Assembly: GCF_009873495.1 (NCBI RefSeq) | Contig: NZ_CP046703.1 | Location: 372,001 to 436,000, forward strand | Reading direction: 5' to 3' | DNA: 64,000 bases | Origin: Nostoc sp. ATCC 53789 | Lineage (GTDB): Bacteria > Cyanobacteriota > Cyanobacteriia > Cyanobacteriales > Nostocaceae | In this document: positions 1 to 64,000 of the stretch, piece after piece | Layout: every line of letters starts with the position of its first letter | How positions within the stretch are numbered: the stretch's first letter is position 1 | Notes under the pieces: generated by a model | Seen by the model: only the letters and a program-made list of their open reading frames with translations | Told to the model about the DNA's origin: nothing | Database searches by the model: none | Program-made: the position numbers and the translations under genes

Positions 1-482
1 GCCTAAAAATCATGACTCACAGAAATAGCGATCGCCTTGAGGATATAGATAGCGATCGCGGTTGTCCATCCAGAGCTAACAATTTGCTCATCAGTTTCAG
101 GCTCATACTTCAACAAGCTCAGTAACCATAAATAAATTTAGTTGCTCTGTATATTTTTATTTGTTAGTCATACCAAGATCCACTAACCCTCCAACGGTCG
201 TTCCGACACCGCAACCATAAGCTAATCAGCATTCAAGTTGCATAATCAGGGCGCTAATGTTGCCCACCCCACAAGATATTGAGAAAATTTCCATCTGCAA
301 ATTAGATGTGCTTTAGCTTAGATATTTGATATTTTTAAATTAAATAGAAATTGATTTAGATAGCATTTTTTTATTAATAACCGATTTCTCACCGATTTCT
401 CACCGATATTTCAACTTCTAAAATGTAACATCTTGGAACGAAAGCATTTTGGTAAGTTTATTTCAGTTTTAAGGAAATTTTT
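1..482. other. Non-coding left edge with short tandem repeat
   Basis: I see no convincing gene here. Two HIP1-type GCGATCGC sites lie in the first 60 bases. A short tandem repeat of an 11-base unit (ccgatttctca) occurs at 381-391 and 392-402, with a degenerate third copy to about 413, just upstream of the small gene at 483. The minus strand of 1-130 is open for about 40 codons but has no start codon or family similarity that I recognise. Confidence 0.5.
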
Positions 483-704
483 ATGACCCATTTTTCAATA
501 AATATTTCCAATATTGTTATTACCAATAAAGAGTATCGCAAGCTTAGAGCTTATGCAGGATATCATCAAATATCAATTTATGAAGCAATACGGTTATTAA
601 TTGATTCTCTTCCAGAATGCTTTCCAAATAATCAAAAATCAAGTAGAAGCCATTCGTTTATGTTTCCTAGAAGGTTTTTACACATTTCTTTCGATGATAG
701 GTAA
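483..704 (+). CDS. Small hypothetical protein, possibly ribbon-helix-helix-like
   Basis: A 73-residue protein. It starts at ATG 483 after an A-rich stretch (ttaaggaaatttttATG) that offers a weak Shine-Dalgarno (aagga). The central part, from ITNKEYRKLRAYAG to YEAIRLLIDSL, alternates a short strand-like segment with two helix-like segments, as in small ribbon-helix-helix DNA-binding proteins. I cannot name a family with confidence. The C-terminus is Ser/Phe/Arg-rich. It precedes the glycosyltransferase gene by about 70 bases on the same strand, so it could share its transcript. Function unknown. Confidence 0.5.
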   Translation: MTHFSINISNIVITNKEYRKLRAYAGYHQISIYEAIRLLIDSLPECFPNNQKSSRSHSFMFPRRFLHISFDDR

Positions 705-777
705 CTTAATAAATAATTTTTTTTCCAACTTACCTAGCTGTGAATTTTTGTACCAGATACCATAGTTAATTTTGATT

Positions 778-2220
778 ATGAATACTCTTCCTTCTTTAAA
801 TTTAGTTAAATCTCTAGAAAATTCTGCTACAGAAACACCAAATTCTCAACCCATTTATGCCCTAATTTCAGTTCATGGCGACCCGACAGCTGAAATTGGT
901 AAAGAAGGGGCAGGTGGTCAAAATGTCTACGTGCGAGAATTGGGATTAGCATTAGCAAAACGCGGCTGTCAGGTTGATATGTTTACCCGACGCGAATACC
1001 CCGACCAAGAAGAAATTGTGGAATTAGCACCAGGGTGTCGCACTATTCGTTTAAATGCTGGGCCAGCAGAATTCATTACTAGAAATGATTTATTTGAATA
1101 TTTACCAGAATTTGTAGAAGCCTGGCTGAATTTTCAACAACGAACAGGGCGCAACTATGCGTTGATTCACACTAACTATTGGCTTTCTGCTTGGGTAGGA
1201 TTGGAACTTAAATCTCGATTGGGACTACCTCAAGTTCATACCTATCATTCTATAGGGGCAGTTAAATACGGTAATGTGGAAAATCCACCGCAGATTGCTG
1301 CAATTCGTAATTGTGTGGAGAGGGCAATTTTAGAACAAGCAGATTATGTAATATCGACTAGCCCTCAAGAAGCGGAAGATTTACGTCAGTTAATTTCGCA
1401 ACATGGTCGTATTAAAGTCATTCCCTGCGGGATTAATACTCAACACTTTGGTTCTGTAAGTAAAGAAGTTGCTCGCCAACAGTTGGGAATTGATGCAGAT
1501 TCTCAGATAATCTTGTATGTAGGACGTTTTGACCCCCGCAAGGGAGTTGAAACCCTAGTAAGAGCTTGCGCCAATTTGCCTTCAGGATTTCAACTCTATC
1601 TAGTTGGTGGTTGCCGTGAAGACGGAGCAGACTTTAAAGAACAACAACGCATTGAAACTTTGGTGAACGACCTGGGATTGGAAGCCGTTACAGTTTTCAC
1701 TGGACGAATTTCTCAAGCGCTGTTACCTGTTTACTATGCCGCAGGGGATATCTGCGTTGTACCAAGTTACTACGAACCTTTTGGTTTAGTGGCGATTGAA
1801 GCAATGGCAGCCGGAACACCTGTAATTGCTAGTAATGTGGGAGGATTGCAGCATACGGTGGTGCATGGTGAAACCGGATTTTTAGTTCCTCCTCGTGATT
1901 TTAAGGCATTGGCGATCGCTATTCACAGTTTATTACAAAACCCAACTCTAAAACAAAGCTATGGCAATGCTGCACAAAATTGGGTTCAGTCTCGTTTTAG
2001 CACTCAGGGAGTTGCTACCCAAGTCCAAGAACTCTATCAATCTTTAACACTTGATACATTTGTTCAAGAAATTATTCAAACTAAAAAGTTAACTCCAGAT
2101 TTAGAAAGACAAATCCAAAATTTATTGAAATCAAAAGTTTTGAAATCCAACGAAATTAAAGCTCTAGAAAAATTAATTGACTCTTTTTCTAATGACATTG
2201 TGCAGTGGGCAACCAGTTAA
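778..2220 (+). CDS. Sucrose-phosphate-synthase-like glycosyltransferase (GT4)
   Basis: A 480-residue family 4 glycosyltransferase with the hallmarks of sucrose synthases and sucrose-phosphate synthases. The N-terminal GAGGQNVYVRELGLALAKRG loop binds the acceptor and donor. HTNYWLSAWVG and HTYHSIGAVKYG follow, and the C-terminal donor-site motif is EPFGLVAIEAMAAGTPV. Family knowledge suggests UDP-glucose (or ADP-glucose) plus fructose-6-phosphate gives sucrose-6-phosphate in the cytosol. About 60 extra C-terminal residues, helical and Lys-rich, follow the GT-B fold. An in-frame TTG lies two codons upstream (772), but ATG 778 is the more natural start. The phosphatase-like gene 160 bases downstream supports a sucrose role. 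Acceptor specificity is inferred, and related glucosyltransferases cannot be excluded. Confidence 0.8.
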   Translation: MNTLPSLNLVKSLENSATETPNSQPIYALISVHGDPTAEIGKEGAGGQNVYVRELGLALAKRGCQVDMFTRREYPDQEEIVELAPGCRTIRLNAGPAEFITRNDLFEYLPEFVEAWLNFQQRTGRNYALIHTNYWLSAWVGLELKSRLGLPQVHTYHSIGAVKYGNVENPPQIAAIRNCVERAILEQADYVISTSPQEAEDLRQLISQHGRIKVIPCGINTQHFGSVSKEVARQQLGIDADSQIILYVGRFDPRKGVETLVRACANLPSGFQLYLVGGCREDGADFKEQQRIETLVNDLGLEAVTVFTGRISQALLPVYYAAGDICVVPSYYEPFGLVAIEAMAAGTPVIASNVGGLQHTVVHGETGFLVPPRDFKALAIAIHSLLQNPTLKQSYGNAAQNWVQSRFSTQGVATQVQELYQSLTLDTFVQEIIQTKKLTPDLERQIQNLLKSKVLKSNEIKALEKLIDSFSNDIVQWATS

Positions 2221-2379
2221 ATGATATCGTGTCCGCTTAAAGAGCGATCGTTAAGAGCGCAGTTGTTCCTGAGAGCAGGCTTACCGTAACTTGTGCCGAG
2301 CAGAATCGAAAGGAGCCGAACAAGAGCAAAGGGAAAGAGGTTTATCAATACTGTACTATTTTAGTGAAAGCAAACAAAT

Positions 2380-3153
2380 ATGAAACTGCTTTTGGTGATT
2401 GAATTAGATAATACCTTGGTTGGTAACAATCGAGCTATTGCTGTTTTAAACCAAAGGCTAGAAGCTATACGCAATCAGATTTACTTAGTCTATGTTACTG
2501 GTCGCTCTTATGCTTCTAGTCGTCGGGTGATAACAAAAGCACGGCTTTTGAAACCCGATTATTTAATCGCTAGTGTAGGTACTGAAATTTATCAACAGGG
2601 TGTGCTTTTAGAAAAAGATTGGGTAAATCAAATCTCAAAAGATTGGGATTGGGATGCAGTTTGGACAATTGCTAGTTACTTTCCGGCACTGATACCTCAA
2701 CCCGATAGCGAACAAACTCCCTATAAATTAAGCTTTTGCCTAGATATGGATGCGCCGCTTGAGGTTATTCATGATTTGCAGGATTTGTTAACTTTTACTG
2801 GGTTGCAATCTGAGGTGATTTTTAGCAATGGGCGGGACGTTGATATCATACCCAAGAACAGTAACAAAGGTGAAGCAACTGCATATCTGCAAGAATTGCT
2901 GCAAGCGCAATTGGATGCAACCGTTATCTGTGGAGGTTCTGGAAATGACATCAGTTTATTTCAACAGCCATCAGCTGGGATTATCGTTGGTAATGCCCAA
3001 ACGGAACTTTTGTGGTGGTATTACAAGACGCATTACCCTTGGCACTTTTTAGCTCACTACCCTGGTGCTGCGGGTATTCTTGAAGGATTGATTTATTTTA
3101 ATATTTTGCCATTTCCTAATAGTTGGAAGGCGATGGGCTACGCCCCACCATAG
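2380..3153 (+). CDS. Sucrose-phosphatase-like HAD protein, probably catalytically impaired
   Basis: A 257-residue protein of the HAD superfamily that resembles cyanobacterial sucrose-6-phosphate phosphatase over its full length. Motif I reads IELDNTLVG, where active enzymes have a D-x-D-x-T core. The first Asp, the phosphoryl-accepting nucleophile, is Glu (residue 8, codon gaa at 2401-2403). Motif II (VTGRS) and the lysine motif (PKNSNKGEA) are intact. Motif IV reads GGSGND instead of GDSGND, so one metal-binding Asp is also lost. The protein therefore keeps the substrate-binding cap and the fold but may not hydrolyse sucrose-phosphate. It could be a regulatory or binding partner of the upstream glycosyltransferase. 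Degenerate phosphatase-like domains are known as fusions in some sucrose-phosphate synthases; here it is a separate gene. Confidence 0.75.
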   Translation: MKLLLVIELDNTLVGNNRAIAVLNQRLEAIRNQIYLVYVTGRSYASSRRVITKARLLKPDYLIASVGTEIYQQGVLLEKDWVNQISKDWDWDAVWTIASYFPALIPQPDSEQTPYKLSFCLDMDAPLEVIHDLQDLLTFTGLQSEVIFSNGRDVDIIPKNSNKGEATAYLQELLQAQLDATVICGGSGNDISLFQQPSAGIIVGNAQTELLWWYYKTHYPWHFLAHYPGAAGILEGLIYFNILPFPNSWKAMGYAPP

Positions 3154-3226
3154 ATGATATCGCAACCCATTTCTAATGAACTCTATCCCCGAATTTCTCA
3201 CTCATAGGGTGGGGGTGGGGGGGGGT

Positions 3227-3289
3227 GTGGGGAGTGTGGGGAGTGTGGGGAGTGTGGGGAGTGTGGGGAGTGTGGGGAGTGTGGGAGGT
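3227..3289. repeat. 9-bp G-rich tandem repeat
   Basis: Six exact copies of gtggggagt (3227-3280) and a seventh variant copy (gtgggaggt, 3281-3289) follow a G-rich run beginning near 3209. The last copies double as the left inverted repeat around the downstream minus-strand gene. The strongly G-rich strand could form secondary structure such as a G-quadruplex. Confidence 0.9.
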
Positions 3290-3296
3290 GTGGGAA
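3275..3296 (+). repeat. Left 22-bp inverted repeat of the four-helix-bundle cassette
   Basis: Positions 3275-3296 are the exact reverse complement of 3774-3795. The repeat ends one base before the stop codon of the enclosed gene. Outside the pair, a 12-bp direct repeat (gaatttctcact) occurs at 3191-3202 and 3797-3808. Confidence 0.9.
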
Positions 3297-3297
3297 T

Positions 3298-3765
3298 TTA
3301 GTCAAGTAACCAATCATCTGGATGGGTAATCATCTTGACTAACCCACTAAGGACTTGATTGTAAGGAGCATAGAGTTCTCTTCCTTGTTCGACCGTAAGA
3401 TATTGACATTTTACAGCAAACTTTAACCAAACTTGAGTTTCTGCTGCCTCTGCCTGTCTACGACACGCTCCGCGAACACAATCATTCAGTTTAGCGACAA
3501 AAGCGGCTTTATATCGCCGTTTTCTCCAAGCCTCTGCCATATTTGCAGAGACAGAGCGAGATAGCGAAGCGGTAGCGAGTCTTCGAGCGTCGGAGCGACG
3601 AATTTGGTCAGTTAATGAATATTTTTCTTCAACTGGAAACTTTTTAGAATATTCAAAAATTTGCATTGCTGTCTCAAATGCTAATTGATAAATGGCTAAA
3701 TCCTCATGAGTTCTAAAATACTTTTTCCCTTTTTCTTCCATATTCTTTAATTTCGACCGCTTCAT
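3298..3765 (-). CDS. Four-helix-bundle (23S rRNA intervening-sequence type) protein with translated repeat insertions
   Basis: A 155-residue protein of the four-helix-bundle family first described from 23S rRNA intervening sequences. Family blocks are seen: EDLAIYQLAFE, a DQIRRS...SRSVSANMAEAW segment, AAFVAKLNDC and AEAAETQVWL. Two stretches do not belong to the family. Residues DARRLATASLS split the RRS-SRSVS block (33 nt, about 3559-3591). Residues VRGACRRQ split LNDC from AEAAETQ (about 3454-3477). Both are encoded by dispersed cyanobacterial palindromic repeat DNA and keep the frame. A second Met (MEEKGKK) is an alternative start. The gene is tightly enclosed by perfect inverted repeats, which suggests a mobile or REP-like cassette. 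The biochemical role of the family is not established. Confidence 0.75.
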   Translation of the reverse strand: MKRSKLKNMEEKGKKYFRTHEDLAIYQLAFETAMQIFEYSKKFPVEEKYSLTDQIRRSDARRLATASLSRSVSANMAEAWRKRRYKAAFVAKLNDCVRGACRRQAEAAETQVWLKFAVKCQYLTVEQGRELYAPYNQVLSGLVKMITHPDDWLLD

Positions 3766-3773
3766 TCTTCATC

Positions 3774-3795
3774 TTCCCACACCTCCCACACTCCC
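3774..3795 (-). repeat. Right 22-bp inverted repeat of the four-helix-bundle cassette
   Basis: Perfect reverse complement of 3275-3296. It lies 8 bases upstream of the start codon of the enclosed minus-strand gene. A short palindrome (ttctcacttgtgagaa, 3801-3816) follows immediately. Confidence 0.9.
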
Positions 3796-3863
3796 TGAAT
3801 TTCTCACTTGTGAGAAGTGCAGATATCGCACTTTGGAAATCCAGGAGTAGCCTTAGCTAATAT

Positions 3864-6188
3864 CTAAAGTTTAGGATAGGCAATCCGTTGGTGATGAAAT
3901 TGCTGCCAAACCTGGACAAAAATATGAGCAATTTGAGACATCTCTGCCCGTGTTAACCCTGAATCTACCAACTGATTATCCTGCCAACGTGCTTTCAGGA
4001 TTTTATTTACCATTGCCAGTGCTGCTTCTGGGGTTGCGTCTTTGAGGGAGCGTAATGCCGCTTCACAAGCATCAGCCAATATAGCAATCCCCGTTTCTTT
4101 GGATTGGGGAATGGGGCCGTCATAGCGGAAATCTGATTCGTGTAAAACTTTTTCAGGATTTTGTTGCTGTGCTTGTTGGTAGAAATATGCAATTAAAATG
4201 GTTCCTTGATGTTCGGGAATAAATGCCTGAATAGCGCTCGGTAGCTTGTGTTGACGAGCCATTACCAACCCTTCGCTCACATGCTTTTTGATAATTTCGG
4301 CACTTTTCCAGGGATCATTAATTACATCGTGTTTATTAATACCTCCCATTTGATTTTCAATAAATCCTAGAGGGTCATGCATTTTACCAATGTCATGATA
4401 GAGAACCCCAGCCCTAACCAGTTCCACATTACAATTTAATGCTCGTGCCGCAGCTTCTGCTAGAGTAGCGACAAACAGTGTGTGCTGGAAAGTTCCAGGA
4501 GCTTCATTAGCTAGGCGTTTTAATAAAGGTCGGTTGGGATTGGACAATTCAGCCAGACGAATAGGTGTGACTAGATCAAACAAAGCTTCTAGGTAGGGGC
4601 TTAAACCTAGTGCTAAGATGCTCCAAACTAACCCTGCTAAACCGTTGAGGACTGCTGCACCCAGCACAGCATACCAAAGGGGTGCGATCGCAGTGTTGAC
4701 CAACAAATAAACTACTCCCTGCGTCAACCCAATTAAGATTCCCAAGGTAGCTAATTCCTCTCGCGTTCGCAGTGCTTCTCTACCAGGGAATCGCCATTGT
4801 CCTGCCATCAATCCGCCAAGAATTCCGCCAGCTGCACTAGGTACTAAATAATGCCAGCTAAGTTCCGTTCCCATTGAGAGCAATATCGTTAGTAACCCCA
4901 TAACAGTACCCCCAATGGCAGTTCCATAGAAGCTACCAAGAAGCAAACCAATAGCAGGTAAGCCTGTAAATGATTTGGTCAAGAATATTAGCAACGGCGC
5001 ACTAAGAGTAAGGAGTAGTATCAAAAGATAATCGCTTCGTCGTAATTTGGCATAAATCCGTCGTTCTACCAGTTTGAAAATAGCCACAGCCAATCCCACC
5101 ATCCCACTAAAACGAATCAGATGCAGCCAATCGATTCCGCGTTGACTCAAGTGAAAGTGGTCTAATAGAACAAAATCAGCCTGGGTAATTTTTGCTCCAG
5201 CCTGAACGATAACTTCACCTTTTTGGATGCTGACGATCGCCGGTTCTACTGCTTCGGCTGCTTGTTCTGCAATCAGCTTGGTTTGCTCAATGTCTTTAAT
5301 TAAATTTGGTGCGATCGCCTCTGATAGCAATCGCCTTGCTAAAGGTTGTGCTGTTTCTGGCACAGAAACACTCACCTGCATCCCGATTGCAGAGTTCAGG
5401 TTAGCCTTGGATAGCCCAGGATAAATGCCCTGTGCTAACATTCGGTCTAAAGTTTGACGCACTTGGATTTGAGTTTTTTGCCAATCTGTATCAGACAGAT
5501 TTAAGAAAGTGGCATCGTAAAGGGTTTCGGGTTGGGCATAGACGCTTTGCGTGTTGTCTTTAGACATCGCGCTCAGGGCTTTTAGGCTGATATTATAGCG
5601 CTGACGAGCTTGGGCGATCGCTTTTAATAGTTGAGCAAAAGCTTGGGAGGAGTTAGACTCTCGGTAAGTTCGCAGTTTTTTTACTGCTAGCTGCTGGGCA
5701 GAATTTAAACCAGTCAGATTGCTATTTTTATCCAAACCTCGTAATACTTGCTGCCATTGAGGTTCTGGTGCTTGTCGCAGGTAAGTTTGTGTAGCAGTGG
5801 AAAACACTGAAGTCTTAAAAAAGGGAAAATTGCCCAAATTTTCGCGGATTTGATTGCCTTTTGTGAATAATTGCTGGAGATTTTGGTGAATTTGCTCATT
5901 AATTACTGGATCGTCAACCCAGACTGCTGAAGCACCGCTACGAGCCTCCCTGCGTCTTTCTTCTGTTGTTTTTACATCTTCAACATTGGCTGAACTTGGT
6001 GCGGTAAGAGTTTGGGGAGCTATCTTACCTACATCCAGTTTTGGTTGGTTATAAAAACGGTAGCCTAGTCCACTGGAGAGAGATAGTACGACAAACACAA
6101 ACATCCCAGCAGAATAGAGACGGTTTTTTAGATGCGATCGCTTACTCTTAGGTCTAGTTTGCCTGTAATTCCTACGAAATAAACTCAA
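3864..6188 (-). CDS. 7TM-HD family phosphohydrolase (PgpH/YqfF type)
   Basis: A 774-residue membrane protein. It has one N-terminal membrane segment (about residues 25-45), a large extracytoplasmic 7TMR-HDED-type domain (about 50-350), a cluster of about seven membrane helices, and a cytoplasmic HD domain. The catalytic signature is VLYHDIGKMHDP, preceded by FQHTLFVATLAEAAARAL and followed by HVSEGLVMARQH and PEHQGT, which supply the other metal-binding histidines. In other bacteria this architecture is a c-di-AMP phosphodiesterase; that activity is inferred here. The start is probably TTG 6186-6188, because the ATG just upstream runs into a stop within a few codons. A rearranged IS lies only about 20 bases upstream, so the native promoter may have been displaced. 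Confidence 0.88.
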   Translation of the reverse strand: MSLFRRNYRQTRPKSKRSHLKNRLYSAGMFVFVVLSLSSGLGYRFYNQPKLDVGKIAPQTLTAPSSANVEDVKTTEERRREARSGASAVWVDDPVINEQIHQNLQQLFTKGNQIRENLGNFPFFKTSVFSTATQTYLRQAPEPQWQQVLRGLDKNSNLTGLNSAQQLAVKKLRTYRESNSSQAFAQLLKAIAQARQRYNISLKALSAMSKDNTQSVYAQPETLYDATFLNLSDTDWQKTQIQVRQTLDRMLAQGIYPGLSKANLNSAIGMQVSVSVPETAQPLARRLLSEAIAPNLIKDIEQTKLIAEQAAEAVEPAIVSIQKGEVIVQAGAKITQADFVLLDHFHLSQRGIDWLHLIRFSGMVGLAVAIFKLVERRIYAKLRRSDYLLILLLTLSAPLLIFLTKSFTGLPAIGLLLGSFYGTAIGGTVMGLLTILLSMGTELSWHYLVPSAAGGILGGLMAGQWRFPGREALRTREELATLGILIGLTQGVVYLLVNTAIAPLWYAVLGAAVLNGLAGLVWSILALGLSPYLEALFDLVTPIRLAELSNPNRPLLKRLANEAPGTFQHTLFVATLAEAAARALNCNVELVRAGVLYHDIGKMHDPLGFIENQMGGINKHDVINDPWKSAEIIKKHVSEGLVMARQHKLPSAIQAFIPEHQGTILIAYFYQQAQQQNPEKVLHESDFRYDGPIPQSKETGIAILADACEAALRSLKDATPEAALAMVNKILKARWQDNQLVDSGLTRAEMSQIAHIFVQVWQQFHHQRIAYPKL

Positions 6189-6212
6189 ACATCACCCCCA
6201 AAAACTATAAAG

Positions 6213-6464
6213 GTGTGTAAAATTCGTTGGAAAATAGAGGAGTTTCATAGAGAAATAAAGCAGTTAACTGGCATTGAATCATGTCAATGTCGGAAAGCTC
6301 GTCTTCAGAGAAATCATATTTCTTGTGCTATGTTGGTTTGGCTGAGACTGAAAACTTTAGCCTATCAAACAGGTCAAACTATTTATAAAATTAAGCATAA
6401 CTTACTTTCTAATTATTTAATTCAGCAACTAAAACGCCCAGACGTTCATATGTGTTTGGTCTGA
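6213..6464 (+). pseudogene. IS701-like transposase, C-terminal fragment (inverted)
   Basis: This 83-codon frame on the plus strand encodes the C-terminal end of an IS701/DDE transposase: CKIRWKIEEFHREIKQLTG, where the Glu-containing WKIEEFHREIK segment carries the third catalytic acid. The rest of the gene is on the opposite strand from 6527 upward. The codons aag-gtg at 6210-6215 match the end of the other half (aag-gtc), which fixes the original junction. It has no start codon of its own worth trusting. Confidence 0.85.
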
Positions 6465-6526
6465 TTTCAATTACTGCATGGTGGAGCGAAGCTCCGCCCA
6501 CATTTTGTGCCAGTTGCGTAAGTCCT

Positions 6527-7291
6527 GACCTTTTGTGCAACATCCGTAGAGCTTTGAGATAAATCGTTCGTTGCGACATAATCCGTTCTATCGGTAGAGA
6601 TAGTAACCCGGAAAAGTTTCACTTTTTTCTCAGCAGGAAACGCTTTAATTTTTATTATTTTACCACATTCTAAATCCTCATTACTCCATGACAAAGATTC
6701 AATATTCTTATATTTCTCTTTGCCAAAAGTATCATCTACTAAACGGTTAGTCTTTAAAGGACAATAATAAATTTTCTCTAAACTATCGATATAAAGCATT
6801 AAACTATTGACTGCATACCAAGTATCCATTAAAACTGTATCGAAAGGCAAAAGCTTTTGATATACAAGCCCTTGCAGCATATTTTTCACATGGTCTAACT
6901 TAGTTAAACCATCATTGTCAGGATCGAAAATACGATAATCGATTACCCAGAAATTGAGAGTTTTAGGATTAACGTATATGCAATTTACGATTCCAATCCC
7001 TTTGACGATGCCATGTTCATTTCCACTATACTGCCTTCGCACTATTTCAATTTCTTCAGAAAATCTTTTGTCTAAAACTGTATCATCAAAGATAATATAG
7101 GCATCTTCGTCAGCGACAATTAAATCTTTGACATTATCCCAAAGTAAGCGAGGAGTTAACTTTTCATTTTTGAGATAATAATTAATTTTATCATGACTAA
7201 TATTTTCTAAATGCTCTGCTAAATTAGTCATGGTATAGTTGATTTGACTACTAAGTAGATATTGACAATAATTAAGTTTAGTAAATTTCAT
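6527..7291 (-). pseudogene. IS701-like transposase, N-terminal fragment
   Basis: About 255 codons from ATG 7291 to the breakpoint near 6527. They carry the first catalytic Asp (IIFDDTVLDKRF), the GHIVKG-like block EHGIVKGIGIV, and the second Asp (DTVLMDTWYA). The reading frame then runs into end-repeat DNA for 19 foreign codons and stops at 6467. Joined to the inverted 82-codon C-terminal part, it gives a transposase of about 337 residues, the usual size for the family. The element cannot make an active enzyme as it stands. Confidence 0.85.
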
Positions 7292-7405
7292 CGCTAACCG
7301 ATTTTTCGACGCACCCGCTACTTATTCTCTCATAAAATTTTTCTCGGAATCTACTTGATTAGTTACTATCAAAAATTCCAAAAAGGGCTGATTTCAAAAA
7401 CACCT

Positions 7406-7513
7406 TTTTATAGTACTAGAGTACCATTAATTAGCGATCGCCTGTGCCAGTTGCGGAAGTTTTATAGTACTAAAGTATCATTAATTAGCGATCGCCTGTG
7501 CCAGTTGCGTAAG
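7406..7513. repeat. 54-bp tandem duplication at the IS end
   Basis: Two copies of a 54-bp unit, 7406-7459 and 7460-7513, differ at only a few positions. Each contains tttatagtact, a HIP1 site, and most of the IS701-like end sequence (gtgccagttgcg). The duplication therefore includes part of the terminal repeat of the neighbouring IS. Confidence 0.85.
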
Positions 7514-7543
7514 TCCTGATGGTATATCAGTTAAAATAATACA

Positions 7544-8335
7544 TTATGCAACAGTAAAATTAGCGGATAATAAAAGTTGATAGAGATTAACATCACTTTC
7601 AATTAAGCAAGCATGACCGCTATGAGGTAAAGTTATTATCTGATGATTAGGGAAAATATTACTTAAATATTGTGCTTCTGCTTCTGAAGGTAAAAGTCGG
7701 TCATTTCTACTACCAATTAGTAAGACAGGTTGAGTAATTTGAGATAATTTATTCTCATCAACATCAAATTCTCTCATCAGGGATAATCGCTGATTAGCAG
7801 TTTCTTGTGGTGCGGAACTAGTTGATTTTGAAAGAGCAAGTCTTGCAGTAGGTGAAATTCGACTTAAATTAGCTAGAAAGGGTAAAGATAAAAATGAGGA
7901 TATTTTATAAAATAGTTGAGGTGTGTAAGGAAATAAAAGTGAACCTAAGTTTAACCAAGGTACTCGATGAAATGAAGAAGCAGAATTAATTAAAATAATC
8001 TTTGTAAATAGCTGAGGACATTTTTCTAATACTTTCAGCGCCAAGCAACCACCGAATGATTCTCCACAAAGATAAACGTGCGATTGCGGTAATTTTTCTA
8101 GTTCTATCTTAATTAAAGTTACTACTTTTTCTGTCATTTCATCCCAACTTGTTAGAACATCAGGGGGAATGACAAAACAACGTACATTAAAAGCTGCTTC
8201 TAAACCTGCTGTTTGAATATACATCAATTCCTTGCCAGTCTCATCCATTCCAGGTAGAAATACAAAGAGTGGATAATTAGAGTTAGATAATTCGGGAGTT
8301 AAAAAATCAGGATGACTACGAATTTTAGATGACAT
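7544..8335 (-). CDS. Alpha/beta-fold hydrolase
   Basis: A 263-residue alpha/beta hydrolase. The nucleophile elbow GESFGG (Ser), the acid in GSRNDRLLPS (Asp) and the histidine in HSGHACLIE form a complete catalytic triad. PLFVFLPGMDETGKE near the N-terminus is the oxyanion-hole strand. The layout resembles the hydrolase part of the plant phytyl-ester-synthase/esterase-lipase-thioesterase group and many cyanobacterial homologues, so an esterase or acyl-transfer role on lipids is plausible but not shown. It stands alone between the IS and the disrupted antiporter, and has no signal peptide. Confidence 0.8.
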   Translation of the reverse strand: MSSKIRSHPDFLTPELSNSNYPLFVFLPGMDETGKELMYIQTAGLEAAFNVRCFVIPPDVLTSWDEMTEKVVTLIKIELEKLPQSHVYLCGESFGGCLALKVLEKCPQLFTKIILINSASSFHRVPWLNLGSLLFPYTPQLFYKISSFLSLPFLANLSRISPTARLALSKSTSSAPQETANQRLSLMREFDVDENKLSQITQPVLLIGSRNDRLLPSEAEAQYLSNIFPNHQIITLPHSGHACLIESDVNLYQLLLSANFTVA

Positions 8336-8395
8336 AAATAAACTAATTTATGAGAACAAGAGTGATAATTTCGATAAGTTAGTAAAAATTTTTAG

Positions 8396-9815
8396 CTATG
8401 ACTCAATTAACTCAGAAGTCAAGCTGTTTTTATCTACATCTTTTTGGCTATTGACATCATCATTAGTTGCTTGCAAACAATCTCGATCTATTTGATCTAC
8501 TAAACGTAAATCAAGCAGACTGGCGACCCAACCAGCCGTTAATCCTTGGAAAAAAACTGTCATCATTATTGTCAAAAATACTAAGGCTTTAATTGAATAA
8601 CCGCCATTTATACCCTCTTTTGTAAGTGAAACCGCAAACAAAGAAGCTAAAGAAGCAGCTACAATTCCACGAGGAGCAACCCAAGATAAAAATAACTGCT
8701 CTTGCCAGTTAAAACCTTGATTACAGGTAGATATTAAAATATTAATAGGACGCACTATTAGCATCAGCGCTAGAACTGTCAGAACACTACCCCAACCTAA
8801 AGCGAAAACACTGGCAATTGATAAGTCTGCTGCTAACAGAATGAACAAAACCGAATTAGCTAAAATGCTCAACTGTTCATTAAACTTACGCAATAAAGAT
8901 TCTGAAGGTAGGTTACTAGCTCTTAAAACTATCCCCATAACTACAGCAACCACCAAACCAGACTCACCACGTAACACCTGTGCCAAACTAAATAAACCCC
9001 AGACACTAGCTAAAACAACTAAATTTTTTAACTCTTGGGATAAGAATTGATCCTGTTTGATAATTTGGGATAGTAACCAGCCTCCAGCAATACCAATAAC
9101 TACGCCTATACCCAAACGCAAAACTAGACCCTTAATTAAAATGAGCGGCTCCACATTTCCACTCAAAACAAAGTGAAGCACAATCACAGCCAAAATTGCA
9201 CCAATTGGATCGATAAAAACACCCTCTCCTTCTAAAAGTGTTGAGACTTTTTTTTCTACACCAATTTGTTTGAGGAGTGGATTAATTACTGTTGGGCCTG
9301 TCACAACTACTAAGGAGGCATAAAGAAAAGCAATTGACCAAGGAAATTCACTCAGCCAGTGTGCAGCCATTCCAGCACCAGTTAAGGTAAGGGATCTGCG
9401 GGTTAATAGTATCCCAACTAGACGGGTTTCGACTGCGCTCAACCCTCAGCCATCGAGAGTTGAGCGCAGTCGAAACTCGGTTTACTGGTACTTTATTTTT
9501 ACGCAAGTCCCTAATCAGTACTCCCAAAGTGACAAGATTGCGAAGACTACTAGAAACCTCTTTTAACTCTCCTAACTGTAGATTTAAACCACCCTCCAAT
9601 AAAATCAGCGCCACTGATAGGGAAACCACAACTTCTAAACCAATGCCCAGTAAAGAAGGATCTAAAAAATCAAAACCATCTCGCCCCAGAAGAATCCCAA
9701 ACAGAAGTAGCAAGACTATACTAGGAATGTGAAAATAACCAGCTAGAACTTGAGCAGCAATACCAGCCACAACTGTTGCACTGATCAGAATAGTAATGGG
9801 CAAGGATTCTTCCAT
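8396..9815 (-). pseudogene. Na+/H+ antiporter (CPA1/NhaP type) disrupted by a MITE
   Basis: The gene starts at ATG 9815 with membrane segments typical of cation:proton antiporters (GILLGRDGFDFLDPSLLGIG, VALILLEGGLNLQ). After SLRNLVTLGVLI it runs into insert DNA. The true continuation, TLTGAGMAAHWLS...GPTVINPLLKQIGVE, is in another frame. Removing the 121-bp element and one 3-bp duplication (124 nt) leaves 1296 nt, exactly 432 codons, so the ancestral protein was about 431 residues. The downstream part could in principle start at a TTG inside the insert (9442), but it would lack the first helices. Most likely non-functional. Confidence 0.88.
9391..9511. mobile_element. 121-bp MITE with TAA target duplication
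   Basis: The ends are gggatctgcg (9391-9400) and cgcaagtccc (9502-9511), imperfect inverted repeats (8 of 10). They are flanked by direct TAA copies at 9388-9390 and 9512-9514. Inside is a perfect 18-bp inverted repeat (9426-9443 and 9459-9476, core tttcgactgcgctcaac), a palindrome often seen in Nostoc-type genomes. It carries no coding capacity and must have been moved in trans. Confidence 0.88.
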
Positions 9816-10128
9816 AGAAAAATTAAGTTGTGTTGTACAACCTCCTATAACCGAATACTCCTAAATTATGAGGTTTATATTTCAGGAAAAAAATGATAGC
9901 TATTTACGCTATGATGTACTAGCTTTTTAACAGGCTGATGCTGGCGCGACAGGGTATGCATAGTTTACTTCACTAAAGGAGTATACTAACGCACTGCTAG
10001 CGATCGCTAACTCAATACGCCTGGGTTAAGGGCTACTGGCAACAATTTTGGGTTTTCGAGACGCGATAAATCGCCGTCTCTACAAATATTTTGTTGCTCA
10101 TTCTGAACTGTATTGGCTACTAACTCAC
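9816..10128. other. Intergenic, small palindromic repeat
   Basis: No gene seen. A palindromic dispersed repeat of the form gagacgcgat...gccgtctctacaa lies at about 10058-10086. The rest is ordinary AT-rich spacer between the converging upstream region of the antiporter and the end of the cupin gene. Confidence 0.5.
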
Positions 10129-10587
10129 TTACCTAAATCTACAGGATTGCTCTATAGTCGGAGTCTCTTCAAATTGCACCATTATTAGAACAGCTGGTAC
10201 ATCGCCTACTGTTCCAGATAAGTGACCCTTATGACCTTGCGCGTCTGTTTTCGTACCCTGATCTTCTCCAAAGGAAATTTCGCCAACACCCATCTCGACT
10301 CGCTGTCCGTCCATAGTCTCCACAAACCAGCGTCCCGACAGTGGGATGATCCACTGGGGTTTCGGGTTCTCATGCCAGTTACCAACCCATCCCACGGGTA
10401 GCACAGTAAAGGTGATTGTAGCACCGGACTGTTTCAAATTAGAAAGCCACTGCGGTGAGGTATCCGGGGCTATGCCTTTTTCCATAAAGTCTTCAATTTG
10501 ACAACGGGATTGGTGACTTATACCGTCGTTGTCAGTCCAGACGTGCCAGTATTCAATTGTTGGTTTGGGTGATGAGTTATTCTGCAT
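10129..10587 (-). CDS. Cupin-domain protein
   Basis: A 152-residue protein with a single beta-barrel (cupin) domain. The stretch GNWHENPKPQWIIPLSGRWF resembles cupin motif 1, and QRVEMGVGEISFGEDQ with the later GHKGHLSG forms the second half. Only some of the metal-binding histidines are visible, so metal binding is uncertain. Homologues in cyanobacteria and plants are usually annotated simply as cupin proteins; the substrate is unknown. It is the last gene of a minus-strand run behind the glucoamylase, 55 bases downstream of it. Confidence 0.65.
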   Translation of the reverse strand: MQNNSSPKPTIEYWHVWTDNDGISHQSRCQIEDFMEKGIAPDTSPQWLSNLKQSGATITFTVLPVGWVGNWHENPKPQWIIPLSGRWFVETMDGQRVEMGVGEISFGEDQGTKTDAQGHKGHLSGTVGDVPAVLIMVQFEETPTIEQSCRFR

Positions 10588-10642
10588 AATAATGGCTCTT
10601 TTTGATCCGAAATGTATTCAAAGGCGAACTAGAAATTAGGAA

Positions 10643-13039
10643 TTACGAAATTCTAATCGTATAATTGCGTCCTTCCCATTTGCTGCTTTCAATCCAGAAA
10701 AAGGTAAAGTTGATGGGCTGTTGCTGATTATGATAAATAGCAATATCTACAAAATTAACCCCTAATTTTGTAGAAGTAGCAGGTGTATTTTTGACGGTTT
10801 GCCAATTATCATCTGACCAGTGCAAGTGAAAAGATGCTAAAGTGTGAATTCGCAATGTATAGCCTTTTTTAACTTTGTCTATTTGTCGGTTAAATTTCCA
10901 AACTTCCAACGATTTACACTGCTTTCTTTCGCCTAGATATCGATTCGTCACCTGTGGAATCAAATCAAATACCTGACCATCATGATTTGACCGTAGCAAT
11001 TTGATATACTCCGAATGTGCCCACATCAAAGGCATTGCCGAACCTGTTGGTTTTCCTAAATACAGATGATTCTCAGATATATCTGCTTCATCCCAAACCT
11101 GTTCAGGTAGTAAACAGGTATCTGATGCAAATCGTTCTATCGCCTTAATATATGTTTTGACATCGCCGCCCATAGCTAATTCATAATGTCCCCGTTCTCC
11201 TGTTAAGAGAGGCCAAGCGCGTCCCTTACCAAAACCAGTATAAGGACTGCCGTCTTCTTGCTGTCCGTAGCCATCGTGGTTGTAACGATGCCAACAAGGC
11301 CCAGCAGATGTATCTACTTTTAAAACTGCATCAATTACTTTCACAGAATCAACAATAATCGGGTCATCAGGTTTGCGAATTCCATAGCGGACTAATTGCA
11401 AAAACCCGCCATCAACAATTTCCTTCGTGGGAAATTCTGACGGTTCACTAGGAAGTTGACTGCTGATAAAAAGAGTTCCTTGGTTAGGATTTTCGTTGGG
11501 TTGAGGATTATTAATATCTGTAGGAGTAATCCGAATGTAATGGCGTTTGATACCAGGAACTAAAGTGCCTTCAGTAGTAACTGTCCAAGCTTCGATGTGA
11601 GATTCTAAAAAATCAGCGTATTCTTCGATAAAGTTTGCTGTTGCTTCATCGCCACGTTCACGAACAAATTGAGCAGCACAAATTAAGGCGGCAATATTAG
11701 ATGCTAATGTTGATGGTGAATAACCACTATTTTCTTCCCAGCGTTCTTGTTGGGTAGCTGGCCCATGACGAATTAAATAACCCGCCGCCCGTAAAATCAT
11801 CGGATAAATATCGAAGTTTAAACAAGTTTTTTGCTGATGCAATAACCATGCTAAGAGAATGGGAAATGCCACCTCATCAAGCTGGATACCTGTCCAATAA
11901 GGTTTACCATCAACCCAGAAATTTTGGGGAAAACCGCCATCTTCCTGCTGACTAGTGGCGAGATAAATTAGCGATCGCACTGCTGTATCTGTTTCCCCAG
12001 CAGCCACTAAACCTGAGACACTGCTAACCATATCCCGCGTCCAGACAAGGTGATATCCTCCTTGGTCTTGGTCGTCTTTGGCTTCACCCCAAGGGATAGC
12101 CAGAGATGCAATTAATGCACCTGGATAAGTTTTATCTTCATGTGCCAACAACAGACTAATGCTGTTGTGATACAACTTACCCTGATCATAAGAACTATTT
12201 TCTAATGGTTTGATGCCCTGGCGCGATCGCTTCCACTGTTCGTTATATAGCTGCTTCTGCTTTTCAAAAGGAATATTGAGTGACTGAAATAGTGTGGAAA
12301 TTGCATTGTGCAGATTTGTCCCAAATGCCAGTCCTAAAGTAAACTCTTTAGTGCTATCTAAATTTAGTTCTCCAGTTAATGCTATGTTGCCATCTACAGC
12401 ACTATCAAACTCCCAATCCATCTGAAAGTTATCAGCTAAATCTGTCCAGCCGTCACTTTCACCAACGTAGCCACAAGAAAGACGAGTAAAGGGAACTGTT
12501 GCACTCAGCGCCAGCCATGTTCCTTCTTTCTCGGCTGTGAGAATCCGATGTCCAGCAACTTGTACAGCGTAACTATTATTACCTCTACCTCCAACTTCCA
12601 GATGCGGCGCACATAAAGCATATAGCTGGAGTTGGGAAATAAAATCGCTATCTCCTGTTAACTTTGTGCGTTGTAAAATACAGGATAAATGCGGATCGGT
12701 AATTACTTCTTTGATTACAGCATAACGCCCTTGTGGATCGGAATTAATGATACGATATCCTAAACCATGAGTCCACATCGGTTCAACTTTTGATTCGAGA
12801 TGGCGTTTCTCTTCGTGAAAAAAGCTTTTTCCATCAGAAATTAGATACTGTAAATCCCGAACTTGGGGACTGTCTACTGTGGGATGGTAGATTTCAGTCA
12901 CAACACCGTTCCAGATAGTAAACCAAATGTTACTAGAGGTAGAGTAAGCTGTTCCCACTCCATCTTTATTGGCATGAGTCCATCGAGGATCGATACCCGG
13001 TGAGCCAAAAGCCTGTCCTTGACCGAGAATTTTTACCAT
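10643..13039 (-). CDS. Glycoside hydrolase family 15 glucoamylase/glucodextranase-type
   Basis: A 798-residue protein. The N-terminal beta-sandwich domain begins GVGTAYSTSSNIWFTIWNG and extends to about residue 260. The catalytic (alpha/alpha)6 barrel follows: YHLVWTRDMVSSVSG, QEDGGFPQNFWVDGKPYW, QLDEVAFPILLAWLL and GRAWPLLTGERGHYEL, where the Glu of LLTGERG is the likely catalytic acid/base region. A C-terminal beta domain ends the protein. The family removes glucose from non-reducing ends of alpha-glucans. No signal peptide is seen, so it probably acts on intracellular glycogen or maltodextrins. It lies in the same region as a debranching-type enzyme and glucose-oxidising enzymes. Confidence 0.87.
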   Translation of the reverse strand: MVKILGQGQAFGSPGIDPRWTHANKDGVGTAYSTSSNIWFTIWNGVVTEIYHPTVDSPQVRDLQYLISDGKSFFHEEKRHLESKVEPMWTHGLGYRIINSDPQGRYAVIKEVITDPHLSCILQRTKLTGDSDFISQLQLYALCAPHLEVGGRGNNSYAVQVAGHRILTAEKEGTWLALSATVPFTRLSCGYVGESDGWTDLADNFQMDWEFDSAVDGNIALTGELNLDSTKEFTLGLAFGTNLHNAISTLFQSLNIPFEKQKQLYNEQWKRSRQGIKPLENSSYDQGKLYHNSISLLLAHEDKTYPGALIASLAIPWGEAKDDQDQGGYHLVWTRDMVSSVSGLVAAGETDTAVRSLIYLATSQQEDGGFPQNFWVDGKPYWTGIQLDEVAFPILLAWLLHQQKTCLNFDIYPMILRAAGYLIRHGPATQQERWEENSGYSPSTLASNIAALICAAQFVRERGDEATANFIEEYADFLESHIEAWTVTTEGTLVPGIKRHYIRITPTDINNPQPNENPNQGTLFISSQLPSEPSEFPTKEIVDGGFLQLVRYGIRKPDDPIIVDSVKVIDAVLKVDTSAGPCWHRYNHDGYGQQEDGSPYTGFGKGRAWPLLTGERGHYELAMGGDVKTYIKAIERFASDTCLLPEQVWDEADISENHLYLGKPTGSAMPLMWAHSEYIKLLRSNHDGQVFDLIPQVTNRYLGERKQCKSLEVWKFNRQIDKVKKGYTLRIHTLASFHLHWSDDNWQTVKNTPATSTKLGVNFVDIAIYHNQQQPINFTFFWIESSKWEGRNYTIRIS

Positions 13040-13089
13040 AATTTTTTGTCCAGTTCAGTGCTGTAGTTGATTTTCCTTTGATTCAAAAA

Positions 13090-14028
13090 TTATTGAGAAG
13101 TTTGAGAATATTTGCGAGATGCAGTTAATGATTTAGCTTCAATAAAAATTTGTTTTATTTCCGGATGTTTTTGGCTAATTTTTGCTTCTAAACTTTCTAC
13201 AGTTAAAGCTATTTCTTCACCTGTAAGATTGTGAGAAAATTGAAGTTCTAAGTTTAGTAATACCTCTTGTGGAGCAAGTTGCATTGTTAGCACCCGGATA
13301 ACTTCTTTCACTCCTGGTTCTGCTTTTGACAGAGAACGGATATTAGCTATAGTTTGAGGGTCGGCACTTTCTCCAACTAATAAACCTTTACTTTCTCTCG
13401 CTAGTACCACTGCTACTATAGCTAAGATAATGCCAATAATAATCGAAGCAATGCCATCCAAATAAACATTATTAAATAAATGTCCTAAGAAGATTCCGAT
13501 TAAGGCCACGAATAAACCTAAAATTGCCGCAGTATCCTCAAATAATATTGTAATTACTGTGGGGTCTTTACTGTTTTTGATAGCTTGCCAAAAACTTTGT
13601 TTACCCTTGGTTGGCAAAAACTCTTTTAAAGCTACAGTCCAAGAATAACCCTCTAATAATATTGCCACACCTAACACAATATAATTCCACATTGGGTCTT
13701 CTAGCGGACTGGGATTAATTAAATGAGTAATTCCTTCATAAATCGACATCCCGCCACCAATGGCAAAGATGAGGATGGCAACAATAAAAGTCCAGAAATA
13801 AAGTTCTTGTCCATAACCAAAGGGATGACTATTATCTGCTGTTTTTTGGCTTCTGATAATTCCCAGCAAAAGTAATAGTTGGTCGCTAGTATCTACGATT
13901 GAATGAATACCCTCAGATATCATGGCAGAACTGCCAGTAATAGAAGCAGCGATAAATTTAGTAATAGCGATCGCCAAATTAGCCCCCATCGCCGCAAAGA
14001 TTGTTTTTTTAGATGAATCAATTGCCAT
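13090..14028 (-). CDS. Cation diffusion facilitator (CDF) transporter
   Basis: A 312-residue CDF protein. TM2 carries EGIHSIVDTSDQLLLLLG (HxxxD, metal site), and SHPFGYGQELYFWTF is the signature loop. TM5 has ILFEDTAAILGLFVA with the second acidic site. The C-terminal cytoplasmic domain (about 220-300) has the ferredoxin-like fold expected for dimerisation. The family exports Zn2+, Fe2+, Mn2+ or Co2+ by proton antiport; the metal cannot be read from the sequence. It is 18 bases downstream of the permease gene on the same strand, so the two are probably co-transcribed. Confidence 0.87.
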   Translation of the reverse strand: MAIDSSKKTIFAAMGANLAIAITKFIAASITGSSAMISEGIHSIVDTSDQLLLLLGIIRSQKTADNSHPFGYGQELYFWTFIVAILIFAIGGGMSIYEGITHLINPSPLEDPMWNYIVLGVAILLEGYSWTVALKEFLPTKGKQSFWQAIKNSKDPTVITILFEDTAAILGLFVALIGIFLGHLFNNVYLDGIASIIIGIILAIVAVVLARESKGLLVGESADPQTIANIRSLSKAEPGVKEVIRVLTMQLAPQEVLLNLELQFSHNLTGEEIALTVESLEAKISQKHPEIKQIFIEAKSLTASRKYSQTSQ

Positions 14029-14046
14029 GATTGTAAATATTAGCTT

Positions 14047-15288
14047 CTAAATAGGTAAGTTTCTCACAGACTTCTTTCTCCTCTTAATCGCAGAATAATG
14101 CATCATGTTATGGTGTTCACTATGTTCTTGCTCACTGCCGCTATTCATCATTTTCAGCATATTCGGCCCGCCAGTTTTGAAGAACCGCGCAACCAATAAA
14201 GCTGCTAGAGCTAAAAACAAAATATTCAACACTGTAGTGTAGTTAAATTGGATAGATGCCTCAACTACTTTGGCGTTATGTTCTTGTGGTATTAATCCCA
14301 AAATTTGGAACAGAATTTCAATTATTAATGCCGCACTTACCATCGCTGCATAAAAAGCGATCGCTAGAAATATACTAATTTTCAAACCGTAATATTTGCG
14401 GTAAATATTTAAAATTGGCAGTATAATCAGGTCGGCAAAAATAAATGCAACTACGCCTCCAAAACTAATACCTCCATTCCACAACACAGCAGCTAAAGGA
14501 ACATTCCCCACAGAACAAACAAAGGAAAATATCGCTACAATTGGCCCGACAATTGGCCCCCATAATTTAGACCATATAGGGTGATCTGTGAGAAAGAATG
14601 CTTGCCAAAAGTCGTTGGACACCCAAGCAGCCAAAGCCCCTGCAATTACTAATCCCAGCGCAATATCTAACCACACCGAAACCCAGTCCATAACAAAGTA
14701 GTGGCTAATAGATGTAAACCCTTTATCAGAAAAAATCCTTTGCCAAATGGAACCTTCTGTTACTGACATGTCCATGTTGGCGTGTCCTTCCATTTTACCG
14801 GAAAGTCCCCGGTTGGCTTGCTGTTTAGCTGCTTTCACCATCTGGGGTTTTAGGAATACTTTAAACAGAAATACTAATATTACAATCATCAATAGCCCAC
14901 CGACATACTCAGCTAAAGTGAATTGCCATCCCATTAATACTGCCAAGATAATGCCTAGTTCAATGACTAAATTAGTTGAGGCAAATTGAAATGCGATCGC
15001 TGCTGTAAAATTACCACCTTTGCGAAAGATGGAACGGGCAAGGGCGACAGAAGCATAAGAACATGACGATGAAGCTGCACCTAAACCACAGGCTACTGCA
15101 ATCGATTTTGGTGACGCATCTGGTAGTAGTCGGCTCATTTCCCCTTTGGAAATTACCGCTTGAACAATCCCTGATAGTGTAAAACCAAGAATGAGCGCCC
15201 AAAGAATTTCCCAGAACATAGAAAATGTCATGCTGAGTGCTAGGAAAATTCCATTGATGGGGTCGCTAAAAGGGTTTATAGTGTTCAT
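14047..15288 (-). CDS. Permease of the UPF0718/ArsP-like (DUF318) family
   Basis: About 413 residues, polytopic. Signature blocks are CGLGAASSSCSYASVALARS in the first half and FVCSVGNVPLAAVLWNGG with ADLIILPILNIYRKYYG in the second, giving two inverted halves with conserved Cys residues. Relatives (ArsP, SO_0444-type) export organoarsenicals or metalloids; the substrate here is unknown. The C-terminal tail is rich in His and Met (EQEHSEHHNMMHYS), as is the central loop, suggesting metal binding. ATG 15288 is preferred over the in-frame TTG at 15297. It is co-directional with the CDF gene. Confidence 0.82.
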   Translation of the reverse strand: MNTINPFSDPINGIFLALSMTFSMFWEILWALILGFTLSGIVQAVISKGEMSRLLPDASPKSIAVACGLGAASSSCSYASVALARSIFRKGGNFTAAIAFQFASTNLVIELGIILAVLMGWQFTLAEYVGGLLMIVILVFLFKVFLKPQMVKAAKQQANRGLSGKMEGHANMDMSVTEGSIWQRIFSDKGFTSISHYFVMDWVSVWLDIALGLVIAGALAAWVSNDFWQAFFLTDHPIWSKLWGPIVGPIVAIFSFVCSVGNVPLAAVLWNGGISFGGVVAFIFADLIILPILNIYRKYYGLKISIFLAIAFYAAMVSAALIIEILFQILGLIPQEHNAKVVEASIQFNYTTVLNILFLALAALLVARFFKTGGPNMLKMMNSGSEQEHSEHHNMMHYSAIKRRKKSVRNLPI

Positions 15289-15323
15289 TTTTATCAATTA
15301 TCAGAATAGTTTTATCCCAATTT

Positions 15324-17447
15324 CTAAGTAGTAGAAACTTCTAATTCACCATCGAGATGCGTAACTTCCCATTGGGTTTGTTCGCCGTTGCCCCAAAATC
15401 GCAATCCCACCGTAGCGTCTCCCACAGACAAATTGATGAGTTCTAAATCGGGTAAGCAATCTGGTAGATTCGGCTGTACTTTTAACTGTTGTTTTGAAGC
15501 ATCAGCTTTGAGTCCTAAAATAGTACGAATGAGTAAGAAAATTGAACCAGCAGCCCAAGCTTGGGGAATATTGGCATCTGGATAAGGTACGGGAAAGTTA
15601 TGATCTTGGCGTTCAATTCCCGCAAACAATTCTGGCATTCGTCCAGCTTGAAAATAACTAGCAGCAGCAAAAATACCCTCAGCAATGCGGTTAGCTTCTT
15701 GGTGATAGCCATACTTTTTTAATCCGGCGGCAATTATGGAGTTATCGTGAGGCCAAACACTACCCCGTTGATAACTAATTGGGTTATATCCCTGATTTTT
15801 AGATGAAAGAGTTCGTACACCCCAACCACACCACATATCTGGTTGAAAAAGTCGGTTAACAAGTTTTTTTGCTCGTTCCTGTGGGACAATACCAGACCAG
15901 AGCAGATGACCAGGATTTGAGGCAATTGATTGAATTTGTTGCTTTTTATCGTCTAATCCTAAACAATAAAAACCTTCTGAATCCATCCAAAAGCGATCGT
16001 TAAATCGTTGATAAAGTTCTTCGGCTTTTTGACGTAGCTTTTTCGCTTGCTCTTTTTCGCCCCAGACTTCATAAATTAAAGCTGCCCTTAGCCACGCATC
16101 ATAAACGTAGCCTTGAACTTCACATAAAGCGATTGGCGGCTCAACTAACTGCCCATCGGGGTAAACTATTGCGTCACCCGAATCTTTCCAACCTTGATTG
16201 CGTAATCCTTTTGGCGAACGAGTTAAATACTCAACAAAGCCATCCCCGTCAAAGTCGCCGTATTTGTCAATCCAATTTAGTGCCTTTTCAAGTGGCGCTC
16301 GACACTCATCAAGCATACTGACATCAGCATTCCAGTTATAGGCTTCAGCTAAAGTAACAATCCACAGGATGGTAGTATCTACTGTTCCGTAGTAGGGATG
16401 ATATGGAAGTAGGTTTAGTGTGGTTAACTCATCGCGCCGCATTTCGTGGAGCATTTTGCCTGGTTGGGCATCGTGCCAATCATCCAACTCAGTTGCTTGG
16501 AGTTGAGCCAGTTTGAGTAACGTGCCACGAGCAAATTCATGATAAACTGCGATCGCTTGCAAGCTAGCAATTATTGAGTCACGTCCAAAAACGGCAACAA
16601 ACCAGGGAATACCAGCAGCAGGCATCCAAAATTGATGTCCGTTATCATCCACATCAATCCGCAACGCTCCCATATCTGCGATCGCTTGCTGATAGTATTC
16701 GGCAATTTCAGCATTAGACGATCGCAACTTTGTCGCATTCATCAGAAATTCATCCCTAACCTTTCCCGCTTTCGTACTGTGAGGCACAGCACAGGTGTTT
16801 TGAGGTTTGAAAACATTTCCATCTGCTAAAGCTGTAAAATTGACACAAGTGTGCCATGTTTTCCCAGGAGCAATGACCACATCAAACATTAAACGACCAT
16901 TGGCATAGCGTGGCTCAGAATTACCACAAACTGGCTCAATCACAATACCTCGCAAGAAAGAGCCGTTACGATATTCAGTAGTGAGTACACCATTTTCCCA
17001 TCTGGTTTGTGTTTCACCTCGCGTCAAGAGTTGCTGTGATTTGACATCAAAAATATCCGCAAAATCAGAACGCACAGCTAGCATTAATTGAAACTTAACA
17101 ACTTCATTATGATAGTTAGTTATATCAATATCTTCATGCATACCTTCCACAATGTCGCGCCCAACGGTTACAAGTAAACTACCAGGGGGTAAGGAGCCGT
17201 TGATAATAGGAAGTTGTGGGTTAGTGAATTGGTAAAGCGCATTATGATGCGTGATATTGCTAGAGGCTAACAGCGAAAGTCGATAGCGATTAAGAGAAAT
17301 TTCGTAGTAAGAAATTACCCGTGTGTCCCAAACAAAAAAACCTTGAGGTAAATTTTCGTCGATAGAACCATCACTAGCCGTTACCAAAAAAGAGGAACCA
17401 TCGTTGATGGTTATTAAACCAGAATTAACAGTAACTTTTGTAGGCAT
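15324..17447 (-). CDS. Amylo-alpha-1,6-glucosidase / glycogen-debranching-type enzyme
   Basis: About 707 residues. The N-terminal GDE_N_bis-type domain begins at ITINDGSSFLVTASDG with GFFVWDTRVISYYE. The C-terminal (alpha/alpha)6-barrel contains WFVAVFGRDSIIASLQ, MRRDELTTLNLLPYHPYYGT (binding residues), GDGFVEY, QGWKDSGDAIVYPDG and GSVWPHDNSIIAAGL. This architecture is common in cyanobacteria and actinobacteria and is annotated as glycogen debranching enzyme or amylo-alpha-1,6-glucosidase. Activity on glycogen, trehalose- or sucrose-derived glycosides is not proven. The start is ATG 17447 (an in-frame TTG lies at 17453). It shares direction with the glucoamylase, CDF and permease genes and ends 36 bases before the permease start. 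Confidence 0.83.
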   Translation of the reverse strand: MPTKVTVNSGLITINDGSSFLVTASDGSIDENLPQGFFVWDTRVISYYEISLNRYRLSLLASSNITHHNALYQFTNPQLPIINGSLPPGSLLVTVGRDIVEGMHEDIDITNYHNEVVKFQLMLAVRSDFADIFDVKSQQLLTRGETQTRWENGVLTTEYRNGSFLRGIVIEPVCGNSEPRYANGRLMFDVVIAPGKTWHTCVNFTALADGNVFKPQNTCAVPHSTKAGKVRDEFLMNATKLRSSNAEIAEYYQQAIADMGALRIDVDDNGHQFWMPAAGIPWFVAVFGRDSIIASLQAIAVYHEFARGTLLKLAQLQATELDDWHDAQPGKMLHEMRRDELTTLNLLPYHPYYGTVDTTILWIVTLAEAYNWNADVSMLDECRAPLEKALNWIDKYGDFDGDGFVEYLTRSPKGLRNQGWKDSGDAIVYPDGQLVEPPIALCEVQGYVYDAWLRAALIYEVWGEKEQAKKLRQKAEELYQRFNDRFWMDSEGFYCLGLDDKKQQIQSIASNPGHLLWSGIVPQERAKKLVNRLFQPDMWCGWGVRTLSSKNQGYNPISYQRGSVWPHDNSIIAAGLKKYGYHQEANRIAEGIFAAASYFQAGRMPELFAGIERQDHNFPVPYPDANIPQAWAAGSIFLLIRTILGLKADASKQQLKVQPNLPDCLPDLELINLSVGDATVGLRFWGNGEQTQWEVTHLDGELEVSTT

Positions 17448-17453
17448 TCTCAA

Positions 17454-17611
17454 TTAACCAATTCTGTGGTTTTAATTCCCCCGCTTCCAACAAGCGGAAA
17501 GTTTTGTGGCTCTTTTTAAATCCCAGTTACAAAACTTAAATACGAATTACGTAGCTTGCTTCTCGCCTTCTCTACGAGACGCTACGCGAATGGCGAGTAT
17601 TACGAATTATC
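17454..17611. repeat. Palindromic dispersed repeat between two genes
   Basis: The spacer contains a Nostoc-type repeat (about 17551-17601: ctcgccttctctacgagacg followed by ctacgcgaatggcgag) flanked by copies of the short motif tacgaatta. No gene is seen. Confidence 0.6.
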
Positions 17612-18424
17612 TTAACCATTCTCTGTAAAACCTGGATACAAAGTCATTCCACCATCTACAAACAGTGTTGTACCATTGACATAATCAGAGTCATCAGAAG
17701 CCAACCAAACTGCTGCTTTGGCGATGTCTTCTACATCTCCCACACGTTTCGCTGGAATTAGTTTTAGTAAATTTGCCTCTGCTTGTGGAGTATCCCAAGC
17801 TGATTTATTAATTGGAGTTTTTATTGCACCAGGAGCAATACTATTAACACGAATTTTGTGAGGAGCAAGTTCTTGGGCAATACTTTGCATCATCATATTT
17901 ATACCACCCTTGCTAGTAGCATAATTAACATGACCTGCCCAAGGAATTACCTGATGGACGGAACTCATGCAAATAATTTTACCTGCCGCACAAGAAATAT
18001 CAGGCTTCACACCTCGACGCAAGAATTCCTTTGCGGCTTCCCTAGCACACAAGAATTGTCCCGTTAGATTTATCCCAATCACTGCATTCCATTGATCGAG
18101 GGTCATATCTATAAATGCTGAGTCTTTTTGAATGCCTGCATTACTTACTAAAATATCAATAGTGCCAAATTGTTTAAGCGTCTGGCTGAACATTGTCTTT
18201 ACTTGGTCTTCTTTGCTGACATCAGCTTGAATAGCGAACGCTTCTCCATTATTAGCTTTGATATCATCAACAATTTTTTGGGCTGATTCAGCTTCCGAAT
18301 GATAGTTAATAGCTACTGCTGCACCTGATGCAGCCAAATAGCGAGCGATCGCTTCACCAATTCCAGAACTACCACCTGTCACAAGTGCTTTTTGACCTTT
18401 AAGCAGATAAGGGGAATAACTCAT
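17612..18424 (-). CDS. SDR family oxidoreductase, glucose 1-dehydrogenase-like
   Basis: A 270-residue classical short-chain dehydrogenase. The cofactor loop TGGSSGIGEAIARYL is near the N-terminus, with NAGIQ and the catalytic Ser in MSSVHQVIPWAGH, and Tyr/Lys in YATSKGG. The sequence after PG (IKTPINKSAWDTPQ) and the C-terminal VNGTTLFVDGGMTLYPGF match glucose 1-dehydrogenases, which oxidise beta-D-glucose to gluconolactone with NAD(P)+. Specificity is inferred from the overall pattern. It may work with the lactonase at 20600 and the alpha-glucan hydrolases nearby. A repeat-rich spacer separates it from the debranching-type gene. Confidence 0.85.
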   Translation of the reverse strand: MSYSPYLLKGQKALVTGGSSGIGEAIARYLAASGAAVAINYHSEAESAQKIVDDIKANNGEAFAIQADVSKEDQVKTMFSQTLKQFGTIDILVSNAGIQKDSAFIDMTLDQWNAVIGINLTGQFLCAREAAKEFLRRGVKPDISCAAGKIICMSSVHQVIPWAGHVNYATSKGGINMMMQSIAQELAPHKIRVNSIAPGAIKTPINKSAWDTPQAEANLLKLIPAKRVGDVEDIAKAAVWLASDDSDYVNGTTLFVDGGMTLYPGFTENG

Positions 18425-18849
18425 AATACTTTTTCAGAATTTTTGCTATGTATTTTCATTTGCAAAGTTTGAGGATAGCTGATATTGAAAATTTATGATT
18501 GAATCCAAATTGAAGCAAGCTGTCCTACGTTGAAATTTTTATACCAATTACACATTTTGCTTATGTGTTTAATTTTTGACAGCTATTTTGGTGATTCTGG
18601 CATTACTTTAGAGGTTTGCAAGAATGAACGCTTCTAGCCATTGGTATAATAAATATCTCTATCGAAAGAACTATAAAAATTTCATCACGATTTCATTATT
18701 GGATGAAATCTTTAAAGGATAAAGTCAGTTGCATGTCTTTCTTAAGCTAGAGATAAATTTTATAATATTTTTTATATTGATTGATTTATACAAGACTCAT
18801 ATTTAATTTTTGCGAAGCTAGTACAGAATAAGTACAAAGTCTGTTGAAT
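18425..18849. other. Divergent promoter region
   Basis: Intergenic region between the divergent SDR and VOC genes, so it should hold promoters for both. It is AT-rich with no RNA gene seen. A weak inverted pair, tttcatcacgatttcatt and aatgaaatc/gatgaaat-type words near 18680-18712, could be an operator, but this is speculative. Confidence 0.4.
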
Positions 18850-19818
18850 ATGTCTAATCAAACCGATGTACAAGTACAAAGAATTAGAGCTATTGGCTTA
18901 ACGGTGACAAACTGCGATCGCTCTTTGGAATTCTATACACAAGCACTTGCTTTTGAACTAGTTTCTGACATTACTGTTGAAGGACAGGATTATAGCGACT
19001 TAGAAGGTGTGACTGGGGCAAAAATTCGCATTATCACTTTACGATTAGGTGATGAACTTATCGAGTTGATGGAGTATCTTAATATTCAGGGTAAACCCAT
19101 CCCCAGCTATTCACAAAGTAATGACCTGTGGTTTCAACATCTGGCAATTGTAGTGAGTGATATGGATCGTGCTTATGCTCACTTGCGTTCATTTTCCATT
19201 GAACCAATTTCCGTTGCACCGCAGACAATACCACCTGGTAATCAAGCGTCTGGTGGTGTCCGCGCTTTTAAGTTTAAAGACCCTGATGGTCATGATTTAG
19301 AGTTAATTTGGTTTCCGCCTGATAAAGGACAAGATCAATGGCATCAAAATAGCCATAGCTTGTTTTTGGGAATCGATCATAGTGCGATCGCTATTTCCAA
19401 TACCGAGCAGAGTCTACACTTTTACCGCGACCTTCTGGGAATGCAAATTGATAGCCGCAGTCTTAACTGGCGTGCAACCCAATCTCGCTTGGATAATTTA
19501 CCAGGAGCCGAAGTCAAAATTACAGCATTGCGACCTGTTGAAGATGGTGTGGGAATTGAACTGTTAGACTATATTGTGCCTGGAAAAGGCCGCCCAATGC
19601 CGAGTGACTGGAAAAGCTGCGATATTGCACATATCCAAATTGAGCTAGTTGTAAATAATCTTGAGCAGTTAGTGGATAAGCTACGGCGTAACGGGGTTGA
19701 GTTTGTATCGTCGCGGATTGTGCAGTTTAGCGATCGCTCTTTTCCTTATCGGCAAGGTTGTCTAGTTAAAGATCCTGACGGACACCCAATTTTGCTTGTC
19801 ACAAAATTATCTAAATGA
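18850..19818 (+). CDS. VOC-family protein with two glyoxalase-like domains
   Basis: About 322 residues made of two vicinal-oxygen-chelate modules, roughly residues 10-160 and 175-322. Each carries the pattern of a metal site. Module 1 has IRAIGLTVTNCDRSLEFYTQ, LWFQHLAIVV and DPDGHDLELIW. Module 2 has GIDHSAIAISNTEQSLHFYR, DIAHIQIELVV and DPDGHPILLVT. Such proteins include extradiol dioxygenases and glyoxalase-like enzymes; the substrate here is unknown. ATG 18850 is preferred over the TTG at 18844. It precedes, on the opposite strand, a DoxX-SMP30 pair. Confidence 0.8.
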   Translation: MSNQTDVQVQRIRAIGLTVTNCDRSLEFYTQALAFELVSDITVEGQDYSDLEGVTGAKIRIITLRLGDELIELMEYLNIQGKPIPSYSQSNDLWFQHLAIVVSDMDRAYAHLRSFSIEPISVAPQTIPPGNQASGGVRAFKFKDPDGHDLELIWFPPDKGQDQWHQNSHSLFLGIDHSAIAISNTEQSLHFYRDLLGMQIDSRSLNWRATQSRLDNLPGAEVKITALRPVEDGVGIELLDYIVPGKGRPMPSDWKSCDIAHIQIELVVNNLEQLVDKLRRNGVEFVSSRIVQFSDRSFPYRQGCLVKDPDGHPILLVTKLSK

Positions 19819-19864
19819 AAATACAAGGACTAAAATATTGCAATAAATATACGTTAAAACTGCA

Positions 19865-19981
19865 TCAATTAAGCTTTTGTTCAAGGGTAGTGAGATAGTC
19901 GTAAGCACACATCGCATAAGCACGCACAATATTAATTTCATAGTGCTTACTATTTCCTTCCGTGAGGTTGAGTACTTTCAA
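19865..19981 (-). pseudogene. Short conserved-looking remnant
   Basis: On the minus strand a frame of about 38 codons reads VLNLTEGNSKHYEINIVRAY and then AMCAYDYLTTLEQKLN before a stop. The composition looks like real protein rather than chance, but the frame is closed by a stop just upstream and only a TTG could start it. Probably the C-terminal remnant of an unrecognised small gene. Confidence 0.3.
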
Positions 19982-20036
19982 TTATCTCTTACAAAATCGC
20001 CTGTCTGGTACAATGCAGTGTTAACGAGAAAATAAC

Positions 20037-20603
20037 TCAACTTCCAAAAATCAAAGCATCAAGCGAATAAGCACCAGGGCCTAAAACTGCGATCGCAATC
20101 AGCATGACGCAATACATAAAAGCCTTTTCCCAACTTGGGGGTTCACCTTGTCCTAAAGCACCTTGATACTGTTCTTGAGGAATTAAGTATGGATCTTGAG
20201 CTACAAAAGGCTTACTTCCAGAGATGTGCAAATATATCGCAAAAATCATTGAGCAGAGAATGGGCAAAGTTGCTAAGAGTGTGACGAATCCAATAATCAG
20301 AAAAATTCCGCCACCTAACATCGATGCAGCTGATAAAAAGCAAAGAAAGACAGGCGTTTTTAGAGACTCAGCCCACCGTCGAAGATGGGTTATCTTGGGA
20401 TAACCGTGTAATATAAACAACCAGCCAAGGCTAACTCTGAGAAGTAAAAGTGCCAATCCTGGAAATCCGTCAGGATACACAGGAGAAAGTGAACTTAACA
20501 AGTGTGGACTTAGCTGTGGGAAATTAAATTCAGCTAGGAAAAAAGCGAGTTCCTTCGGAATAGCTCCGCTTAACGCTACACCCAACCCAAATTGATAAAT
20601 CAT
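20037..20603 (-). CDS. DoxX family membrane protein
   Basis: A 188-residue protein with about four membrane helices (about 50-70, 85-110, 112-132 and 165-185). ALLLLRVSLGWLFILHGYPKI is the DoxX/DoxD signature, with a conserved Arg and Gly-Pro/His pattern. DoxX proteins are membrane partners of oxidoreductases in some archaea and bacteria; the role here is unknown. Its ATG overlaps the stop of the upstream lactonase-like gene (ATGA, 20600-20603), so the two are translationally coupled. Confidence 0.8.
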   Translation of the reverse strand: MIYQFGLGVALSGAIPKELAFFLAEFNFPQLSPHLLSSLSPVYPDGFPGLALLLLRVSLGWLFILHGYPKITHLRRWAESLKTPVFLCFLSAASMLGGGIFLIIGFVTLLATLPILCSMIFAIYLHISGSKPFVAQDPYLIPQEQYQGALGQGEPPSWEKAFMYCVMLIAIAVLGPGAYSLDALIFGS

Positions 20604-21505
20604 AGTTTTACACCACGGGTATTAAGGTCGATAACATATAACGAATGACCGGCTGTGATAAATAAACGATCGCCTTCTTTACCACCGAAAGTCAGGTTAG
20701 CTGATGTCTCCGGTACAATAATTTTTCCTAAGCGAGTTCCATCGGGGGCGTATATCTGCACACTGTCTTGAGAACTAGTAAAAACATTGCTATGTTCGTC
20801 AACCCGCAGTCCATCCGGTTGTCCTGGTTCAATGACTGCAAATACACGCCCATTCTTTACATAGCGATTGCCCACAACTTCATAGACACGAATGTGATGA
20901 GGCCCTCCAGGAATATTAAATGCAGCTGTATCTGAAACATACAGCATGCTTTCGTCTGGACTGAAAGCCAACCCATTAGGGCGCACCATATCTGTTACTA
21001 CAGGATAAATCTCACCTGTTGTCGGGTCAAAGCGATAGACGTAACTTCCGGGTTGTTCCTGTTCGCCGCCGTAACCTTGGTTTGGTTCGGTGATCCCATA
21101 AGGCGGATCGGTGAACCAAATTGTACCGTCGCTTTTTACTACCAAATCATTTGGACTGTTGAGGCGTTTGCCTTGGTAGCGATCGACTAAAACCTTCCAT
21201 TCACCATTGTCTTCGCATCGGATAATAGCACGCAGACCAGAGGAACAGGCAACCAGACGACCCTCTAAGTCACGGTAATTACCGCTTTGGTAATCAGATG
21301 GATCTCGTAGGACAGTCACATTGTCAGTGGCACTCCACCGCAATAGGCGGTTGCCGTGAGCATCGCTCCACACAACGCTATCATCTTCATGGAAGTAAAC
21401 AGGCCCCTCGCTATGGACTGCACCGTTGGCTAGCTCCTGGAGTAAAGCACCGGGGCGTACAATAGCAAGGAGGCGATCGTCATAAATCTCAATGGCTTCA
21501 GGCAT
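20600..21505 (-). CDS. SMP-30/gluconolactonase/LRE family lactonase
   Basis: A 301-residue six-bladed beta-propeller. The metal-binding Glu is in HSEGPVYF, and LNSPNDLVVKSDGTIWFTDP carries the Asn and downstream residues of the active site. RPNGLAFSPDESMLYVSDT supplies the Asn/Asp of a later blade, and PDGLRVDEHSNVF the last. The family hydrolyses sugar lactones such as gluconolactone. It is coupled with the DoxX gene and lies between a glucose-dehydrogenase-like SDR and a GMC oxidoreductase, consistent with oxidation of glucose to gluconate. Confidence 0.85.
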   Translation of the reverse strand: MPEAIEIYDDRLLAIVRPGALLQELANGAVHSEGPVYFHEDDSVVWSDAHGNRLLRWSATDNVTVLRDPSDYQSGNYRDLEGRLVACSSGLRAIIRCEDNGEWKVLVDRYQGKRLNSPNDLVVKSDGTIWFTDPPYGITEPNQGYGGEQEQPGSYVYRFDPTTGEIYPVVTDMVRPNGLAFSPDESMLYVSDTAAFNIPGGPHHIRVYEVVGNRYVKNGRVFAVIEPGQPDGLRVDEHSNVFTSSQDSVQIYAPDGTRLGKIIVPETSANLTFGGKEGDRLFITAGHSLYVIDLNTRGVKL

Positions 21506-22206
21506 AGAAATCTTCTGTTATTTAACTTGGCTACTGACGATAAATACCAGGTCTAAATTAATACTAAAATGCTGTAAATGTATATTTAATATCGTGTAAC
21601 AAACTGAGTGTAAAATTTCTAGCTATTTTCATCAGTTACTAAATACAACATTGGAGTTAATTATTATAAAGCTAATTCTTGCTTTATTGATTTACAATAA
21701 CATTTAACTATATATAGATTGCACCACAAGACTATTCTTATTCAAAACAAAATTATTTGTGTTCAAAATTAAACATTTTTTAACACAATCGAATTAATAG
21801 CTTAATCAAAAATGCCAAGCAAAATTTATTTACTATTTTTGTAAAGAGATTAAGCTGTTGTGCCTTTAATTTGCACTAATATTTTTTCAAGATGATTGTG
21901 GGGTGGCATCCTGCCCGCCCTGATAATGCAAGTTGTATACGTAACAGCTTACATGCCTAATTCACACAATAGAAATAAAAAATGAAATTAAAATGAAATA
22001 CTAACCTGCCTTTAGGCATAAATAAATATTAATCCATTAGAGAGAAGCAATATTGTAATTAAAGCTTTAGTCTAAGCATAAGAATCTGTCTTTAGAGCTA
22101 TTTAAATTTTGATAAAACTTATAAATTAACTTAAAATATTGCCAAATTACTTGACGGCATCAAAGAAATTAAACCGTAATTAATATGAAATTACTAATTA
22201 TCAATT
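21506..22206. other. 700-bp AT-rich divergent intergenic region
   Basis: No ORF or RNA gene recognised. The region separates the divergent lactonase and GMC genes. A GC-rich dispersed-repeat fragment (gggtggcatcctgcccgccc, about 21901-21920) is the only notable feature. The rest is very AT-rich and may hold promoters for both directions. Confidence 0.5.
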
Positions 22207-23781
22207 ATGACTAGCATCACAGAACATTACGACATTATTATTATCGGTACAGGGGCCGGTGGAGGTACACTGGCTCACCGCCTCGCACCCACAGGTAAAA
22301 AATTTCTCGTGCTGGAAAGAGGTGACTTTTTACCGAGAGAGAAAGCTAACTGGAATCCAGAGGAAGTCTATCAAAAACACCGCTACCATACAGATGAGCA
22401 ATGGTATAACAAGGAAGGCAAAGCCTTTAAGCCGCAGACAGGCTACTGGGTTGGTGGCAATACCAAACTCTACGGTGCAGCCCTAATTCGATTCCGGGAG
22501 CGAGATTTTGAAAAGGTAATTCATAAAGGAGGAATTTCTCCAGAATGGCCTTTGAAGTATCAAGACTTTGAGCCATACTACACGCAAGCAGAAAAGCTAT
22601 ATGACGTGCATGGACAGGAAGGAGAAGACCCCACAGAACCACCTCGCAGCGAACCATATCCCTATCCGCCAGTGAGTCATGAGCCAGATATGCAGTCTCT
22701 TGCTGATGGCATTCGGGAACTGGGTTATTATCCATTTCACCTACCATTAGGATTAAAGCTGAATGAAAGCGATCGCACCAAGAGTCCCTGCATTCGCTGT
22801 GATACTTTTGACGGATACCCCTGTCTAGTACAAGCAAAAGCCGATGCTGATGTCAACGCCATTCGTCCGGCTCGTGAAAAGTATGCCAATGTTACTCTTT
22901 TAACTAATGCCAAAGTCTTGCGGCTGCATACCAGTGAGTCGGGGCGAGAAGTGACAAAGGTAGAAACTGAAATTGGAAGAGAGCAACATTGGTTCACAAG
23001 CGATATTGTGGTTGTTGCCTGTGGTTCTGTCAACTCAGCTGCTTTGCTGTTGCGCTCTGCTAATGACAAACATCCCAACGGATTAGCAAATAGTTCCGAT
23101 CAAGTGGGGCGGAATTTCATGAAGCAACTGGAAACGGCCATAGTTTCCATACATCTAGAAGTGAATCACGCCAACTTTCAAAAAACGATCGCTGTCAACG
23201 ATTTTTACTGGGGAGAGCCAGATTTTCCTTATCCGATGGGCATGGTGCAGAATACAGGTAATGTACTTGCCGATATGATTCCCGGAGAAGCACCGCCACT
23301 GATGGCTCCATTTGTCAAGCTGATTCCTCATTTTGAGCGCCATTTGCTGGCCGAGCGATCGGTTGGCTGGTGGTTGCAAACAGAAGATTTACCAGATCCA
23401 AATAATCGAATTCGGGTGGTGGGCGATAAGATTCATGTTGACTATACATTGAATAATACCGAAGCAAGCGATCGCTTAATTCACCGATGGACATCTGTAC
23501 TCAAGTCAATCCCGCACTCTGCTAAACACGTTCTGCCATTTAGCCTTTATCCCCGCACTCATCTACCAGAACAAGCAGTAGCCCATCAATGTGGTAGTTG
23601 TCGATTTGGCACAGATCCCAAAACCTCAGTCCTTGACATCAATTGCCGTACCCATGATGTCGATAATCTTTATGTGGTAGATAGTAGTTTCTTTCCGTCA
23701 AATTCCGGTGCTAACCCAACACTTACGATTATGGCGAATGCGTTGCGTGTTGGCGATCTGCTTGCAGCACGCTCCGTGTAG
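22207..23781 (+). CDS. GMC-family FAD-dependent oxidoreductase
   Basis: A 524-residue flavoprotein. The Rossmann motif IIGTGAGGGTLAHRLA binds FAD, and VGGNTKLYGAALIRFRERDF is the second flavin loop. The C-terminal VDSSFFPSNSGANPTLTIMA carries the conserved Asn-Pro-T of the active site, and the catalytic His lies in VAHQCGSCRFG. Several Cys residues (CIRCDTFDGYPC) could form a disulphide or metal site. The family oxidises alcohols and sugars such as glucose, choline or sorbosone. The neighbourhood suggests a sugar substrate, but this is inferred. The last codons run into repeat-like DNA (cacgctccgtgtag), so the C-terminus may have been altered slightly. Confidence 0.85.
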   Translation: MTSITEHYDIIIIGTGAGGGTLAHRLAPTGKKFLVLERGDFLPREKANWNPEEVYQKHRYHTDEQWYNKEGKAFKPQTGYWVGGNTKLYGAALIRFRERDFEKVIHKGGISPEWPLKYQDFEPYYTQAEKLYDVHGQEGEDPTEPPRSEPYPYPPVSHEPDMQSLADGIRELGYYPFHLPLGLKLNESDRTKSPCIRCDTFDGYPCLVQAKADADVNAIRPAREKYANVTLLTNAKVLRLHTSESGREVTKVETEIGREQHWFTSDIVVVACGSVNSAALLLRSANDKHPNGLANSSDQVGRNFMKQLETAIVSIHLEVNHANFQKTIAVNDFYWGEPDFPYPMGMVQNTGNVLADMIPGEAPPLMAPFVKLIPHFERHLLAERSVGWWLQTEDLPDPNNRIRVVGDKIHVDYTLNNTEASDRLIHRWTSVLKSIPHSAKHVLPFSLYPRTHLPEQAVAHQCGSCRFGTDPKTSVLDINCRTHDVDNLYVVDSSFFPSNSGANPTLTIMANALRVGDLLAARSV

Positions 23782-23895
23782 CAAAATCCCGTTCACCCTT
23801 GGCATCCCGTAGGGAAGGGTACACTAAGGCATAGCTTAACTATTGAAATGAACTAGGTTATCGGTCAAGAGTAAATAGTAAAAAGGAGAAAGATT

Positions 23896-24276
23896 ATGAC
23901 CAAAGATGAACGACAAATTACACCAATTGAGCAACCACAGATTCAATCTCAACAGGACGAGTCAGAACAGATAGATTCTGATCCCTTAGCGACAGGTCTA
24001 GGTGTTGTGGGAGGTGGCTTTGCAGGAGCCGCACTGGGTCGCTCAATTGGTGGTAAGATGGGTGCTGCAATTGGTGGGCTTGCAGGGGCAATTACTGGTG
24101 GGCTTGCAGCCAATAAGTTGGCAGAATATGTAGAGGAATTTACTGAAGAACTCGAACCAACAGTTGGATTGGGATTAGGAGCAAATCACAAACCAATTGA
24201 ATTACCTAGTCACTATAGTTGGGAAGAACTACAAGCACTATCAAAACCCCAAGGTGAAAAAATGCAAGCTATATAA
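23896..24276 (+). CDS. Glycine-zipper protein
   Basis: A 126-residue protein with a good ribosome-binding site (aaaaggagaaag before ATG 23896). The N-terminal 35 residues are Gln/Asp/Glu-rich. Residues about 38-75 are a glycine-zipper segment (GVVGGGFAGAALGRSIGGKM, then GAAIGGLAGAITGG) of the type found in membrane-associated or stress proteins. The C-terminus is acidic and hydrophilic. The function is unknown; related small proteins are often stress-induced. It follows the GMC gene after 115 bases. Confidence 0.7.
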   Translation: MTKDERQITPIEQPQIQSQQDESEQIDSDPLATGLGVVGGGFAGAALGRSIGGKMGAAIGGLAGAITGGLAANKLAEYVEEFTEELEPTVGLGLGANHKPIELPSHYSWEELQALSKPQGEKMQAI

Positions 24277-25005
24277 ACAAAAAATTAATTACGAATTACG
24301 AATTAATCCAAATTGAAGAAGAATTCAGAAGTCACAATTCAGGAGCGGAGCCGGAGGCGGAGCGTCTCCGGTCAGAATCAAGACGCTCGATAGCGACGCG
24401 CAAAGCGAATCCTTGAGCGTCTGACTCGCTCTAAGCGTTGGCGCAGCCTCTCGTAGAGAAGCTATGCCGTTCGCGTTAGCGTCTCTGAAAGAGAAGGCTT
24501 TACGCTGCGCTATCCACTTTTTCGTACAAAATTCATTCTGTTAGCGGTAGCGGGGCGGTTTAGCCCATTCTGACTTCTGAATTCTGTTCGATAATCATGT
24601 CAATAAAGGCAACCCACAGTCACAATGGAGTCATATTCTTACTAAGAAAATGTTTTTGTTACAACTATGTTATTGATAGTTGTCACATCGTTTATAAAAT
24701 AGCTATACCAGTCCTAAATTATTCGTGAAAAGCCCTACTTATTACCTCTCTGTGTTCTCTACATCTCTGTGGTTCGATTAAAAAAATATTTTTCAAAACT
24801 CCTTTATGATTGCTATATAAAGTTTGCTTCCTACTATTGAGATAATAATTATTGATAAGTCAAAAAGCAGAAAAACTTTATTTTTGTATGAATCAAAAAC
24901 TATGGAGGCATCAATATTTATTTCTTAAGTAGAATAAAAATTTCATAATTATTTCACTTTTTTGTGAAAGCGTAATTAAAGAAGGCTTTTAGCATTGGGT
25001 TGACT
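24277..25005. other. Intergenic region built of palindromic repeats
   Basis: No gene. 24288-24306 holds tandem acgaatt-type units. 24321-24584 is a repeat block bounded by a perfect 14-bp inverted repeat. 24709-24790 is a dispersed repeat also present at 31033-31157. The last 200 bases before the response-regulator gene are AT-rich and should contain its promoter. Confidence 0.6.
24321..24584. repeat. 264-bp repeat block with 14-bp terminal inverted repeats
   Basis: gaattcagaagtca (24321-24334) and tgacttctgaattc (24571-24584) are exact reverse complements. Between them lie several GC-rich palindromic words (ggagcggagccggaggcgga, cctctcgtagagaagctatg, gcgtctctgaaagagaaggc) typical of small dispersed Nostoc repeats. 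The block looks like a composite or MITE-like element with no coding capacity. Confidence 0.75.
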
Positions 25006-25740
25006 ATGCGGCTAATATTAGTTGAGGATGAAGCAGATTTAGGTTCAGCAATCAAACAAGTCCTGAGCCATGAGGCGTATATAGTTGACTGGTTTCTAGA
25101 TGGTACTCAGGCATGTCAATATTTAGAAACTGGCTGGACTGAGTACACACTTGCGATTTTTGATTGGATGCTGCCTGGAGTTTCGGGGATAGAGTTGTGT
25201 AAATGGTTGCGATCACGCCAATTAATTCTACCTGTATTAATGCTAACGGCTAAAGACCGGATGGAAGAAAAGATTATTGGTTTAGATAGCGGTGCAGATG
25301 ATTATTTAGTTAAACCCTTTGATATGGCAGAACTGCTGGCAAGATTGCGGGCATTACAACGGCGATCCTCTTACGTAGGAGCAACGCTAACACCTCAAGT
25401 CCAACCCCGCCGTTTACAAGTAGGTTGTCTGACACTCAATTACAGCACTCATCAACTTACTCGTCAGTCTGGTCACGGAGAAAATCAAGTATTCTTTTTA
25501 ACTGTCAAGGAATTTCAATTGTTGGAATATTTCATGAGACATCCTAACCAAATTGTCAGCCGCGACCAAATTATTAATCAGCTTTGGGAAATTGGTGCAG
25601 AACCAGTTAGCAATGTCGTAGCAGCACAAATTCGCTTATTGAGACGCAAATTAGGAGAAGAAGAGAACGAATCTTTAATTGAAACTGTTTATGGTGTGGG
25701 CTATCGTCTCAATATTCCGGCTGCGGAAATAGGCAGATGA
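25006..25740 (+). CDS. OmpR-family response regulator
   Basis: About 244 residues. The receiver domain has the acidic pair in LVEDEADLG, the phospho-accepting Asp in IFDWMLPGVSG, the Thr in MLTAKDR and the Lys in YLVKPF. The C-terminal winged-helix DNA-binding domain (about 130-240) ends in the typical NVVAAQIRLLRRKLGE...VYGVGYRL. ATG 25006 is preferred to the TTG at 25000. The histidine kinase starts 45 bases downstream. The pair resembles cyanobacterial RppA/RppB-type two-component systems that respond to metals or redox, but the signal here is unknown. Confidence 0.9.
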   Translation: MRLILVEDEADLGSAIKQVLSHEAYIVDWFLDGTQACQYLETGWTEYTLAIFDWMLPGVSGIELCKWLRSRQLILPVLMLTAKDRMEEKIIGLDSGADDYLVKPFDMAELLARLRALQRRSSYVGATLTPQVQPRRLQVGCLTLNYSTHQLTRQSGHGENQVFFLTVKEFQLLEYFMRHPNQIVSRDQIINQLWEIGAEPVSNVVAAQIRLLRRKLGEEENESLIETVYGVGYRLNIPAAEIGR

Positions 25741-25785
25741 TTTCTGCTAACTGGACAGTGACACTTTCACCAAGGTTATAGAAAT

Positions 25786-27120
25786 ATGGAACGCAACCCG
25801 ATTTTCCACCAGACTAGGTTGCGCCTGGCAGCTTGGTATACCCTCGTCATGGGCGGTATTTTAGGGCTATCTAGTTTGGGGGTTTATAGTGTGGTTGCCC
25901 ATGCCTACTATGAAACCATAGACCAGGGATTGCAATCAGTCGCAAACGCACTCCATAAAAGTATTGAACCGGCTTGGCAACAACCCGGACAATTACAACG
26001 CCTGAATAAAGAATTTTCTTTAGAATTATGTGTGGGTCAGACAAATTGTTTGCCTAAAAGAACATCTATTAAAAAATCAATCACAGAGGTGGCGAATCCA
26101 GTTAATTACTATATCCGCTTATTGGATCGCTCAGGAAAACTTTTTGCTAGTGGAGGCATGGAACTTGACAATTTTCCGATTACCTCAGCATTAGAGCATT
26201 GGCAAATATTAACAGATGACTCTGGCACTCGATACCGCGAAATCACTTTACCTTTGTATACTCAAAACCAGGTTTCGGGTTATCTACAAGTGGCGCGTAG
26301 TATCACTGATTTAGACCAACATATTGCTTATTTAAGATTAGCTTTGGTGTTGGGATTGCCAATTTCCATGATTTTCGTTGGGTTGTCTAGTTGGTGGTTG
26401 GCAGGAAGGGCAATGCAACCTGTATATCTTTCCTACCAACAAATGCAACAATTTACTGCTGATGCTGCCCATGAGTTTCGCACACCTTTAGCAGCAATGT
26501 ACTCTACTATTGAAGCTGCTATTAAGTTACAGCAAGAACCAAAATCTAATGGGGGAATTTTAGATGTACTCAAACGCCAAAATCGGCGCTTATCACAATT
26601 AGTTGGAGATTTATTGCTATTAACTAGGATAGACCAAAAAGAACTAACAGGAGAATATCAATCTTGCTGTTTGAATGATTTAATTAGCGATTTAACTGAG
26701 GAATTAGCATTTTTGGCAGTAGAAACTAAGGTAAATCTCTCTAAACAGGTGCAAGTCTCAGAAAAACTGTATGTGATGGGATATGAAGAACAGCTTTATC
26801 GCTTAATTTCCAACTTAATTGCCAATGCAATTCAAGCTACATCTAGCGGTGGAAAAGTCACGGTTTTTTTAGAAAAGAGTGAGCTTTACGCCATGATTAA
26901 AGTTGAAGATACAGGAATTGGTATTGCTGTTGAACATCAACAGCGAATTTTTGATCGCTTCTACCGAGTAGATCGCAACCGCTCTCGCACCTCTGGCGGT
27001 TCAGGATTGGGATTAGCCATCGCAATCGCGATCGCCAGAGCGCATAAAGGCAATATTCACGTTCAAAGTCAACCTGGCCTAGGTAGTACATTTACAGTTC
27101 GACTTCCTCTTTCATCGTGA
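25786..27120 (+). CDS. Sensor histidine kinase
   Basis: A 444-residue membrane kinase. It has TM1 at about 15-37, an extracytoplasmic sensor of about 140 residues and TM2 at about 180-203. The H-box AAHEFRTPLAA (phospho-His) comes next, then N-box LISNLIANAIQAT, G1 VEDTGIGIAVEHQQRIFDRF and G2 GGSGLGLAIAIAIA. The cytoplasmic linker after TM2 is short, with no clear HAMP domain. It pairs with the response regulator immediately upstream. The sensor part has a Cys pair (LCVGQTNCLP) that could sense redox or metal, which is speculation. Confidence 0.9.
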   Translation: MERNPIFHQTRLRLAAWYTLVMGGILGLSSLGVYSVVAHAYYETIDQGLQSVANALHKSIEPAWQQPGQLQRLNKEFSLELCVGQTNCLPKRTSIKKSITEVANPVNYYIRLLDRSGKLFASGGMELDNFPITSALEHWQILTDDSGTRYREITLPLYTQNQVSGYLQVARSITDLDQHIAYLRLALVLGLPISMIFVGLSSWWLAGRAMQPVYLSYQQMQQFTADAAHEFRTPLAAMYSTIEAAIKLQQEPKSNGGILDVLKRQNRRLSQLVGDLLLLTRIDQKELTGEYQSCCLNDLISDLTEELAFLAVETKVNLSKQVQVSEKLYVMGYEEQLYRLISNLIANAIQATSSGGKVTVFLEKSELYAMIKVEDTGIGIAVEHQQRIFDRFYRVDRNRSRTSGGSGLGLAIAIAIARAHKGNIHVQSQPGLGSTFTVRLPLSS

Positions 27121-27367
27121 TTTCTGGAAATAAATGTTGCTATTTAGTGCATTATTTATCTTGATAACAATATTCTATGCTAAGTAAGTTGGTGGGAATA
27201 ACCAAATTATATTACGAAATATAAATATGCTTAAAACCCTTACCAATGACCAATGACAAAGGACTAATGACTAATGACAGTCACCGCCAGTTAGCTTTAA
27301 TTACACCGACTTACTTAAAGCTTTTGTTTAAAATCCAGAATCTAAAATCATTTGATTTGGAGGAGTT
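27121..27367. repeat. Short tandem heptamer repeats
   Basis: 27244-27278 consists of five heptamers (caatgac twice, aaaggac, taatgac twice), a short tandemly repeated repetitive sequence of the kind long known in heterocystous cyanobacteria. The remaining spacer shows no gene. Confidence 0.75.
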
Positions 27368-28401
27368 TTGATAAATAATATTCGCGATCGCTTTCGGGGT
27401 TTTAAGCGCAAAAGAGTTGAACCATCACAACTAAAACAGTTAGTACATGAATTGTTGGAAGAGTCTAGTCTCGACGCAACATATTTGATTTTGATTATTG
27501 GCTCATGTGCGTTAGCGAAGCTCCTCCGAAGGAGATCGCTACATTTGGTCTACTTGCCAATAGCAATGCTGTAATTATCGGCGCAATGATTATTGCACCT
27601 CTAATGTTGCCAATTCGAGGTTTAGCCTTTGGTGCATTAATTGGAAATATTAACCTATTTCGTAAAGGCGTAATAGCAGTATTTTTAGGCACATTACTAG
27701 CACTTTTAATTTCTTGCAGTATCGGTTGGATCGTTAATCTACCTAGTTTCGGCAGTGAAGTGCTATCTCGCTCCAAACCTAACCTACTTGATTTGGGTAT
27801 TGCAGTCGCAGCAGGTTATATCAGTGGCTACGCTAAGGTTAATTCAAAAATCTCTGCTAGTGTGGCAGGGACAGCAATAGCTGTTGCCCTTATGCCCCCA
27901 ATTTGCGTCATCGGTTTAGGTCTAGCAAAATTTAACTTGTCACTCAGCTTAGGAGCGACTTTGCTCTACCTAACGAACCTTTTGGGTATTAGCCTTGCTT
28001 GTATGCTGACATTTTTATTCACCGGCTATTCTCCTGTCGATCGCGCCCAAAAAGCGCTGCTATGGGCATTGGCGTTAACAGGTGTTTTACTGATACCTTT
28101 AACTGTGAGCTTTACCCGATTAGTTAGACAAGCAGAACTCGAAACCCATTTGAGAAAGGCACTGCTGAACCGAACTGTAACTTTTCAACGTTTGGAACTA
28201 CTGAAAACTGATACTAATTGGCTGAGTAATCCGCCCCAAGTTCGCTTGAGTGTTAGCGCACAAGAAGCTGTAACATCAAAGCAAGTAAGTCTGTTAGAAG
28301 CGTTTATTGAAAAAGAAACTGGGCAACGTTTTTACCTGATTTTTGAAGTTAGTCAGGTGAAAGAAGTCAGAAGAGAAAAATCAGATTCTCCTCACAAATA
28401 A
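27368..28401 (+). pseudogene. DUF389 membrane protein frameshifted by a 23-nt repeat
   Basis: The gene begins at TTG 27368, supported by the ribosome-binding site ggagga just upstream, and encodes the DUF389 N-terminal segment (PSQLKQLVHELLEESSLDA, YLILIIGSCA). The DUF389 core IATFGLLANSNAVIIGAMII and APLMLPIRGLAFGALIGN continues in another frame. The two frames are separated by 23 extra bases (27512-27534). Removing them restores GSCAIATFGLL and a 336-codon gene, and also recreates a HIP1 octamer. Several membrane helices follow. The downstream part alone has an ATG (27505) but lacks the N-terminal region. Probably non-functional. Confidence 0.85.
27512..27534. mobile_element. 23-nt short dispersed repeat inserted into a HIP1 site
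   Basis: The insert ttagcgaagctcctccgaag+gag sits between gcg and atcgc. Its cctccgaagg core is palindromic. It interrupts the DUF389 gene and shifts its frame. Its size matches the very small mobile repeats reported in Nostoc. Confidence 0.8.
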
Positions 28402-28635
28402 AATAGATATCGACCGAGTTTAAATATCCGTTATTCTAAACTCTTCTACAGACGTAGAAGTGCTACCTCTGTACATTCATTTTTACCAGATGTCTAATAT
28501 CTAAAATCCTATTATCTTGCCATAAAATAAATTTTTCATCCTATTTATAGATAGGAAAAACTAACTAAAGGTGGAGTTAAGTATCAGGATATTTTTATAT
28601 GTTAATTAAGGTTGACTAATTAAGCAAGTAAGATC

Positions 28636-29643
28636 ATGAATGCAGATATATCCGCACTCTGGGACAGAGTTCAGGGAATGATTAACGGATTCATTGTCTT
28701 ACTGCCGAATATCGTGCTGGCATTGATTGTCTTTGCAATCTTCTTCGCGGTGGCTAGAGCGATTAAGAGAGTAGTTAAACGATTGACTCGCGATCGCCAC
28801 CAAGCTCGGAATCTAGGACTAGTACTGGGACGCTTGGCGCAAGGTACAATACTGTTAATCGGGCTATTTGTTGCTTTGTCGATTGTAATACCGACATTCC
28901 GAGCCGGAGATTTGATACAACTACTGGGCATTAGCGGCGTAGCTATCGGCTTTGCCTTTCGTGACATCCTACAAAACTTCTTGGCTGGGATTCTGATTCT
29001 CTTGACAGAGCCGTTCCAAATCAATGACCAAATAGTTTTTAAAGATTTTGAAGGGACTGTAGAAAATATTGAGACACGAGCGACAACAATTAGAACTTAC
29101 GATGGTCGCCGTATTGTGATTCCTAACTCAGAATTGTTCACTAATTCGGTAACTGTAAACACTGCCTTTGACAGTCGCCGACTACAGTATGATGTCGGTA
29201 TTGGTTACGGCGATGATATAGACCGAGCCAAGGAGTTAATGCTTGAAGCATTGCATAGTGTGCCGGAAATACTGAAAGACCCTGCACCTGATGTGCTGCT
29301 CATGGAACTTGCCGAAAGTACCGTTAATATCCGCGTTCGTTGGTGGATTAACCCGCCACGACGTGCAGATGACCTCGCCTCAAGGGACAAGGTGCTTTCT
29401 ACAATTAAGAAAACGTTAGTTGAAAACGGCATTGATTTACCCTTTCCCACACAGCAAATTTTATTCCATGACCAGACAGAAGAGATAGATGGCGATCGCT
29501 CCCGTCAGCGAGAAGGTTGGCCATCTGGTAAAGGCAAAGTACCAAAACCCCGCAACATTGGTGATTCACTCAGGTTACTTGCTCAAGAGCGCTCCTCACG
29601 AGATGACAACGGTAAGGTAGATGCTCAAATCAACGAACAATGA
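28636..29643 (+). CDS. MscS-type mechanosensitive channel
   Basis: A 335-residue small-conductance mechanosensitive channel. TM1 and TM2 lie at about 20-40 and 70-92. The pore-lining TM3 is LLGISGVAIGFAFRDILQNF, followed by LAGILILLTEPFQINDQI. The beta domain has the typical FEGTVENIETRATTIRTYDG and VIPNSELF. A C-terminal basic tail of about 50 residues is extra. The channel releases solutes on hypo-osmotic shock. Its stop overlaps the start of the DUF2254 gene (ATGA, 29640-29643). Confidence 0.9.
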   Translation: MNADISALWDRVQGMINGFIVLLPNIVLALIVFAIFFAVARAIKRVVKRLTRDRHQARNLGLVLGRLAQGTILLIGLFVALSIVIPTFRAGDLIQLLGISGVAIGFAFRDILQNFLAGILILLTEPFQINDQIVFKDFEGTVENIETRATTIRTYDGRRIVIPNSELFTNSVTVNTAFDSRRLQYDVGIGYGDDIDRAKELMLEALHSVPEILKDPAPDVLLMELAESTVNIRVRWWINPPRRADDLASRDKVLSTIKKTLVENGIDLPFPTQQILFHDQTEEIDGDRSRQREGWPSGKGKVPKPRNIGDSLRLLAQERSSRDDNGKVDAQINEQ

Positions 29644-30986
29644 GAAACGTTAAATTAAGCAAACTTTGGGATCAGTTGCACTCAAGCTACTGGTTTATCC
29701 CAGCAGTAATGGCGGTAGTAGCTACTGCTTTAGCTTTCACAATGCTTACTCTTGACCGCACAGGCAAAGTGGGAATTGATTATTGGTGGATGTACACTGG
29801 TGGCGCAGATGGAGCGCGATCGCTTCTCGGATCGGTTACAGGTTCAATGATTAGCGTTGCTGCGACAGCTTTTTCAATTACAATCGTGGCGCTTCAGCTG
29901 GCTGCTTCCAATTTTGGTCCGCGGCTTTTGCGTAATTTTATGCAAGACACTGGGAATCAGGTTGTACTTGGCACATTCATTGGCACTTTTATCTACTGCT
30001 TACTAGTACTTCGGACAATTCATGGACAAGGAGATGGATATGAACAGTTTGTACCACAACTTGCAGTCACAGTTGGTACTTTACTCGCCATTGTTAGTAT
30101 TGGTGTTTTGATTTATTTTATCCATCATGCTTCAACCATCATTCAGGCATCGCACGTAATTGGAAATGTTAGTAGTGATTTACACAAAACTATTGATCGC
30201 CTGTTTCCCGAAAAAATTGGATATAGTAAAGCACAGCAGCAGGTAACACCGTCCATCCCAGTTAACTTTGAAGAAGAAGCTTGTCCCATTCGAGCGATCG
30301 CCACGGGTTATTTACAAGCAATTGATGACCAAGAACTCATAAATATTGCTTGTAAATACAATCTACTAATACGGCTTCAGACTCGACCGGGAAAATTTAT
30401 AGTCAAAGGTAGTGATTTAGTTATAGTTTTTCCTGGAGAAGTGTTAAATACAAAACTAGTTAATGAAATTAATGATGCTTTTATTCTGGGCATAGAACGT
30501 ACAGAACAACAAGATGTAGAGTTTCCCATCGATCAATTAGTAGAAATTGCTCTGCGTGCCATTTCCCCCGGAATCAACGATCCATTTACTGCAATTCGCT
30601 GTATTGATAGAATTAGCGCCGGCTTATGTCACTTAGTGCAGAGGGATTTCCCTTCGCCCTACCGTTGCGATCGCAATAAAAAATTACGCATAATTGCCGA
30701 AGGAGCAGATTTTCAAAGATTGCTTGACCGTGCCTTTAATCAAATTCGGCAATATGGAAAGTCAGATGCAGGAGTAACTATTCGGTTATTAGAAACTATA
30801 GCTACCATTGCCAATTACACAAACAATAGTCAATACTGTAAAGCCTTACGATATCATGCTGACATGATTTTGCAGGACAGTAATGAGGGGCTATCACAAG
30901 AACAAGACCGCAAAGATGTACAAGAACGGTATTATGCTGTTATTAAATCTTTAGACTGTAACAGTGCTATTAAAAATTGGGATTAA
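29640..30986 (+). CDS. DUF2254 membrane protein
   Basis: A 448-residue predicted inner-membrane protein. The N-terminal half has about four membrane helices (about 17-37, 60-82, 105-125 and 140-162), with family blocks SLLGSVTGSMISVAATAFSI and LQLAASNFGPRLLRNFMQDT. The soluble C-terminal half contains ALRAISPGINDPFTAIRCID, the signature of the family. No biochemical function is established. Translational coupling to the MscS gene suggests a joint role at the membrane. Confidence 0.85.
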   Translation: MRNVKLSKLWDQLHSSYWFIPAVMAVVATALAFTMLTLDRTGKVGIDYWWMYTGGADGARSLLGSVTGSMISVAATAFSITIVALQLAASNFGPRLLRNFMQDTGNQVVLGTFIGTFIYCLLVLRTIHGQGDGYEQFVPQLAVTVGTLLAIVSIGVLIYFIHHASTIIQASHVIGNVSSDLHKTIDRLFPEKIGYSKAQQQVTPSIPVNFEEEACPIRAIATGYLQAIDDQELINIACKYNLLIRLQTRPGKFIVKGSDLVIVFPGEVLNTKLVNEINDAFILGIERTEQQDVEFPIDQLVEIALRAISPGINDPFTAIRCIDRISAGLCHLVQRDFPSPYRCDRNKKLRIIAEGADFQRLLDRAFNQIRQYGKSDAGVTIRLLETIATIANYTNNSQYCKALRYHADMILQDSNEGLSQEQDRKDVQERYYAVIKSLDCNSAIKNWD

Positions 30987-31224
30987 TCAGCAATGTTAAC
31001 TTTAGTATAAAAACTATGAAAAAGGTATATATCAGTCCTAAGTTATTTCTAAAAATTTCTCTTGATTCTTCTCTCTGTGTTGCGCCAGTTGCTACAAGTC
31101 GGGGAACCCGCCCAACACACTGGCTTCTCTGCGCCTCTGTGGTTCGATTAAAAAATAATTTTAAAACTCACAAATGAACTTAAATTTTCTACATTCCCTT
31201 AAATCATCTACTTAGGAGGCATAT
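30987..31224. repeat. Dispersed repeat with a second repeat nested inside
   Basis: 31033-31157 matches the repeat at 24709-24790 (cagtcctaa..., ctctctgtgt, ctctgtggttcgattaaaaa). The present copy is interrupted at ctctctgtgt by about 45 bases (31081-31125) that start tgcgccagttgctacaagtc and end cactggct, an inverted-repeat-ended unit. No gene is seen. Confidence 0.7.
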
Positions 31225-31791
31225 ATGTTAGATATAGAACAATTTTCACATCCACCAAAAAAACAAGAATTTGCTGCAATCTTTCGTTTAGTAAGTCGAA
31301 TTAGTTTTTGGGTACAGTTAGTACTTGGTGGTGTTTCTGGCATTGCTGTATTCTTGTCTTGCTTTAGTCGTAGCATTACCACTCAAACAAACAATGCAGG
31401 TATAGGGTTTGGGATATTTTTGGCTATTGTTGGTATTTTATTGCTGTGCTTTCGAGTCTATTGGGCTTTAGGTTATCGGAAAATGGCTAAACTTTTACAA
31501 ACACCAAATTCTGAAACCCATCCCAAAAAAGAAGAGGTAATTCAAAATTTACAAATTGGATTGATCGTCAGTTTAGTAGGCTTATTAATAGCTTTTATTG
31601 CTTCGGAAGTGACGGTTACGGTTATATTGGGTAAAGCAGTAGCACAACCTCAAGGTGTCGCAATTTATCAACCAGAAAATGTAATTCGTTCGCTAGATAT
31701 TTTTGTAATGTTAGCAAACGTAAACATGATTGGCGCTCACTTTTTTGGTGGAGTTACCTCTCTTGGTCTACTCTATTGGTTGGAAGAGTAA
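31225..31791 (+). CDS. DUF3611 family membrane protein
   Basis: A 188-residue protein with four membrane helices (about 28-48, 62-82, 112-135 and 160-185), typical of the cyanobacterial and plastid DUF3611 family. It starts at ATG 31225 behind a strong ribosome-binding site (aggaggcat). The segment FRLVSRISFWVQLVLGGVSG is characteristic. The function is not established. It sits between DUF2254 and the antiporter on the same strand. Confidence 0.8.
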   Translation: MLDIEQFSHPPKKQEFAAIFRLVSRISFWVQLVLGGVSGIAVFLSCFSRSITTQTNNAGIGFGIFLAIVGILLLCFRVYWALGYRKMAKLLQTPNSETHPKKEEVIQNLQIGLIVSLVGLLIAFIASEVTVTVILGKAVAQPQGVAIYQPENVIRSLDIFVMLANVNMIGAHFFGGVTSLGLLYWLEE

Positions 31792-32114
31792 TAGGTACAG
31801 ATTTATCGGGGTAAAATGTTGGGGATTTGATAGTTTATCTATTTTAATTCATGCTAAATATTCTATTTAACTGCAATCCCCTTATGGCATTAGATTCTAC
31901 CACGAGTGAAGTTGTAATTGCAGGACAACTCAAGCAATTTCTACTAGTATTATCTGTCTCATTGGGTGTAGCAACACTACCGCAAATTTTTAGTTGGTTG
32001 CGCCGCATTCCTTATACACTATTACTAGTCATAGTGGGATTAGGATTAGCATTCGTGAATGTGCGATTGGTTAATCTCTCTCCTGAATTGATTCTGATGA
32101 TTTTCTTACCGCCA

Positions 32115-33502
32115 CAGGGTTAGCGCGTCTCAAACCCTATTGACAGCAGGGGGATTATGGCAGAGGTAGTGAGTTTGAGAGAGCCGCAGCCAACACAGAA
32201 AGCATATAGCGATCATTCATAGCTGCTCGTCGTGATTTTTGGCGAATACTGCGACAAAAAGACGATTCTCGCTCTAATGCATTAAGAGCAATGCGACGTA
32301 GTAAAGCAAAGTTTTGTGGACTGTGTAAAGAACGAATTCGGCATTCATCCTCGTGGAAAGTAACATCCAATGTCCAATGAACAGAGTTTTCAATTCCCCA
32401 ATGCTGTCGAATAGCGCTACCAATTTTGTGAGCATCACTGGTAAGACTAGTAATGTAAAATTGCACCTCGTGGGTAGTTTTATTCCAATGTTGAATTGAA
32501 CGCACTACCATGACTACTGTTGTCAGTCCTGCCCACAAATCTTGTTGATGAAGTGCCGGAAGTTGTGACACTGGCACAGTGTAAACTTGACGATTTTCGA
32601 TGCGGTGATGTCCCTTCTCTACTCGTTGACTAATGCTGACATTAACACCTGGAAATCTTTGTGCAATACTAGTTTCAAACCAATTCTTGACTTCTTGGTG
32701 CAGTCTGGGATGATTATCTTTGAGGCTCAAAACATAATCAGCATTTGCGGCGATGATTTTTTGGGCAATCAATTTTTGGGTACCCATTGCATCAATGGTG
32801 ATGATGCATCCAGAGATGTCTAGTATTTCTAACAGTGCTGGAATCGCGGTAATTTCATTGGATTTGTCACTAACCTTTGTTTGTCCCAAGACTAAACGAT
32901 GTTCACGCTTACCATGCACTAACCGTGTGTAAGGATTTTAGCTGAGATTCGCGGTTATATGAGCCTCTATGAGTTTTACCATCTATGGCTACTACTTCTA
33001 CTCCTAATTTCTCAACTAATGATTGTACCCATACTCGAAAACATTGCTCAAACTCTTTTGGGTTTATTCTCTCAAATACTCTCCTAAAAGTATCGGGGCT
33101 GGGTATTCCTAATGGTAGTTCCAAAAACGTTTTCAACCATTCCTCTTTACTGAGTCCATACTCCTGAATATCTTCCCAACCTTGCGCTCCTGCTATTACT
33201 GCCAAAATTGCTATGGTGATGATATCAGTGAGTAAATGATATCTTGTCCTTTTCACTCTGGGGTCTTTTATTTGTGTGAAATATTCCTGAAACTTAGTGG
33301 TAATGTCTTTGCTATCTATGCTGGGTGCAAAAGATGCTTTGGTTTTGCTTTTCTTGTTCTCAAATCCGGTTGACATTACTCGAACCTTGCACCTAGATGG
33401 ATTAAATCTTACCCTAGCTCGGATAGTGTCACTTTGTTTCCAACCTGATTACTAGATCAGGCAAGTCCGCTTGTCAATAGGGTTTGAGACGCGCTGACCC
33501 TG
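32115..33502 (-). mobile_element. ISAs1-family insertion sequence (1388 bp)
   Basis: The 30-bp terminal inverted repeats (cagggt...ctattgac) differ at one position. They are flanked by a perfect 10-bp target duplication, cttaccgcca, at 32105-32114 and 33503-33512. The CAGGGT ends and 10-bp duplication fit the ISAs1 family. The near-identical ends and clean duplication indicate a fairly recent insertion. Confidence 0.93.
32155..33376 (-). pseudogene. ISAs1-family transposase, frameshifted
   Basis: The first part (155 codons from 33376) has the N-terminal DDE_Tnp_1-associated region and the first catalytic Asp (VVAIDGKTHRGS), ending SLHTVSAW before a stop. The second frame continues REHRLVLGQTKVSDKSNEI, then the second Asp (IITIDAMGTQ) and the Glu region (IRQHWGIENSVHWTLDVTF). 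At the junction the text gcatgg-t-aagcgtgaacat has one base too many; removing it restores AWKREHRLVLG. The enzyme is inactive unless a frameshift is tolerated. Confidence 0.88.
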
Positions 33503-34654
33503 CTTACCGCCACTGCTGTTTGAAGCTGCTTGGAATTTGAAATGGTCTGACTTAAAGCGGGATTTGTTCCCTATTTGTCTGTATGCAGTAGTTGGGGTGA
33601 TAATTTCTATTGCCGGAGTAGCAATTGGTCTTCATCAATTTGCTGGACTTGAACTTAGCATTGCTCTATTAGTTGGAGCTAGTCTATCAGCAACCGATCC
33701 GGTTTCGGTAACGGCTCTATTTCGGGAACTAGGAGCAAGCAAACGTCTAAGAACGCTGATGGAAGGAGAAAGTTTATTTAATGATGGTATGGCCGTTGTG
33801 GCTTTTGGCTTATTAGTTGCTCTGCCGTTAGGTACTGCCAAACTTGATTTACAGTCTGCAATATTCGAATTTTTTCAAGTAGTAGGCATTGGTATCAGCG
33901 TTGGAGGATTAATTGGGTTTGGTATTTCCTATCTAACACAACGTTTCGACTTACCATTAGTAGAACAATCTCTTACCCTGGTTTCTGCCTACAGCACTTA
34001 CCTAATAACAGAATATTTGGGTGGTTCTGGAGTGATTGGAGTAGTCACCACAGCTTTAATTTTGGGCAACTTTGGCTCACGCATTGGCATGAACCCGCGC
34101 ACGCGGATCATTGTTACTGAATTTTGGGAATTTTTAGCTTTTTTTGTAAATTCGATTGTTTTTCTCTTAATTGGCGATCAAATTCGCTTTGCTGTCTTAG
34201 GAGATAACCTAAAAAGTATTGCAGTCACAATTGTGGCGATGATTGTGGCACGGGCAGTATCTATTTATGCTTTAAGTAATCTTAGCAACTGGTTAGCTAA
34301 ATCCGAAATTCCTTTATCTGAACAAACTGTATTAAAGAACTGTCACCTTTTTTGCAAACAAACTATGACAGAGCAGATGGGAAGGAATAAGTCTATACTG
34401 CATGGTAAGCGATCGCCAATTAACAATATTTTGACAGTTTTAATCGTCTTCCACAGCCTCAAATCCTCTCCCCATTATTCAGCAATTCGGGATGGTAATC
34501 AAATTACCATTCCTGAAAATTACTTATCCAAAGACTACAAAGCACCGGGATTTCGCCTTTCCTCCCTCGACAGTCCATTAAATCCATCAAATGGCAAAGA
34601 ATCTGCGGAAACTCAGCAATAATACTAAACTAAATTAATTGGTGGAGATATACC

Positions 34655-35041
34655 ATGCGAATACTGACTTTATTAGCATTAGCGATCGCAATCGCAGCTG
34701 TGACTTTCGCACTGCAAAACTCAGCCCCGGTAGCAGTACAATTTTTAGTGTGGCGATCGCTAGACTTGTGAATGGCGCTAATACTTCTGCTTACCTTTAG
34801 TTTTGGCGTGTTATTTGGCTTCATCATCTCATTATTTTCAGCCATCAAAGGTATGAGAAAAAGGTCTGAACTCATGCGGAAAATCGAACAACAGACCGAC
34901 GATATTGAAGACCTAAATCGTCAACTAACAGAAGCAAACAATCAACTTCAGGTGCTGCAATCTACACAACCACAACACTATTTACCTCAAGACGCATCGT
35001 CAAATTATTCTTCAGATGCCTATCCAATACTGCTCGGTTAA
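34655..35041 (+). pseudogene. LapA-domain (DUF1049) membrane protein with an in-frame TGA
   Basis: ATG 34655 follows a ribosome-binding site (ggtggaga). The first 38 codons encode the first membrane helix and FALQNSAPVAVQFLVWRSLDL, as in LapA/DUF1049 proteins. A TGA (34769-34771) then interrupts the frame, followed immediately by ATG (34772-34774). The same frame continues with the second helix (ALILLLTFSFGVLFGFIISL) and a coiled-coil tail (IEQQTDDIEDLNRQLTEANN). In intact relatives the two helices are one protein. It may be a nonsense mutation, a re-initiation arrangement or a sequencing error. Confidence 0.8.
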
Positions 35042-35111
35042 GAGAAAATAGATGGTGGAATAAAGAATATTTTGTTCGCGTGTAGTTTACGAGAACAAAA
35101 AACAGCTAAAA

Positions 35112-36276
35112 CCCACATTCCGCAGGTTAGTTAAGAAAGAAGATAATATTTTCGACAAGGAGCGCCAAAAAACTGAAGAATCCATTGCCTTTCATGGGTT
35201 AAGTTGGCAATTTGCTTGATTTGGGAGACGGTAACCAAATGAATTGACATAAAACATTGGAACACCCAACGTAAGGTGGGAGTAGAAGTTGGTTTACCCA
35301 ACTGATTATCAATAGTTTTTTTTGCCCGTTCTAAGGCTTGACGTAAAGCTCTTTGACCCAGACTATAAACAAGCAAGCACAAACCCATAATCATTGCTAA
35401 TGCGGCAACTCGCTCAGTCGAATTGAGAAAGACACTGGAAGTAAAAAATAAAGGGTCTTTGAGAAATCGGAAACCACGCTCAGTAGACTGCTGTGCCTTA
35501 TATTCACGTAAAACATCTTCATCGCTGAGTTCTTCGGCATCGAGGACATTGGTCGCTAAAATAAATCTTCCAGCGCGTTTGGTTTCGATGGCGATGGCTA
35601 TTTCCTTGGGTTCTAGCGTGGCATCGACTTGGTAGTAAAAGGTAGGGGCAGCATCCTTACTGGGTCTACCACGTCCAGTATGTTTTTTTACTTCCTTAAC
35701 CTGGATATTAGCCAGTTGGTGTAAGGGCAACTTAGAACTGAGCCGTTGTGCCGCAATCAGAGCATCTTTTGAGCAAGCAAATTCTTGGTTTGACAACTGC
35801 CGAAGTTCGGATTGGGCAACTGATAACTTTTTAATTAAACGTTTTTCCAACTGCTTGAGGTCAGCTTCTTTTCTGGCTTGACTTTCGTTAGTCCCGCCTC
35901 ATATAATTTGTCCAATACTCGACCCAAACGGTCATCGTTTAAGTGTTCTGGACGTATTCCTTCTCCTAAAAGATGCTCGGTAGCTTTGCCTACGAAAAAC
36001 TTTTCAAACAAATATAACGGCGCACTCACGAATCCTAATCCGTTTAAAATCATTGCTTTTACAACTTGACCTGCACTGATGATTTCTTGAGAGTGAGTTC
36101 CCAGCAGTCGGTTAATTTGTTCTACTAAATTCATCTCATCACAGATGCCTGCGACTATGCCGCAGTGATCAATATCCTGTACCCTGATATTTAATGATGC
36201 TGTCATGCTTCTAAAATGCAGCATTTAGGTCATTTTCAAAAATACAGCATTTACGAGCGCACCTGCGGAATCTGGG
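35112..36276 (-). mobile_element. IS1634-family element, internally deleted
   Basis: End repeats cccacattccgcaggt (35112-35127) and acctgcggaatctggg (36261-36276) are inverted with one mismatch. They enclose a deleted transposase gene. At about 1.2 kb it is shorter than complete family members. Confidence 0.7.
35131..36224 (-). pseudogene. IS1634-family transposase with internal deletion
   Basis: The N-terminal part (from 36224) is the DUF4277 domain (DIDHCGIVAGICDEMNLVEQ, GQVVKAMILNGLGFVSAPLY). After YEAGLTK the frame is lost. The C-terminal part resumes as SQARKEADLKQLEKRLIKKL and ends with the family block STERGFRFLKDPLFFTSSVF and the C-terminal helices. The middle of the DDE domain is missing, so the total is about 370 codons against more than 500 in complete relatives. 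Inactive remnant. Confidence 0.82.
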
Positions 36277-36406
36277 CTAAAAACGCTGCTTGTACCTGAA
36301 GGCACTCTTGAAAAATTTAATTGTCAATTGCTGAGAATATTTTTAACCTGTTGAACTATAAATTGAGGATGAATAATTTACTGTATCGCCCAAATAATGG
36401 ATGTAT

Positions 36407-37790
36407 TCAACTTGCTTTCCTAAAAATTTGAAAGGATAGTAGTTGTCGAGGAGTGCCATTATTTCTATGACATCGTTTTTTACTCTGAAGCTTTGAGCGA
36501 CTTTTCTTGACGACTCTGGGATTACTTCTGTGCTGTGATAGTGGAATTTTTAATTCTTTTATTTCCAAAGTTAACCAACTAAAAAATACATTAATATCTG
36601 GGAATACTTCTACTGCAATTTGGAACAAAGGGATAGCACGTCTAACCACTCTCAGGCTACCAGTAAAACTTAGACGTAATGGAGATAATCCTACTTTCTC
36701 AGCACTTTGAAACATTAAACAACGTATACAATAATGTCCCAGTAACCAGCCATAAATTTCTTGGACTACTTCACGAGGATTTTTCGAGCGAATAGGAGTT
36801 TTTCGACCATTTAAATGGACTTTTAATTCATCCAAAGTATTCTCTGCTTCCCAACGCTGGTGATACTCAGTTGCTAAAAGCAAAGCCGGAAAAATCGAAA
36901 TATCCATTAAATCGGTAATCAGACGATAAACTTTTTCTGTACCGTTCTCTTCAACAGTATATTCTATTACGCGGATAGGAATTCGGGTTGCACCCTTCTT
37001 CTTAGACTTACCATCAGGGGCAATCCATGACTTATAAGAACCATCATCAAAAGTTTGAACAACCTCGAATTTAACGTGGGCTGGTACACGTCCAAGAATA
37101 TGGCATTTTTGTTTAATTGCAGCATTAACCATCTTGAATGAATGTAGTCCCCTATCCCACATCAGCAACATCCCATCACTAACACTTCGTAATAATTTTA
37201 AAGCTCCTTTTCTTCACCAATTCGATAAGGACTAATGAATGCATCAGTAATTAAATGAGTCCCTGCTTCTACTAAAAAAACTAATCTGGCTTTAGGAAAT
37301 GCTGGATATGTACCAGGACGCGAACCTGGATAACCAAATACTCTGGCATTCTCTTGAGTCTCAGGAATGTCCATTACTGTCCCATCTACAGCCATTATTC
37401 TTAACCCTCCCAAAAAAGCACCTGGTGTTAAAGGCGTTGCTAATGGCTTTGCAACCATCTCAAACAAACGTGTCATTACAGATGCTCCGGTTCGTTGCCG
37501 TGCTTCGGTAATTGATGAAGAAGTTGGTGTTTTAAAACGTATTAATTCCGGTATGCGTAAACTGGCGAAACCATGAATCAGATTTTTGAACACCGATACA
37601 ATAGAGTCCGATGACCAAAAACTCATGGCTATTACCAAAACCACAACTACATGAGTCGGAAGTATTCGTTGTCGTTGTCCAACAGAAGAAGTACTGATAA
37701 TTGCGTTCGTTATGGTTTGAGATGGAATTACTTTATCCATTGCCAGAAGTAATTGGCTTGGGGTAATGTATGGCTGTTGAACCTCAAAGT
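36407..37790 (-). pseudogene. IS4-family transposase, frameshifted
   Basis: The N-terminal IS4 domain (MDKVIPSQTITNAIISTSSV, VLVIAMSFWSSDSIVSVFKN) and first Asp block (LRIMAVDGTVMDIPET) are in one frame that stops after IGEEKEL (37198). The next frame continues KLLRSVSDGMLLMWDRGLHS (second Asp) and the Glu block (YHQRWEAENTLDELKVHLNG). A one-base loss in gagctttaaaatt explains the break. Codons upstream of about 37790 belong to the end of the neighbouring ISAzo13 element, so the apparent N-terminus (MGWERL...) is an artefact of that insertion. Confidence 0.85.
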
Positions 37791-37846
37791 TAGGGACTTC
37801 CAGAAAATAAAATATACAGATAATAAAAATGATAATCATTGTTAGG

Positions 37847-37885
37847 GGGGTGGGAGAGGCTGCCAACGGCAGCCTCTCCCACCCC
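37847..37885. repeat. Left subterminal hairpin of the ISAzo13 element
   Basis: 18-bp perfect stem (37847-37864 with 37868-37885) and 3-base loop aac. Stem core is gaggctgcc/ggcagcctc. It is paired with a hairpin of the same shape but different stem sequence at the other end. Confidence 0.9.
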
Positions 37886-37921
37886 AAGTTGTAGTAAATT
37901 GAATGATGATTCGATTTTGGG

Positions 37922-39159
37922 ATGTTTGAGGTGTCAATACAATTAACAGATTCATTGAAAAAGTTATTGAAGGAAACCGCACATCAATTAAAGGGAGCAG
38001 CTAAACGTAGGTTCATTGCACAAACAGTTGTGGCATTAAGACACGGAGGAAAGTCTATAGCAGAGCGAGAGTTAGGATGGAACCGTGTAACTATTGGTAA
38101 AGGAATTAAAGAATTAAATAGTGGTATCACTTGTGTGGATAATTATCAAGGTAGAGGAAGAAAAAAAGCAGAAGAACACCTACCAACTCTTTTAGAAGAT
38201 ATCAAAAAACTAGTCGATTCTCAAAGTCAAATAGACCCGACTTTTAAAAGTCAAAGACTCTATACCCGACTGGGCGCATCTGTTGTAAGACATCAATTAA
38301 TTGAAAAATTTGGTTATGCTGAAGAAGAATTACCAACTTCAGAAACAATTCGTGTCAAGTTAAATGATTTAGGGTATCGCCTCAAGAGGGTTGCCAAAAT
38401 TCAACCTCAAAAAAAATTCCCGAAACTGATGCAATCTTTGAGCAATTAGCTATAGTTCACCAAGAAGCTTCAGATGACCCAACTATTTTACGTTTAAGCT
38501 TGGATGCGAAAGCTCGCGTAAATATCGGCTCCTTTGATCGTGGTGGTAGAAATCGAGTACCAACAGAAACTGATGACCACGACTTCAAACCAAAAACAAC
38601 TGTAGCTCCTTATGGTATCTTTCTTCCAGACCTTGACGAGCTATTTTTGTATTTTACAGAATCCAAAGTAACTAGCGATTTTATCGTTGACATTTTAGGG
38701 GATTTTTGGAAATCAGAAAGCTGGCGATTTTCGGAAATAAAAACTTTACTTATTAATCAAGATAATGGAGGAGAAAATAGTTCTCGACGTACTCAGTTTA
38801 TGAAACGTATAGTTGAATTTGCTCAATCATACAAATTAAATATACGTTTAGCTTATTACCCTCCCTATCACAGTAAATATAATCCAATTGAAAGAACTTG
38901 GGCTGTTTTGGAGAATCATTGGAATGGCAGTATTTTAGACGATGTGGAAACTGCATTAAATTTTGCTAAGACTATGACGTGGAATGGTAAAAGTCCAGTT
39001 GTTAAGTTAGTTACTCAGACTTACTCTAGCGGAGTCCGTCTAACTAAAAAAGCTATGCAAGAAATTGAAAATAAGATTGAACGTTTGACTAATTTTACCG
39101 AAGATAATTTACCAAATTTAGGTAAGTGGTTTATTGATATCTGTTGTGGAGTAACGTAA
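37922..39159 (+). CDS. ISAzo13-family transposase, apparently expressed by -1 frameshifting
   Basis: Frame 1 (37922-38449) encodes the N-terminal DNA-binding region (RFIAQTVVALRHGGKSIAER, ELGWNRVTIGKGIKEL). Frame 2 encodes the DDE domain, with DAKARVNIGSFDRGG (first Asp), LLINQDNGGENSSRR (second Asp) and YNPIERTWAVLENHW (Glu). The frames meet at caa-aaa-aaa-ttc (38408-38419): a -1 slip on A-AAA-AAA gives KKIPETDAIFEQLAIVHQEA and joins the two without residue loss. The DDE residues are all present, so this may be an active programmed-frameshift transposase rather than a pseudogene. A one-base indel cannot be excluded. Confidence 0.8.
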
Positions 39160-39258
39160 TTTTCAAAAAGTTAAAAGCGCAAAAATAGTCGATAGCAATT
39201 CAGCTCACTGCATTTAAGAACTCTCTTTGTGCAGACATTTATCTTGCCTATTTATTGA

Positions 39259-39295
39259 GGGAGAAAGGGGTTGCCGTTGGCAACCCCTTTCTCCC
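39259..39295. repeat. Right subterminal hairpin of the ISAzo13 element
   Basis: 17-bp perfect stem (39259-39275 with 39279-39295) and loop gtt. Read from the outside inwards, it has the same gccAACggc apex as the left hairpin, with compensated base-pair changes along the stem. It also lies just after the transposase stop and could act as a terminator. Confidence 0.9.
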
Positions 39296-39331
39296 CCTTA
39301 AAATGATTATCATTTTTATTGACTGTATATT

Positions 39332-41098
39332 TTATTCTCTGGAAGTCCCTAAGAGATGGGGCCTATTTTCGTTAAAATTCTGTCGCCACTCCCCTACAAC
39401 ATTTAAATTTCCCGTCAAAAATCCATTTTTGCAAGCATGACGCTGAATCTTACCACTGGATGTCTTTAATATACTCGCCGTCTTAAGCAGCAATACCGCA
39501 TAAACTTGTAACTCATGCTGCTCTGATACAGCTTCACAGATTGCTCCAACTAACTCATCAACATTCAGTTCCCGCAGGTAATTGCGATGCACTTCTTGAA
39601 CTACAACTAGTCTTTCTTCTCCTTCTACTTCCACAGCAAACGCAGCACCCCAATCAGGTCTTAAAGCTGGGTGACTCTGCTGCACCGTCAGTTCAATGTC
39701 TTGAGGATAATGGTTGCGACCTCTAATAATAATTACATCTTTGAGCCGCCCAGTGATAAACAACTCACCATCCTTTAAAAATCCCAAATCCCCAGTACGT
39801 AGAAACGGTTGTTCTTTAGTGCCTCGTAATTGTGCCTTAAAGGTTTCCTCAGTCTGCTCTGGTCGCTGCCAATAACCCTGAGTTACACTACGTCCTGATA
39901 TCCAAATTTCCCCGACTTGATTGAGAAGGCATTGTGTTAGGGATTCTGGGTCAGCGATGACGATTTTGGTATCAAGCCATTCGCATCCACACCCTACTAA
40001 CTGCCTCACATTTTGAGTATTCGATGATGCTTCGACAATTTGATTTTGTGCTAATTCATCAGCTTTAACAGTACAGTAAACTGGCTCTGCTTCACCTAGT
40101 CCCCCAGAAATCATCAAGGTTGCTTCAGCCATGCCATAACAGGGATATAAGAAGTTAGAACGGAAACCACAAGGCTGGAATTTTTTGGCAAATCGTTCTA
40201 AAGTATGGCGGCGGACGGGTTCTGCACCATTGTAGGCAAAACGCCAAGTGCTGAGATCGAGGGTTGCTAATTGCTCCTGTGTAATCCTGTTGATGCACAG
40301 TTCATAGGCAAAGTTCGGGCCACCCGAATGGGTTGCGTTATAATGTGAAATTGCCTGTAGCCACCGAATGGGTTGCTGCACAAAGGCTGTTGGTGACATC
40401 AAGATGACTGGTACTCCTGTGTACAGGGGTTCGAGAATCCCCAAAATCAGCCCCATATCATGAAAACTAGGTAGCCAAGATACAGCCACACTAGCTGGTG
40501 TGAAGGCAAATGCTTGCTTCATGTATTCACAGTTATGCAGCAAGTTGTCGTGACTCACCATCACTCCTTTTGGTGTGCCTGTAGAACCAGATGTATATTG
40601 CAGAAAAGCTAAATTCTCGCTGTTAATTTCCGATTTTTGCCAATTTTTGGCTTGGTTGCTATCTATATTATCTGTAGCCAGAATGTGTAGTGTATTTAGT
40701 TCTGAGTTTTGGTCAAAGCTACGCTTTATATTCTTTAACAGTGAATTAGTTGTGAGTACAATCTTTGCTGAAGCATCGGACACAATCGCAGATAACCGCG
40801 TCATTTTTTGATTTGGTCGGGGTGGATAAGCTGGTACGGCTATCACACCAGCATATAAGCATCCAAAAAAAGCAGCGATAAATTCTAGTCCTGGTGGATA
40901 AAGTAATAAAGCTCGTTCACCCGTTAATTCTAGAGATTGTAACTGGGAAGCGATCGCTCGTGACAGTATATCCAACTGTTGATAAGACAGTCTAAGTGTT
41001 TCTTTTTCGCCTTCTTGAAGAAAGATATAAGCTATTTTGTCAGGCTGATGTATTGCTCTATAACTCAGAAGCTCTATCCAAGTTAAAAATTTAGACAT
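39332..41098 (-). CDS. Fatty acyl-AMP ligase (FAAL)-type AMP-binding protein, 3' end altered by IS
   Basis: 588 residues. Adenylation motifs: LQYTSGSTGTPKGVMVSH (P-loop), YPCYGMAEATL, RTGDLGFLKDGELFITGRLK, IIIRGRNHYPQDIE and the C-terminal catalytic Lys in KTSSGKIQRHA. The sequence after the GRLKDVII segment fits FAALs, which load fatty acids as acyl-adenylates onto acyl carrier proteins for lipopeptide, polyketide or heterocyst-glycolipid-type synthesis. The last five codons lie inside the terminal repeat of the ISAzo13 element. The original C-terminus, and perhaps a downstream carrier domain or gene, have been lost. The core domain is complete, so activity may remain. Confidence 0.85.
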   Translation of the reverse strand: MSKFLTWIELLSYRAIHQPDKIAYIFLQEGEKETLRLSYQQLDILSRAIASQLQSLELTGERALLLYPPGLEFIAAFFGCLYAGVIAVPAYPPRPNQKMTRLSAIVSDASAKIVLTTNSLLKNIKRSFDQNSELNTLHILATDNIDSNQAKNWQKSEINSENLAFLQYTSGSTGTPKGVMVSHDNLLHNCEYMKQAFAFTPASVAVSWLPSFHDMGLILGILEPLYTGVPVILMSPTAFVQQPIRWLQAISHYNATHSGGPNFAYELCINRITQEQLATLDLSTWRFAYNGAEPVRRHTLERFAKKFQPCGFRSNFLYPCYGMAEATLMISGGLGEAEPVYCTVKADELAQNQIVEASSNTQNVRQLVGCGCEWLDTKIVIADPESLTQCLLNQVGEIWISGRSVTQGYWQRPEQTEETFKAQLRGTKEQPFLRTGDLGFLKDGELFITGRLKDVIIIRGRNHYPQDIELTVQQSHPALRPDWGAAFAVEVEGEERLVVVQEVHRNYLRELNVDELVGAICEAVSEQHELQVYAVLLLKTASILKTSSGKIQRHACKNGFLTGNLNVVGEWRQNFNENRPHLLGTSRE

Positions 41099-41784
41099 AA
41101 ATTTTTGCTAGCTCTCATGTGGCTTAAAGTAAGATTTTGCTGTTTTTGAGAAAAGTCTATTTTCTCACTCCAAAGGCAAGGCGATGCCTAAATCATTCCT
41201 ATTTCTGACCCTAAGCAATGTGCTTCTTAAGAGATAATCGATTTTACATGGATTGCCTTGGTGAACGCATCGTATATTTGTCCTATTTTTGACTAGGATC
41301 AACGACCTATATAAGTGTTAATTATGAATAGAAAATAACCTCAAGAGCCTATAAGCTTAATTCTCGACTCCTTCCCTCTCCCCCTATGCACGATTATCAT
41401 CTTTATTTAAGTGGTTTTGAGTATTTGGACTGATTGACAAAATGCACTTTACCTTAACCTCTCACGGATGCTCAGTAGAGTATTTTTGTGAAAGTGCGCC
41501 TAATGTAAGCGATCGCTTCTCCCCTATCCTTGTTACAACCGCGCCTCCACAGCCGACGATTGCTCCTTGGGGTAATGGTGGATTTATGTTTGACAAATGA
41601 GTGATAACCATTGGTTAACACGCATTCAGCTAAGGGTGTTGCATTGGGCTTGGTTTATTGCGTCTAATCCTTGCATAGTGAAGCTTTAAAAGTTTTTCGC
41701 TCTTTTTACGGAAAGTACAAAACTTGAATAGATAATGTAAAGGCGTTAAGTTGCTGTAACGCTCTTTCGGTTACTTCGCAGAAT
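41099..41784. other. Intergenic region with a possible IS-end remnant
   Basis: No gene recognised. At about 41370-41425 the text ctccccctatgcacgattat and catctttattt resembles the inner end of the ISAzo13 element at 39285-39320 (ctcccccttaaaatgattat, catttttatt), so an older relative may have sat here. HIP1-type sites occur near 41509. The rest is ordinary spacer. Confidence 0.4.
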
Positions 41785-43389
41785 TCAGGCGATATTAATA
41801 TCATTCACACATTTGGACTTGAGATATTGCAAAACCTCTTGATATATCTGACTGCTAACGCGATCGCCCCTTCTACCATTCTCTAATTTAATATCATCAA
41901 CGAAGAAATTGAGCTTAAATTCAGCATAGGTAATCCCATCATCGCTATGATTTGTACCTTTGATTAAAACTTGTGGTTCTTGCCACTTTTGTCGCGGTTC
42001 TTTGAATCGTTCCCGAACCCATTTATTTAATTCCATTACATAATCATCAATCCGAGTTTCTTCACTTTGGGGATTAGAAATTTTTTGGTATAAACGCTGC
42101 GATCTTCGCTTGAGTAGATTAAGTTTACGTTCCCACTCTTCAGAAACCATGTAACTATCATTATCCAAGAGATTTGGATCGCGAATCCAGATGCGATACC
42201 ATTCCCGGACTAACTCAATCAACGAATCTTGAACTCTGATTTCTTGCAAGTTAAAAATAGTACGATTGTTTTGAGCTTCCGCAATTGCTTCTAACCCAAT
42301 CAAAGCTAGTATATCCTTATACTCCTGCTGTACATTATTAATTTCATCTTGAGTTAACCCACCCTTTTCGGCAAACTGGAGTGTAACAACTAGTGTTTCT
42401 AGTCCTATTTGAATCTCTTCTAATTTATAGTTAACTTCCTGTTCTGCAATTAAGCGCAATTTACCTATTTTTTGTTGTTCTGTTAGTTCATCAATTTGAT
42501 AGTAATCATCAAATATTTCTAATTTTTTATCAATATCTCCTAACGTATCTGGATGAGATAGAATAATTTTTACTATCATCTGTTTAGCTTCATACATATC
42601 GTACTTGACTAATACTTCTACCTGACTGGAGTGATGATAATAAGCTGTAGGACGGCTGAGGTTAATAATATTCTGGCTTTGTAAATTACTATTAGGAATA
42701 TAAATATTATAATGTTTGTCAGGTACATAAAGTTGCGTAACCCGTACACCAATTTTTCTTAGTATGGCAATAGAACCGTCCTCAAGTCGCAAAACATCAC
42801 CAAACTGGAAGGGTGTATCAATCAACAACACAACACCACTAAAGAAGTTTGCCAGGATGCCTTGAGCTGCAAAACCAATTACAAATGTCGCACCACCTAA
42901 AGCTACCCAAATACCAGTAAGATCGACTCCAAAGGAACGTAAAACCAAAAAAGCAGCTATCAAGTAAATTACAACAGGAACTACTGCTTCTAAGAGAGGT
43001 AGTAGCACATCGTCCCACATGGCTTCTGTTTGTTGAGTATACTGCTTCAGGTAATAGATAAAAACTTCAATAAAAATTTGTACTATCCAATAGCTAATTG
43101 ATATGATTATTCCGGCTGTTATGATATTCTCAAAGCTGTCAATCACTGTACCTGAAGGCAGACTCTCGAAGGTTAATTTTAGGACACCCAACACAAAAGT
43201 AGCTAGAGCCGGATAAGCCGAAACGTTAAGGGTAACTAGGGCAATATCTCGTTCAAATTTGCGAAAAATAGAACGCAATACATAAAATAAAATGACGTAA
43301 AGTAAAATGCCGCCAACAAATGTGATTAGTAAGCTACTCACAACGAAAGCCCAAGTATTTGTTTCAAATGGTAAAAATTTGTTTAGCAT
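41785..43389 (-). CDS. MscS-family mechanosensitive channel with long C-terminal domain
   Basis: 534 residues. About four to five membrane helices lie in the first 190 residues. The pore helix region is WVALGGATFVIGFAAQGILA with NFFSGVVLLIDTPFQFGDVL, followed by the beta domain (RLEDGSIAILRKIGVRVTQL, IYIPNSNLQSQNI). The C-terminal 300 residues are unusually long, charged and probably coiled, with repeated Glu/Leu-rich helices. It may respond to tension and to cytoplasmic partners. It is the last gene of the minus-strand run that includes the STAS/ATPase pair, about 190 bases after the STAS gene. Confidence 0.85.
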   Translation of the reverse strand: MLNKFLPFETNTWAFVVSSLLITFVGGILLYVILFYVLRSIFRKFERDIALVTLNVSAYPALATFVLGVLKLTFESLPSGTVIDSFENIITAGIIISISYWIVQIFIEVFIYYLKQYTQQTEAMWDDVLLPLLEAVVPVVIYLIAAFLVLRSFGVDLTGIWVALGGATFVIGFAAQGILANFFSGVVLLIDTPFQFGDVLRLEDGSIAILRKIGVRVTQLYVPDKHYNIYIPNSNLQSQNIINLSRPTAYYHHSSQVEVLVKYDMYEAKQMIVKIILSHPDTLGDIDKKLEIFDDYYQIDELTEQQKIGKLRLIAEQEVNYKLEEIQIGLETLVVTLQFAEKGGLTQDEINNVQQEYKDILALIGLEAIAEAQNNRTIFNLQEIRVQDSLIELVREWYRIWIRDPNLLDNDSYMVSEEWERKLNLLKRRSQRLYQKISNPQSEETRIDDYVMELNKWVRERFKEPRQKWQEPQVLIKGTNHSDDGITYAEFKLNFFVDDIKLENGRRGDRVSSQIYQEVLQYLKSKCVNDINIA

Positions 43390-43582
43390 TGTAGTAGTTT
43401 TATTGCTCTAATTTATAATTGTTTCATGACATTAAATTTATCTTAGATCAAAAGATAATGTTTAAAACCCTCATCAGATAAGGGCTTTAAATATTATAAA
43501 AGCTATGTAGTATAATAAGTACCGAAGAGCCTAAAAACTAACGTTCAACAGTAGCAATGCTTTAAGATTTTTAGTATATTTA

Positions 43583-43936
43583 TTATTCAATTTCGAGTTT
43601 GAGTCCAGGGAGTAAACGTTCTAGATTTTTCAAGGATTTTCCTTGCCAAGGCATAGTATTTGAACCTAAAACAAGCAACTGAATTCCTTTTTTCTTACGC
43701 AAGCTCAGGACAAATTTTGATAACATACTAATACCAGAACTATTGAGAAATGCTAAATCTCTTAAGTTCAAAGTCATCGTTGCAGGATCGGTTGCAGCAA
43801 TTTTATTGAGTAGATTGGTAATTGGTTCATATTCACTCGATCCCCCAAGGCTCAATTCTCCTTTAAAGTTGACTGTTGCAGAGTCTGTATCAGCTTCAAC
43901 GGTATAATCTCCATCTTTAATCTCTTGCAAAACCAT
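43583..43936 (-). CDS. STAS-domain protein (anti-sigma-antagonist type)
   Basis: 117 residues. VEADTDSATVNFKGELSLGG leads into the STAS fold, and the helix LNLRDLAFLNSSGISMLSKF carries the SSG site where phosphorylation occurs in SpoIIAA/RsbV-type proteins. It lies 51 bases downstream of a GHKL ATPase gene and near a PP2C phosphatase gene, the three parts of a partner-switching module. The target, a sigma factor, cyclase or other enzyme, is not identified here. Confidence 0.85.
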   Translation of the reverse strand: MVLQEIKDGDYTVEADTDSATVNFKGELSLGGSSEYEPITNLLNKIAATDPATMTLNLRDLAFLNSSGISMLSKFVLSLRKKKGIQLLVLGSNTMPWQGKSLKNLERLLPGLKLEIE

Positions 43937-43987
43937 AATATGTTCTTTTCCTAAATAAACAATGTTTGAATCAGATACCGACGAGTA

Positions 43988-44608
43988 CTATACCTTAAAT
44001 TGTGCCATTGTAGTTACGGCCATAATTATAGATTCTTGCTGAATAGTTTCTAATTTCCAACCAATTTTGGCTGAGTAGTCATTAATCATGGTTAATAGTC
44101 CTAAGCCAGAAGTTCCATTTTTTTCAGCGCTTTTTTCAACTTGATGCACAAACATTTCATGGGTATTTGAAGTTAAGATTTTTTCAATAACTGCCCTCAA
44201 TTTAGCTTCAGTTTCCAATTTAATACTATTGCTGGCGAAAATCACCGCAGTGACACTATCTGCGTTATTCAAAAAATGAATACCAATTCTTACTTTGTAG
44301 TTAGAACTATCATCATTAAACTTTATGGCATTTTCTAAAAGTTCGTTGGCGACATAGCTAACAGCACTTTTATTTTCTTTGATTATTTGTTCTTGATTTG
44401 GTTCATCTTCATCTACAGCTAAAAAGTTGGCAAAGTAGTCTGCAAAAAAATGTGCTGAAAGACGATTGCTACGCCAACGTTGTTTGATTGGGCGAGAACT
44501 GGGTGTAAAATAAAGTTCAAGAGAATCATGTTCTGGAGGAAAGTCAGAGATCAGATCACCAAATGATTCAGTTTTGATTATAGTAGAGACTGTAGATATT
44601 GGGAGCAT
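43988..44608 (-). CDS. GHKL ATPase, SpoIIAB/RsbW-like kinase
   Basis: 206 residues. The N-box YVANELLENAIKFNDDSSNY and a late glycine motif GTSGLGLLTMINDYSAKIG are those of Bergerat-fold ATPases. No H-box is present, so it is not a classical histidine kinase. By family, it should phosphorylate the STAS protein and release or bind it according to phosphorylation state. A DSLELYFTPSSRPIKQRWRS segment precedes the ATPase fold. A 375-base gap separates it from the phosphatase gene on the same strand. Confidence 0.82.
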   Translation of the reverse strand: MLPISTVSTIIKTESFGDLISDFPPEHDSLELYFTPSSRPIKQRWRSNRLSAHFFADYFANFLAVDEDEPNQEQIIKENKSAVSYVANELLENAIKFNDDSSNYKVRIGIHFLNNADSVTAVIFASNSIKLETEAKLRAVIEKILTSNTHEMFVHQVEKSAEKNGTSGLGLLTMINDYSAKIGWKLETIQQESIIMAVTTMAQFKV

Positions 44609-44983
44609 ACTTTTTTAATCTCAAAATAATTGTACATGAATGCAGGTTAAGCGCCAATAAGAAAAGTTTTAAAAGGTAAGAATTCAAAAGGCAGAATAGT
44701 TAAATAATCAAAAAAATTTTTATGAATAAATATATTAGGCATTCAAGATTTCTTATAAATTATGACTCTTGAATTCTGGATACTGAATTCTTATTTTAAA
44801 AATTGAATTTAATGATTTAATACCACAATTATGCAATGCCCAATAAGCTAAAATCTAAGTCGATGATCGTATAGCAGTTTTAAATCATTTTTTAAATAAA
44901 TTAACTGTAGAGGCACAGAGAGGAAATTGGAGATTTTCATGACTCATTTTGGATTGCTAGAGCATTTTTTATATTTGTCGATA
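44609..44983. other. Spacer between phosphatase and ATPase genes
   Basis: No gene seen. AT-rich, with several gaattc-containing words (44683, 44774, 44786) and a late segment (about 44880-44930) loosely similar to the dispersed repeat at 24709. Likely holds a promoter for the ATPase-STAS pair. Confidence 0.4.
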
Positions 44984-47077
44984 TTAACTTTCAGAGACTT
45001 CTTCCTGTCGCTTGAATACTAGCAATGTGATGTCATCAAATACTTTTTGTTTACCAATATGTCGTCGCACATCTAAAATTACTGCATCTTTAATTTCTGA
45101 TGCTGATTTGTGCCAGTTGTGACTGATTATTTCACATAACGGTTCAAGTCCGTATTGATTTTTATTGATGTCTTTGGCTTCGGTAATACCATCGGTGTAG
45201 AGGACAACCCCATCACCTGGTTGTAATTCCAGGGTTATATCGCTAATAAAATCAGTTATGTCATCATCTAAACCAATGGGGAAACCCAAGTCCATCGTGT
45301 CAATAAGCTCAATTTGCCCACCTTTGCGGATGATGATTGTTTCTTCGTGCTGTCCACTGATACTTATTTGCCCTTGAGCATAGTTGAGAATCACCAATGT
45401 CAAGTTCTTCTCAGAGTTCATCCGTTGCACGTTCTTACAGATGGTGCGGTTGAGTGTGTCAAAGAAGCGCACTGAATCAGATTCGCGGATTTCTTTGAGG
45501 AGGCGAACTGCTGTTTGTGTCATTAACATTAACAATCCACTTTCTAGTCCATGTCCAGTTACGTCTCCAATACCAAGAGTTACTACTCCGTCGGTGTGCA
45601 GTACATCGTAGTAATCGCCGCCGACTTCATCCGCAGCTTCCATAAAGCCAGCAATATCTAGTCCTTCAATAGCTTCTAGTTCTTCTGGTTTTGGGAGAAT
45701 CATCTGTTGCATTCGCCGAATTATATCGAGTTCGGCACTCATGCGGAGGTTTTCTCCTTTGAGTTTTTCATTGAGAATATTAATTTCTTCATTAGCTTCG
45801 GCTAGTTCAGCAGTGCGTTCTTGAACTTTAATTTCTAGATTGTGGGCATAATCTTCCAATTGCCGATAGGAAAGCATCAGATTTTTCCATAAAACCTGTA
45901 CAAGACCAATTATTAAGGCGCTGATAACAGTTAATAATGGTGTAAATACAGGAATTAACCAACCACCAAGAAAAGCAATGTAAGCACTGCTAAAAATAAT
46001 CACCACAGCTAGTAATAAACCACCTATGGTCAGCCAACGTTTTTTAATATAAATTGTGCCAAAGGTGGCACTGTATCCAGACCAAAAGATGATTAAGAAC
46101 CAGTTTAGAGGTTTAACGATAGCTCGCATCATTGGGCGGCCATCTATGGCGGCGCTGAGAATCTGACTGGTAAGATTTGCGTGAACTACTACTCCAGGGA
46201 CTAGCTCTGTAGGAAAAAATAAATTGCTATTGTAAGGTGTACTATAGCTATCATTTAAACTGGGAGCTTTTGCACCGATCAAAACTAGGCGATCGCGTAT
46301 AAAATTAGCAGGTATGCGATTTTCTAAAACATCGGTCATGGAAATATGAGGAAAGCTCTCTAGCCCACCTCGATAATTAATTAAAACTTGATATCCTCCC
46401 ATGTCAGCTTCGTTGTATTGCCCATCATTGCTAGATAGAGGTACAAACTTAGCTTTACCTAAACCGTAGATTTGTTTATCTGCGTTGATTGATTTTAATT
46501 CAATGCCTGCTTTTTCTAAATATATTAAGGCTAGTTTAACTCCTAGCCCTTGAGCTAAACTTTGATCGGGTTTACCTAATAAAATAATACCGCGTCGGAT
46601 TTTGCCATCTGTATCTAAGAGTAAGTCGTTGGCAGCTACTTGACTCTGTTTAGCTAAAATTGGTGGTGGTGCAACTGGTTTTCCGGCAACTTTTTCAATG
46701 CCAATAAAATTGGGAGTATTTTGAAATTCTTTGACGAGTTCTGCGTGTCCCGGTTCTACAGGTAAATCTCGATAAATATCGATGGCGATCGCTCTTGGTT
46801 GTTGTGCTTTGATATTGTGAATCATTTTCGCCATAACGCGATCGGACATCGGCCATTGCTTGACATATTGAATATCTGGCTCATCAATTGTGACAATCAC
46901 AATTCGTTTGTCTATAGCTTCTTGCGGACGAATACGAAATAATTGATCTAAAGTTACCCATTCTAAAATTCTAAAAACACCTATATTACTCCCTGCAATG
47001 ACCAATCCGGCAACACAGGGAGTAATTATCAGCGTTCCTTGCCATTTTTTAAGTGATTTTTTGAGTTTTTGCCACAT
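44984..47077 (-). CDS. CHASE2-domain PP2C (SpoIIE-type) phosphatase
   Basis: 697 residues. TM1 is at about 17-35, then an extracytoplasmic CHASE2 sensor (about 40-315: IVIVTIDEPDIQYVKQWPMS, AIAIDIYRDLPVEPG, DRLVLIGAKAPSLNDSYSTP). Three further membrane helices lie at about 325-400. A coiled coil (about 405-455) leads to the SpoIIE/PP2C domain, whose metal-binding acids are in DEVGGDYYD, GIGDVTGHGLESG and LYTDGITEAKD. It should dephosphorylate the STAS protein in response to an envelope signal. It starts six bases after the stop of the DUF928 gene, so it belongs to that transcript. Confidence 0.9.
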   Translation of the reverse strand: MWQKLKKSLKKWQGTLIITPCVAGLVIAGSNIGVFRILEWVTLDQLFRIRPQEAIDKRIVIVTIDEPDIQYVKQWPMSDRVMAKMIHNIKAQQPRAIAIDIYRDLPVEPGHAELVKEFQNTPNFIGIEKVAGKPVAPPPILAKQSQVAANDLLLDTDGKIRRGIILLGKPDQSLAQGLGVKLALIYLEKAGIELKSINADKQIYGLGKAKFVPLSSNDGQYNEADMGGYQVLINYRGGLESFPHISMTDVLENRIPANFIRDRLVLIGAKAPSLNDSYSTPYNSNLFFPTELVPGVVVHANLTSQILSAAIDGRPMMRAIVKPLNWFLIIFWSGYSATFGTIYIKKRWLTIGGLLLAVVIIFSSAYIAFLGGWLIPVFTPLLTVISALIIGLVQVLWKNLMLSYRQLEDYAHNLEIKVQERTAELAEANEEINILNEKLKGENLRMSAELDIIRRMQQMILPKPEELEAIEGLDIAGFMEAADEVGGDYYDVLHTDGVVTLGIGDVTGHGLESGLLMLMTQTAVRLLKEIRESDSVRFFDTLNRTICKNVQRMNSEKNLTLVILNYAQGQISISGQHEETIIIRKGGQIELIDTMDLGFPIGLDDDITDFISDITLELQPGDGVVLYTDGITEAKDINKNQYGLEPLCEIISHNWHKSASEIKDAVILDVRRHIGKQKVFDDITLLVFKRQEEVSES

Positions 47078-47083
47078 TATTCT

Positions 47084-48214
47084 TCAAAAAGCGTCTGTCA
47101 ATGGTTGAGAGGCAATATTTTCTAGTCCAACTTGCTTGAGTAAATCGTGCCATTCAGTAGCGAAAGCTTTATTATTTGGTTGCGATCGCTTTGCCGCCGC
47201 TAAAATTTTTAGGGTATCATACCATACACCAGCCTCAGCATATTTAGTGGCTAATTCCACAGGAGATGAGGCTAACTCCTGCTCATTAAATGTAGCCTTG
47301 ACTCGTTTTATCCACCCTGTTACAGAATAATTATCAGGTCGGAGAATTCCGCCTGGTTCAATAGGTGCAAAATACCACAGGTAATTTTTATCTATTACTA
47401 AAGGTGGTGCTGCTGGAGGTAACGTAATACTAACTACACCACCATCGGGAGGAACTTTTAGCATTGTCGAATAATGGGGATTTCCGTCTTCGTCTTGGAG
47501 GCTGAAAAATACGGTTTCTGCGCCAACTGGAGGCAAATAGACAAAAATTGTGGGGCTTGCTAATACAGTGCGTCCCTGTTTGGTAGGGGGAACTAATGCT
47601 GTTAATGGTGCAGTTTTTCCCCTTGTACCACCACCGATGCTGCTTCTGGGGGTTGAATTTCCACTAGGTAGAGTCAATTGCACATCACCCCTGGTTCCGC
47701 CGCCAACGCTGGTTTTAGGTGTTGAACCTCCTGGTAAAGCAAATTGCACATCGCCCCTGGTTCCGCCGCCAACGCTGGTTTTAGGTGTTGAACCTCCGGG
47801 TAAAGCAAATTGCACATCGCCCCTGGTTCCGCCGCCAACGCTGGTTTTAGGTGTTGAACCTCCGGGTAAAGCAAATTGCACATCGCCCCTGGTTCCGCCG
47901 CCAACGCTGGTTTTAGGTGTTGAACCTCCGGGTAAAGCAAATTGCACATCACCCCTGGTTCCGCCGCCAACACTGGTTCTAGGTGCTGAACCTCCGGGTA
48001 AGGTGAATTGGACTTGTCCGCGAACGCCACCGCCAACACTGGTTTTGGGGGCTGCATCGTTGGGAAATTTAAATTCCACACTAATGAGAACTTGATTGGT
48101 AACAGTTGGTTTCTCTTGATAGAGAAGGCTTGCTAATGTAGAATTGCTTGTCAAAACTATTAATGTGCCGCTAATAGTGAAAAATAAAAATATTTTAGAA
48201 TTAAACTTAACCAT
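47084..48214 (-). CDS. DUF928 secreted protein with 22-residue tandem repeats
   Basis: About 376 residues. ATG 48214 follows aggtgag; a GTG two codons earlier (48220) is the alternative. A signal peptide (FFTISGTLIVLTSNSTLAS) precedes a repeat region of seven GGG(T/V)RG units with a period of 22 residues (66 nt). The four central units are nearly identical: VGGGTRGDVQFALPGGSTPK. The conserved DUF928 domain follows (RTVLASPTIFVYLPPVG, TLPPAAPPLVIDKNYLWYF, VTGWIKRV). The family is often found beside CHASE2 and CHAT genes in cyanobacteria; its function is unknown and it is probably periplasmic. Confidence 0.85.
   Translation of the reverse strand: MVKFNSKIFLFFTISGTLIVLTSNSTLASLLYQEKPTVTNQVLISVEFKFPNDAAPKTSVGGGVRGQVQFTLPGGSAPRTSVGGGTRGDVQFALPGGSTPKTSVGGGTRGDVQFALPGGSTPKTSVGGGTRGDVQFALPGGSTPKTSVGGGTRGDVQFALPGGSTPKTSVGGGTRGDVQLTLPSGNSTPRSSIGGGTRGKTAPLTALVPPTKQGRTVLASPTIFVYLPPVGAETVFFSLQDEDGNPHYSTMLKVPPDGGVVSITLPPAAPPLVIDKNYLWYFAPIEPGGILRPDNYSVTGWIKRVKATFNEQELASSPVELATKYAEAGVWYDTLKILAAAKRSQPNNKAFATEWHDLLKQVGLENIASQPLTDAF
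47640..48040. repeat. 66-bp coding tandem repeat in the DUF928 gene
   Basis: The word ctggttccgccgccaac recurs at 47691, 47757, 47823, 47889 and 47955, a strict 66-bp period. Diverged copies lie at both edges. Near-identity of the central units points to recent expansion. Confidence 0.92.
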
Positions 48215-48234
48215 ACTCACCTCTTATGCTACGT

Positions 48235-50880
48235 TTACAACCAATTACCGACAAGAACGAAAGAAGACCAAAAATAAGGATGTTTGTATAAAGGATTAGC
48301 CATAATTTTGATTTGTGCCTGTTGCAATGCCTCAGCTTTGTTTAGTTTTTGATTACTCAATTGGTGATAAAATTCTTTCATTAAGGAGGAAGTAGACTCA
48401 TCACTTACTGACCATAAACTAGCAAGAGTACTTTTAGCACCAGAACGCAAAGCAAATCCAGCTAAACCTAAAGTTGCACGATTATCACCTACGGCTGTTT
48501 GACAAGCACTCATCACTAATAATTCAATCGGTTCTACGTTTGTTTGACTTCTGTTTTTAAACAAAAGATCAAAATCTTGAATGGAAATGCGATCACCCCA
48601 GGTCAACAAAAAGGTTTCTTCTGGGTTGGAACTGAATTGACCGTGAGTAGCAAGGTGAACTATGGGGAAAGATTTATTAGCGATCGCCGCTTTTAAACTG
48701 TCTCTGCTAAACTTCTTATCTAGCAACACTTGGGAATTAACTTCTGTCGTAACTTCTTTAATTTCTTCTGTAACTCCAGGTAGGGGATTGAAGCCTTGGC
48801 GTGCTTCCGTTAATCCAGCCGCTAACACGCTCAATTTTTGGCGTTGCAGTCCTTGAGGAAATAGTTGTAATCCAGGACTGAGAACAACACTATAATTTTC
48901 GATTAAATACTGTTTGCCATCATACAGAACAGCCATTGGCAAGTTTCGCAATAAACTATCTGGAATGAAAACTAAAGTTTTGATATTACTTTTCTGGAGT
49001 GTTGCTTGAGCAGGTGCAACCAGCCAGTTATAAATTTCTTGGGAGAGTCGCAAACGCTCGTTACTGGGATAACCAGGGGATAGGGAAGAATAAAGTTGTT
49101 TTAAGGTAGCTTCTATTTGCTGTTTTGGTAGTTGGGTGCTGTAGTGACGCAGAGGTTGATTAGGAACTGAAAGAATGACTTCCAGGCGATCGCTTAAAAT
49201 AATTGGATAAATAACGGCTGCGTGCAAGTCAATTTTTTCTAAAACTACAGGATTGCTATTATCTAAGCAAGCATCCCGAAAAAAGTTATCCAGTTCCGCT
49301 AGTTGCAAAGCTTCCATCACTTGCAGAGCTTGTTTAAGGTTGCTTTGATTATCTTTTTGCAACAACAAGCTGACGTAATCTCGATAAATCGGTTCAACAC
49401 TTTCTTTAAAATTAAACTGTACATCCCTGTTAATTGCCACTAAATCACTACGTAGTGATTGCAAGTTATTAAAAGCAATCTCATAAGCAGGGATGGCGCT
49501 ATTACTATCTCCTTGTTCTTTAGCAATTGCCCCCACCTGTCCCGCCGCACGAGCTACTAAATCTGGAGCATTTATTTCTTGAGCTATTGTTAGTGCTTGT
49601 TGTGTCAAAGTTGCCGCATCTGCCAACTGGTTATTTTCTTGGTAGAGTTTACCTAGTTGGTTAAGTGAATAAGCTTCGGCTCTCGGATCTTTGATTTCTT
49701 TAGCTTGTTGAATAGCTGTTGCTAGCAAGTGGGAAATTTTAACGGCGTTGGTGTCCAAAAGTGCTTTTATACCTTCTCCTGCTGGCTTTAAATCCATCAA
49801 ACTTTCTGCAAAGTTAATCTTGGCGTAAATAGCCGGACGACTAGGAGGAAGTTGAGCAAGATTAGTTTCTATTTCTGGAATTAATGCTTGTGCTGATTCC
49901 CCGTTTTGTACTTTAACTAACAAGCTTAATTGATTTAATTGTGCTTCTAATTTAGCCTGTGCTTCTGAAGCTAAATTAACTGCTTGTTGGTAGTATGTCC
50001 AAGCAACATCATATTCTTCTAAGTCTCTGGCAATATTGCCAATACTAAATAAAACTGCACTCACATCAGTTGGAGAGTTAAATTGTTTACTAATTTGCCA
50101 ACTTTTATCGAGAATTATTTTAGATTGTTTTAAATCACCAACAGTTTGCAAAGCAATGCCTAAACTTCTCAATCCTTGAGCCTTTAAAAGACTGTCAGGT
50201 TGATTTTGCAATTCTGTCACAAGTTCTTCTAACAAAGTTTTGGCGCGGCGATATTGTCCAAGTGTTTGCAAACCTTGCGCCTGATTAATTTGACTGATGA
50301 GTTTACCTGTTTTATCACCTGTGCGCTCATAAGTGACTGCTGCTTGTTTCCAAGTATCTATAGCTGTATCAGTTTGTCCTTGCAGAAGTTGAAGAGTTCC
50401 TTGTGTATTTAATGCCTGTGCTAATAGTAAAGTACTTTTAGTATCGGGATTTTTGAAGTTTTTTATAATATTAATACTTTCAACGATCGCAGTATGTGCT
50501 TGGGGAATTTTGCCTAAATCTTTATATGCCAATCCTAAATAATTAAGCACTTGAACTTGGCTAATAGTTTCGTTTTGTGATTGATAAAACTTTAGTGCAT
50601 TTTCCCAGACTCTAGCTGCTTCTGTGTATTGTCCAGATTGATAGTATTTTTTTCCTTGCTGTAATAATTCTGAAGAGTTTGGTCGTTGTTTCACTACCTG
50701 CTCTGAACCTAATAATATAGGTTCATTAGCAACAGCAGGAATGTTCTTGATGATTAATAAAAAACTTAATATTATACAAGCAAAAAAAAGCCATAAAACA
50801 TTATTTTTCTGGTTTGAAAATAACCAAAATCGTTTTTTGTTTAAATTATTGTACCTCTTTGCCCTGGATAGTTTTTTCAA
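48235..50880 (-). CDS. TPR-CHAT protein (caspase-like protease)
   Basis: 881 residues. A membrane anchor or signal (VLWLFFACIILSFLLIIKNI) is at about 28-48. About ten TPR-type repeats span about 70-480 (for example SGQYTEAARVWENALKFYQS and VLNYLGLAYKDLGKIPQAHT). The C-terminal CHAT domain has the catalytic His in VHLATHGQFSSNPEETFL and the catalytic Cys in LLVMSACQTAVGD. CHAT proteases are separase/caspase relatives. The apparent start is TTG 50880. It lies 14-20 bases upstream of the DUF928 gene and 72 bases downstream of the haemagglutinin gene. The substrate is unknown. Confidence 0.88.
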   Translation of the reverse strand: MKKLSRAKRYNNLNKKRFWLFSNQKNNVLWLFFACIILSFLLIIKNIPAVANEPILLGSEQVVKQRPNSSELLQQGKKYYQSGQYTEAARVWENALKFYQSQNETISQVQVLNYLGLAYKDLGKIPQAHTAIVESINIIKNFKNPDTKSTLLLAQALNTQGTLQLLQGQTDTAIDTWKQAAVTYERTGDKTGKLISQINQAQGLQTLGQYRRAKTLLEELVTELQNQPDSLLKAQGLRSLGIALQTVGDLKQSKIILDKSWQISKQFNSPTDVSAVLFSIGNIARDLEEYDVAWTYYQQAVNLASEAQAKLEAQLNQLSLLVKVQNGESAQALIPEIETNLAQLPPSRPAIYAKINFAESLMDLKPAGEGIKALLDTNAVKISHLLATAIQQAKEIKDPRAEAYSLNQLGKLYQENNQLADAATLTQQALTIAQEINAPDLVARAAGQVGAIAKEQGDSNSAIPAYEIAFNNLQSLRSDLVAINRDVQFNFKESVEPIYRDYVSLLLQKDNQSNLKQALQVMEALQLAELDNFFRDACLDNSNPVVLEKIDLHAAVIYPIILSDRLEVILSVPNQPLRHYSTQLPKQQIEATLKQLYSSLSPGYPSNERLRLSQEIYNWLVAPAQATLQKSNIKTLVFIPDSLLRNLPMAVLYDGKQYLIENYSVVLSPGLQLFPQGLQRQKLSVLAAGLTEARQGFNPLPGVTEEIKEVTTEVNSQVLLDKKFSRDSLKAAIANKSFPIVHLATHGQFSSNPEETFLLTWGDRISIQDFDLLFKNRSQTNVEPIELLVMSACQTAVGDNRATLGLAGFALRSGAKSTLASLWSVSDESTSSLMKEFYHQLSNQKLNKAEALQQAQIKIMANPLYKHPYFWSSFVLVGNWL

Positions 50881-50952
50881 ATTAATCCTATTTTTTACAT
50901 AAAATAATCTATTTAGTTATCTTACAAGGATAAATTATTAATTTTTGAAAGT

Positions 50953-53900
50953 TTATAAATCGCTACAATTAGGATGCTTTTGAGATAAACTCTCTTGAGG
51001 TAAAGATGCTATTAATTCTATTTGTCCTTGGGCATTAATTCTCAAGCTTGTGGCTTCGACAATTTGTTGTCTTATTGGAGTAATTGTAGAAGAACTATTT
51101 ACTTGATTACTGTTTTGTGTTTGTGCAGTTATAAAATCTCGCGTATCTGACAATATAGTTTGACCACGAATGGTTGCTGTAGGGTCTGCTGGTAAACCTC
51201 CCCTACCTGTCACAGTAAAAGAATTACCTTCTGTGGATGCACAACTAGGAGTAACTATTTTATTATTGCGATCGCTCTCTGGGTTTGGTACTCCTATCAA
51301 AGCCGAACTTGGAGCTGCATTCGGTTTATTAATTGATTCAAGGCTAGAAAAATCTAACACAGGATTAGGAATTTCCGGTGGAGGACTAAGAACTTCTGGT
51401 GGAGGATTGGGAACTTCCGGTGGAGGATTAGGAATTTCCGGTGGAGGACTAGGAACTTCTGGTGGAGGACTAGGAACTTCTGGTGGAGGACTAGGAACTT
51501 CTGGTGGAAGATTGGGAACTTCTACTTTTTTGGCGCTAGAAGTAATATTACTGAAAGGGGTGAGTGTATCAGCAAACCCGATTCCTTGAATCTCTCTGGT
51601 AGTAATATTAATATTGCCACCACTACCTAAGAATGCATTGGCTGTAATATCACTGTTTTCTTCGGGAACAGCAAACAGTAAATCTGTGTTGATAGTGATG
51701 TTAGCACCATTTCCACCTGTAGTTTCATTACCTGCGATCGCCAAAATACTACTTCCACGGCGTAATGATAACGAATCTGTTAACTGGAGATTAATATTAC
51801 CGCCTTCAGTGCTGACTGTTTTTGTGGAAATTAGAGCTTGATTATCAAGGGTTAATTGGTTTCCTTGGATCTCAATGTTGCCACCAATCCCACTACCTTG
51901 GCTAATGGTGGAAATAGCAGCACCATCCCGAATCTCAACTTGTTGGGAATCGACAAAGATATTACCGTTGTTACCGCTAGAACCCAAACTTGTATTAGCA
52001 AATAAACCCGTATTTGCACCAGACAAGAGAACTCTGTTTGTAGCTTTGACTACTATATTACCAACATTTCCTAAACCTTCTGTTCGAGAAAATATCTGAC
52101 TATTATTAGTAGCAACAAAGGAGCTAGTATTAATTTCTATATCACCAGCTTTCCCTGCACCTATACTCTGGCTTCCTATATTTGAGTTATTTAATAAAAT
52201 TGAATTAGCATTAATAATGATATTGCTAGCATTACGACGATTACTTATGGTGAATAATTTAGCTTGGTTAGCTTCTAAAGAATTAGTAGTAATGATCAGC
52301 TTTCCATCTGTCCTTGTTATACTTCTACCCAAAGAAATCAATGGTGCGTTTAGCGTTACATCACCGCCTTGTCCAGCACCAAAGGAAAAACTACCAATAA
52401 ATGACTCTCTAAGTGGAGCTTGTTCTTGAATAATTGCAGATTTACTGTTGAGAGTAATGTTACCTCCATCTGTACCAAAAGAAATAATTCGTGATGATGG
52501 TGGCATGACAATATCATCCTGAGCTAAAAGTGTGATATCTCCACCAGGTTTTAAGAATGGAAATGTAGAATAATCAATTCCCAAACTCGTCAGAAATTGG
52601 GGAGTAATAATTTTCCCCCGTGAATCAATGATAATGTTTCCTGTCTTTGCACCCCTACCAAATGTGCTTAGTGCAAAGTTAACTCTAATATCACCCGATA
52701 GAGAAGAATTAGGTTGATACTGATTGGTTAAAAAAACCAGTCCTCCCGAATTGATAATTTGATTGATAGTGATATCTGCGCTTGTTGGTTTACCATCTGT
52801 GCTAGGAGTAGGTGAAAAAGCATTGATTACTCCTTTGATTCCAGTTGGCTGAAAATTAGTAGTTCCCGCTCTAATATCAACAGTAGGTTGAGCGCTGCCA
52901 TTAATGATAACCTGCGTTAATCCATCGGAAAGAGTAACTGTTTCGTTAATAAAGTTAGTTGTATCAGGACGGTTCACGTTAATATTATTGATTCTTACAC
53001 TTCCACCTGCAAAAATATGAATGGAATCTCCTGTATAACTATTAAAATTAACATCTCCACTTGAACGAATAATTGGGTCGTTAAAGCTAAATAAATCTCC
53101 TTCTTGCCCGTTAATTTGTTCGAGGTTAAAATTACCACCACTAAAAAATTGAGTGTCCCCACTAATCGCATTGGCTGAACGGAAAACCATATTTCCACCA
53201 GAAAAGAAGCCACTGGAGGGATCATTTAAGGCAAAGATATCTATCTTATTTCCTTCAGCTAACAGTTGCTGTTTAGCTGAGGCAATGAAAGGGTAATTTA
53301 GGTTGTCCCGCACTTTTAGAGTATTACTAGCTTGCAAGGTTAAATTACTACCTGCTTGCAATTGCCCTTGTAAGTCAATATTTGTACCAACTAAAGTCAA
53401 GTTTTGTCCAACTGATAAATTACCACTGTTAGCGATCGCACCTTGGGGCGCTAACCAACTTTCTAACCCCGGAGGAACATTGACAGTTAACAAGGGGGGT
53501 GCTTTAGGATCTTGAGTAGTAAATTGATAACCGTTTTTGAACAAAAGAGCGTTGCTGGTGCTAGCAAAGAAAGAACCAGAGATATCCAAACGCGCATTTG
53601 TACCGAAAATTATGCCGTTAGGATTAATTAAGTAAAGATTGGCATTTCCTAATACTCCGAGTCTACCGAAAATATTAGAAGCGTGGTTTCCTGTAACTCG
53701 ACTCAGGATATTTTCGACTCCAGAAGGATTAGAAAAGTAAACCCGTTGCTGATTACCTACATTAAAATCTTGAAAACTGTGGAATAGGTTACTACCTCGA
53801 ATTGCTCCGCCATCTATGCGATCAATGTTACCTTTGGTACTTTGAACATTAGGTGAAAGAACAGAGCGTTCGACTCCCAAACTTTCATCAGCAGCTATTT

Positions 53901-53973
53901 GAGCTACAGCAGTTGTTGTTGAACTCAGAATACAGGCGATCGCAGCACTGCTTGTTAAAATTTTCATCAGCAT
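50953..53973 (-). CDS. Filamentous-haemagglutinin-type secreted protein
   Basis: 1006 residues. A signal peptide (ILTSSAAIACILSSTTTAVA) precedes the two-partner-secretion domain. This contains SNLFHSFQDFNVGNQQRVYF, LSRVTGNHASNIFGRLGVLG and NLYLINPNGIIFGTNARLDI, including the NPNGI and N-x-x-L-x-N signatures. A beta-helical body of repeated G-D/N-I strands runs to about residue 830. Then come eight heptad-like proline-rich units (VPSPPPE type, DNA 51369-51520) and a C-terminal region with two or three Cys. The gene starts at ATG 53973, or 53967. No TpsB/ShlB-type transporter gene is seen in the window. It heads the CHAT-DUF928-CHASE2 operon. Confidence 0.88.
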   Translation of the reverse strand: MLMKILTSSAAIACILSSTTTAVAQIAADESLGVERSVLSPNVQSTKGNIDRIDGGAIRGSNLFHSFQDFNVGNQQRVYFSNPSGVENILSRVTGNHASNIFGRLGVLGNANLYLINPNGIIFGTNARLDISGSFFASTSNALLFKNGYQFTTQDPKAPPLLTVNVPPGLESWLAPQGAIANSGNLSVGQNLTLVGTNIDLQGQLQAGSNLTLQASNTLKVRDNLNYPFIASAKQQLLAEGNKIDIFALNDPSSGFFSGGNMVFRSANAISGDTQFFSGGNFNLEQINGQEGDLFSFNDPIIRSSGDVNFNSYTGDSIHIFAGGSVRINNINVNRPDTTNFINETVTLSDGLTQVIINGSAQPTVDIRAGTTNFQPTGIKGVINAFSPTPSTDGKPTSADITINQIINSGGLVFLTNQYQPNSSLSGDIRVNFALSTFGRGAKTGNIIIDSRGKIITPQFLTSLGIDYSTFPFLKPGGDITLLAQDDIVMPPSSRIISFGTDGGNITLNSKSAIIQEQAPLRESFIGSFSFGAGQGGDVTLNAPLISLGRSITRTDGKLIITTNSLEANQAKLFTISNRRNASNIIINANSILLNNSNIGSQSIGAGKAGDIEINTSSFVATNNSQIFSRTEGLGNVGNIVVKATNRVLLSGANTGLFANTSLGSSGNNGNIFVDSQQVEIRDGAAISTISQGSGIGGNIEIQGNQLTLDNQALISTKTVSTEGGNINLQLTDSLSLRRGSSILAIAGNETTGGNGANITINTDLLFAVPEENSDITANAFLGSGGNINITTREIQGIGFADTLTPFSNITSSAKKVEVPNLPPEVPSPPPEVPSPPPEVPSPPPEIPNPPPEVPNPPPEVLSPPPEIPNPVLDFSSLESINKPNAAPSSALIGVPNPESDRNNKIVTPSCASTEGNSFTVTGRGGLPADPTATIRGQTILSDTRDFITAQTQNSNQVNSSSTITPIRQQIVEATSLRINAQGQIELIASLPQESLSQKHPNCSDL
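51369..51520. repeat. 21-bp coding repeat (proline-rich units)
   Basis: On the plus strand the word tccggtggaggattagga and its variants recur with a 21-bp period. They encode PPPEVPS-type units in the haemagglutinin gene and look like a linker or cell-wall-spanning segment. Confidence 0.85.
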
Positions 53974-54919
53974 AGTAGCCCTATCAGTTTTCTCTGTTTC
54001 AGTAACACCTGAATTCTTCTTCCACTTAAGGTCAATAATTTTTAACTTTAATTAATTTATGTTTGGGTAGATATACACATCCCAGCCCATTCATACCTAA
54101 AATTCCGATCGCCGGACTAGGTTCGGGAACACTGGTAGACACAACAGATGTTACTAAATTGACATTGATAAAAGTATTTGTATCGTATGACAATCCTTGC
54201 AAATTAACCGAGTACCGTGGGTTTAAATCCCCAGACTCTCGTTCGCTCTTGGCGTGCCGTAGGCAAGACTCGCTAATGCTTCGCTATCACAAAACTTAAT
54301 TACGAATTATTTAACACTGTATCACCAATCAATGAACTTGCTGCTGCTACTTCAAGTTTCATTCCAGCAGTTATAGTAATATCCGCAGATATCACTATGG
54401 TCAGAAATTTACTAAGTAAAGCTATTTTTTACCTAAAATTAAAGATTTTTGTAGGTAAATCTGATTATCCTTCACTTTAGTTAAAAATAGCATTATTAAT
54501 AGAAAATTTATATAATTCTCCTTACTTCTTCATGAAAACTTTAATTTAATTGGTTTGATGTTGTGATTTATATGCGTAAAGAAACTGTTTGAACTTAAAA
54601 ATTCTCCCTTTTTTAGGACTTTTTATTAAAAAAATCAAGATAATTAAGTGATATAATCATCAGCCGAGCGAATCATATTATCGCTACAACAACTTTAGTT
54701 ACAATATTTAATTTTATTTGTGTCAAATTTAGGAGTACGATTAGTTTGGTTTAAGACCTTGGATAAACTACACAGGCAGGGTGCTTCTTTGATTTTCTAT
54801 AGCAACAATATTATTGTATCAGCAATTACAGAAAATAAATATTGCATGGCAAATAGTGAAAGCTTTGCTAACAGCTTCAGCGAAAATAATTCATAGGTAT
54901 TTATAAAAATATTACAATT
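53974..54919. other. Intergenic region holding a PEP-CTERM remnant
   Basis: Apart from the decayed PEP-CTERM gene at 54032-54410 and the repeat inside it, the region (54420-54919) is AT-rich spacer with no recognised gene. It separates the divergent haemagglutinin and HD-protein genes and should contain promoters for both. Confidence 0.5.
54032..54410 (-). pseudogene. PEP-CTERM protein gene, decayed and repeat-interrupted
   Basis: Minus strand. The 3' part reads SVNLQGLSYDTNTFINVNLV then TSVPEPSPAIGILGMNGLG and a basic tail (KHKLIKVKNY, stop 54032-54034), which is a PEP-CTERM sorting signal with VPEP, a hydrophobic helix and Lys residues. The 5' part reads KFLTIVISADITITAGMKLE then VAAASSLIGDTVLNN, like a signal peptide and mature N-terminus of such proteins. 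Between them about 70 bases of dispersed repeat (54233-54298, agcgaagcattagcgagtct...) replace the centre. No good start codon remains. Intact relatives are exported surface proteins. Confidence 0.6.
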
Positions 54920-57352
54920 ATGAAATTGAATTTTACGAAACACATTGAAGATATCCAATTACTGCATGTAGAACGATATCTCCCAGAAAAGATAAGAACT
55001 TACATTGAAGAAAATTACTATGCCAAAGTTCAGCAGCAAGCAGAGTTAGATTATGCTGTTAGAGATGAAAATTTTCTAGCAAATCCCCTTCAGCACGTCG
55101 CACTTTATTCGGATCATGGTGTCGTTCATGTCAGAGATGTTGCTTGTAATATCTTAGTTGTGCTGGAAGCTATTCATGGAGTTCTCATTCCCAAAAGAGA
55201 GTCTCTATGGTTTGATTTTATGAAAGGTTATGGAATCATACTTGTCTATAACCATGATATGGGAATGCTTGATTTTTCGCCATTTGGCCGGGCGATGCAC
55301 CCAGAATTTGTTACTCAAGAAGTATTTAGTTCTGCTTTTGATCAGGTAATTGATACGATTTGGACTGAAAATTGTGGCAATGTTTCTTGGCGTTTAATTA
55401 ACTTAGCTGATAAAGGAGCATTGACAGAAGATCCTCAACTTGTGTTACGTGAAATGGTATCATTGGGAGTTGCTCATAGTAAAAGCAAAGTTCCTATTGA
55501 GGTATTGAATAATCCTCAACAATTCAGAGAGTTAATGAGAGAAATTGCTTCGGTTAATTTGTATCACCTTTATTACCAACAACAAATAACTAAAGCCGAA
55601 AATCAATTATCTCATGCGAAAAAATCTTTCCAACAACAGCTTAAAATTGAAAAACTAGAAGTAGCTTTACAGCAAATTAAAGCTACTCAGACAGAATTTC
55701 TTAAACAGGGAATTAGCCCTCATAACGAACGTATTCATAGATATTATACTGACTTTGAAAAACAGGCATTTTCCTGGCTGGTTTGTGAGCATCCAGAGGT
55801 ACAAGCTTTAATTGCTGATGTGGGTGATACTATCCGTGCTTTGCGGGCAGCAGATGCTTTGCGACAGAGAGGTACAGTTTACAAAACATCAGGAGGTTAT
55901 CAGATTTTTGTTGACCAAAATACAGCTAAGGCGATTTATGCTTTGCAAAAAGGCAGTGGTGAATTATTTTTATTAGAAGCAGCAAACCCTCTCAATGCTG
56001 GAGAAGCAAACATTGCCAGTAGTGAATTGACTGCTAACGGCGATATCAGAATATCTTTCAATCGAGGTTCATTTACTAACCAAGATGCTACACAACGAGC
56101 AGCTTACTATTTAGCTATTGTAATTGACGATATTCAACGCGATATTATCGATACCTTTCATCGATCGCCTGATGACAATGATGTAATTAAGAAAAGTGAA
56201 AATATTGAAATTTTATTAGAAAATACTGATGACAACCTAGATTTTGCCGAAGCTGTCCAAGCAGAATTAAAAAAAATCGCGCCAGAAATAGGGTTGAAGA
56301 GTAGAGTTGTTCCCTCACTCAAAAATATTGACCCAGAGGAACGCGATCGCTATTTGAGTGCCAAAGAGCTAGATTGGTCACTGGAACAAAAACAAAAAAT
56401 TCTATTGAGAGTTTCTCAATCGGGCCATAAAATTCACAATATTGATCCACACAAAGCTTTTACTGATGTGTACTTATCCAGCCTTGAAGCAGGTGAAACA
56501 TTGATCCAAGCAGGATCGCCTCCTGGTTTTGTTTATATTCCTATGGGTATAGGACTCGTAAGTAACCCATTAGGCGGGTATCAACCCCAATGTGTAAAAC
56601 CTTGGATTCCGTTAGGTAATATCCGGGTTATTCGTGGAGATCAGCAGGAAGCAACTATTACGGCTGAAGAGAAACTTGAACTTCTCATCATTCCTAAAGA
56701 GACTTACCTGAAATATTGGCACAACACTTATAATGCAGAAGAATTTTCGCAACAAATCGTGCGTATTTACGCCGAAGATAATTTGCGAGAGTTAGAGCAG
56801 ATTTTTAACATTCTCCGCCAAGTTGCCCTGATTGATAAAAATCTGGATGACACTGAAGTTGACTTCATTCAACAAATGCTGGATTCTTACCGAATTAAGT
56901 ATTCCACTGAAGAACTTCGAGAAAAGTTGTTAACTGGTGAAGATAGCGATTTTGTTAGTTTACGGCAAAGCGTACTAGATTATCTCTCGTTAGAGCCACC
57001 ATATTTTCAGGTGGGAAGGCTACGAGATTTATTAAATTTACTAGTAAAAATTGACGAAAATATTTCAGCAGAAGAATCGCTGATTATGTCAGAGTTAAAT
57101 AATTTACTGGATAGTTATCTAGCAGATGAAACCTTGCCAAAGCAGTACAAGATATTGATTATTCCCACTAATTCTGAGCAAAATGAAGGGATTAGAGCAA
57201 TATTTCCCACTGCCCCCAAAGTTGAAAATCCTTGGGGAAAAGCTTATCTATGCGGTTCGTTTTACTCGAAAGAATACGCCAATATGATTTTGCAGAGATA
57301 TCGCAATTTGAATTTCTACGCCATTCTAGAAGAAGAGGAATATTCAGCATGA
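54920..57352 (+). CDS. HD-domain / cyclic-nucleotide-binding-like / TerB-like protein
   Basis: 810 residues. The N-terminal domain (about 50-330) has His66, His70, the HD pair His112-Asp113 (YNHDMGMLDFSPFG) and a late Asp in LRAADALRQRG, the pattern of HD phosphohydrolases. Residues about 215-260 are coiled coil. A domain at about 515-625 has LEAGETLIQAGSPPGFVYIP and EKLELLIIPKETYLKYW, resembling a Crp-type cyclic-nucleotide-binding fold. The C-terminal 130 residues (VALIDKNLDDTEVDFIQQML, LLVKIDENISAEESLIM) look like TerB. It may be a nucleotide-regulated phosphohydrolase; the substrate is unknown. Its stop overlaps the ATG of the nucleoside hydrolase (ATGA). Confidence 0.7.
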   Translation: MKLNFTKHIEDIQLLHVERYLPEKIRTYIEENYYAKVQQQAELDYAVRDENFLANPLQHVALYSDHGVVHVRDVACNILVVLEAIHGVLIPKRESLWFDFMKGYGIILVYNHDMGMLDFSPFGRAMHPEFVTQEVFSSAFDQVIDTIWTENCGNVSWRLINLADKGALTEDPQLVLREMVSLGVAHSKSKVPIEVLNNPQQFRELMREIASVNLYHLYYQQQITKAENQLSHAKKSFQQQLKIEKLEVALQQIKATQTEFLKQGISPHNERIHRYYTDFEKQAFSWLVCEHPEVQALIADVGDTIRALRAADALRQRGTVYKTSGGYQIFVDQNTAKAIYALQKGSGELFLLEAANPLNAGEANIASSELTANGDIRISFNRGSFTNQDATQRAAYYLAIVIDDIQRDIIDTFHRSPDDNDVIKKSENIEILLENTDDNLDFAEAVQAELKKIAPEIGLKSRVVPSLKNIDPEERDRYLSAKELDWSLEQKQKILLRVSQSGHKIHNIDPHKAFTDVYLSSLEAGETLIQAGSPPGFVYIPMGIGLVSNPLGGYQPQCVKPWIPLGNIRVIRGDQQEATITAEEKLELLIIPKETYLKYWHNTYNAEEFSQQIVRIYAEDNLRELEQIFNILRQVALIDKNLDDTEVDFIQQMLDSYRIKYSTEELREKLLTGEDSDFVSLRQSVLDYLSLEPPYFQVGRLRDLLNLLVKIDENISAEESLIMSELNNLLDSYLADETLPKQYKILIIPTNSEQNEGIRAIFPTAPKVENPWGKAYLCGSFYSKEYANMILQRYRNLNFYAILEEEEYSA

Positions 57353-58341
57353 CAATCCTTCAAAATCAGCCCATACCAGTGATTATAGATACGGATGGTG
57401 GTGTTGATGATGCCTTGGCATTGATTATGGCATTGAACTCACCACAATTAGACCTGAAAGCAATTACAGTTTTAGCTGGTAATATTCATGTAGATCAAGC
57501 TGCAAATAATGTATTACGGGTACTAAGTATTGTTGCACCCAATACCTTACCAATTGTTGCTAAAGGCTGTGAAAAACCTCTGGTTAAACCGCCCTTTAAT
57601 GCTGCGGGGATTCATGGTGCAGATGGGCTAGGCGAATTAGATCAATTTAAAGCCGCAGATGGTACAGCCAGCTATCCGCAATTAACCATCGAACCATCTA
57701 CAGAAAATGCTATTGATGTCATTCTCTCAGCAGCCAAAGAGTACGGCGATCGCCTCAATATTATTGCTTTAGGCCCACTAACGAATCTAGCAACGGCAAT
57801 TCAAAAAGATGCCGCAACTATGAAACAAATAGGGCGGATTATCATCATGGGTGGGGCTGTCACCGTACCTGGAAATATTACGGCGGCGGCTGAATTTAAC
57901 TTTTTTGTAGATCCTCATGCTGCTCAAATCGTCATGGAGTCAGGGATTCCTTTAACATTGGTGGGTTTAGATGTAGCCATGAAAGCCCCTCTCACCCGCC
58001 AACTTGTGGAAGAAAATTTACAGCGTCGTCCTACGAAAGTTACCCAGTTTATTGCTGATTGTACCGGAATTTATATGGCTTTCTATCGTGATCATGAAGG
58101 TTTTCACGGCTGTTATTTACACGATCCTTTGGCAATGGCAGTTGCTATTGATCCGAGTTTAGTTACTACTGAATCACTTTATATGGTTGTGGAAACTGAA
58201 GGACGATTTACCACTGGTTTGTCGCTAGCAGATAGGCGCGATCGCCGAGATGATAAAAGCCATCCACCTAATGTAGAAGCCTGCTTAGATGTTGATACTA
58301 AAAGGTTTTTAAAGTTGTTTGATAAACTTGTCTGTTCATAA
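57349..58341 (+). CDS. Inosine/uridine-preferring nucleoside hydrolase
   Basis: About 330 residues from ATG 57349, which overlaps the upstream stop; the open frame extends further upstream but that part only shadows the previous gene. The N-terminal calcium-binding motif PVIIDTDGGVDDALAL is intact. IHGADGLGE, IIALGPLTNLATAI, GGAVTVPGNITAAAEFNFFV and the late HDPLAMAVAIDP follow. The family cleaves nucleosides to base and ribose. Association with a urea transporter downstream suggests salvage or catabolism of purines and related nitrogen compounds. Confidence 0.9.
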   Translation: MTILQNQPIPVIIDTDGGVDDALALIMALNSPQLDLKAITVLAGNIHVDQAANNVLRVLSIVAPNTLPIVAKGCEKPLVKPPFNAAGIHGADGLGELDQFKAADGTASYPQLTIEPSTENAIDVILSAAKEYGDRLNIIALGPLTNLATAIQKDAATMKQIGRIIIMGGAVTVPGNITAAAEFNFFVDPHAAQIVMESGIPLTLVGLDVAMKAPLTRQLVEENLQRRPTKVTQFIADCTGIYMAFYRDHEGFHGCYLHDPLAMAVAIDPSLVTTESLYMVVETEGRFTTGLSLADRRDRRDDKSHPPNVEACLDVDTKRFLKLFDKLVCS

Positions 58342-58423
58342 AGATATAAAAATATCGCTCGTTAATCATTAAATAATAATTCCAAAATAGCCAATTTCCC
58401 GATCTAATATCATTAATTGCCAA

Positions 58424-60085
58424 ATGGTTGAGCAAAATTTCTTAAATACATCAAATAACGAAACATTACCGCTTCATGAACTGATGGCAAGAATTTTAGT
58501 TGCAGAGGAAACTTCCTCTCGGCAAATCTTACCTTTCATGGGAACCATGCAATGGCTTAACGATTACCTTACCCCTCAATCCTTTGCGGATTTTGTCAAT
58601 GCAATTCTTCGGGGTATTGGACAAGCAATTTTTGTTAATAATCCACTGAGTGGGCTATTAATTTTGGTTGCTATTTTGCTACAATCCCCTTGGATGGGAC
58701 TAATGGCACTACTAGGCGTTATCGCTTCAACCTTAACGGCGATCGCCTTAAAAATCAACCCTGATGTTATTCGTAACGGGATCTTTGGCTTTCAAGGAAC
58801 TCTGGTGGGTTTAGCTCTGGCAACCTTTGGCTCATTGGCTAATGGGAATGGGGCATGGAATCCTTTATGGGCGATCGCTGTAATTATTTTAGCAGCCCTC
58901 ACCACAGTATTAATGAATACCTTCGGGGTATGGTTTACCACTCATTTCAAAGTATCTATTCTGGGTATTCCCTTTCACATTGTTACCCAAGTTTTTTTAT
59001 ATCTAGTATTACTGATTCCTCAGCCCTACTTTCATTGGGGATTTGGCATCTTTTCTGTTTCTGCATCGGCATCTAGAACATTAGATTGGTTGAAGATTTT
59101 AGCATCTTTTCCTATTAGTTTTAGTCAAGTTTTCTTCGTTTCAAATCTGAATTTAGCTATCTTAGTTTTCCTAGCTGTAGCACTCTGTACACCCATCGGC
59201 GCAGGCGTTGGTTTACTAGGCTGTTTAGCTAGCGCGATCGCCGCTTTAGTTATGGGAATTGACCCAGAAAAAATTTACACTGGGTTTTGGGGATTTAACT
59301 CTGTACTGACAGCGATCGCCATTGGAGGAATGTTTTATGCACCTAATTTTCGTAGTATCCTCATTGCCGGATTTTCGGTGTTGATCTGCACTCTTTGTAC
59401 CCAACTACTAGGTCTTATATTCAATCCTTTGGGAATACCATTTTTAGCATTACCGTTTTGTCTAGTAACTATTGGTTGTTTTTTGGTAGTGCAGCATTCT
59501 CTCCCTTCTCTTGTTCCTGTCGCTCTTTATACTATTACTAGTCCAGAAGAACATCGTCTGCGCTACTTGACAGCCAAGGATGTAATTTCTAACTTTCGTC
59601 GGCAGCTAGAATCAGCTATACAAGGAACTCACCATCGTTTTTTGTTTCATACTGCTGATTCATCGCTTAAAGGCAATCTGCGTTATATCTTTGATGCCAT
59701 CGATCAGGATCATAACGGGACACTATCAGTTCAAGAGTTCGTTACCCATTTACATAAAGCCAATGCAACCATATCTGAAGCAGAATTAGCGTATCTTTTT
59801 TCTAGAATGGATATTGACAACAGTGGTGAGATTGATTTTGAAGAATTTGGTGAACTCATGTTGCGACATCGCCGTTTGATGTCAAAGTATCAAGAATTTA
59901 TCACCTATTTTCTGCCTATTGATACTGATGAAGATGAGTCTATCAGTATTGAAGAAATGAATGTTGCCTTATCCAGTGTTGGTGAATGCCCATTATCACA
60001 AGATGAGATAATTTTTTTACAAACAAAAACTGGAGGAAACCCTTTGAGTTGGCATCAGTTTATTGAAGTATTACTTCTGTGCTAA
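58424..60085 (+). CDS. Urea transporter with C-terminal EF-hand domain
   Basis: 553 residues. The first 380 residues form a urea-transporter (UT/Jk-type) channel of about ten helices in two repeats: GFQGTLVGLALATFGS in the first and FWGFNSVLTAIAIGGMFYAP in the second, with NPLSGLLILVAILLQSPWMG near the N-terminus. The C-terminal about 150 residues carry three EF-hand loops: DQDHNGTLSVQEF, DIDNSGEIDFEEF and the weaker DTDEDESISIEEM. This suggests Ca2+-controlled urea passage. It follows the nucleoside hydrolase by 82 bases. The fusion is uncommon and the control mechanism is inferred. Confidence 0.88.
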   Translation: MVEQNFLNTSNNETLPLHELMARILVAEETSSRQILPFMGTMQWLNDYLTPQSFADFVNAILRGIGQAIFVNNPLSGLLILVAILLQSPWMGLMALLGVIASTLTAIALKINPDVIRNGIFGFQGTLVGLALATFGSLANGNGAWNPLWAIAVIILAALTTVLMNTFGVWFTTHFKVSILGIPFHIVTQVFLYLVLLIPQPYFHWGFGIFSVSASASRTLDWLKILASFPISFSQVFFVSNLNLAILVFLAVALCTPIGAGVGLLGCLASAIAALVMGIDPEKIYTGFWGFNSVLTAIAIGGMFYAPNFRSILIAGFSVLICTLCTQLLGLIFNPLGIPFLALPFCLVTIGCFLVVQHSLPSLVPVALYTITSPEEHRLRYLTAKDVISNFRRQLESAIQGTHHRFLFHTADSSLKGNLRYIFDAIDQDHNGTLSVQEFVTHLHKANATISEAELAYLFSRMDIDNSGEIDFEEFGELMLRHRRLMSKYQEFITYFLPIDTDEDESISIEEMNVALSSVGECPLSQDEIIFLQTKTGGNPLSWHQFIEVLLLC

Positions 60086-60117
60086 TCGATACTGTGATTT
60101 CTGTTCTAGTTCCGCAG

Positions 60118-60306
60118 TTAAGAGTCACAAGAAAGACAATTACTAGATTTATCGCTTTCTCGTTTTGTGGAGAAAGGACTGCTAAAATCTCCAAAACAAC
60201 AACGTACTCCCTCCGCCAAAGACTCAAATTTAGCGTTGGGGTTGTAGTCGAAAGTACCATCAGGCTTGAGAGTCAGTAGAGCGCCAGAAGCTAAGGCAAT
60301 AGCTGT
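60118..60306 (-). pseudogene. VCBS/cadherin-like repeat fragment
   Basis: Minus-strand frame reading TAIALASGALLTLKPDGTFD then YNPNAKFESLAEGV (60306 down to about 60205), the typical core of VCBS/RTX-adhesin repeats (G-x-L-T-L-x-P-D-G-T-F-x-Y-x-P-N). After that the frame is unrelated and stops at 60118. The fragment abuts the IS5 element at 60307. It is the relic of a large adhesin or haemolysin-like gene. Confidence 0.6.
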
Positions 60307-61219
60307 GAACCTATCCCACTAATATAAAAATGTGGTAATCTACTTCTCATTTGAGAAGGGTGTATCACTGTATGGCTGGACGTTTTGAAGGACTGAGTGA
60401 CCTAGAGTGGAAGTTGTTTGAAGATATATTTTCTGAGGAGGCATCTAAACGTGGCAAAGGAATGCCTCATGCACCATATCGTCATGTATTAAATAGTTTG
60501 TTGTATATCCTGATTACTGGGTGTCGATGGTGTGACCTACCACGTGGTGATATGTGGGCATCAAAAAGCTCGTCTCACCGATGGTTAAAGCGATGGCGCT
60601 CAGATGGAACATTTGCATATTTACAAGCACGTATATTAGCGATGCCTGCGGCGGGCTACGCCTACGCTGATGAGAAAGGTCTTATCAACTGGGATTTTGG
60701 AGCTGTTGATGGCTCTTTTTCCCCGCTTGTTGGGAGGAGGTGAGGAAATTGCTTATGGTGGCAAGGGTAAAGGTGTTCTTATTCACACACTGACTGAAGG
60801 TAATGGAATGCCCCTAGCTAACTCTACCACTCCCGCCAATGGTAACGAAAGAGAACAAGTCTTACCTCTACTTGACAAAGTAAAACTGAGAACTTTGAAA
60901 CGGGGTAGACCACGTAAAAAACTTAAGGTACTGGCTACTGATAAAGGTTATGATTCAAAGGAAAAACGTGCTGCCCTACGTAAGCGAGGCATTCGACCCC
61001 AAATACCAAAACGGGTTTGGAAAACCAAGAAAAATAGAGGTAGACCTATTAAAATCTCTGTTCCCAGATATCAACAAGAACGTTGTTTTGCTTGGTATCA
61101 ACGTAAATATCGTCGCCTAGTTGTTCGTTGGGAACGTAAAAAAGTATATTTTGATGCATTCATTGACCTTGCTACTATTCATATCTGGATTCAAAGAATT
61201 TTATTAGTGGGATAGGTTC
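60307..61219 (+). mobile_element. IS5-family element (about 913 bp)
   Basis: 18-bp perfect inverted ends gaacctatcccactaata (60307-60324) and their complement (61202-61219). They enclose a two-frame transposase. A target duplication could not be assigned with confidence. Confidence 0.85.
60351..61215 (+). pseudogene. IS5-family transposase, frameshifted, with small repeat insert
   Basis: The N-terminal domain (MAGRFEGLSDLEWKLFEDIF, LLYILITGCRWCDLPRG) leads to the first Asp (FGAVDGSFSP). After SFSP-LV the frame ends in RR-stop. The second frame begins GGGEEIAYGGKGKGVLIHTL and has the second Asp (VLATDKGYDSKEKR) and the C-terminal Glu region (RRLVVRWERKK). One extra G in gttgggagg explains the shift, although some IS5 subgroups use programmed frameshifting. 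Between RILA and DEKGLI an in-frame insert (MPAAGYAYA, about 60642-60668) comes from a dispersed repeat (atgcctgcggcgggctacgc). Confidence 0.82.
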
Positions 61220-61322
61220 AAGTATTATCCAATACTAATTACATAAGAAATAATTATCATGTTTTGCAGTAGTTCAAAATATGAAATGATCAAAGTAATG
61301 TGTCGTATATTGGCTGAGGAAA

Positions 61323-62497
61323 TTGACTGTTTCATCTCATCGAATTGCCAAGAGGAGCGAGTCTACAGAAGAACCGATTTTAACAGACTCAAAAACCCTT
61401 AATGAAGTTATTGAGTGTTTAGTAGAAAATTTTTCGATTGAAACTCAAGGAAGATGTGACCAAAAAACTTTATTCGAGATTCTCATAAAAGCAGCTAGCA
61501 GTGGAGATAGATTGAGAACACAGCTAAACTATTAAAGAATGTTCCTACAGCCAATGATATTAGATATCATCTCAATAAAATCAATAATTTTGAAGAATTA
61601 GAGGCGCAAATAAATCAATCACTGAAAAGCCGAATCCCTTTAGGATTAAAAAATGGTTGTTTAAAAATAGCGATTGATTTAAATCTAATTTGCTATTATG
61701 GTAAGCCAACATTAGAGGAATTACCTTACATATATCGAAGTCAAGCTAAATCTGGTACTCATTCATTTTACGCTTATGCAACTTTATATGTTATTACCAA
61801 GAATAAGCGTGTAACTCTTGCAGTTAGAGGGGTTCGTAAACTAGATACCAGTGTAGCACTCATTACTTATTTATTGGCAGAACTTGAATCCCTTAAAATA
61901 AATGTAAAAAAACTCTATTTGGATAGAGGATTTTTTAATACTCCTGTAATTAGATGGTTGCAGGCATTAGATATTCCATTTATGATGCCTGCTGTCAAGA
62001 CAGGAAAGAAAGGAGGAATTAAGCAATTTTTCAAGGGTAAAAAAAGTTATAAAACTACCTATAAAATTACAAGAGATGAAGATGATTCAGTCACATTTGA
62101 CTTATGGATTGTCTGCAAAAATGGAAAAGGTAAGCGTAAAAAACATGGGGTTCAATACTTTGCTTACGTGACTTACAAAATCACAACAAATTTAGATTAT
62201 ATCTATCAAGATTATCGGAAACGATTTGGAATTGAAACTAGCTACCGTCTGAAAAATATTTGTCGAATTAAAACGAATAATAAAAATCCATTTTTGAGAT
62301 TACTATTCGTGGGTATATCTTTTCTTTTAGTTAATATTTGGGTAAATCTTCTTTGGCTCAGAATCAGTCGTAAAAGGAAAGGTAGTCGATTAATTTATCG
62401 CACACTTTTTACACTTAAACAGATATTAGCCTTTTTATCTCAAGCCCTACAGCGTAAATATCAAGTAGTTGAAAGCATCTATCTTCCATCAGGTTAG
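61323..62497 (+). pseudogene. ISH3-family transposase, frameshifted
   Basis: The first frame (61323, TTG start) reads KRSESTEEPILTDSKTLNEV and CDQKTLFEILIKAASSGD, then stops after TQLNY. The next frame continues ENTAKLLKNVPTANDIRYHL, IAIDLNLICYYGKPTLEELP (first Asp), KKLYLDRGFFNTPVIRWLQA (second Asp) and DYRKRFGIETSYRLKNICR (Glu). A single missing base in gatagattgag (expected gatagtattgag-like) accounts for the break. The rest of the DDE domain is intact. I could not locate terminal repeats. Confidence 0.85.
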
Positions 62498-62765
62498 TAA
62501 TGATAATTTCTCTACCAACTAATCATAAGTAATGATAATCTATACTATGTCTGTTGGTTAGAGAATTGTGTATCAAAATGTATTAAAAAATGCAAGTATT
62601 TTAGCGATCGCTCTTTGGAGAAAAACTTTTTGGTTTACTGATAACTCTACTACATCAGCCCTGTCTCTTCATCCTCTTATTTTGGCTAAGGTATTGTTAG
62701 GAGAGGGATAATATTGTTAATCTCTAATTCCATTTGATTTGCGTTCTCGTCATATCGCTTTTAGT

Positions 62766-63587
62766 CTAAACTCCAGTACCTAATTGTTGAGTGCGACTCA
62801 AAGCAGCAAGCACTGCATTAGAGATGAGAGTTCGCATACCACCTTTTTCTAACTCGTAAAGGCCAACAGCAGTCACTCCCCCAGGACTCGTTACCTTGTT
62901 TCGTAAGACTGCTGGATGTTCATCAGTCTGAAACATCAGTTCTACACTGCCAGCAATCGTATGCAATGTTAGTTCTTGGGCTTGTGTCCGAGTTAAACCC
63001 ATCTGAACCCCAGCATCAATCATCGCCTCTATGTACAGAAATATAAATCCAGTCCCTGCGCTACTCAACGCCGTTGCCATATCAAGGTAATGTTCATTTT
63101 GGGTAGGAAATTCCTTACCTAATGCTTGTAAAATGACTTGAGTATGCGATCGCTGTATTTCTGTCACACTTGATGATGCACTCCAAACCGTAGTCCCATG
63201 CCCAACTTGTACTGCTATATTCGGCATTGTACGGACAACAGCAGGATGATTCAACCCTTCGCACAGATATGGAATACTCGCTCCACTCACAATACTAATT
63301 ACTAAAGCATCAGGTGAAATTTTACCCTTAAGTATAGCCAGAACCTCTGCTAAAACCTGCGGTTTCACCGCCAATATCACAATAGACGCGCCAACAACCG
63401 CTTCTATATTGCAGGTTGTAGTACTTACTCCATATTCACTTTCTAAATGAAGGCATCGCGCAGAAACTGGATCGCTGACTATAATTAGATCGGGTTTTGG
63501 AACAATTTTAGTTGATAACAATCTAGCCATTATCATTTCGCCCATCGTGCCACCACCGATAAAGGCAATTTGTAAATCTTCGAGCAT
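62766..63587 (-). CDS. proC: Pyrroline-5-carboxylate reductase
   Basis: 273 residues. The N-terminal Rossmann motif IAFIGGGTMGEMIMARLL binds NAD(P)H. VILAVKPQVLAEVL and VVRTMPNIAVQVGHGTTVW are family blocks. The C-terminal dimerisation domain has ALSSAGTGFIFLYIEAMIDA and VTSPGGVTAVGLYELEKGG, the ProC signature with the substrate-binding Ser-Pro-Gly-Gly-T region. It catalyses the last step of proline synthesis in the cytosol. It is transcribed in the same direction as the partial dehydrogenase at the window edge. Confidence 0.93.
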   Translation of the reverse strand: MLEDLQIAFIGGGTMGEMIMARLLSTKIVPKPDLIIVSDPVSARCLHLESEYGVSTTTCNIEAVVGASIVILAVKPQVLAEVLAILKGKISPDALVISIVSGASIPYLCEGLNHPAVVRTMPNIAVQVGHGTTVWSASSSVTEIQRSHTQVILQALGKEFPTQNEHYLDMATALSSAGTGFIFLYIEAMIDAGVQMGLTRTQAQELTLHTIAGSVELMFQTDEHPAVLRNKVTSPGGVTAVGLYELEKGGMRTLISNAVLAALSRTQQLGTGV

Positions 63588-63626
63588 CTCTTCTCCCTAT
63601 TATCTAAGTTATTTGATATATTGGCA

Positions 63627-64000
63627 TCAAGATAGATTAGGTTGAATCACAGCTTTTAATACAGAGCCTTGCTCTACATCTGCCAGCGCTTGATTAATTT
63701 GTTGTAGTGTATATGAACGACTAATTATGCTTGACCAAGCAATATTTTTACTGGAATCGCTATGACGTTTTAGTAATTCAATCATTCTATAAAAATGGCT
63801 GAAATCAATTCCCCAAGTCCCGCGAATATCAATATGTTTTAGATTAATTTCCAGGTGAGGATTGATGAGTATTTCACCCGTATTTGTGTAATGCCCGACA
63901 ATAACATAGCGGCCTCCATTTCTGGTCATATTCAAGCCCTCTTTGACAGCAATGGGAATGCCTGTAGCTTCAATAGTGACATCAGCACCGTGTCCGTTTG
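63627..64000 (-). CDS. Zinc-type medium-chain alcohol dehydrogenase (C-terminal part)
   Basis: Only the 3' part is in the window; the frame stays open to position 64000. The visible sequence NGHGADVTIEATGIPIAVKE, GGRYVIVGHYTNTGEI and KHIDIRGTWGIDFSHFYRMI is the NAD-binding and C-terminal segment of MDR dehydrogenases. The C-terminus (YTLQQINQALADVEQGSVLK, AVIQP) is typical. The zinc-binding N-terminal half lies outside. Substrate unknown. Confidence 0.85.
   Translation of the reverse strand, partial: NGHGADVTIEATGIPIAVKEGLNMTRNGGRYVIVGHYTNTGEILINPHLEINLKHIDIRGTWGIDFSHFYRMIELLKRHSDSSKNIAWSSIISRSYTLQQINQALADVEQGSVLKAVIQPNLS

What the first reader, a model, noticed from the sequence alone, without database searches (positions are those of the whole stretch)
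43583..53973. Candidate system: partner switching coupled to a CHAT protease and a secreted adhesin
On one strand lie adhesin, TPR-CHAT protease, DUF928 and CHASE2-PP2C phosphatase, with gaps of 6-72 bases between the last four genes, then a GHKL kinase and a STAS protein. The phosphatase has an envelope sensor. The CHAT catalytic His and Cys are intact and the protein is membrane-anchored. A plausible circuit: an external signal activates the phosphatase, the STAS protein is dephosphorylated and switches partners, and a caspase-like protease processes or controls surface proteins (adhesin, DUF928), perhaps in adhesion, self-recognition or cell death. The families are known, but this combination has no assigned function that I know of.
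Basis: partly seen in the sequence, partly recalled or inferred. Interest (0 to 1): 0.72.

Follow-up and report, generated by a model that had tools for sequence, protein, structure and literature searches.

The report
Adhesin-linked envelope receptor with swapped outputs
A cyanobacterial gene cassette pairs a secreted sticky protein and a caspase-like protease with an export signal to a membrane receptor whose internal signalling part has been exchanged repeatedly in evolution; here that part drives a phosphatase switch, so the surface proteins look more like the sensor than the target.

Summary
The genes are real, at the stated coordinates, and the order is conserved. TPS adhesin, TPR-CHAT and DUF928 carry export signals, so they should lie outside the cytoplasm with the CHASE2 sensor; phosphatase, kinase and STAS are inside. 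Across cyanobacteria the outside set recurs while the receptor's output changes: 59 DUF928-linked CHASE2 receptors carry cyclase, N-terminal CHAT, two histidine-kinase types, PP2C, GGDEF or Ser/Thr-kinase outputs. PP2C receptors as one clade are rejected (p-AU 2.4e-6). DUF928 and CHASE2 co-diverge beyond within-genome shuffles (0 of 5000). Single-frame TPS-CHAT fusions and TpsB-TPS-CHAT runs tie CHAT to adhesin secretion; 48 of 51 adhesins in these loci end in a cysteine-pair 'hook', missing from four of five fusions. Here PP2C is wired to an slr1658/slr1659 kinase-STAS pair, with an MscS channel gene next door. I read it as an outside-in contact or envelope receptor cassette. Topology, linkage, swapping and motifs are computed; protease substrate, ligand and channel gating are inferred. 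Structure prediction failed.

The parts
50953..53973 (-). TPS adhesin (FHA-type), 1006 aa; N-terminal hydrophobic signal; C-terminal cysteine pair with 95 and 3 residues after each cysteine
   Evidence: Pfam TPS 157.4 bits; NCBIfam adhes_NPXG 90.6; cysteine pair
48235..50880 (-). TPR-CHAT, 881 aa; N-terminal signal/anchor near residues 26-44, TPR, C-terminal CHAT 611-879 with intact His and Cys
47084..48220 (-). DUF928 protein, 378 aa; N-terminal hydrophobic signal, 22-aa tandem repeats, C-terminal DUF928 domain 196-374
44984..47077 (-). CHASE2 receptor with PP2C/SpoIIE output, 697 aa; hydrophobic segments 16-34, 344-362, 375-393 around the CHASE2 domain
   Evidence: metal-binding Asp columns invariant in 39 of 39 PP2C domains
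43988..44608 (-). slr1658-family kinase (DUF6272), 206 aa; N-box NELLEN and SGLGLLT
43583..43936 (-). slr1659-superfamily STAS protein, 117 aa, phospho-acceptor-type motif FLNSSG
41785..43389 (-). MscS-type channel, 534 aa; candidate effector of the STAS protein
   Evidence: Pfam MS_channel_2nd 46.4 bits; follows STAS in 7 of 31 distinct kinase loci, window included, once with a small ORF between
43461..43491 (-). terminator-like hairpin (14 pairs, 3 of them G-C) between STAS and MscS
   Evidence: 13 such sites in the stretch against 9.3 +- 3.3 in shuffles, so weak
44629..44657 (-). promoter-like site before the kinase
   Evidence: 35 such sites against 41.1 in shuffles, so weak

Best explanation
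The window holds one version of a cyanobacterial envelope-receptor cassette. Recurrent part, outside the cytoplasm: a TPS adhesin exported by a TpsB pore encoded elsewhere in this genome and perhaps held at the surface by a C-terminal cysteine-pair hook; a periplasmic (or exported) TPR-CHAT protease that most likely acts on the adhesin or its hook; and DUF928, most likely the periplasmic partner of the CHASE2 sensor. CHASE2 passes the state of this assembly (adhesin engaged, stalled or cut) through the membrane. Variable part, inside: the output enzyme and its relay partner. Here the output is PP2C, which dephosphorylates the slr1659-type STAS protein against its slr1658-type kinase; free STAS then acts on an effector, best guess the neighbouring MscS channel. 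Computed: gene identity, topology signals, conserved order, output swapping, co-divergence, fusions, cysteine pair. Inferred: CHAT substrate, DUF928-CHASE2 contact, sign of the signal, STAS-MscS contact.
For: Order TPS > TPR-CHAT > DUF928 > CHASE2-X in the window and in paralogous or distant loci. Outputs of 59 DUF928-linked receptors with near-complete CHASE2: cyclase 16, N-terminal CHAT 12, HK 9, PP2C 8, GGDEF 5, HisKA_3 3, Ser/Thr kinase 2, cyclase+HK 1, none assigned 3 (16 receptors besides the window's were run through Pfam). Outputs move with a relay: CHASE2-HK followed by a second HK gene in 6 of 9, CHASE2-HisKA_3 by a LuxR-type regulator in 2 of 3, CHASE2-PP2C by the kinase in 5 of 8. 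CHASE2 tree of 30 rows: PP2C (5 rows) as one clade rejected, p-AU 2.4e-6; an HK receptor is sister to a PP2C receptor (98/89). CHASE2-DUF928 co-divergence 0.62 against 0.145 +- 0.095 for within-genome shuffles, 0 of 5000. CHAT tied to TPS export: five TPS..CHAT single frames, four with signal-peptide-like N termini by eye, two of them right after CHASE2-cyclase > DUF928 (L077, L079) (Pfam); TpsB within two genes of TPR-CHAT on one strand in 8 loci (three of these checked with Pfam). Hook: 48 of 51 adhesins. Kinase > STAS in 26 of 31 distinct loci.
Against: No interaction, localisation or activity was tested; topology rests on hydrophobicity and charge only (4 of 70 TPR-CHAT come out N-out, 3 tied). 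Co-divergence shows co-inheritance and could reflect linkage alone; nearest rows agree in only 26 of 54, and the CHAT correlations (0.55, 0.38) lie not far above the highest free shuffles (0.47, 0.36). TPS, DUF928 and CHASE2 are all near CHAT in only 6 of 40 CHAT-anchored loci and 8 of 40 had none of them within three genes; 25 of 60 DUF928 loci had no CHASE2 near. Kinase-STAS follows CHASE2-PP2C only in Nostocaceae in this sample, and 3 of 8 CHASE2-PP2C genes lack it. MscS relatives occur in 12 relatives; 10 of these have no kinase match and in the other 2 it is on another contig, and elsewhere the gene after STAS is as often a cyclase (6 of 31), so MscS as target is weak. In a second receptor class CHAT is N-terminal to CHASE2, hence presumably cytoplasmic, so CHAT is not always outside. 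Structure prediction failed.
Confidence: 0.5

Rival explanations
1. Adhesin maturation only: CHAT trims or releases the TPS adhesin at the surface, and the CHASE2 system, co-located because it regulates the same surface programme, senses something else and controls when the adhesin is made. No signal flows from adhesin or CHAT to CHASE2.
For: TPS-TpsB-CHAT runs in which no DUF928 or CHASE2 was found within four genes on the strand exist (L063, L155, L161); a TPS-CHAT fusion occurs in L184, a locus fetched for its kinase. 31 of 62 CHASE2-DUF928 pairs have no CHAT within four genes.
Against: CHAT co-diverges with CHASE2 (0.55) and more weakly with DUF928 (0.38) in 25 cassettes; order within the cassette is kept while the output changes. 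CHAT co-divergence was not given the within-genome control.
Confidence: 0.25
2. One reading: outside signal -> CHASE2-PP2C -> STAS partner switch -> CHAT protease -> adhesin and DUF928.
For: Genes adjacent on one strand; partner-switch parts present with intact motifs.
Against: CHAT is predicted on the other side of the membrane from STAS; the same surface set occurs with non-partner-switch outputs.
Confidence: 0.05
3. Self-recognition or cell-death module: CHAT is an executioner caspase at the cytoplasmic face, the adhesin a recognition molecule and the switch a trigger.
For: CHAT domains act as triggered proteases elsewhere (Csx29/Craspase, recalled); CHAT fused N-terminally to CHASE2 in 12 receptors, cytoplasmic by layout, suggests that CHASE2-triggered cytoplasmic proteases exist.
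Against: The window's CHAT has an export signal; PADLOC gave only a TPR model (44 bits) and BovA (22.5 bits); Csx29 model 23 bits against a cut-off of 300.
Confidence: 0.08
4. Loose neighbourhood: large cyanobacterial genomes carry many adhesin, CHAT and sensor genes, and the cluster has no joint function.
For: The genome holds 15 TPS genes by my merging of 16 matches and 29 places matching the TPR-CHAT query, some by TPR alone; 8 of 40 CHAT loci had none of the partners within three genes.
Against: Kept order, single-frame fusions, 5 of 6 DUF928 genes beside CHASE2, co-divergence under within-genome shuffles.
Confidence: 0.12

Closest known systems
SiaABCD of Pseudomonas aeruginosa (PMC7647112, PMC8457831; passages seen)
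   Same: PP2C phosphatase, kinase and small STAS-like phosphoprotein that acts on a partner protein; biofilm theme
   Different: SiaA, SiaB and SiaC models all score below cut-off here; the STAS profile matches SpoIIAA, not SiaC; no diguanylate cyclase next door; a linked adhesin, CHAT and DUF928 are not part of SiaABCD as far as I recall
slr1658/slr1659 of Synechocystis (slr1658 mutant: iron-limitation recovery, reported in PMC7555055; passages seen)
   Same: Same kinase and STAS families (NCBIfam over cut-off), adjacent in 26 of 31 distinct kinase loci
   Different: I found no published receptor or effector in the 4 papers listed (passages of two read); here it sits behind a CHASE2-PP2C receptor and an adhesin cassette
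LapA/CdrA-LapD-LapG adhesin retention (recalled)
   Same: Adhesin held by a C-terminal retention element; periplasmic cysteine protease; inner-membrane receptor
   Different: LapG is not a CHAT protease; LapD signals inside-out from c-di-GMP, whereas here the receptor's outputs are inside, suggesting outside-in
HetF of Anabaena (PMC8406250; passages seen)
   Same: Cyanobacterial protein with CHAT, TPR and one predicted TM segment
   Different: HetF's CHAT domain is N-terminal (aa 1-555); here an N-terminal export signal, then TPR, then CHAT at the C terminus
WD40-CHASE2-DUF928 cluster of Nostoc punctiforme (PMC5587647; passages seen)
   Same: CHASE2 close to DUF928
   Different: Noted in one of 7 surveyed cyanobacteria, beside WD40 genes; the text does not contain the word CHAT

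Membership tests
slr1658/slr1659 partner-switch pair | kinase over the slr1658 NCBIfam cut-off | tested here: met
   241.8 bits, cut-off 200
slr1658/slr1659 partner-switch pair | adjacent STAS over the slr1659 cut-off with phospho-acceptor motif | tested here: met
   152.3 bits, cut-off 100; N65, S66, G68 invariant in 22 of 22 aligned rows
SiaABC(D) | SiaA, SiaB, SiaC models over cut-off | tested here: not met
   SiaA 59.4 vs 700, SiaB family 28.8 vs 85, SiaC 17.7 vs 24.5
SiaABC(D) | phosphorylation of the STAS-like protein decides effector binding | not testable with these tools
   needs protein work
Two-partner secretion adhesin (TpsA) | TPS domain and export signal | tested here: met
   157.4 bits, adhes_NPXG 90.6, N-terminal hydrophobic stretch
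Two-partner secretion adhesin (TpsA) | TpsB partner | tested here: inconclusive
   ShlB matches exist in this genome (9 pieces) but none inside the window; which one serves this adhesin is unknown. TpsB lies beside TPS-CHAT in other loci
CHAT protease | CHAT domain with His-Cys dyad | tested here: met
   219.3 bits; His and Cys in 81 of 81
CHAT protease | proteolytic activity | not testable with these tools
   bench only
Csx29 / Craspase TPR-CHAT | Csx29 model over cut-off | tested here: not met
   23 bits vs 300
HetF | N-terminal CHAT domain | tested here: not met
   CHAT at 611-879 of 881; HetF CHAT aa 1-555 from PMC8406250
LapD/LapG retention system | LapG-type protease and c-di-GMP receptor | tested here: not met
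   no such Pfam match among the cassette proteins at E <= 0.01; what defines the system is recalled

The most novel reading that the evidence does not exclude
A bacterial counterpart in logic to proteolysis-based contact receptors: an adhesin held by a C-terminal cysteine hook is cut, when engaged, by an exported caspase-like CHAT protease, and a DUF928-CHASE2 receptor reads the result and passes it to any of several interchangeable outputs; in this Nostoc-type genome it gates an MscS-type channel through an slr1658/slr1659 partner switch.
Probability: 0.2. Interest if true: 0.85.

Novelty: new variant of a known kind. Interest (0 to 1): 0.62.

Why it matters
CHAT proteins, TPS adhesins, DUF928 and CHASE2 sensors are common in filamentous cyanobacteria, and in the searches made I found no assigned joint function for them. 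If the reading is right, DUF928 gets a testable role (periplasmic partner of CHASE2), a caspase-like protease is placed outside the cytoplasm in an adhesin pathway and not in cell death, and one input cassette is seen wired to seven kinds of output, a natural experiment in receptor rewiring. It also gives the slr1658/slr1659 pair a receptor and candidate effectors.

Tried and rejected
(2) SiaABC membership, on cut-offs. (3) Defence or CRISPR-type CHAT, on PADLOC and Csx29 scores. (4) MscS as a certain part: of 12 relatives with an MscS match, 10 have no kinase match and the other 2 have it on another contig, so it is kept only as a candidate.

Sampling limits: the 60 DUF928 loci were picked by hand from the listed, best-scoring rows (further rows were not listed); the 40 CHAT loci from the ranked rows, skipping places already held; the 20 kinase loci from the top rows. 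L039 and L044 (97-98% to the window's phosphatase) and L042 (84%, short contig) were dropped from the CHASE2 trees and co-divergence but count among the 8 PP2C receptors; rows with a DUF928 stretch under 140 aa or partial CHASE2 were dropped from co-divergence. Loci cut by contig ends were not removed before adjacency counts. In adjacency counts 'TPS' includes an adhesin-stalk match where no TPS match was near. The clade tests were chosen after the quick tree had been seen, so their p-values are optimistic. One of the eight labels is 'none'.


Full report
WHAT IS THERE. The window is G000:C1:372001-436000 of an 8.65-Mb genome; the closest named matches to its phosphatase are in Desmonostoc muscorum FACHB-395 and Nostoc sp. 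WHI (98% and 97%). All six ORFs of the finding were confirmed on the minus strand with gaps of 72, 14, 6, 375 and 51 bases and identified with Pfam and NCBIfam. The kinase belongs to the slr1658 family and the STAS protein to the slr1659 superfamily, both over cut-off. An MscS-type channel gene follows 193 bases downstream, after a terminator-like hairpin.

TOPOLOGY. The window's adhesin, TPR-CHAT and DUF928 proteins each have an N-terminal hydrophobic segment; kinase and STAS have none. Of 72 TPR-CHAT proteins of at least 750 aa, 68 have a hydrophobic segment starting in the first 75 residues. With a slightly different window, 70 have a segment and 63 of these are N-in/C-out by the positive-inside rule, 4 N-out, 3 tied. 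Of 107 DUF928 ORFs, 88 have such a segment (start codons were taken mechanically, so this is approximate). These are sequence heuristics, not a trained predictor.

CONSERVATION. The full run is in Nostoc sp. WHI (L041), Desmonostoc (L044) and Cylindrospermum (L043); it is partial, cut by contig ends or decayed in L039, L040, L042, L045 and L046. None of the 22 other genomes called same genus gave a full-length match to the CHASE2-PP2C protein, so this version is patchy. The wider order TPS > TPR-CHAT > DUF928 > CHASE2-X recurs in distant genomes. DUF928 was found in 95 of 117 cyanobacterial genomes and 0 of 14 control genomes; TPR-CHAT relatives at E <= 1e-60 in 65 of 117, with only the 8 best candidates per genome scored; the kinase at E <= 1e-10 in 37 of 117. 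In 40 CHAT-anchored loci, TPS (or adhesin stalk) lay within three genes on the same strand in 24, DUF928 in 21, CHASE2 in 12, any of them in 32, all three in 6; DUF928 was the next gene downstream in 18 and TPS the next upstream in 14. In 60 DUF928-anchored loci, CHASE2 was near in 35, CHAT in 9, TPS in 6. In this genome 5 of 6 DUF928 genes are beside one of only 9 CHASE2 matches.

OUTPUT SWAPPING. I found 62 distinct CHASE2 ORFs within two genes of DUF928 on the same strand, 59 of them with near-complete CHASE2. Their outputs are: cyclase 16, N-terminal CHAT 12, HisKA/HATPase 9, PP2C 8, GGDEF 5, HisKA_3 3, Ser/Thr kinase 2, cyclase plus HK 1, unassigned 3; 16 receptors besides the window's were run through Pfam (4, 10, 2). 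The PP2C rows include near copies of the window's gene (L039, L044). The output travels with a relay: a second HK gene after CHASE2-HK in 6 of 9 (the one tested, in L055, has receiver and ATPase domains), a LuxR-type regulator after HisKA_3 in 2 of 3, the kinase after PP2C in 5 of 8. On the CHASE2 tree of 56 rows the eight labels (one of them 'none') need 14 changes, the least possible being 7. On a careful tree of 30 rows five labels need 8 changes, the least possible being 4; holding the five PP2C rows as one clade is rejected (p-AU 2.4e-6), and an HK receptor (L071) is sister to a PP2C receptor (L069) at 98/89; holding the four PP2C rows other than L070 together is not clearly rejected (p-AU 0.059). 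These tests were chosen after the quick tree had been seen. On the PP2C-domain tree (quick, one very long row) CHASE2-borne domains need 5 changes as labelled, 2 forced by starred branches; one row labelled 'other', L046's 288-aa piece, is the PP2C part of a broken CHASE2-PP2C gene, so the 5 is somewhat too high. PP2C modules were probably acquired more than once. A recurrent outside part with exchanged inside parts is best explained if the outside part is the input.

CO-DIVERGENCE. CHASE2 and DUF928 patristic distances correlate at 0.61 over 54 pairs. To remove species history, DUF928 partners were shuffled only within genomes: 34 rows, 12 genomes, observed 0.62, shuffled 0.145 +- 0.095, 0 of 5000 as high. 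CHASE2-CHAT is 0.55 (highest of 2000 free shuffles 0.47) and DUF928-CHAT 0.38 (highest 0.36) over 25 cassettes; these two lack the within-genome control. Nearest rows agree in 26 of 54, so the match is far from perfect.

CHAT AND ADHESIN SECRETION. Five single frames hold both TPS and CHAT: L079, L077, L075 and L184 with signal-peptide-like N termini by eye, and L064 with a glycosyltransferase domain in front (Pfam). In L077 and L079 the fusion follows CHASE2-cyclase > DUF928 directly. TpsB genes lie within two genes of TPR-CHAT, uninterrupted on one strand, in 8 loci (L063, L112, L122, L145, L155, L161, L163, L174); L122 holds TpsB > TPS > CHAT > DUF928 > CHASE2-HK in one run. Of 51 TPS adhesins of at least 600 aa in the fetched loci (not all beside CHAT, some near copies), 48 have exactly two cysteines in the last 180 residues, a median 97 apart (range 36-123), the second a median 4 residues from the end, with 0.27 cysteines per protein between residue 40 and that tail; the first often begins a motif like C...F.V.GRGGLP. 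Four of the five fusions lack the GRGG motif and end in CHAT, and in L079, L075 and L184 the only cysteine is the catalytic one. This recalls the retention hooks of HMW1 and CdrA (recalled, not checked). I did not sample adhesins away from these loci, so the hook may be general to cyanobacterial TPS proteins.

PARTNER SWITCH. Kinase > STAS is adjacent in 26 of 31 distinct kinase loci, PP2C within two genes upstream in 20 of 31 (one of these a 98-aa fragment); downstream neighbours are MscS in 7 of 31 (window included, once after a small ORF), a cyclase in 6 of 31 (once after a small ORF), GGDEF and HK once each (the totals are my count of that table). The kinase N-box is invariant in 18 of 18 and the STAS N, S and G in 22 of 22; PP2C metal-binding positions are invariant in 39 of 39. 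The STAS profile finds SpoIIAA first (E 0.0019) and no entry named SiaC up to E = 1. So it works like SiaABC but is not a member by these models; it is a member of the slr1658/slr1659 pair.

MECHANISM. Adhesin state at the surface -> CHAT/DUF928 -> CHASE2 -> PP2C -> STAS dephosphorylation -> effector (MscS the best local guess). Only the parts, their sides of the membrane (by heuristic), their linkage and the swapping are shown here.

LITERATURE. One held paper names DUF928; it notes a WD40-CHASE2-DUF928 cluster in Nostoc punctiforme and an acid-responsive DUF928 protein, sll1891 (PMC5587647, passages). No held paper joins CHAT domain, filamentous hemagglutinin and cyanobacteria; of 7 that join CHAT domain and cyanobacteria I read passages of one, on HetF, and saw the rest as a listing only. 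The library is open-access only, so absence there is weak evidence. An slr1658 mutant recovers poorly from iron limitation (PMC7555055, passages).

VERDICT. A new arrangement of known domains with a clear, testable logic.

Noticed in passing
window 47676-48001: DUF928 protein carries 66-bp (22-aa) tandem repeats, 4.9 copies, 97% matches; copy number differs among close relatives (fewer in L044 and L041, more in L043).
   Followed up: partly
window 51361-51523: 21-bp tandem repeats (7.8 copies) encode a proline-rich stretch near the adhesin's C terminus.
   Followed up: no
L078, L086, L091, L094, L096, L107, L112, L117, L118, L126, L128, L167: CHAT fused N-terminally to CHASE2 with DUF928 next downstream in 12 of 12, His and Cys kept: a possible receptor-triggered cytoplasmic CHAT protease. 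DUF1822 within two genes upstream in 5 of 12 (L078, L094, L112, L126, L128).
   Followed up: partly
L060:6992-12001 (own genome): Sigma-70-region-4-like protein (just below Pfam cut-off) > DUF1822 > TPR-CHAT on one strand; the sigma-like/DUF1822 pair also in L096, L107, L126 and L138.
   Followed up: no
L064:5542-10623: One open frame of 1693 aa with glycosyltransferase 2, TPS and CHAT domains in the window's own genome.
   Followed up: no
L061 and L063 (own genome): TPS-CHAT loci with Ser/Thr kinase-TPR genes on the opposite strand nearby.
   Followed up: no
window 44609-44983: The 375-base gap before the kinase is mostly missing in Desmonostoc L044 (70 bases) and enlarged by a palindromic-looking insertion in Nostoc WHI (599 bases).
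   Followed up: partly
L045, L046: Apparently decayed cassettes: CHAT and DUF928 remain as fragments in Microseira; CHASE2 and PP2C lie in two overlapping frames in Amazonocrinis while kinase, STAS and MscS frames are whole. Described only.
   Followed up: no
L039, L040, L041: Nostoc sp. WHI has the same block on three contigs with different ORFs further downstream of MscS: recent amplification or an assembly effect.
   Followed up: no
L043:7329-8519: IS605/TnpB-type gene lies between CHAT and DUF928 in Cylindrospermum.
   Followed up: no
L166 and L175 (G112:C7): TPS > CHAT > DUF928 and, about 13 kb on, HAMP-PP2C > kinase > STAS > two MscS genes behind two DctP binding proteins; a nucleoside-hydrolase gene also lies there, as near the window's cassette.
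   Followed up: partly
window 54920-57352: 810-aa protein, divergent from the adhesin, with only a weak cyclic-nucleotide-binding match below cut-off and no NCBIfam hit.
   Followed up: no
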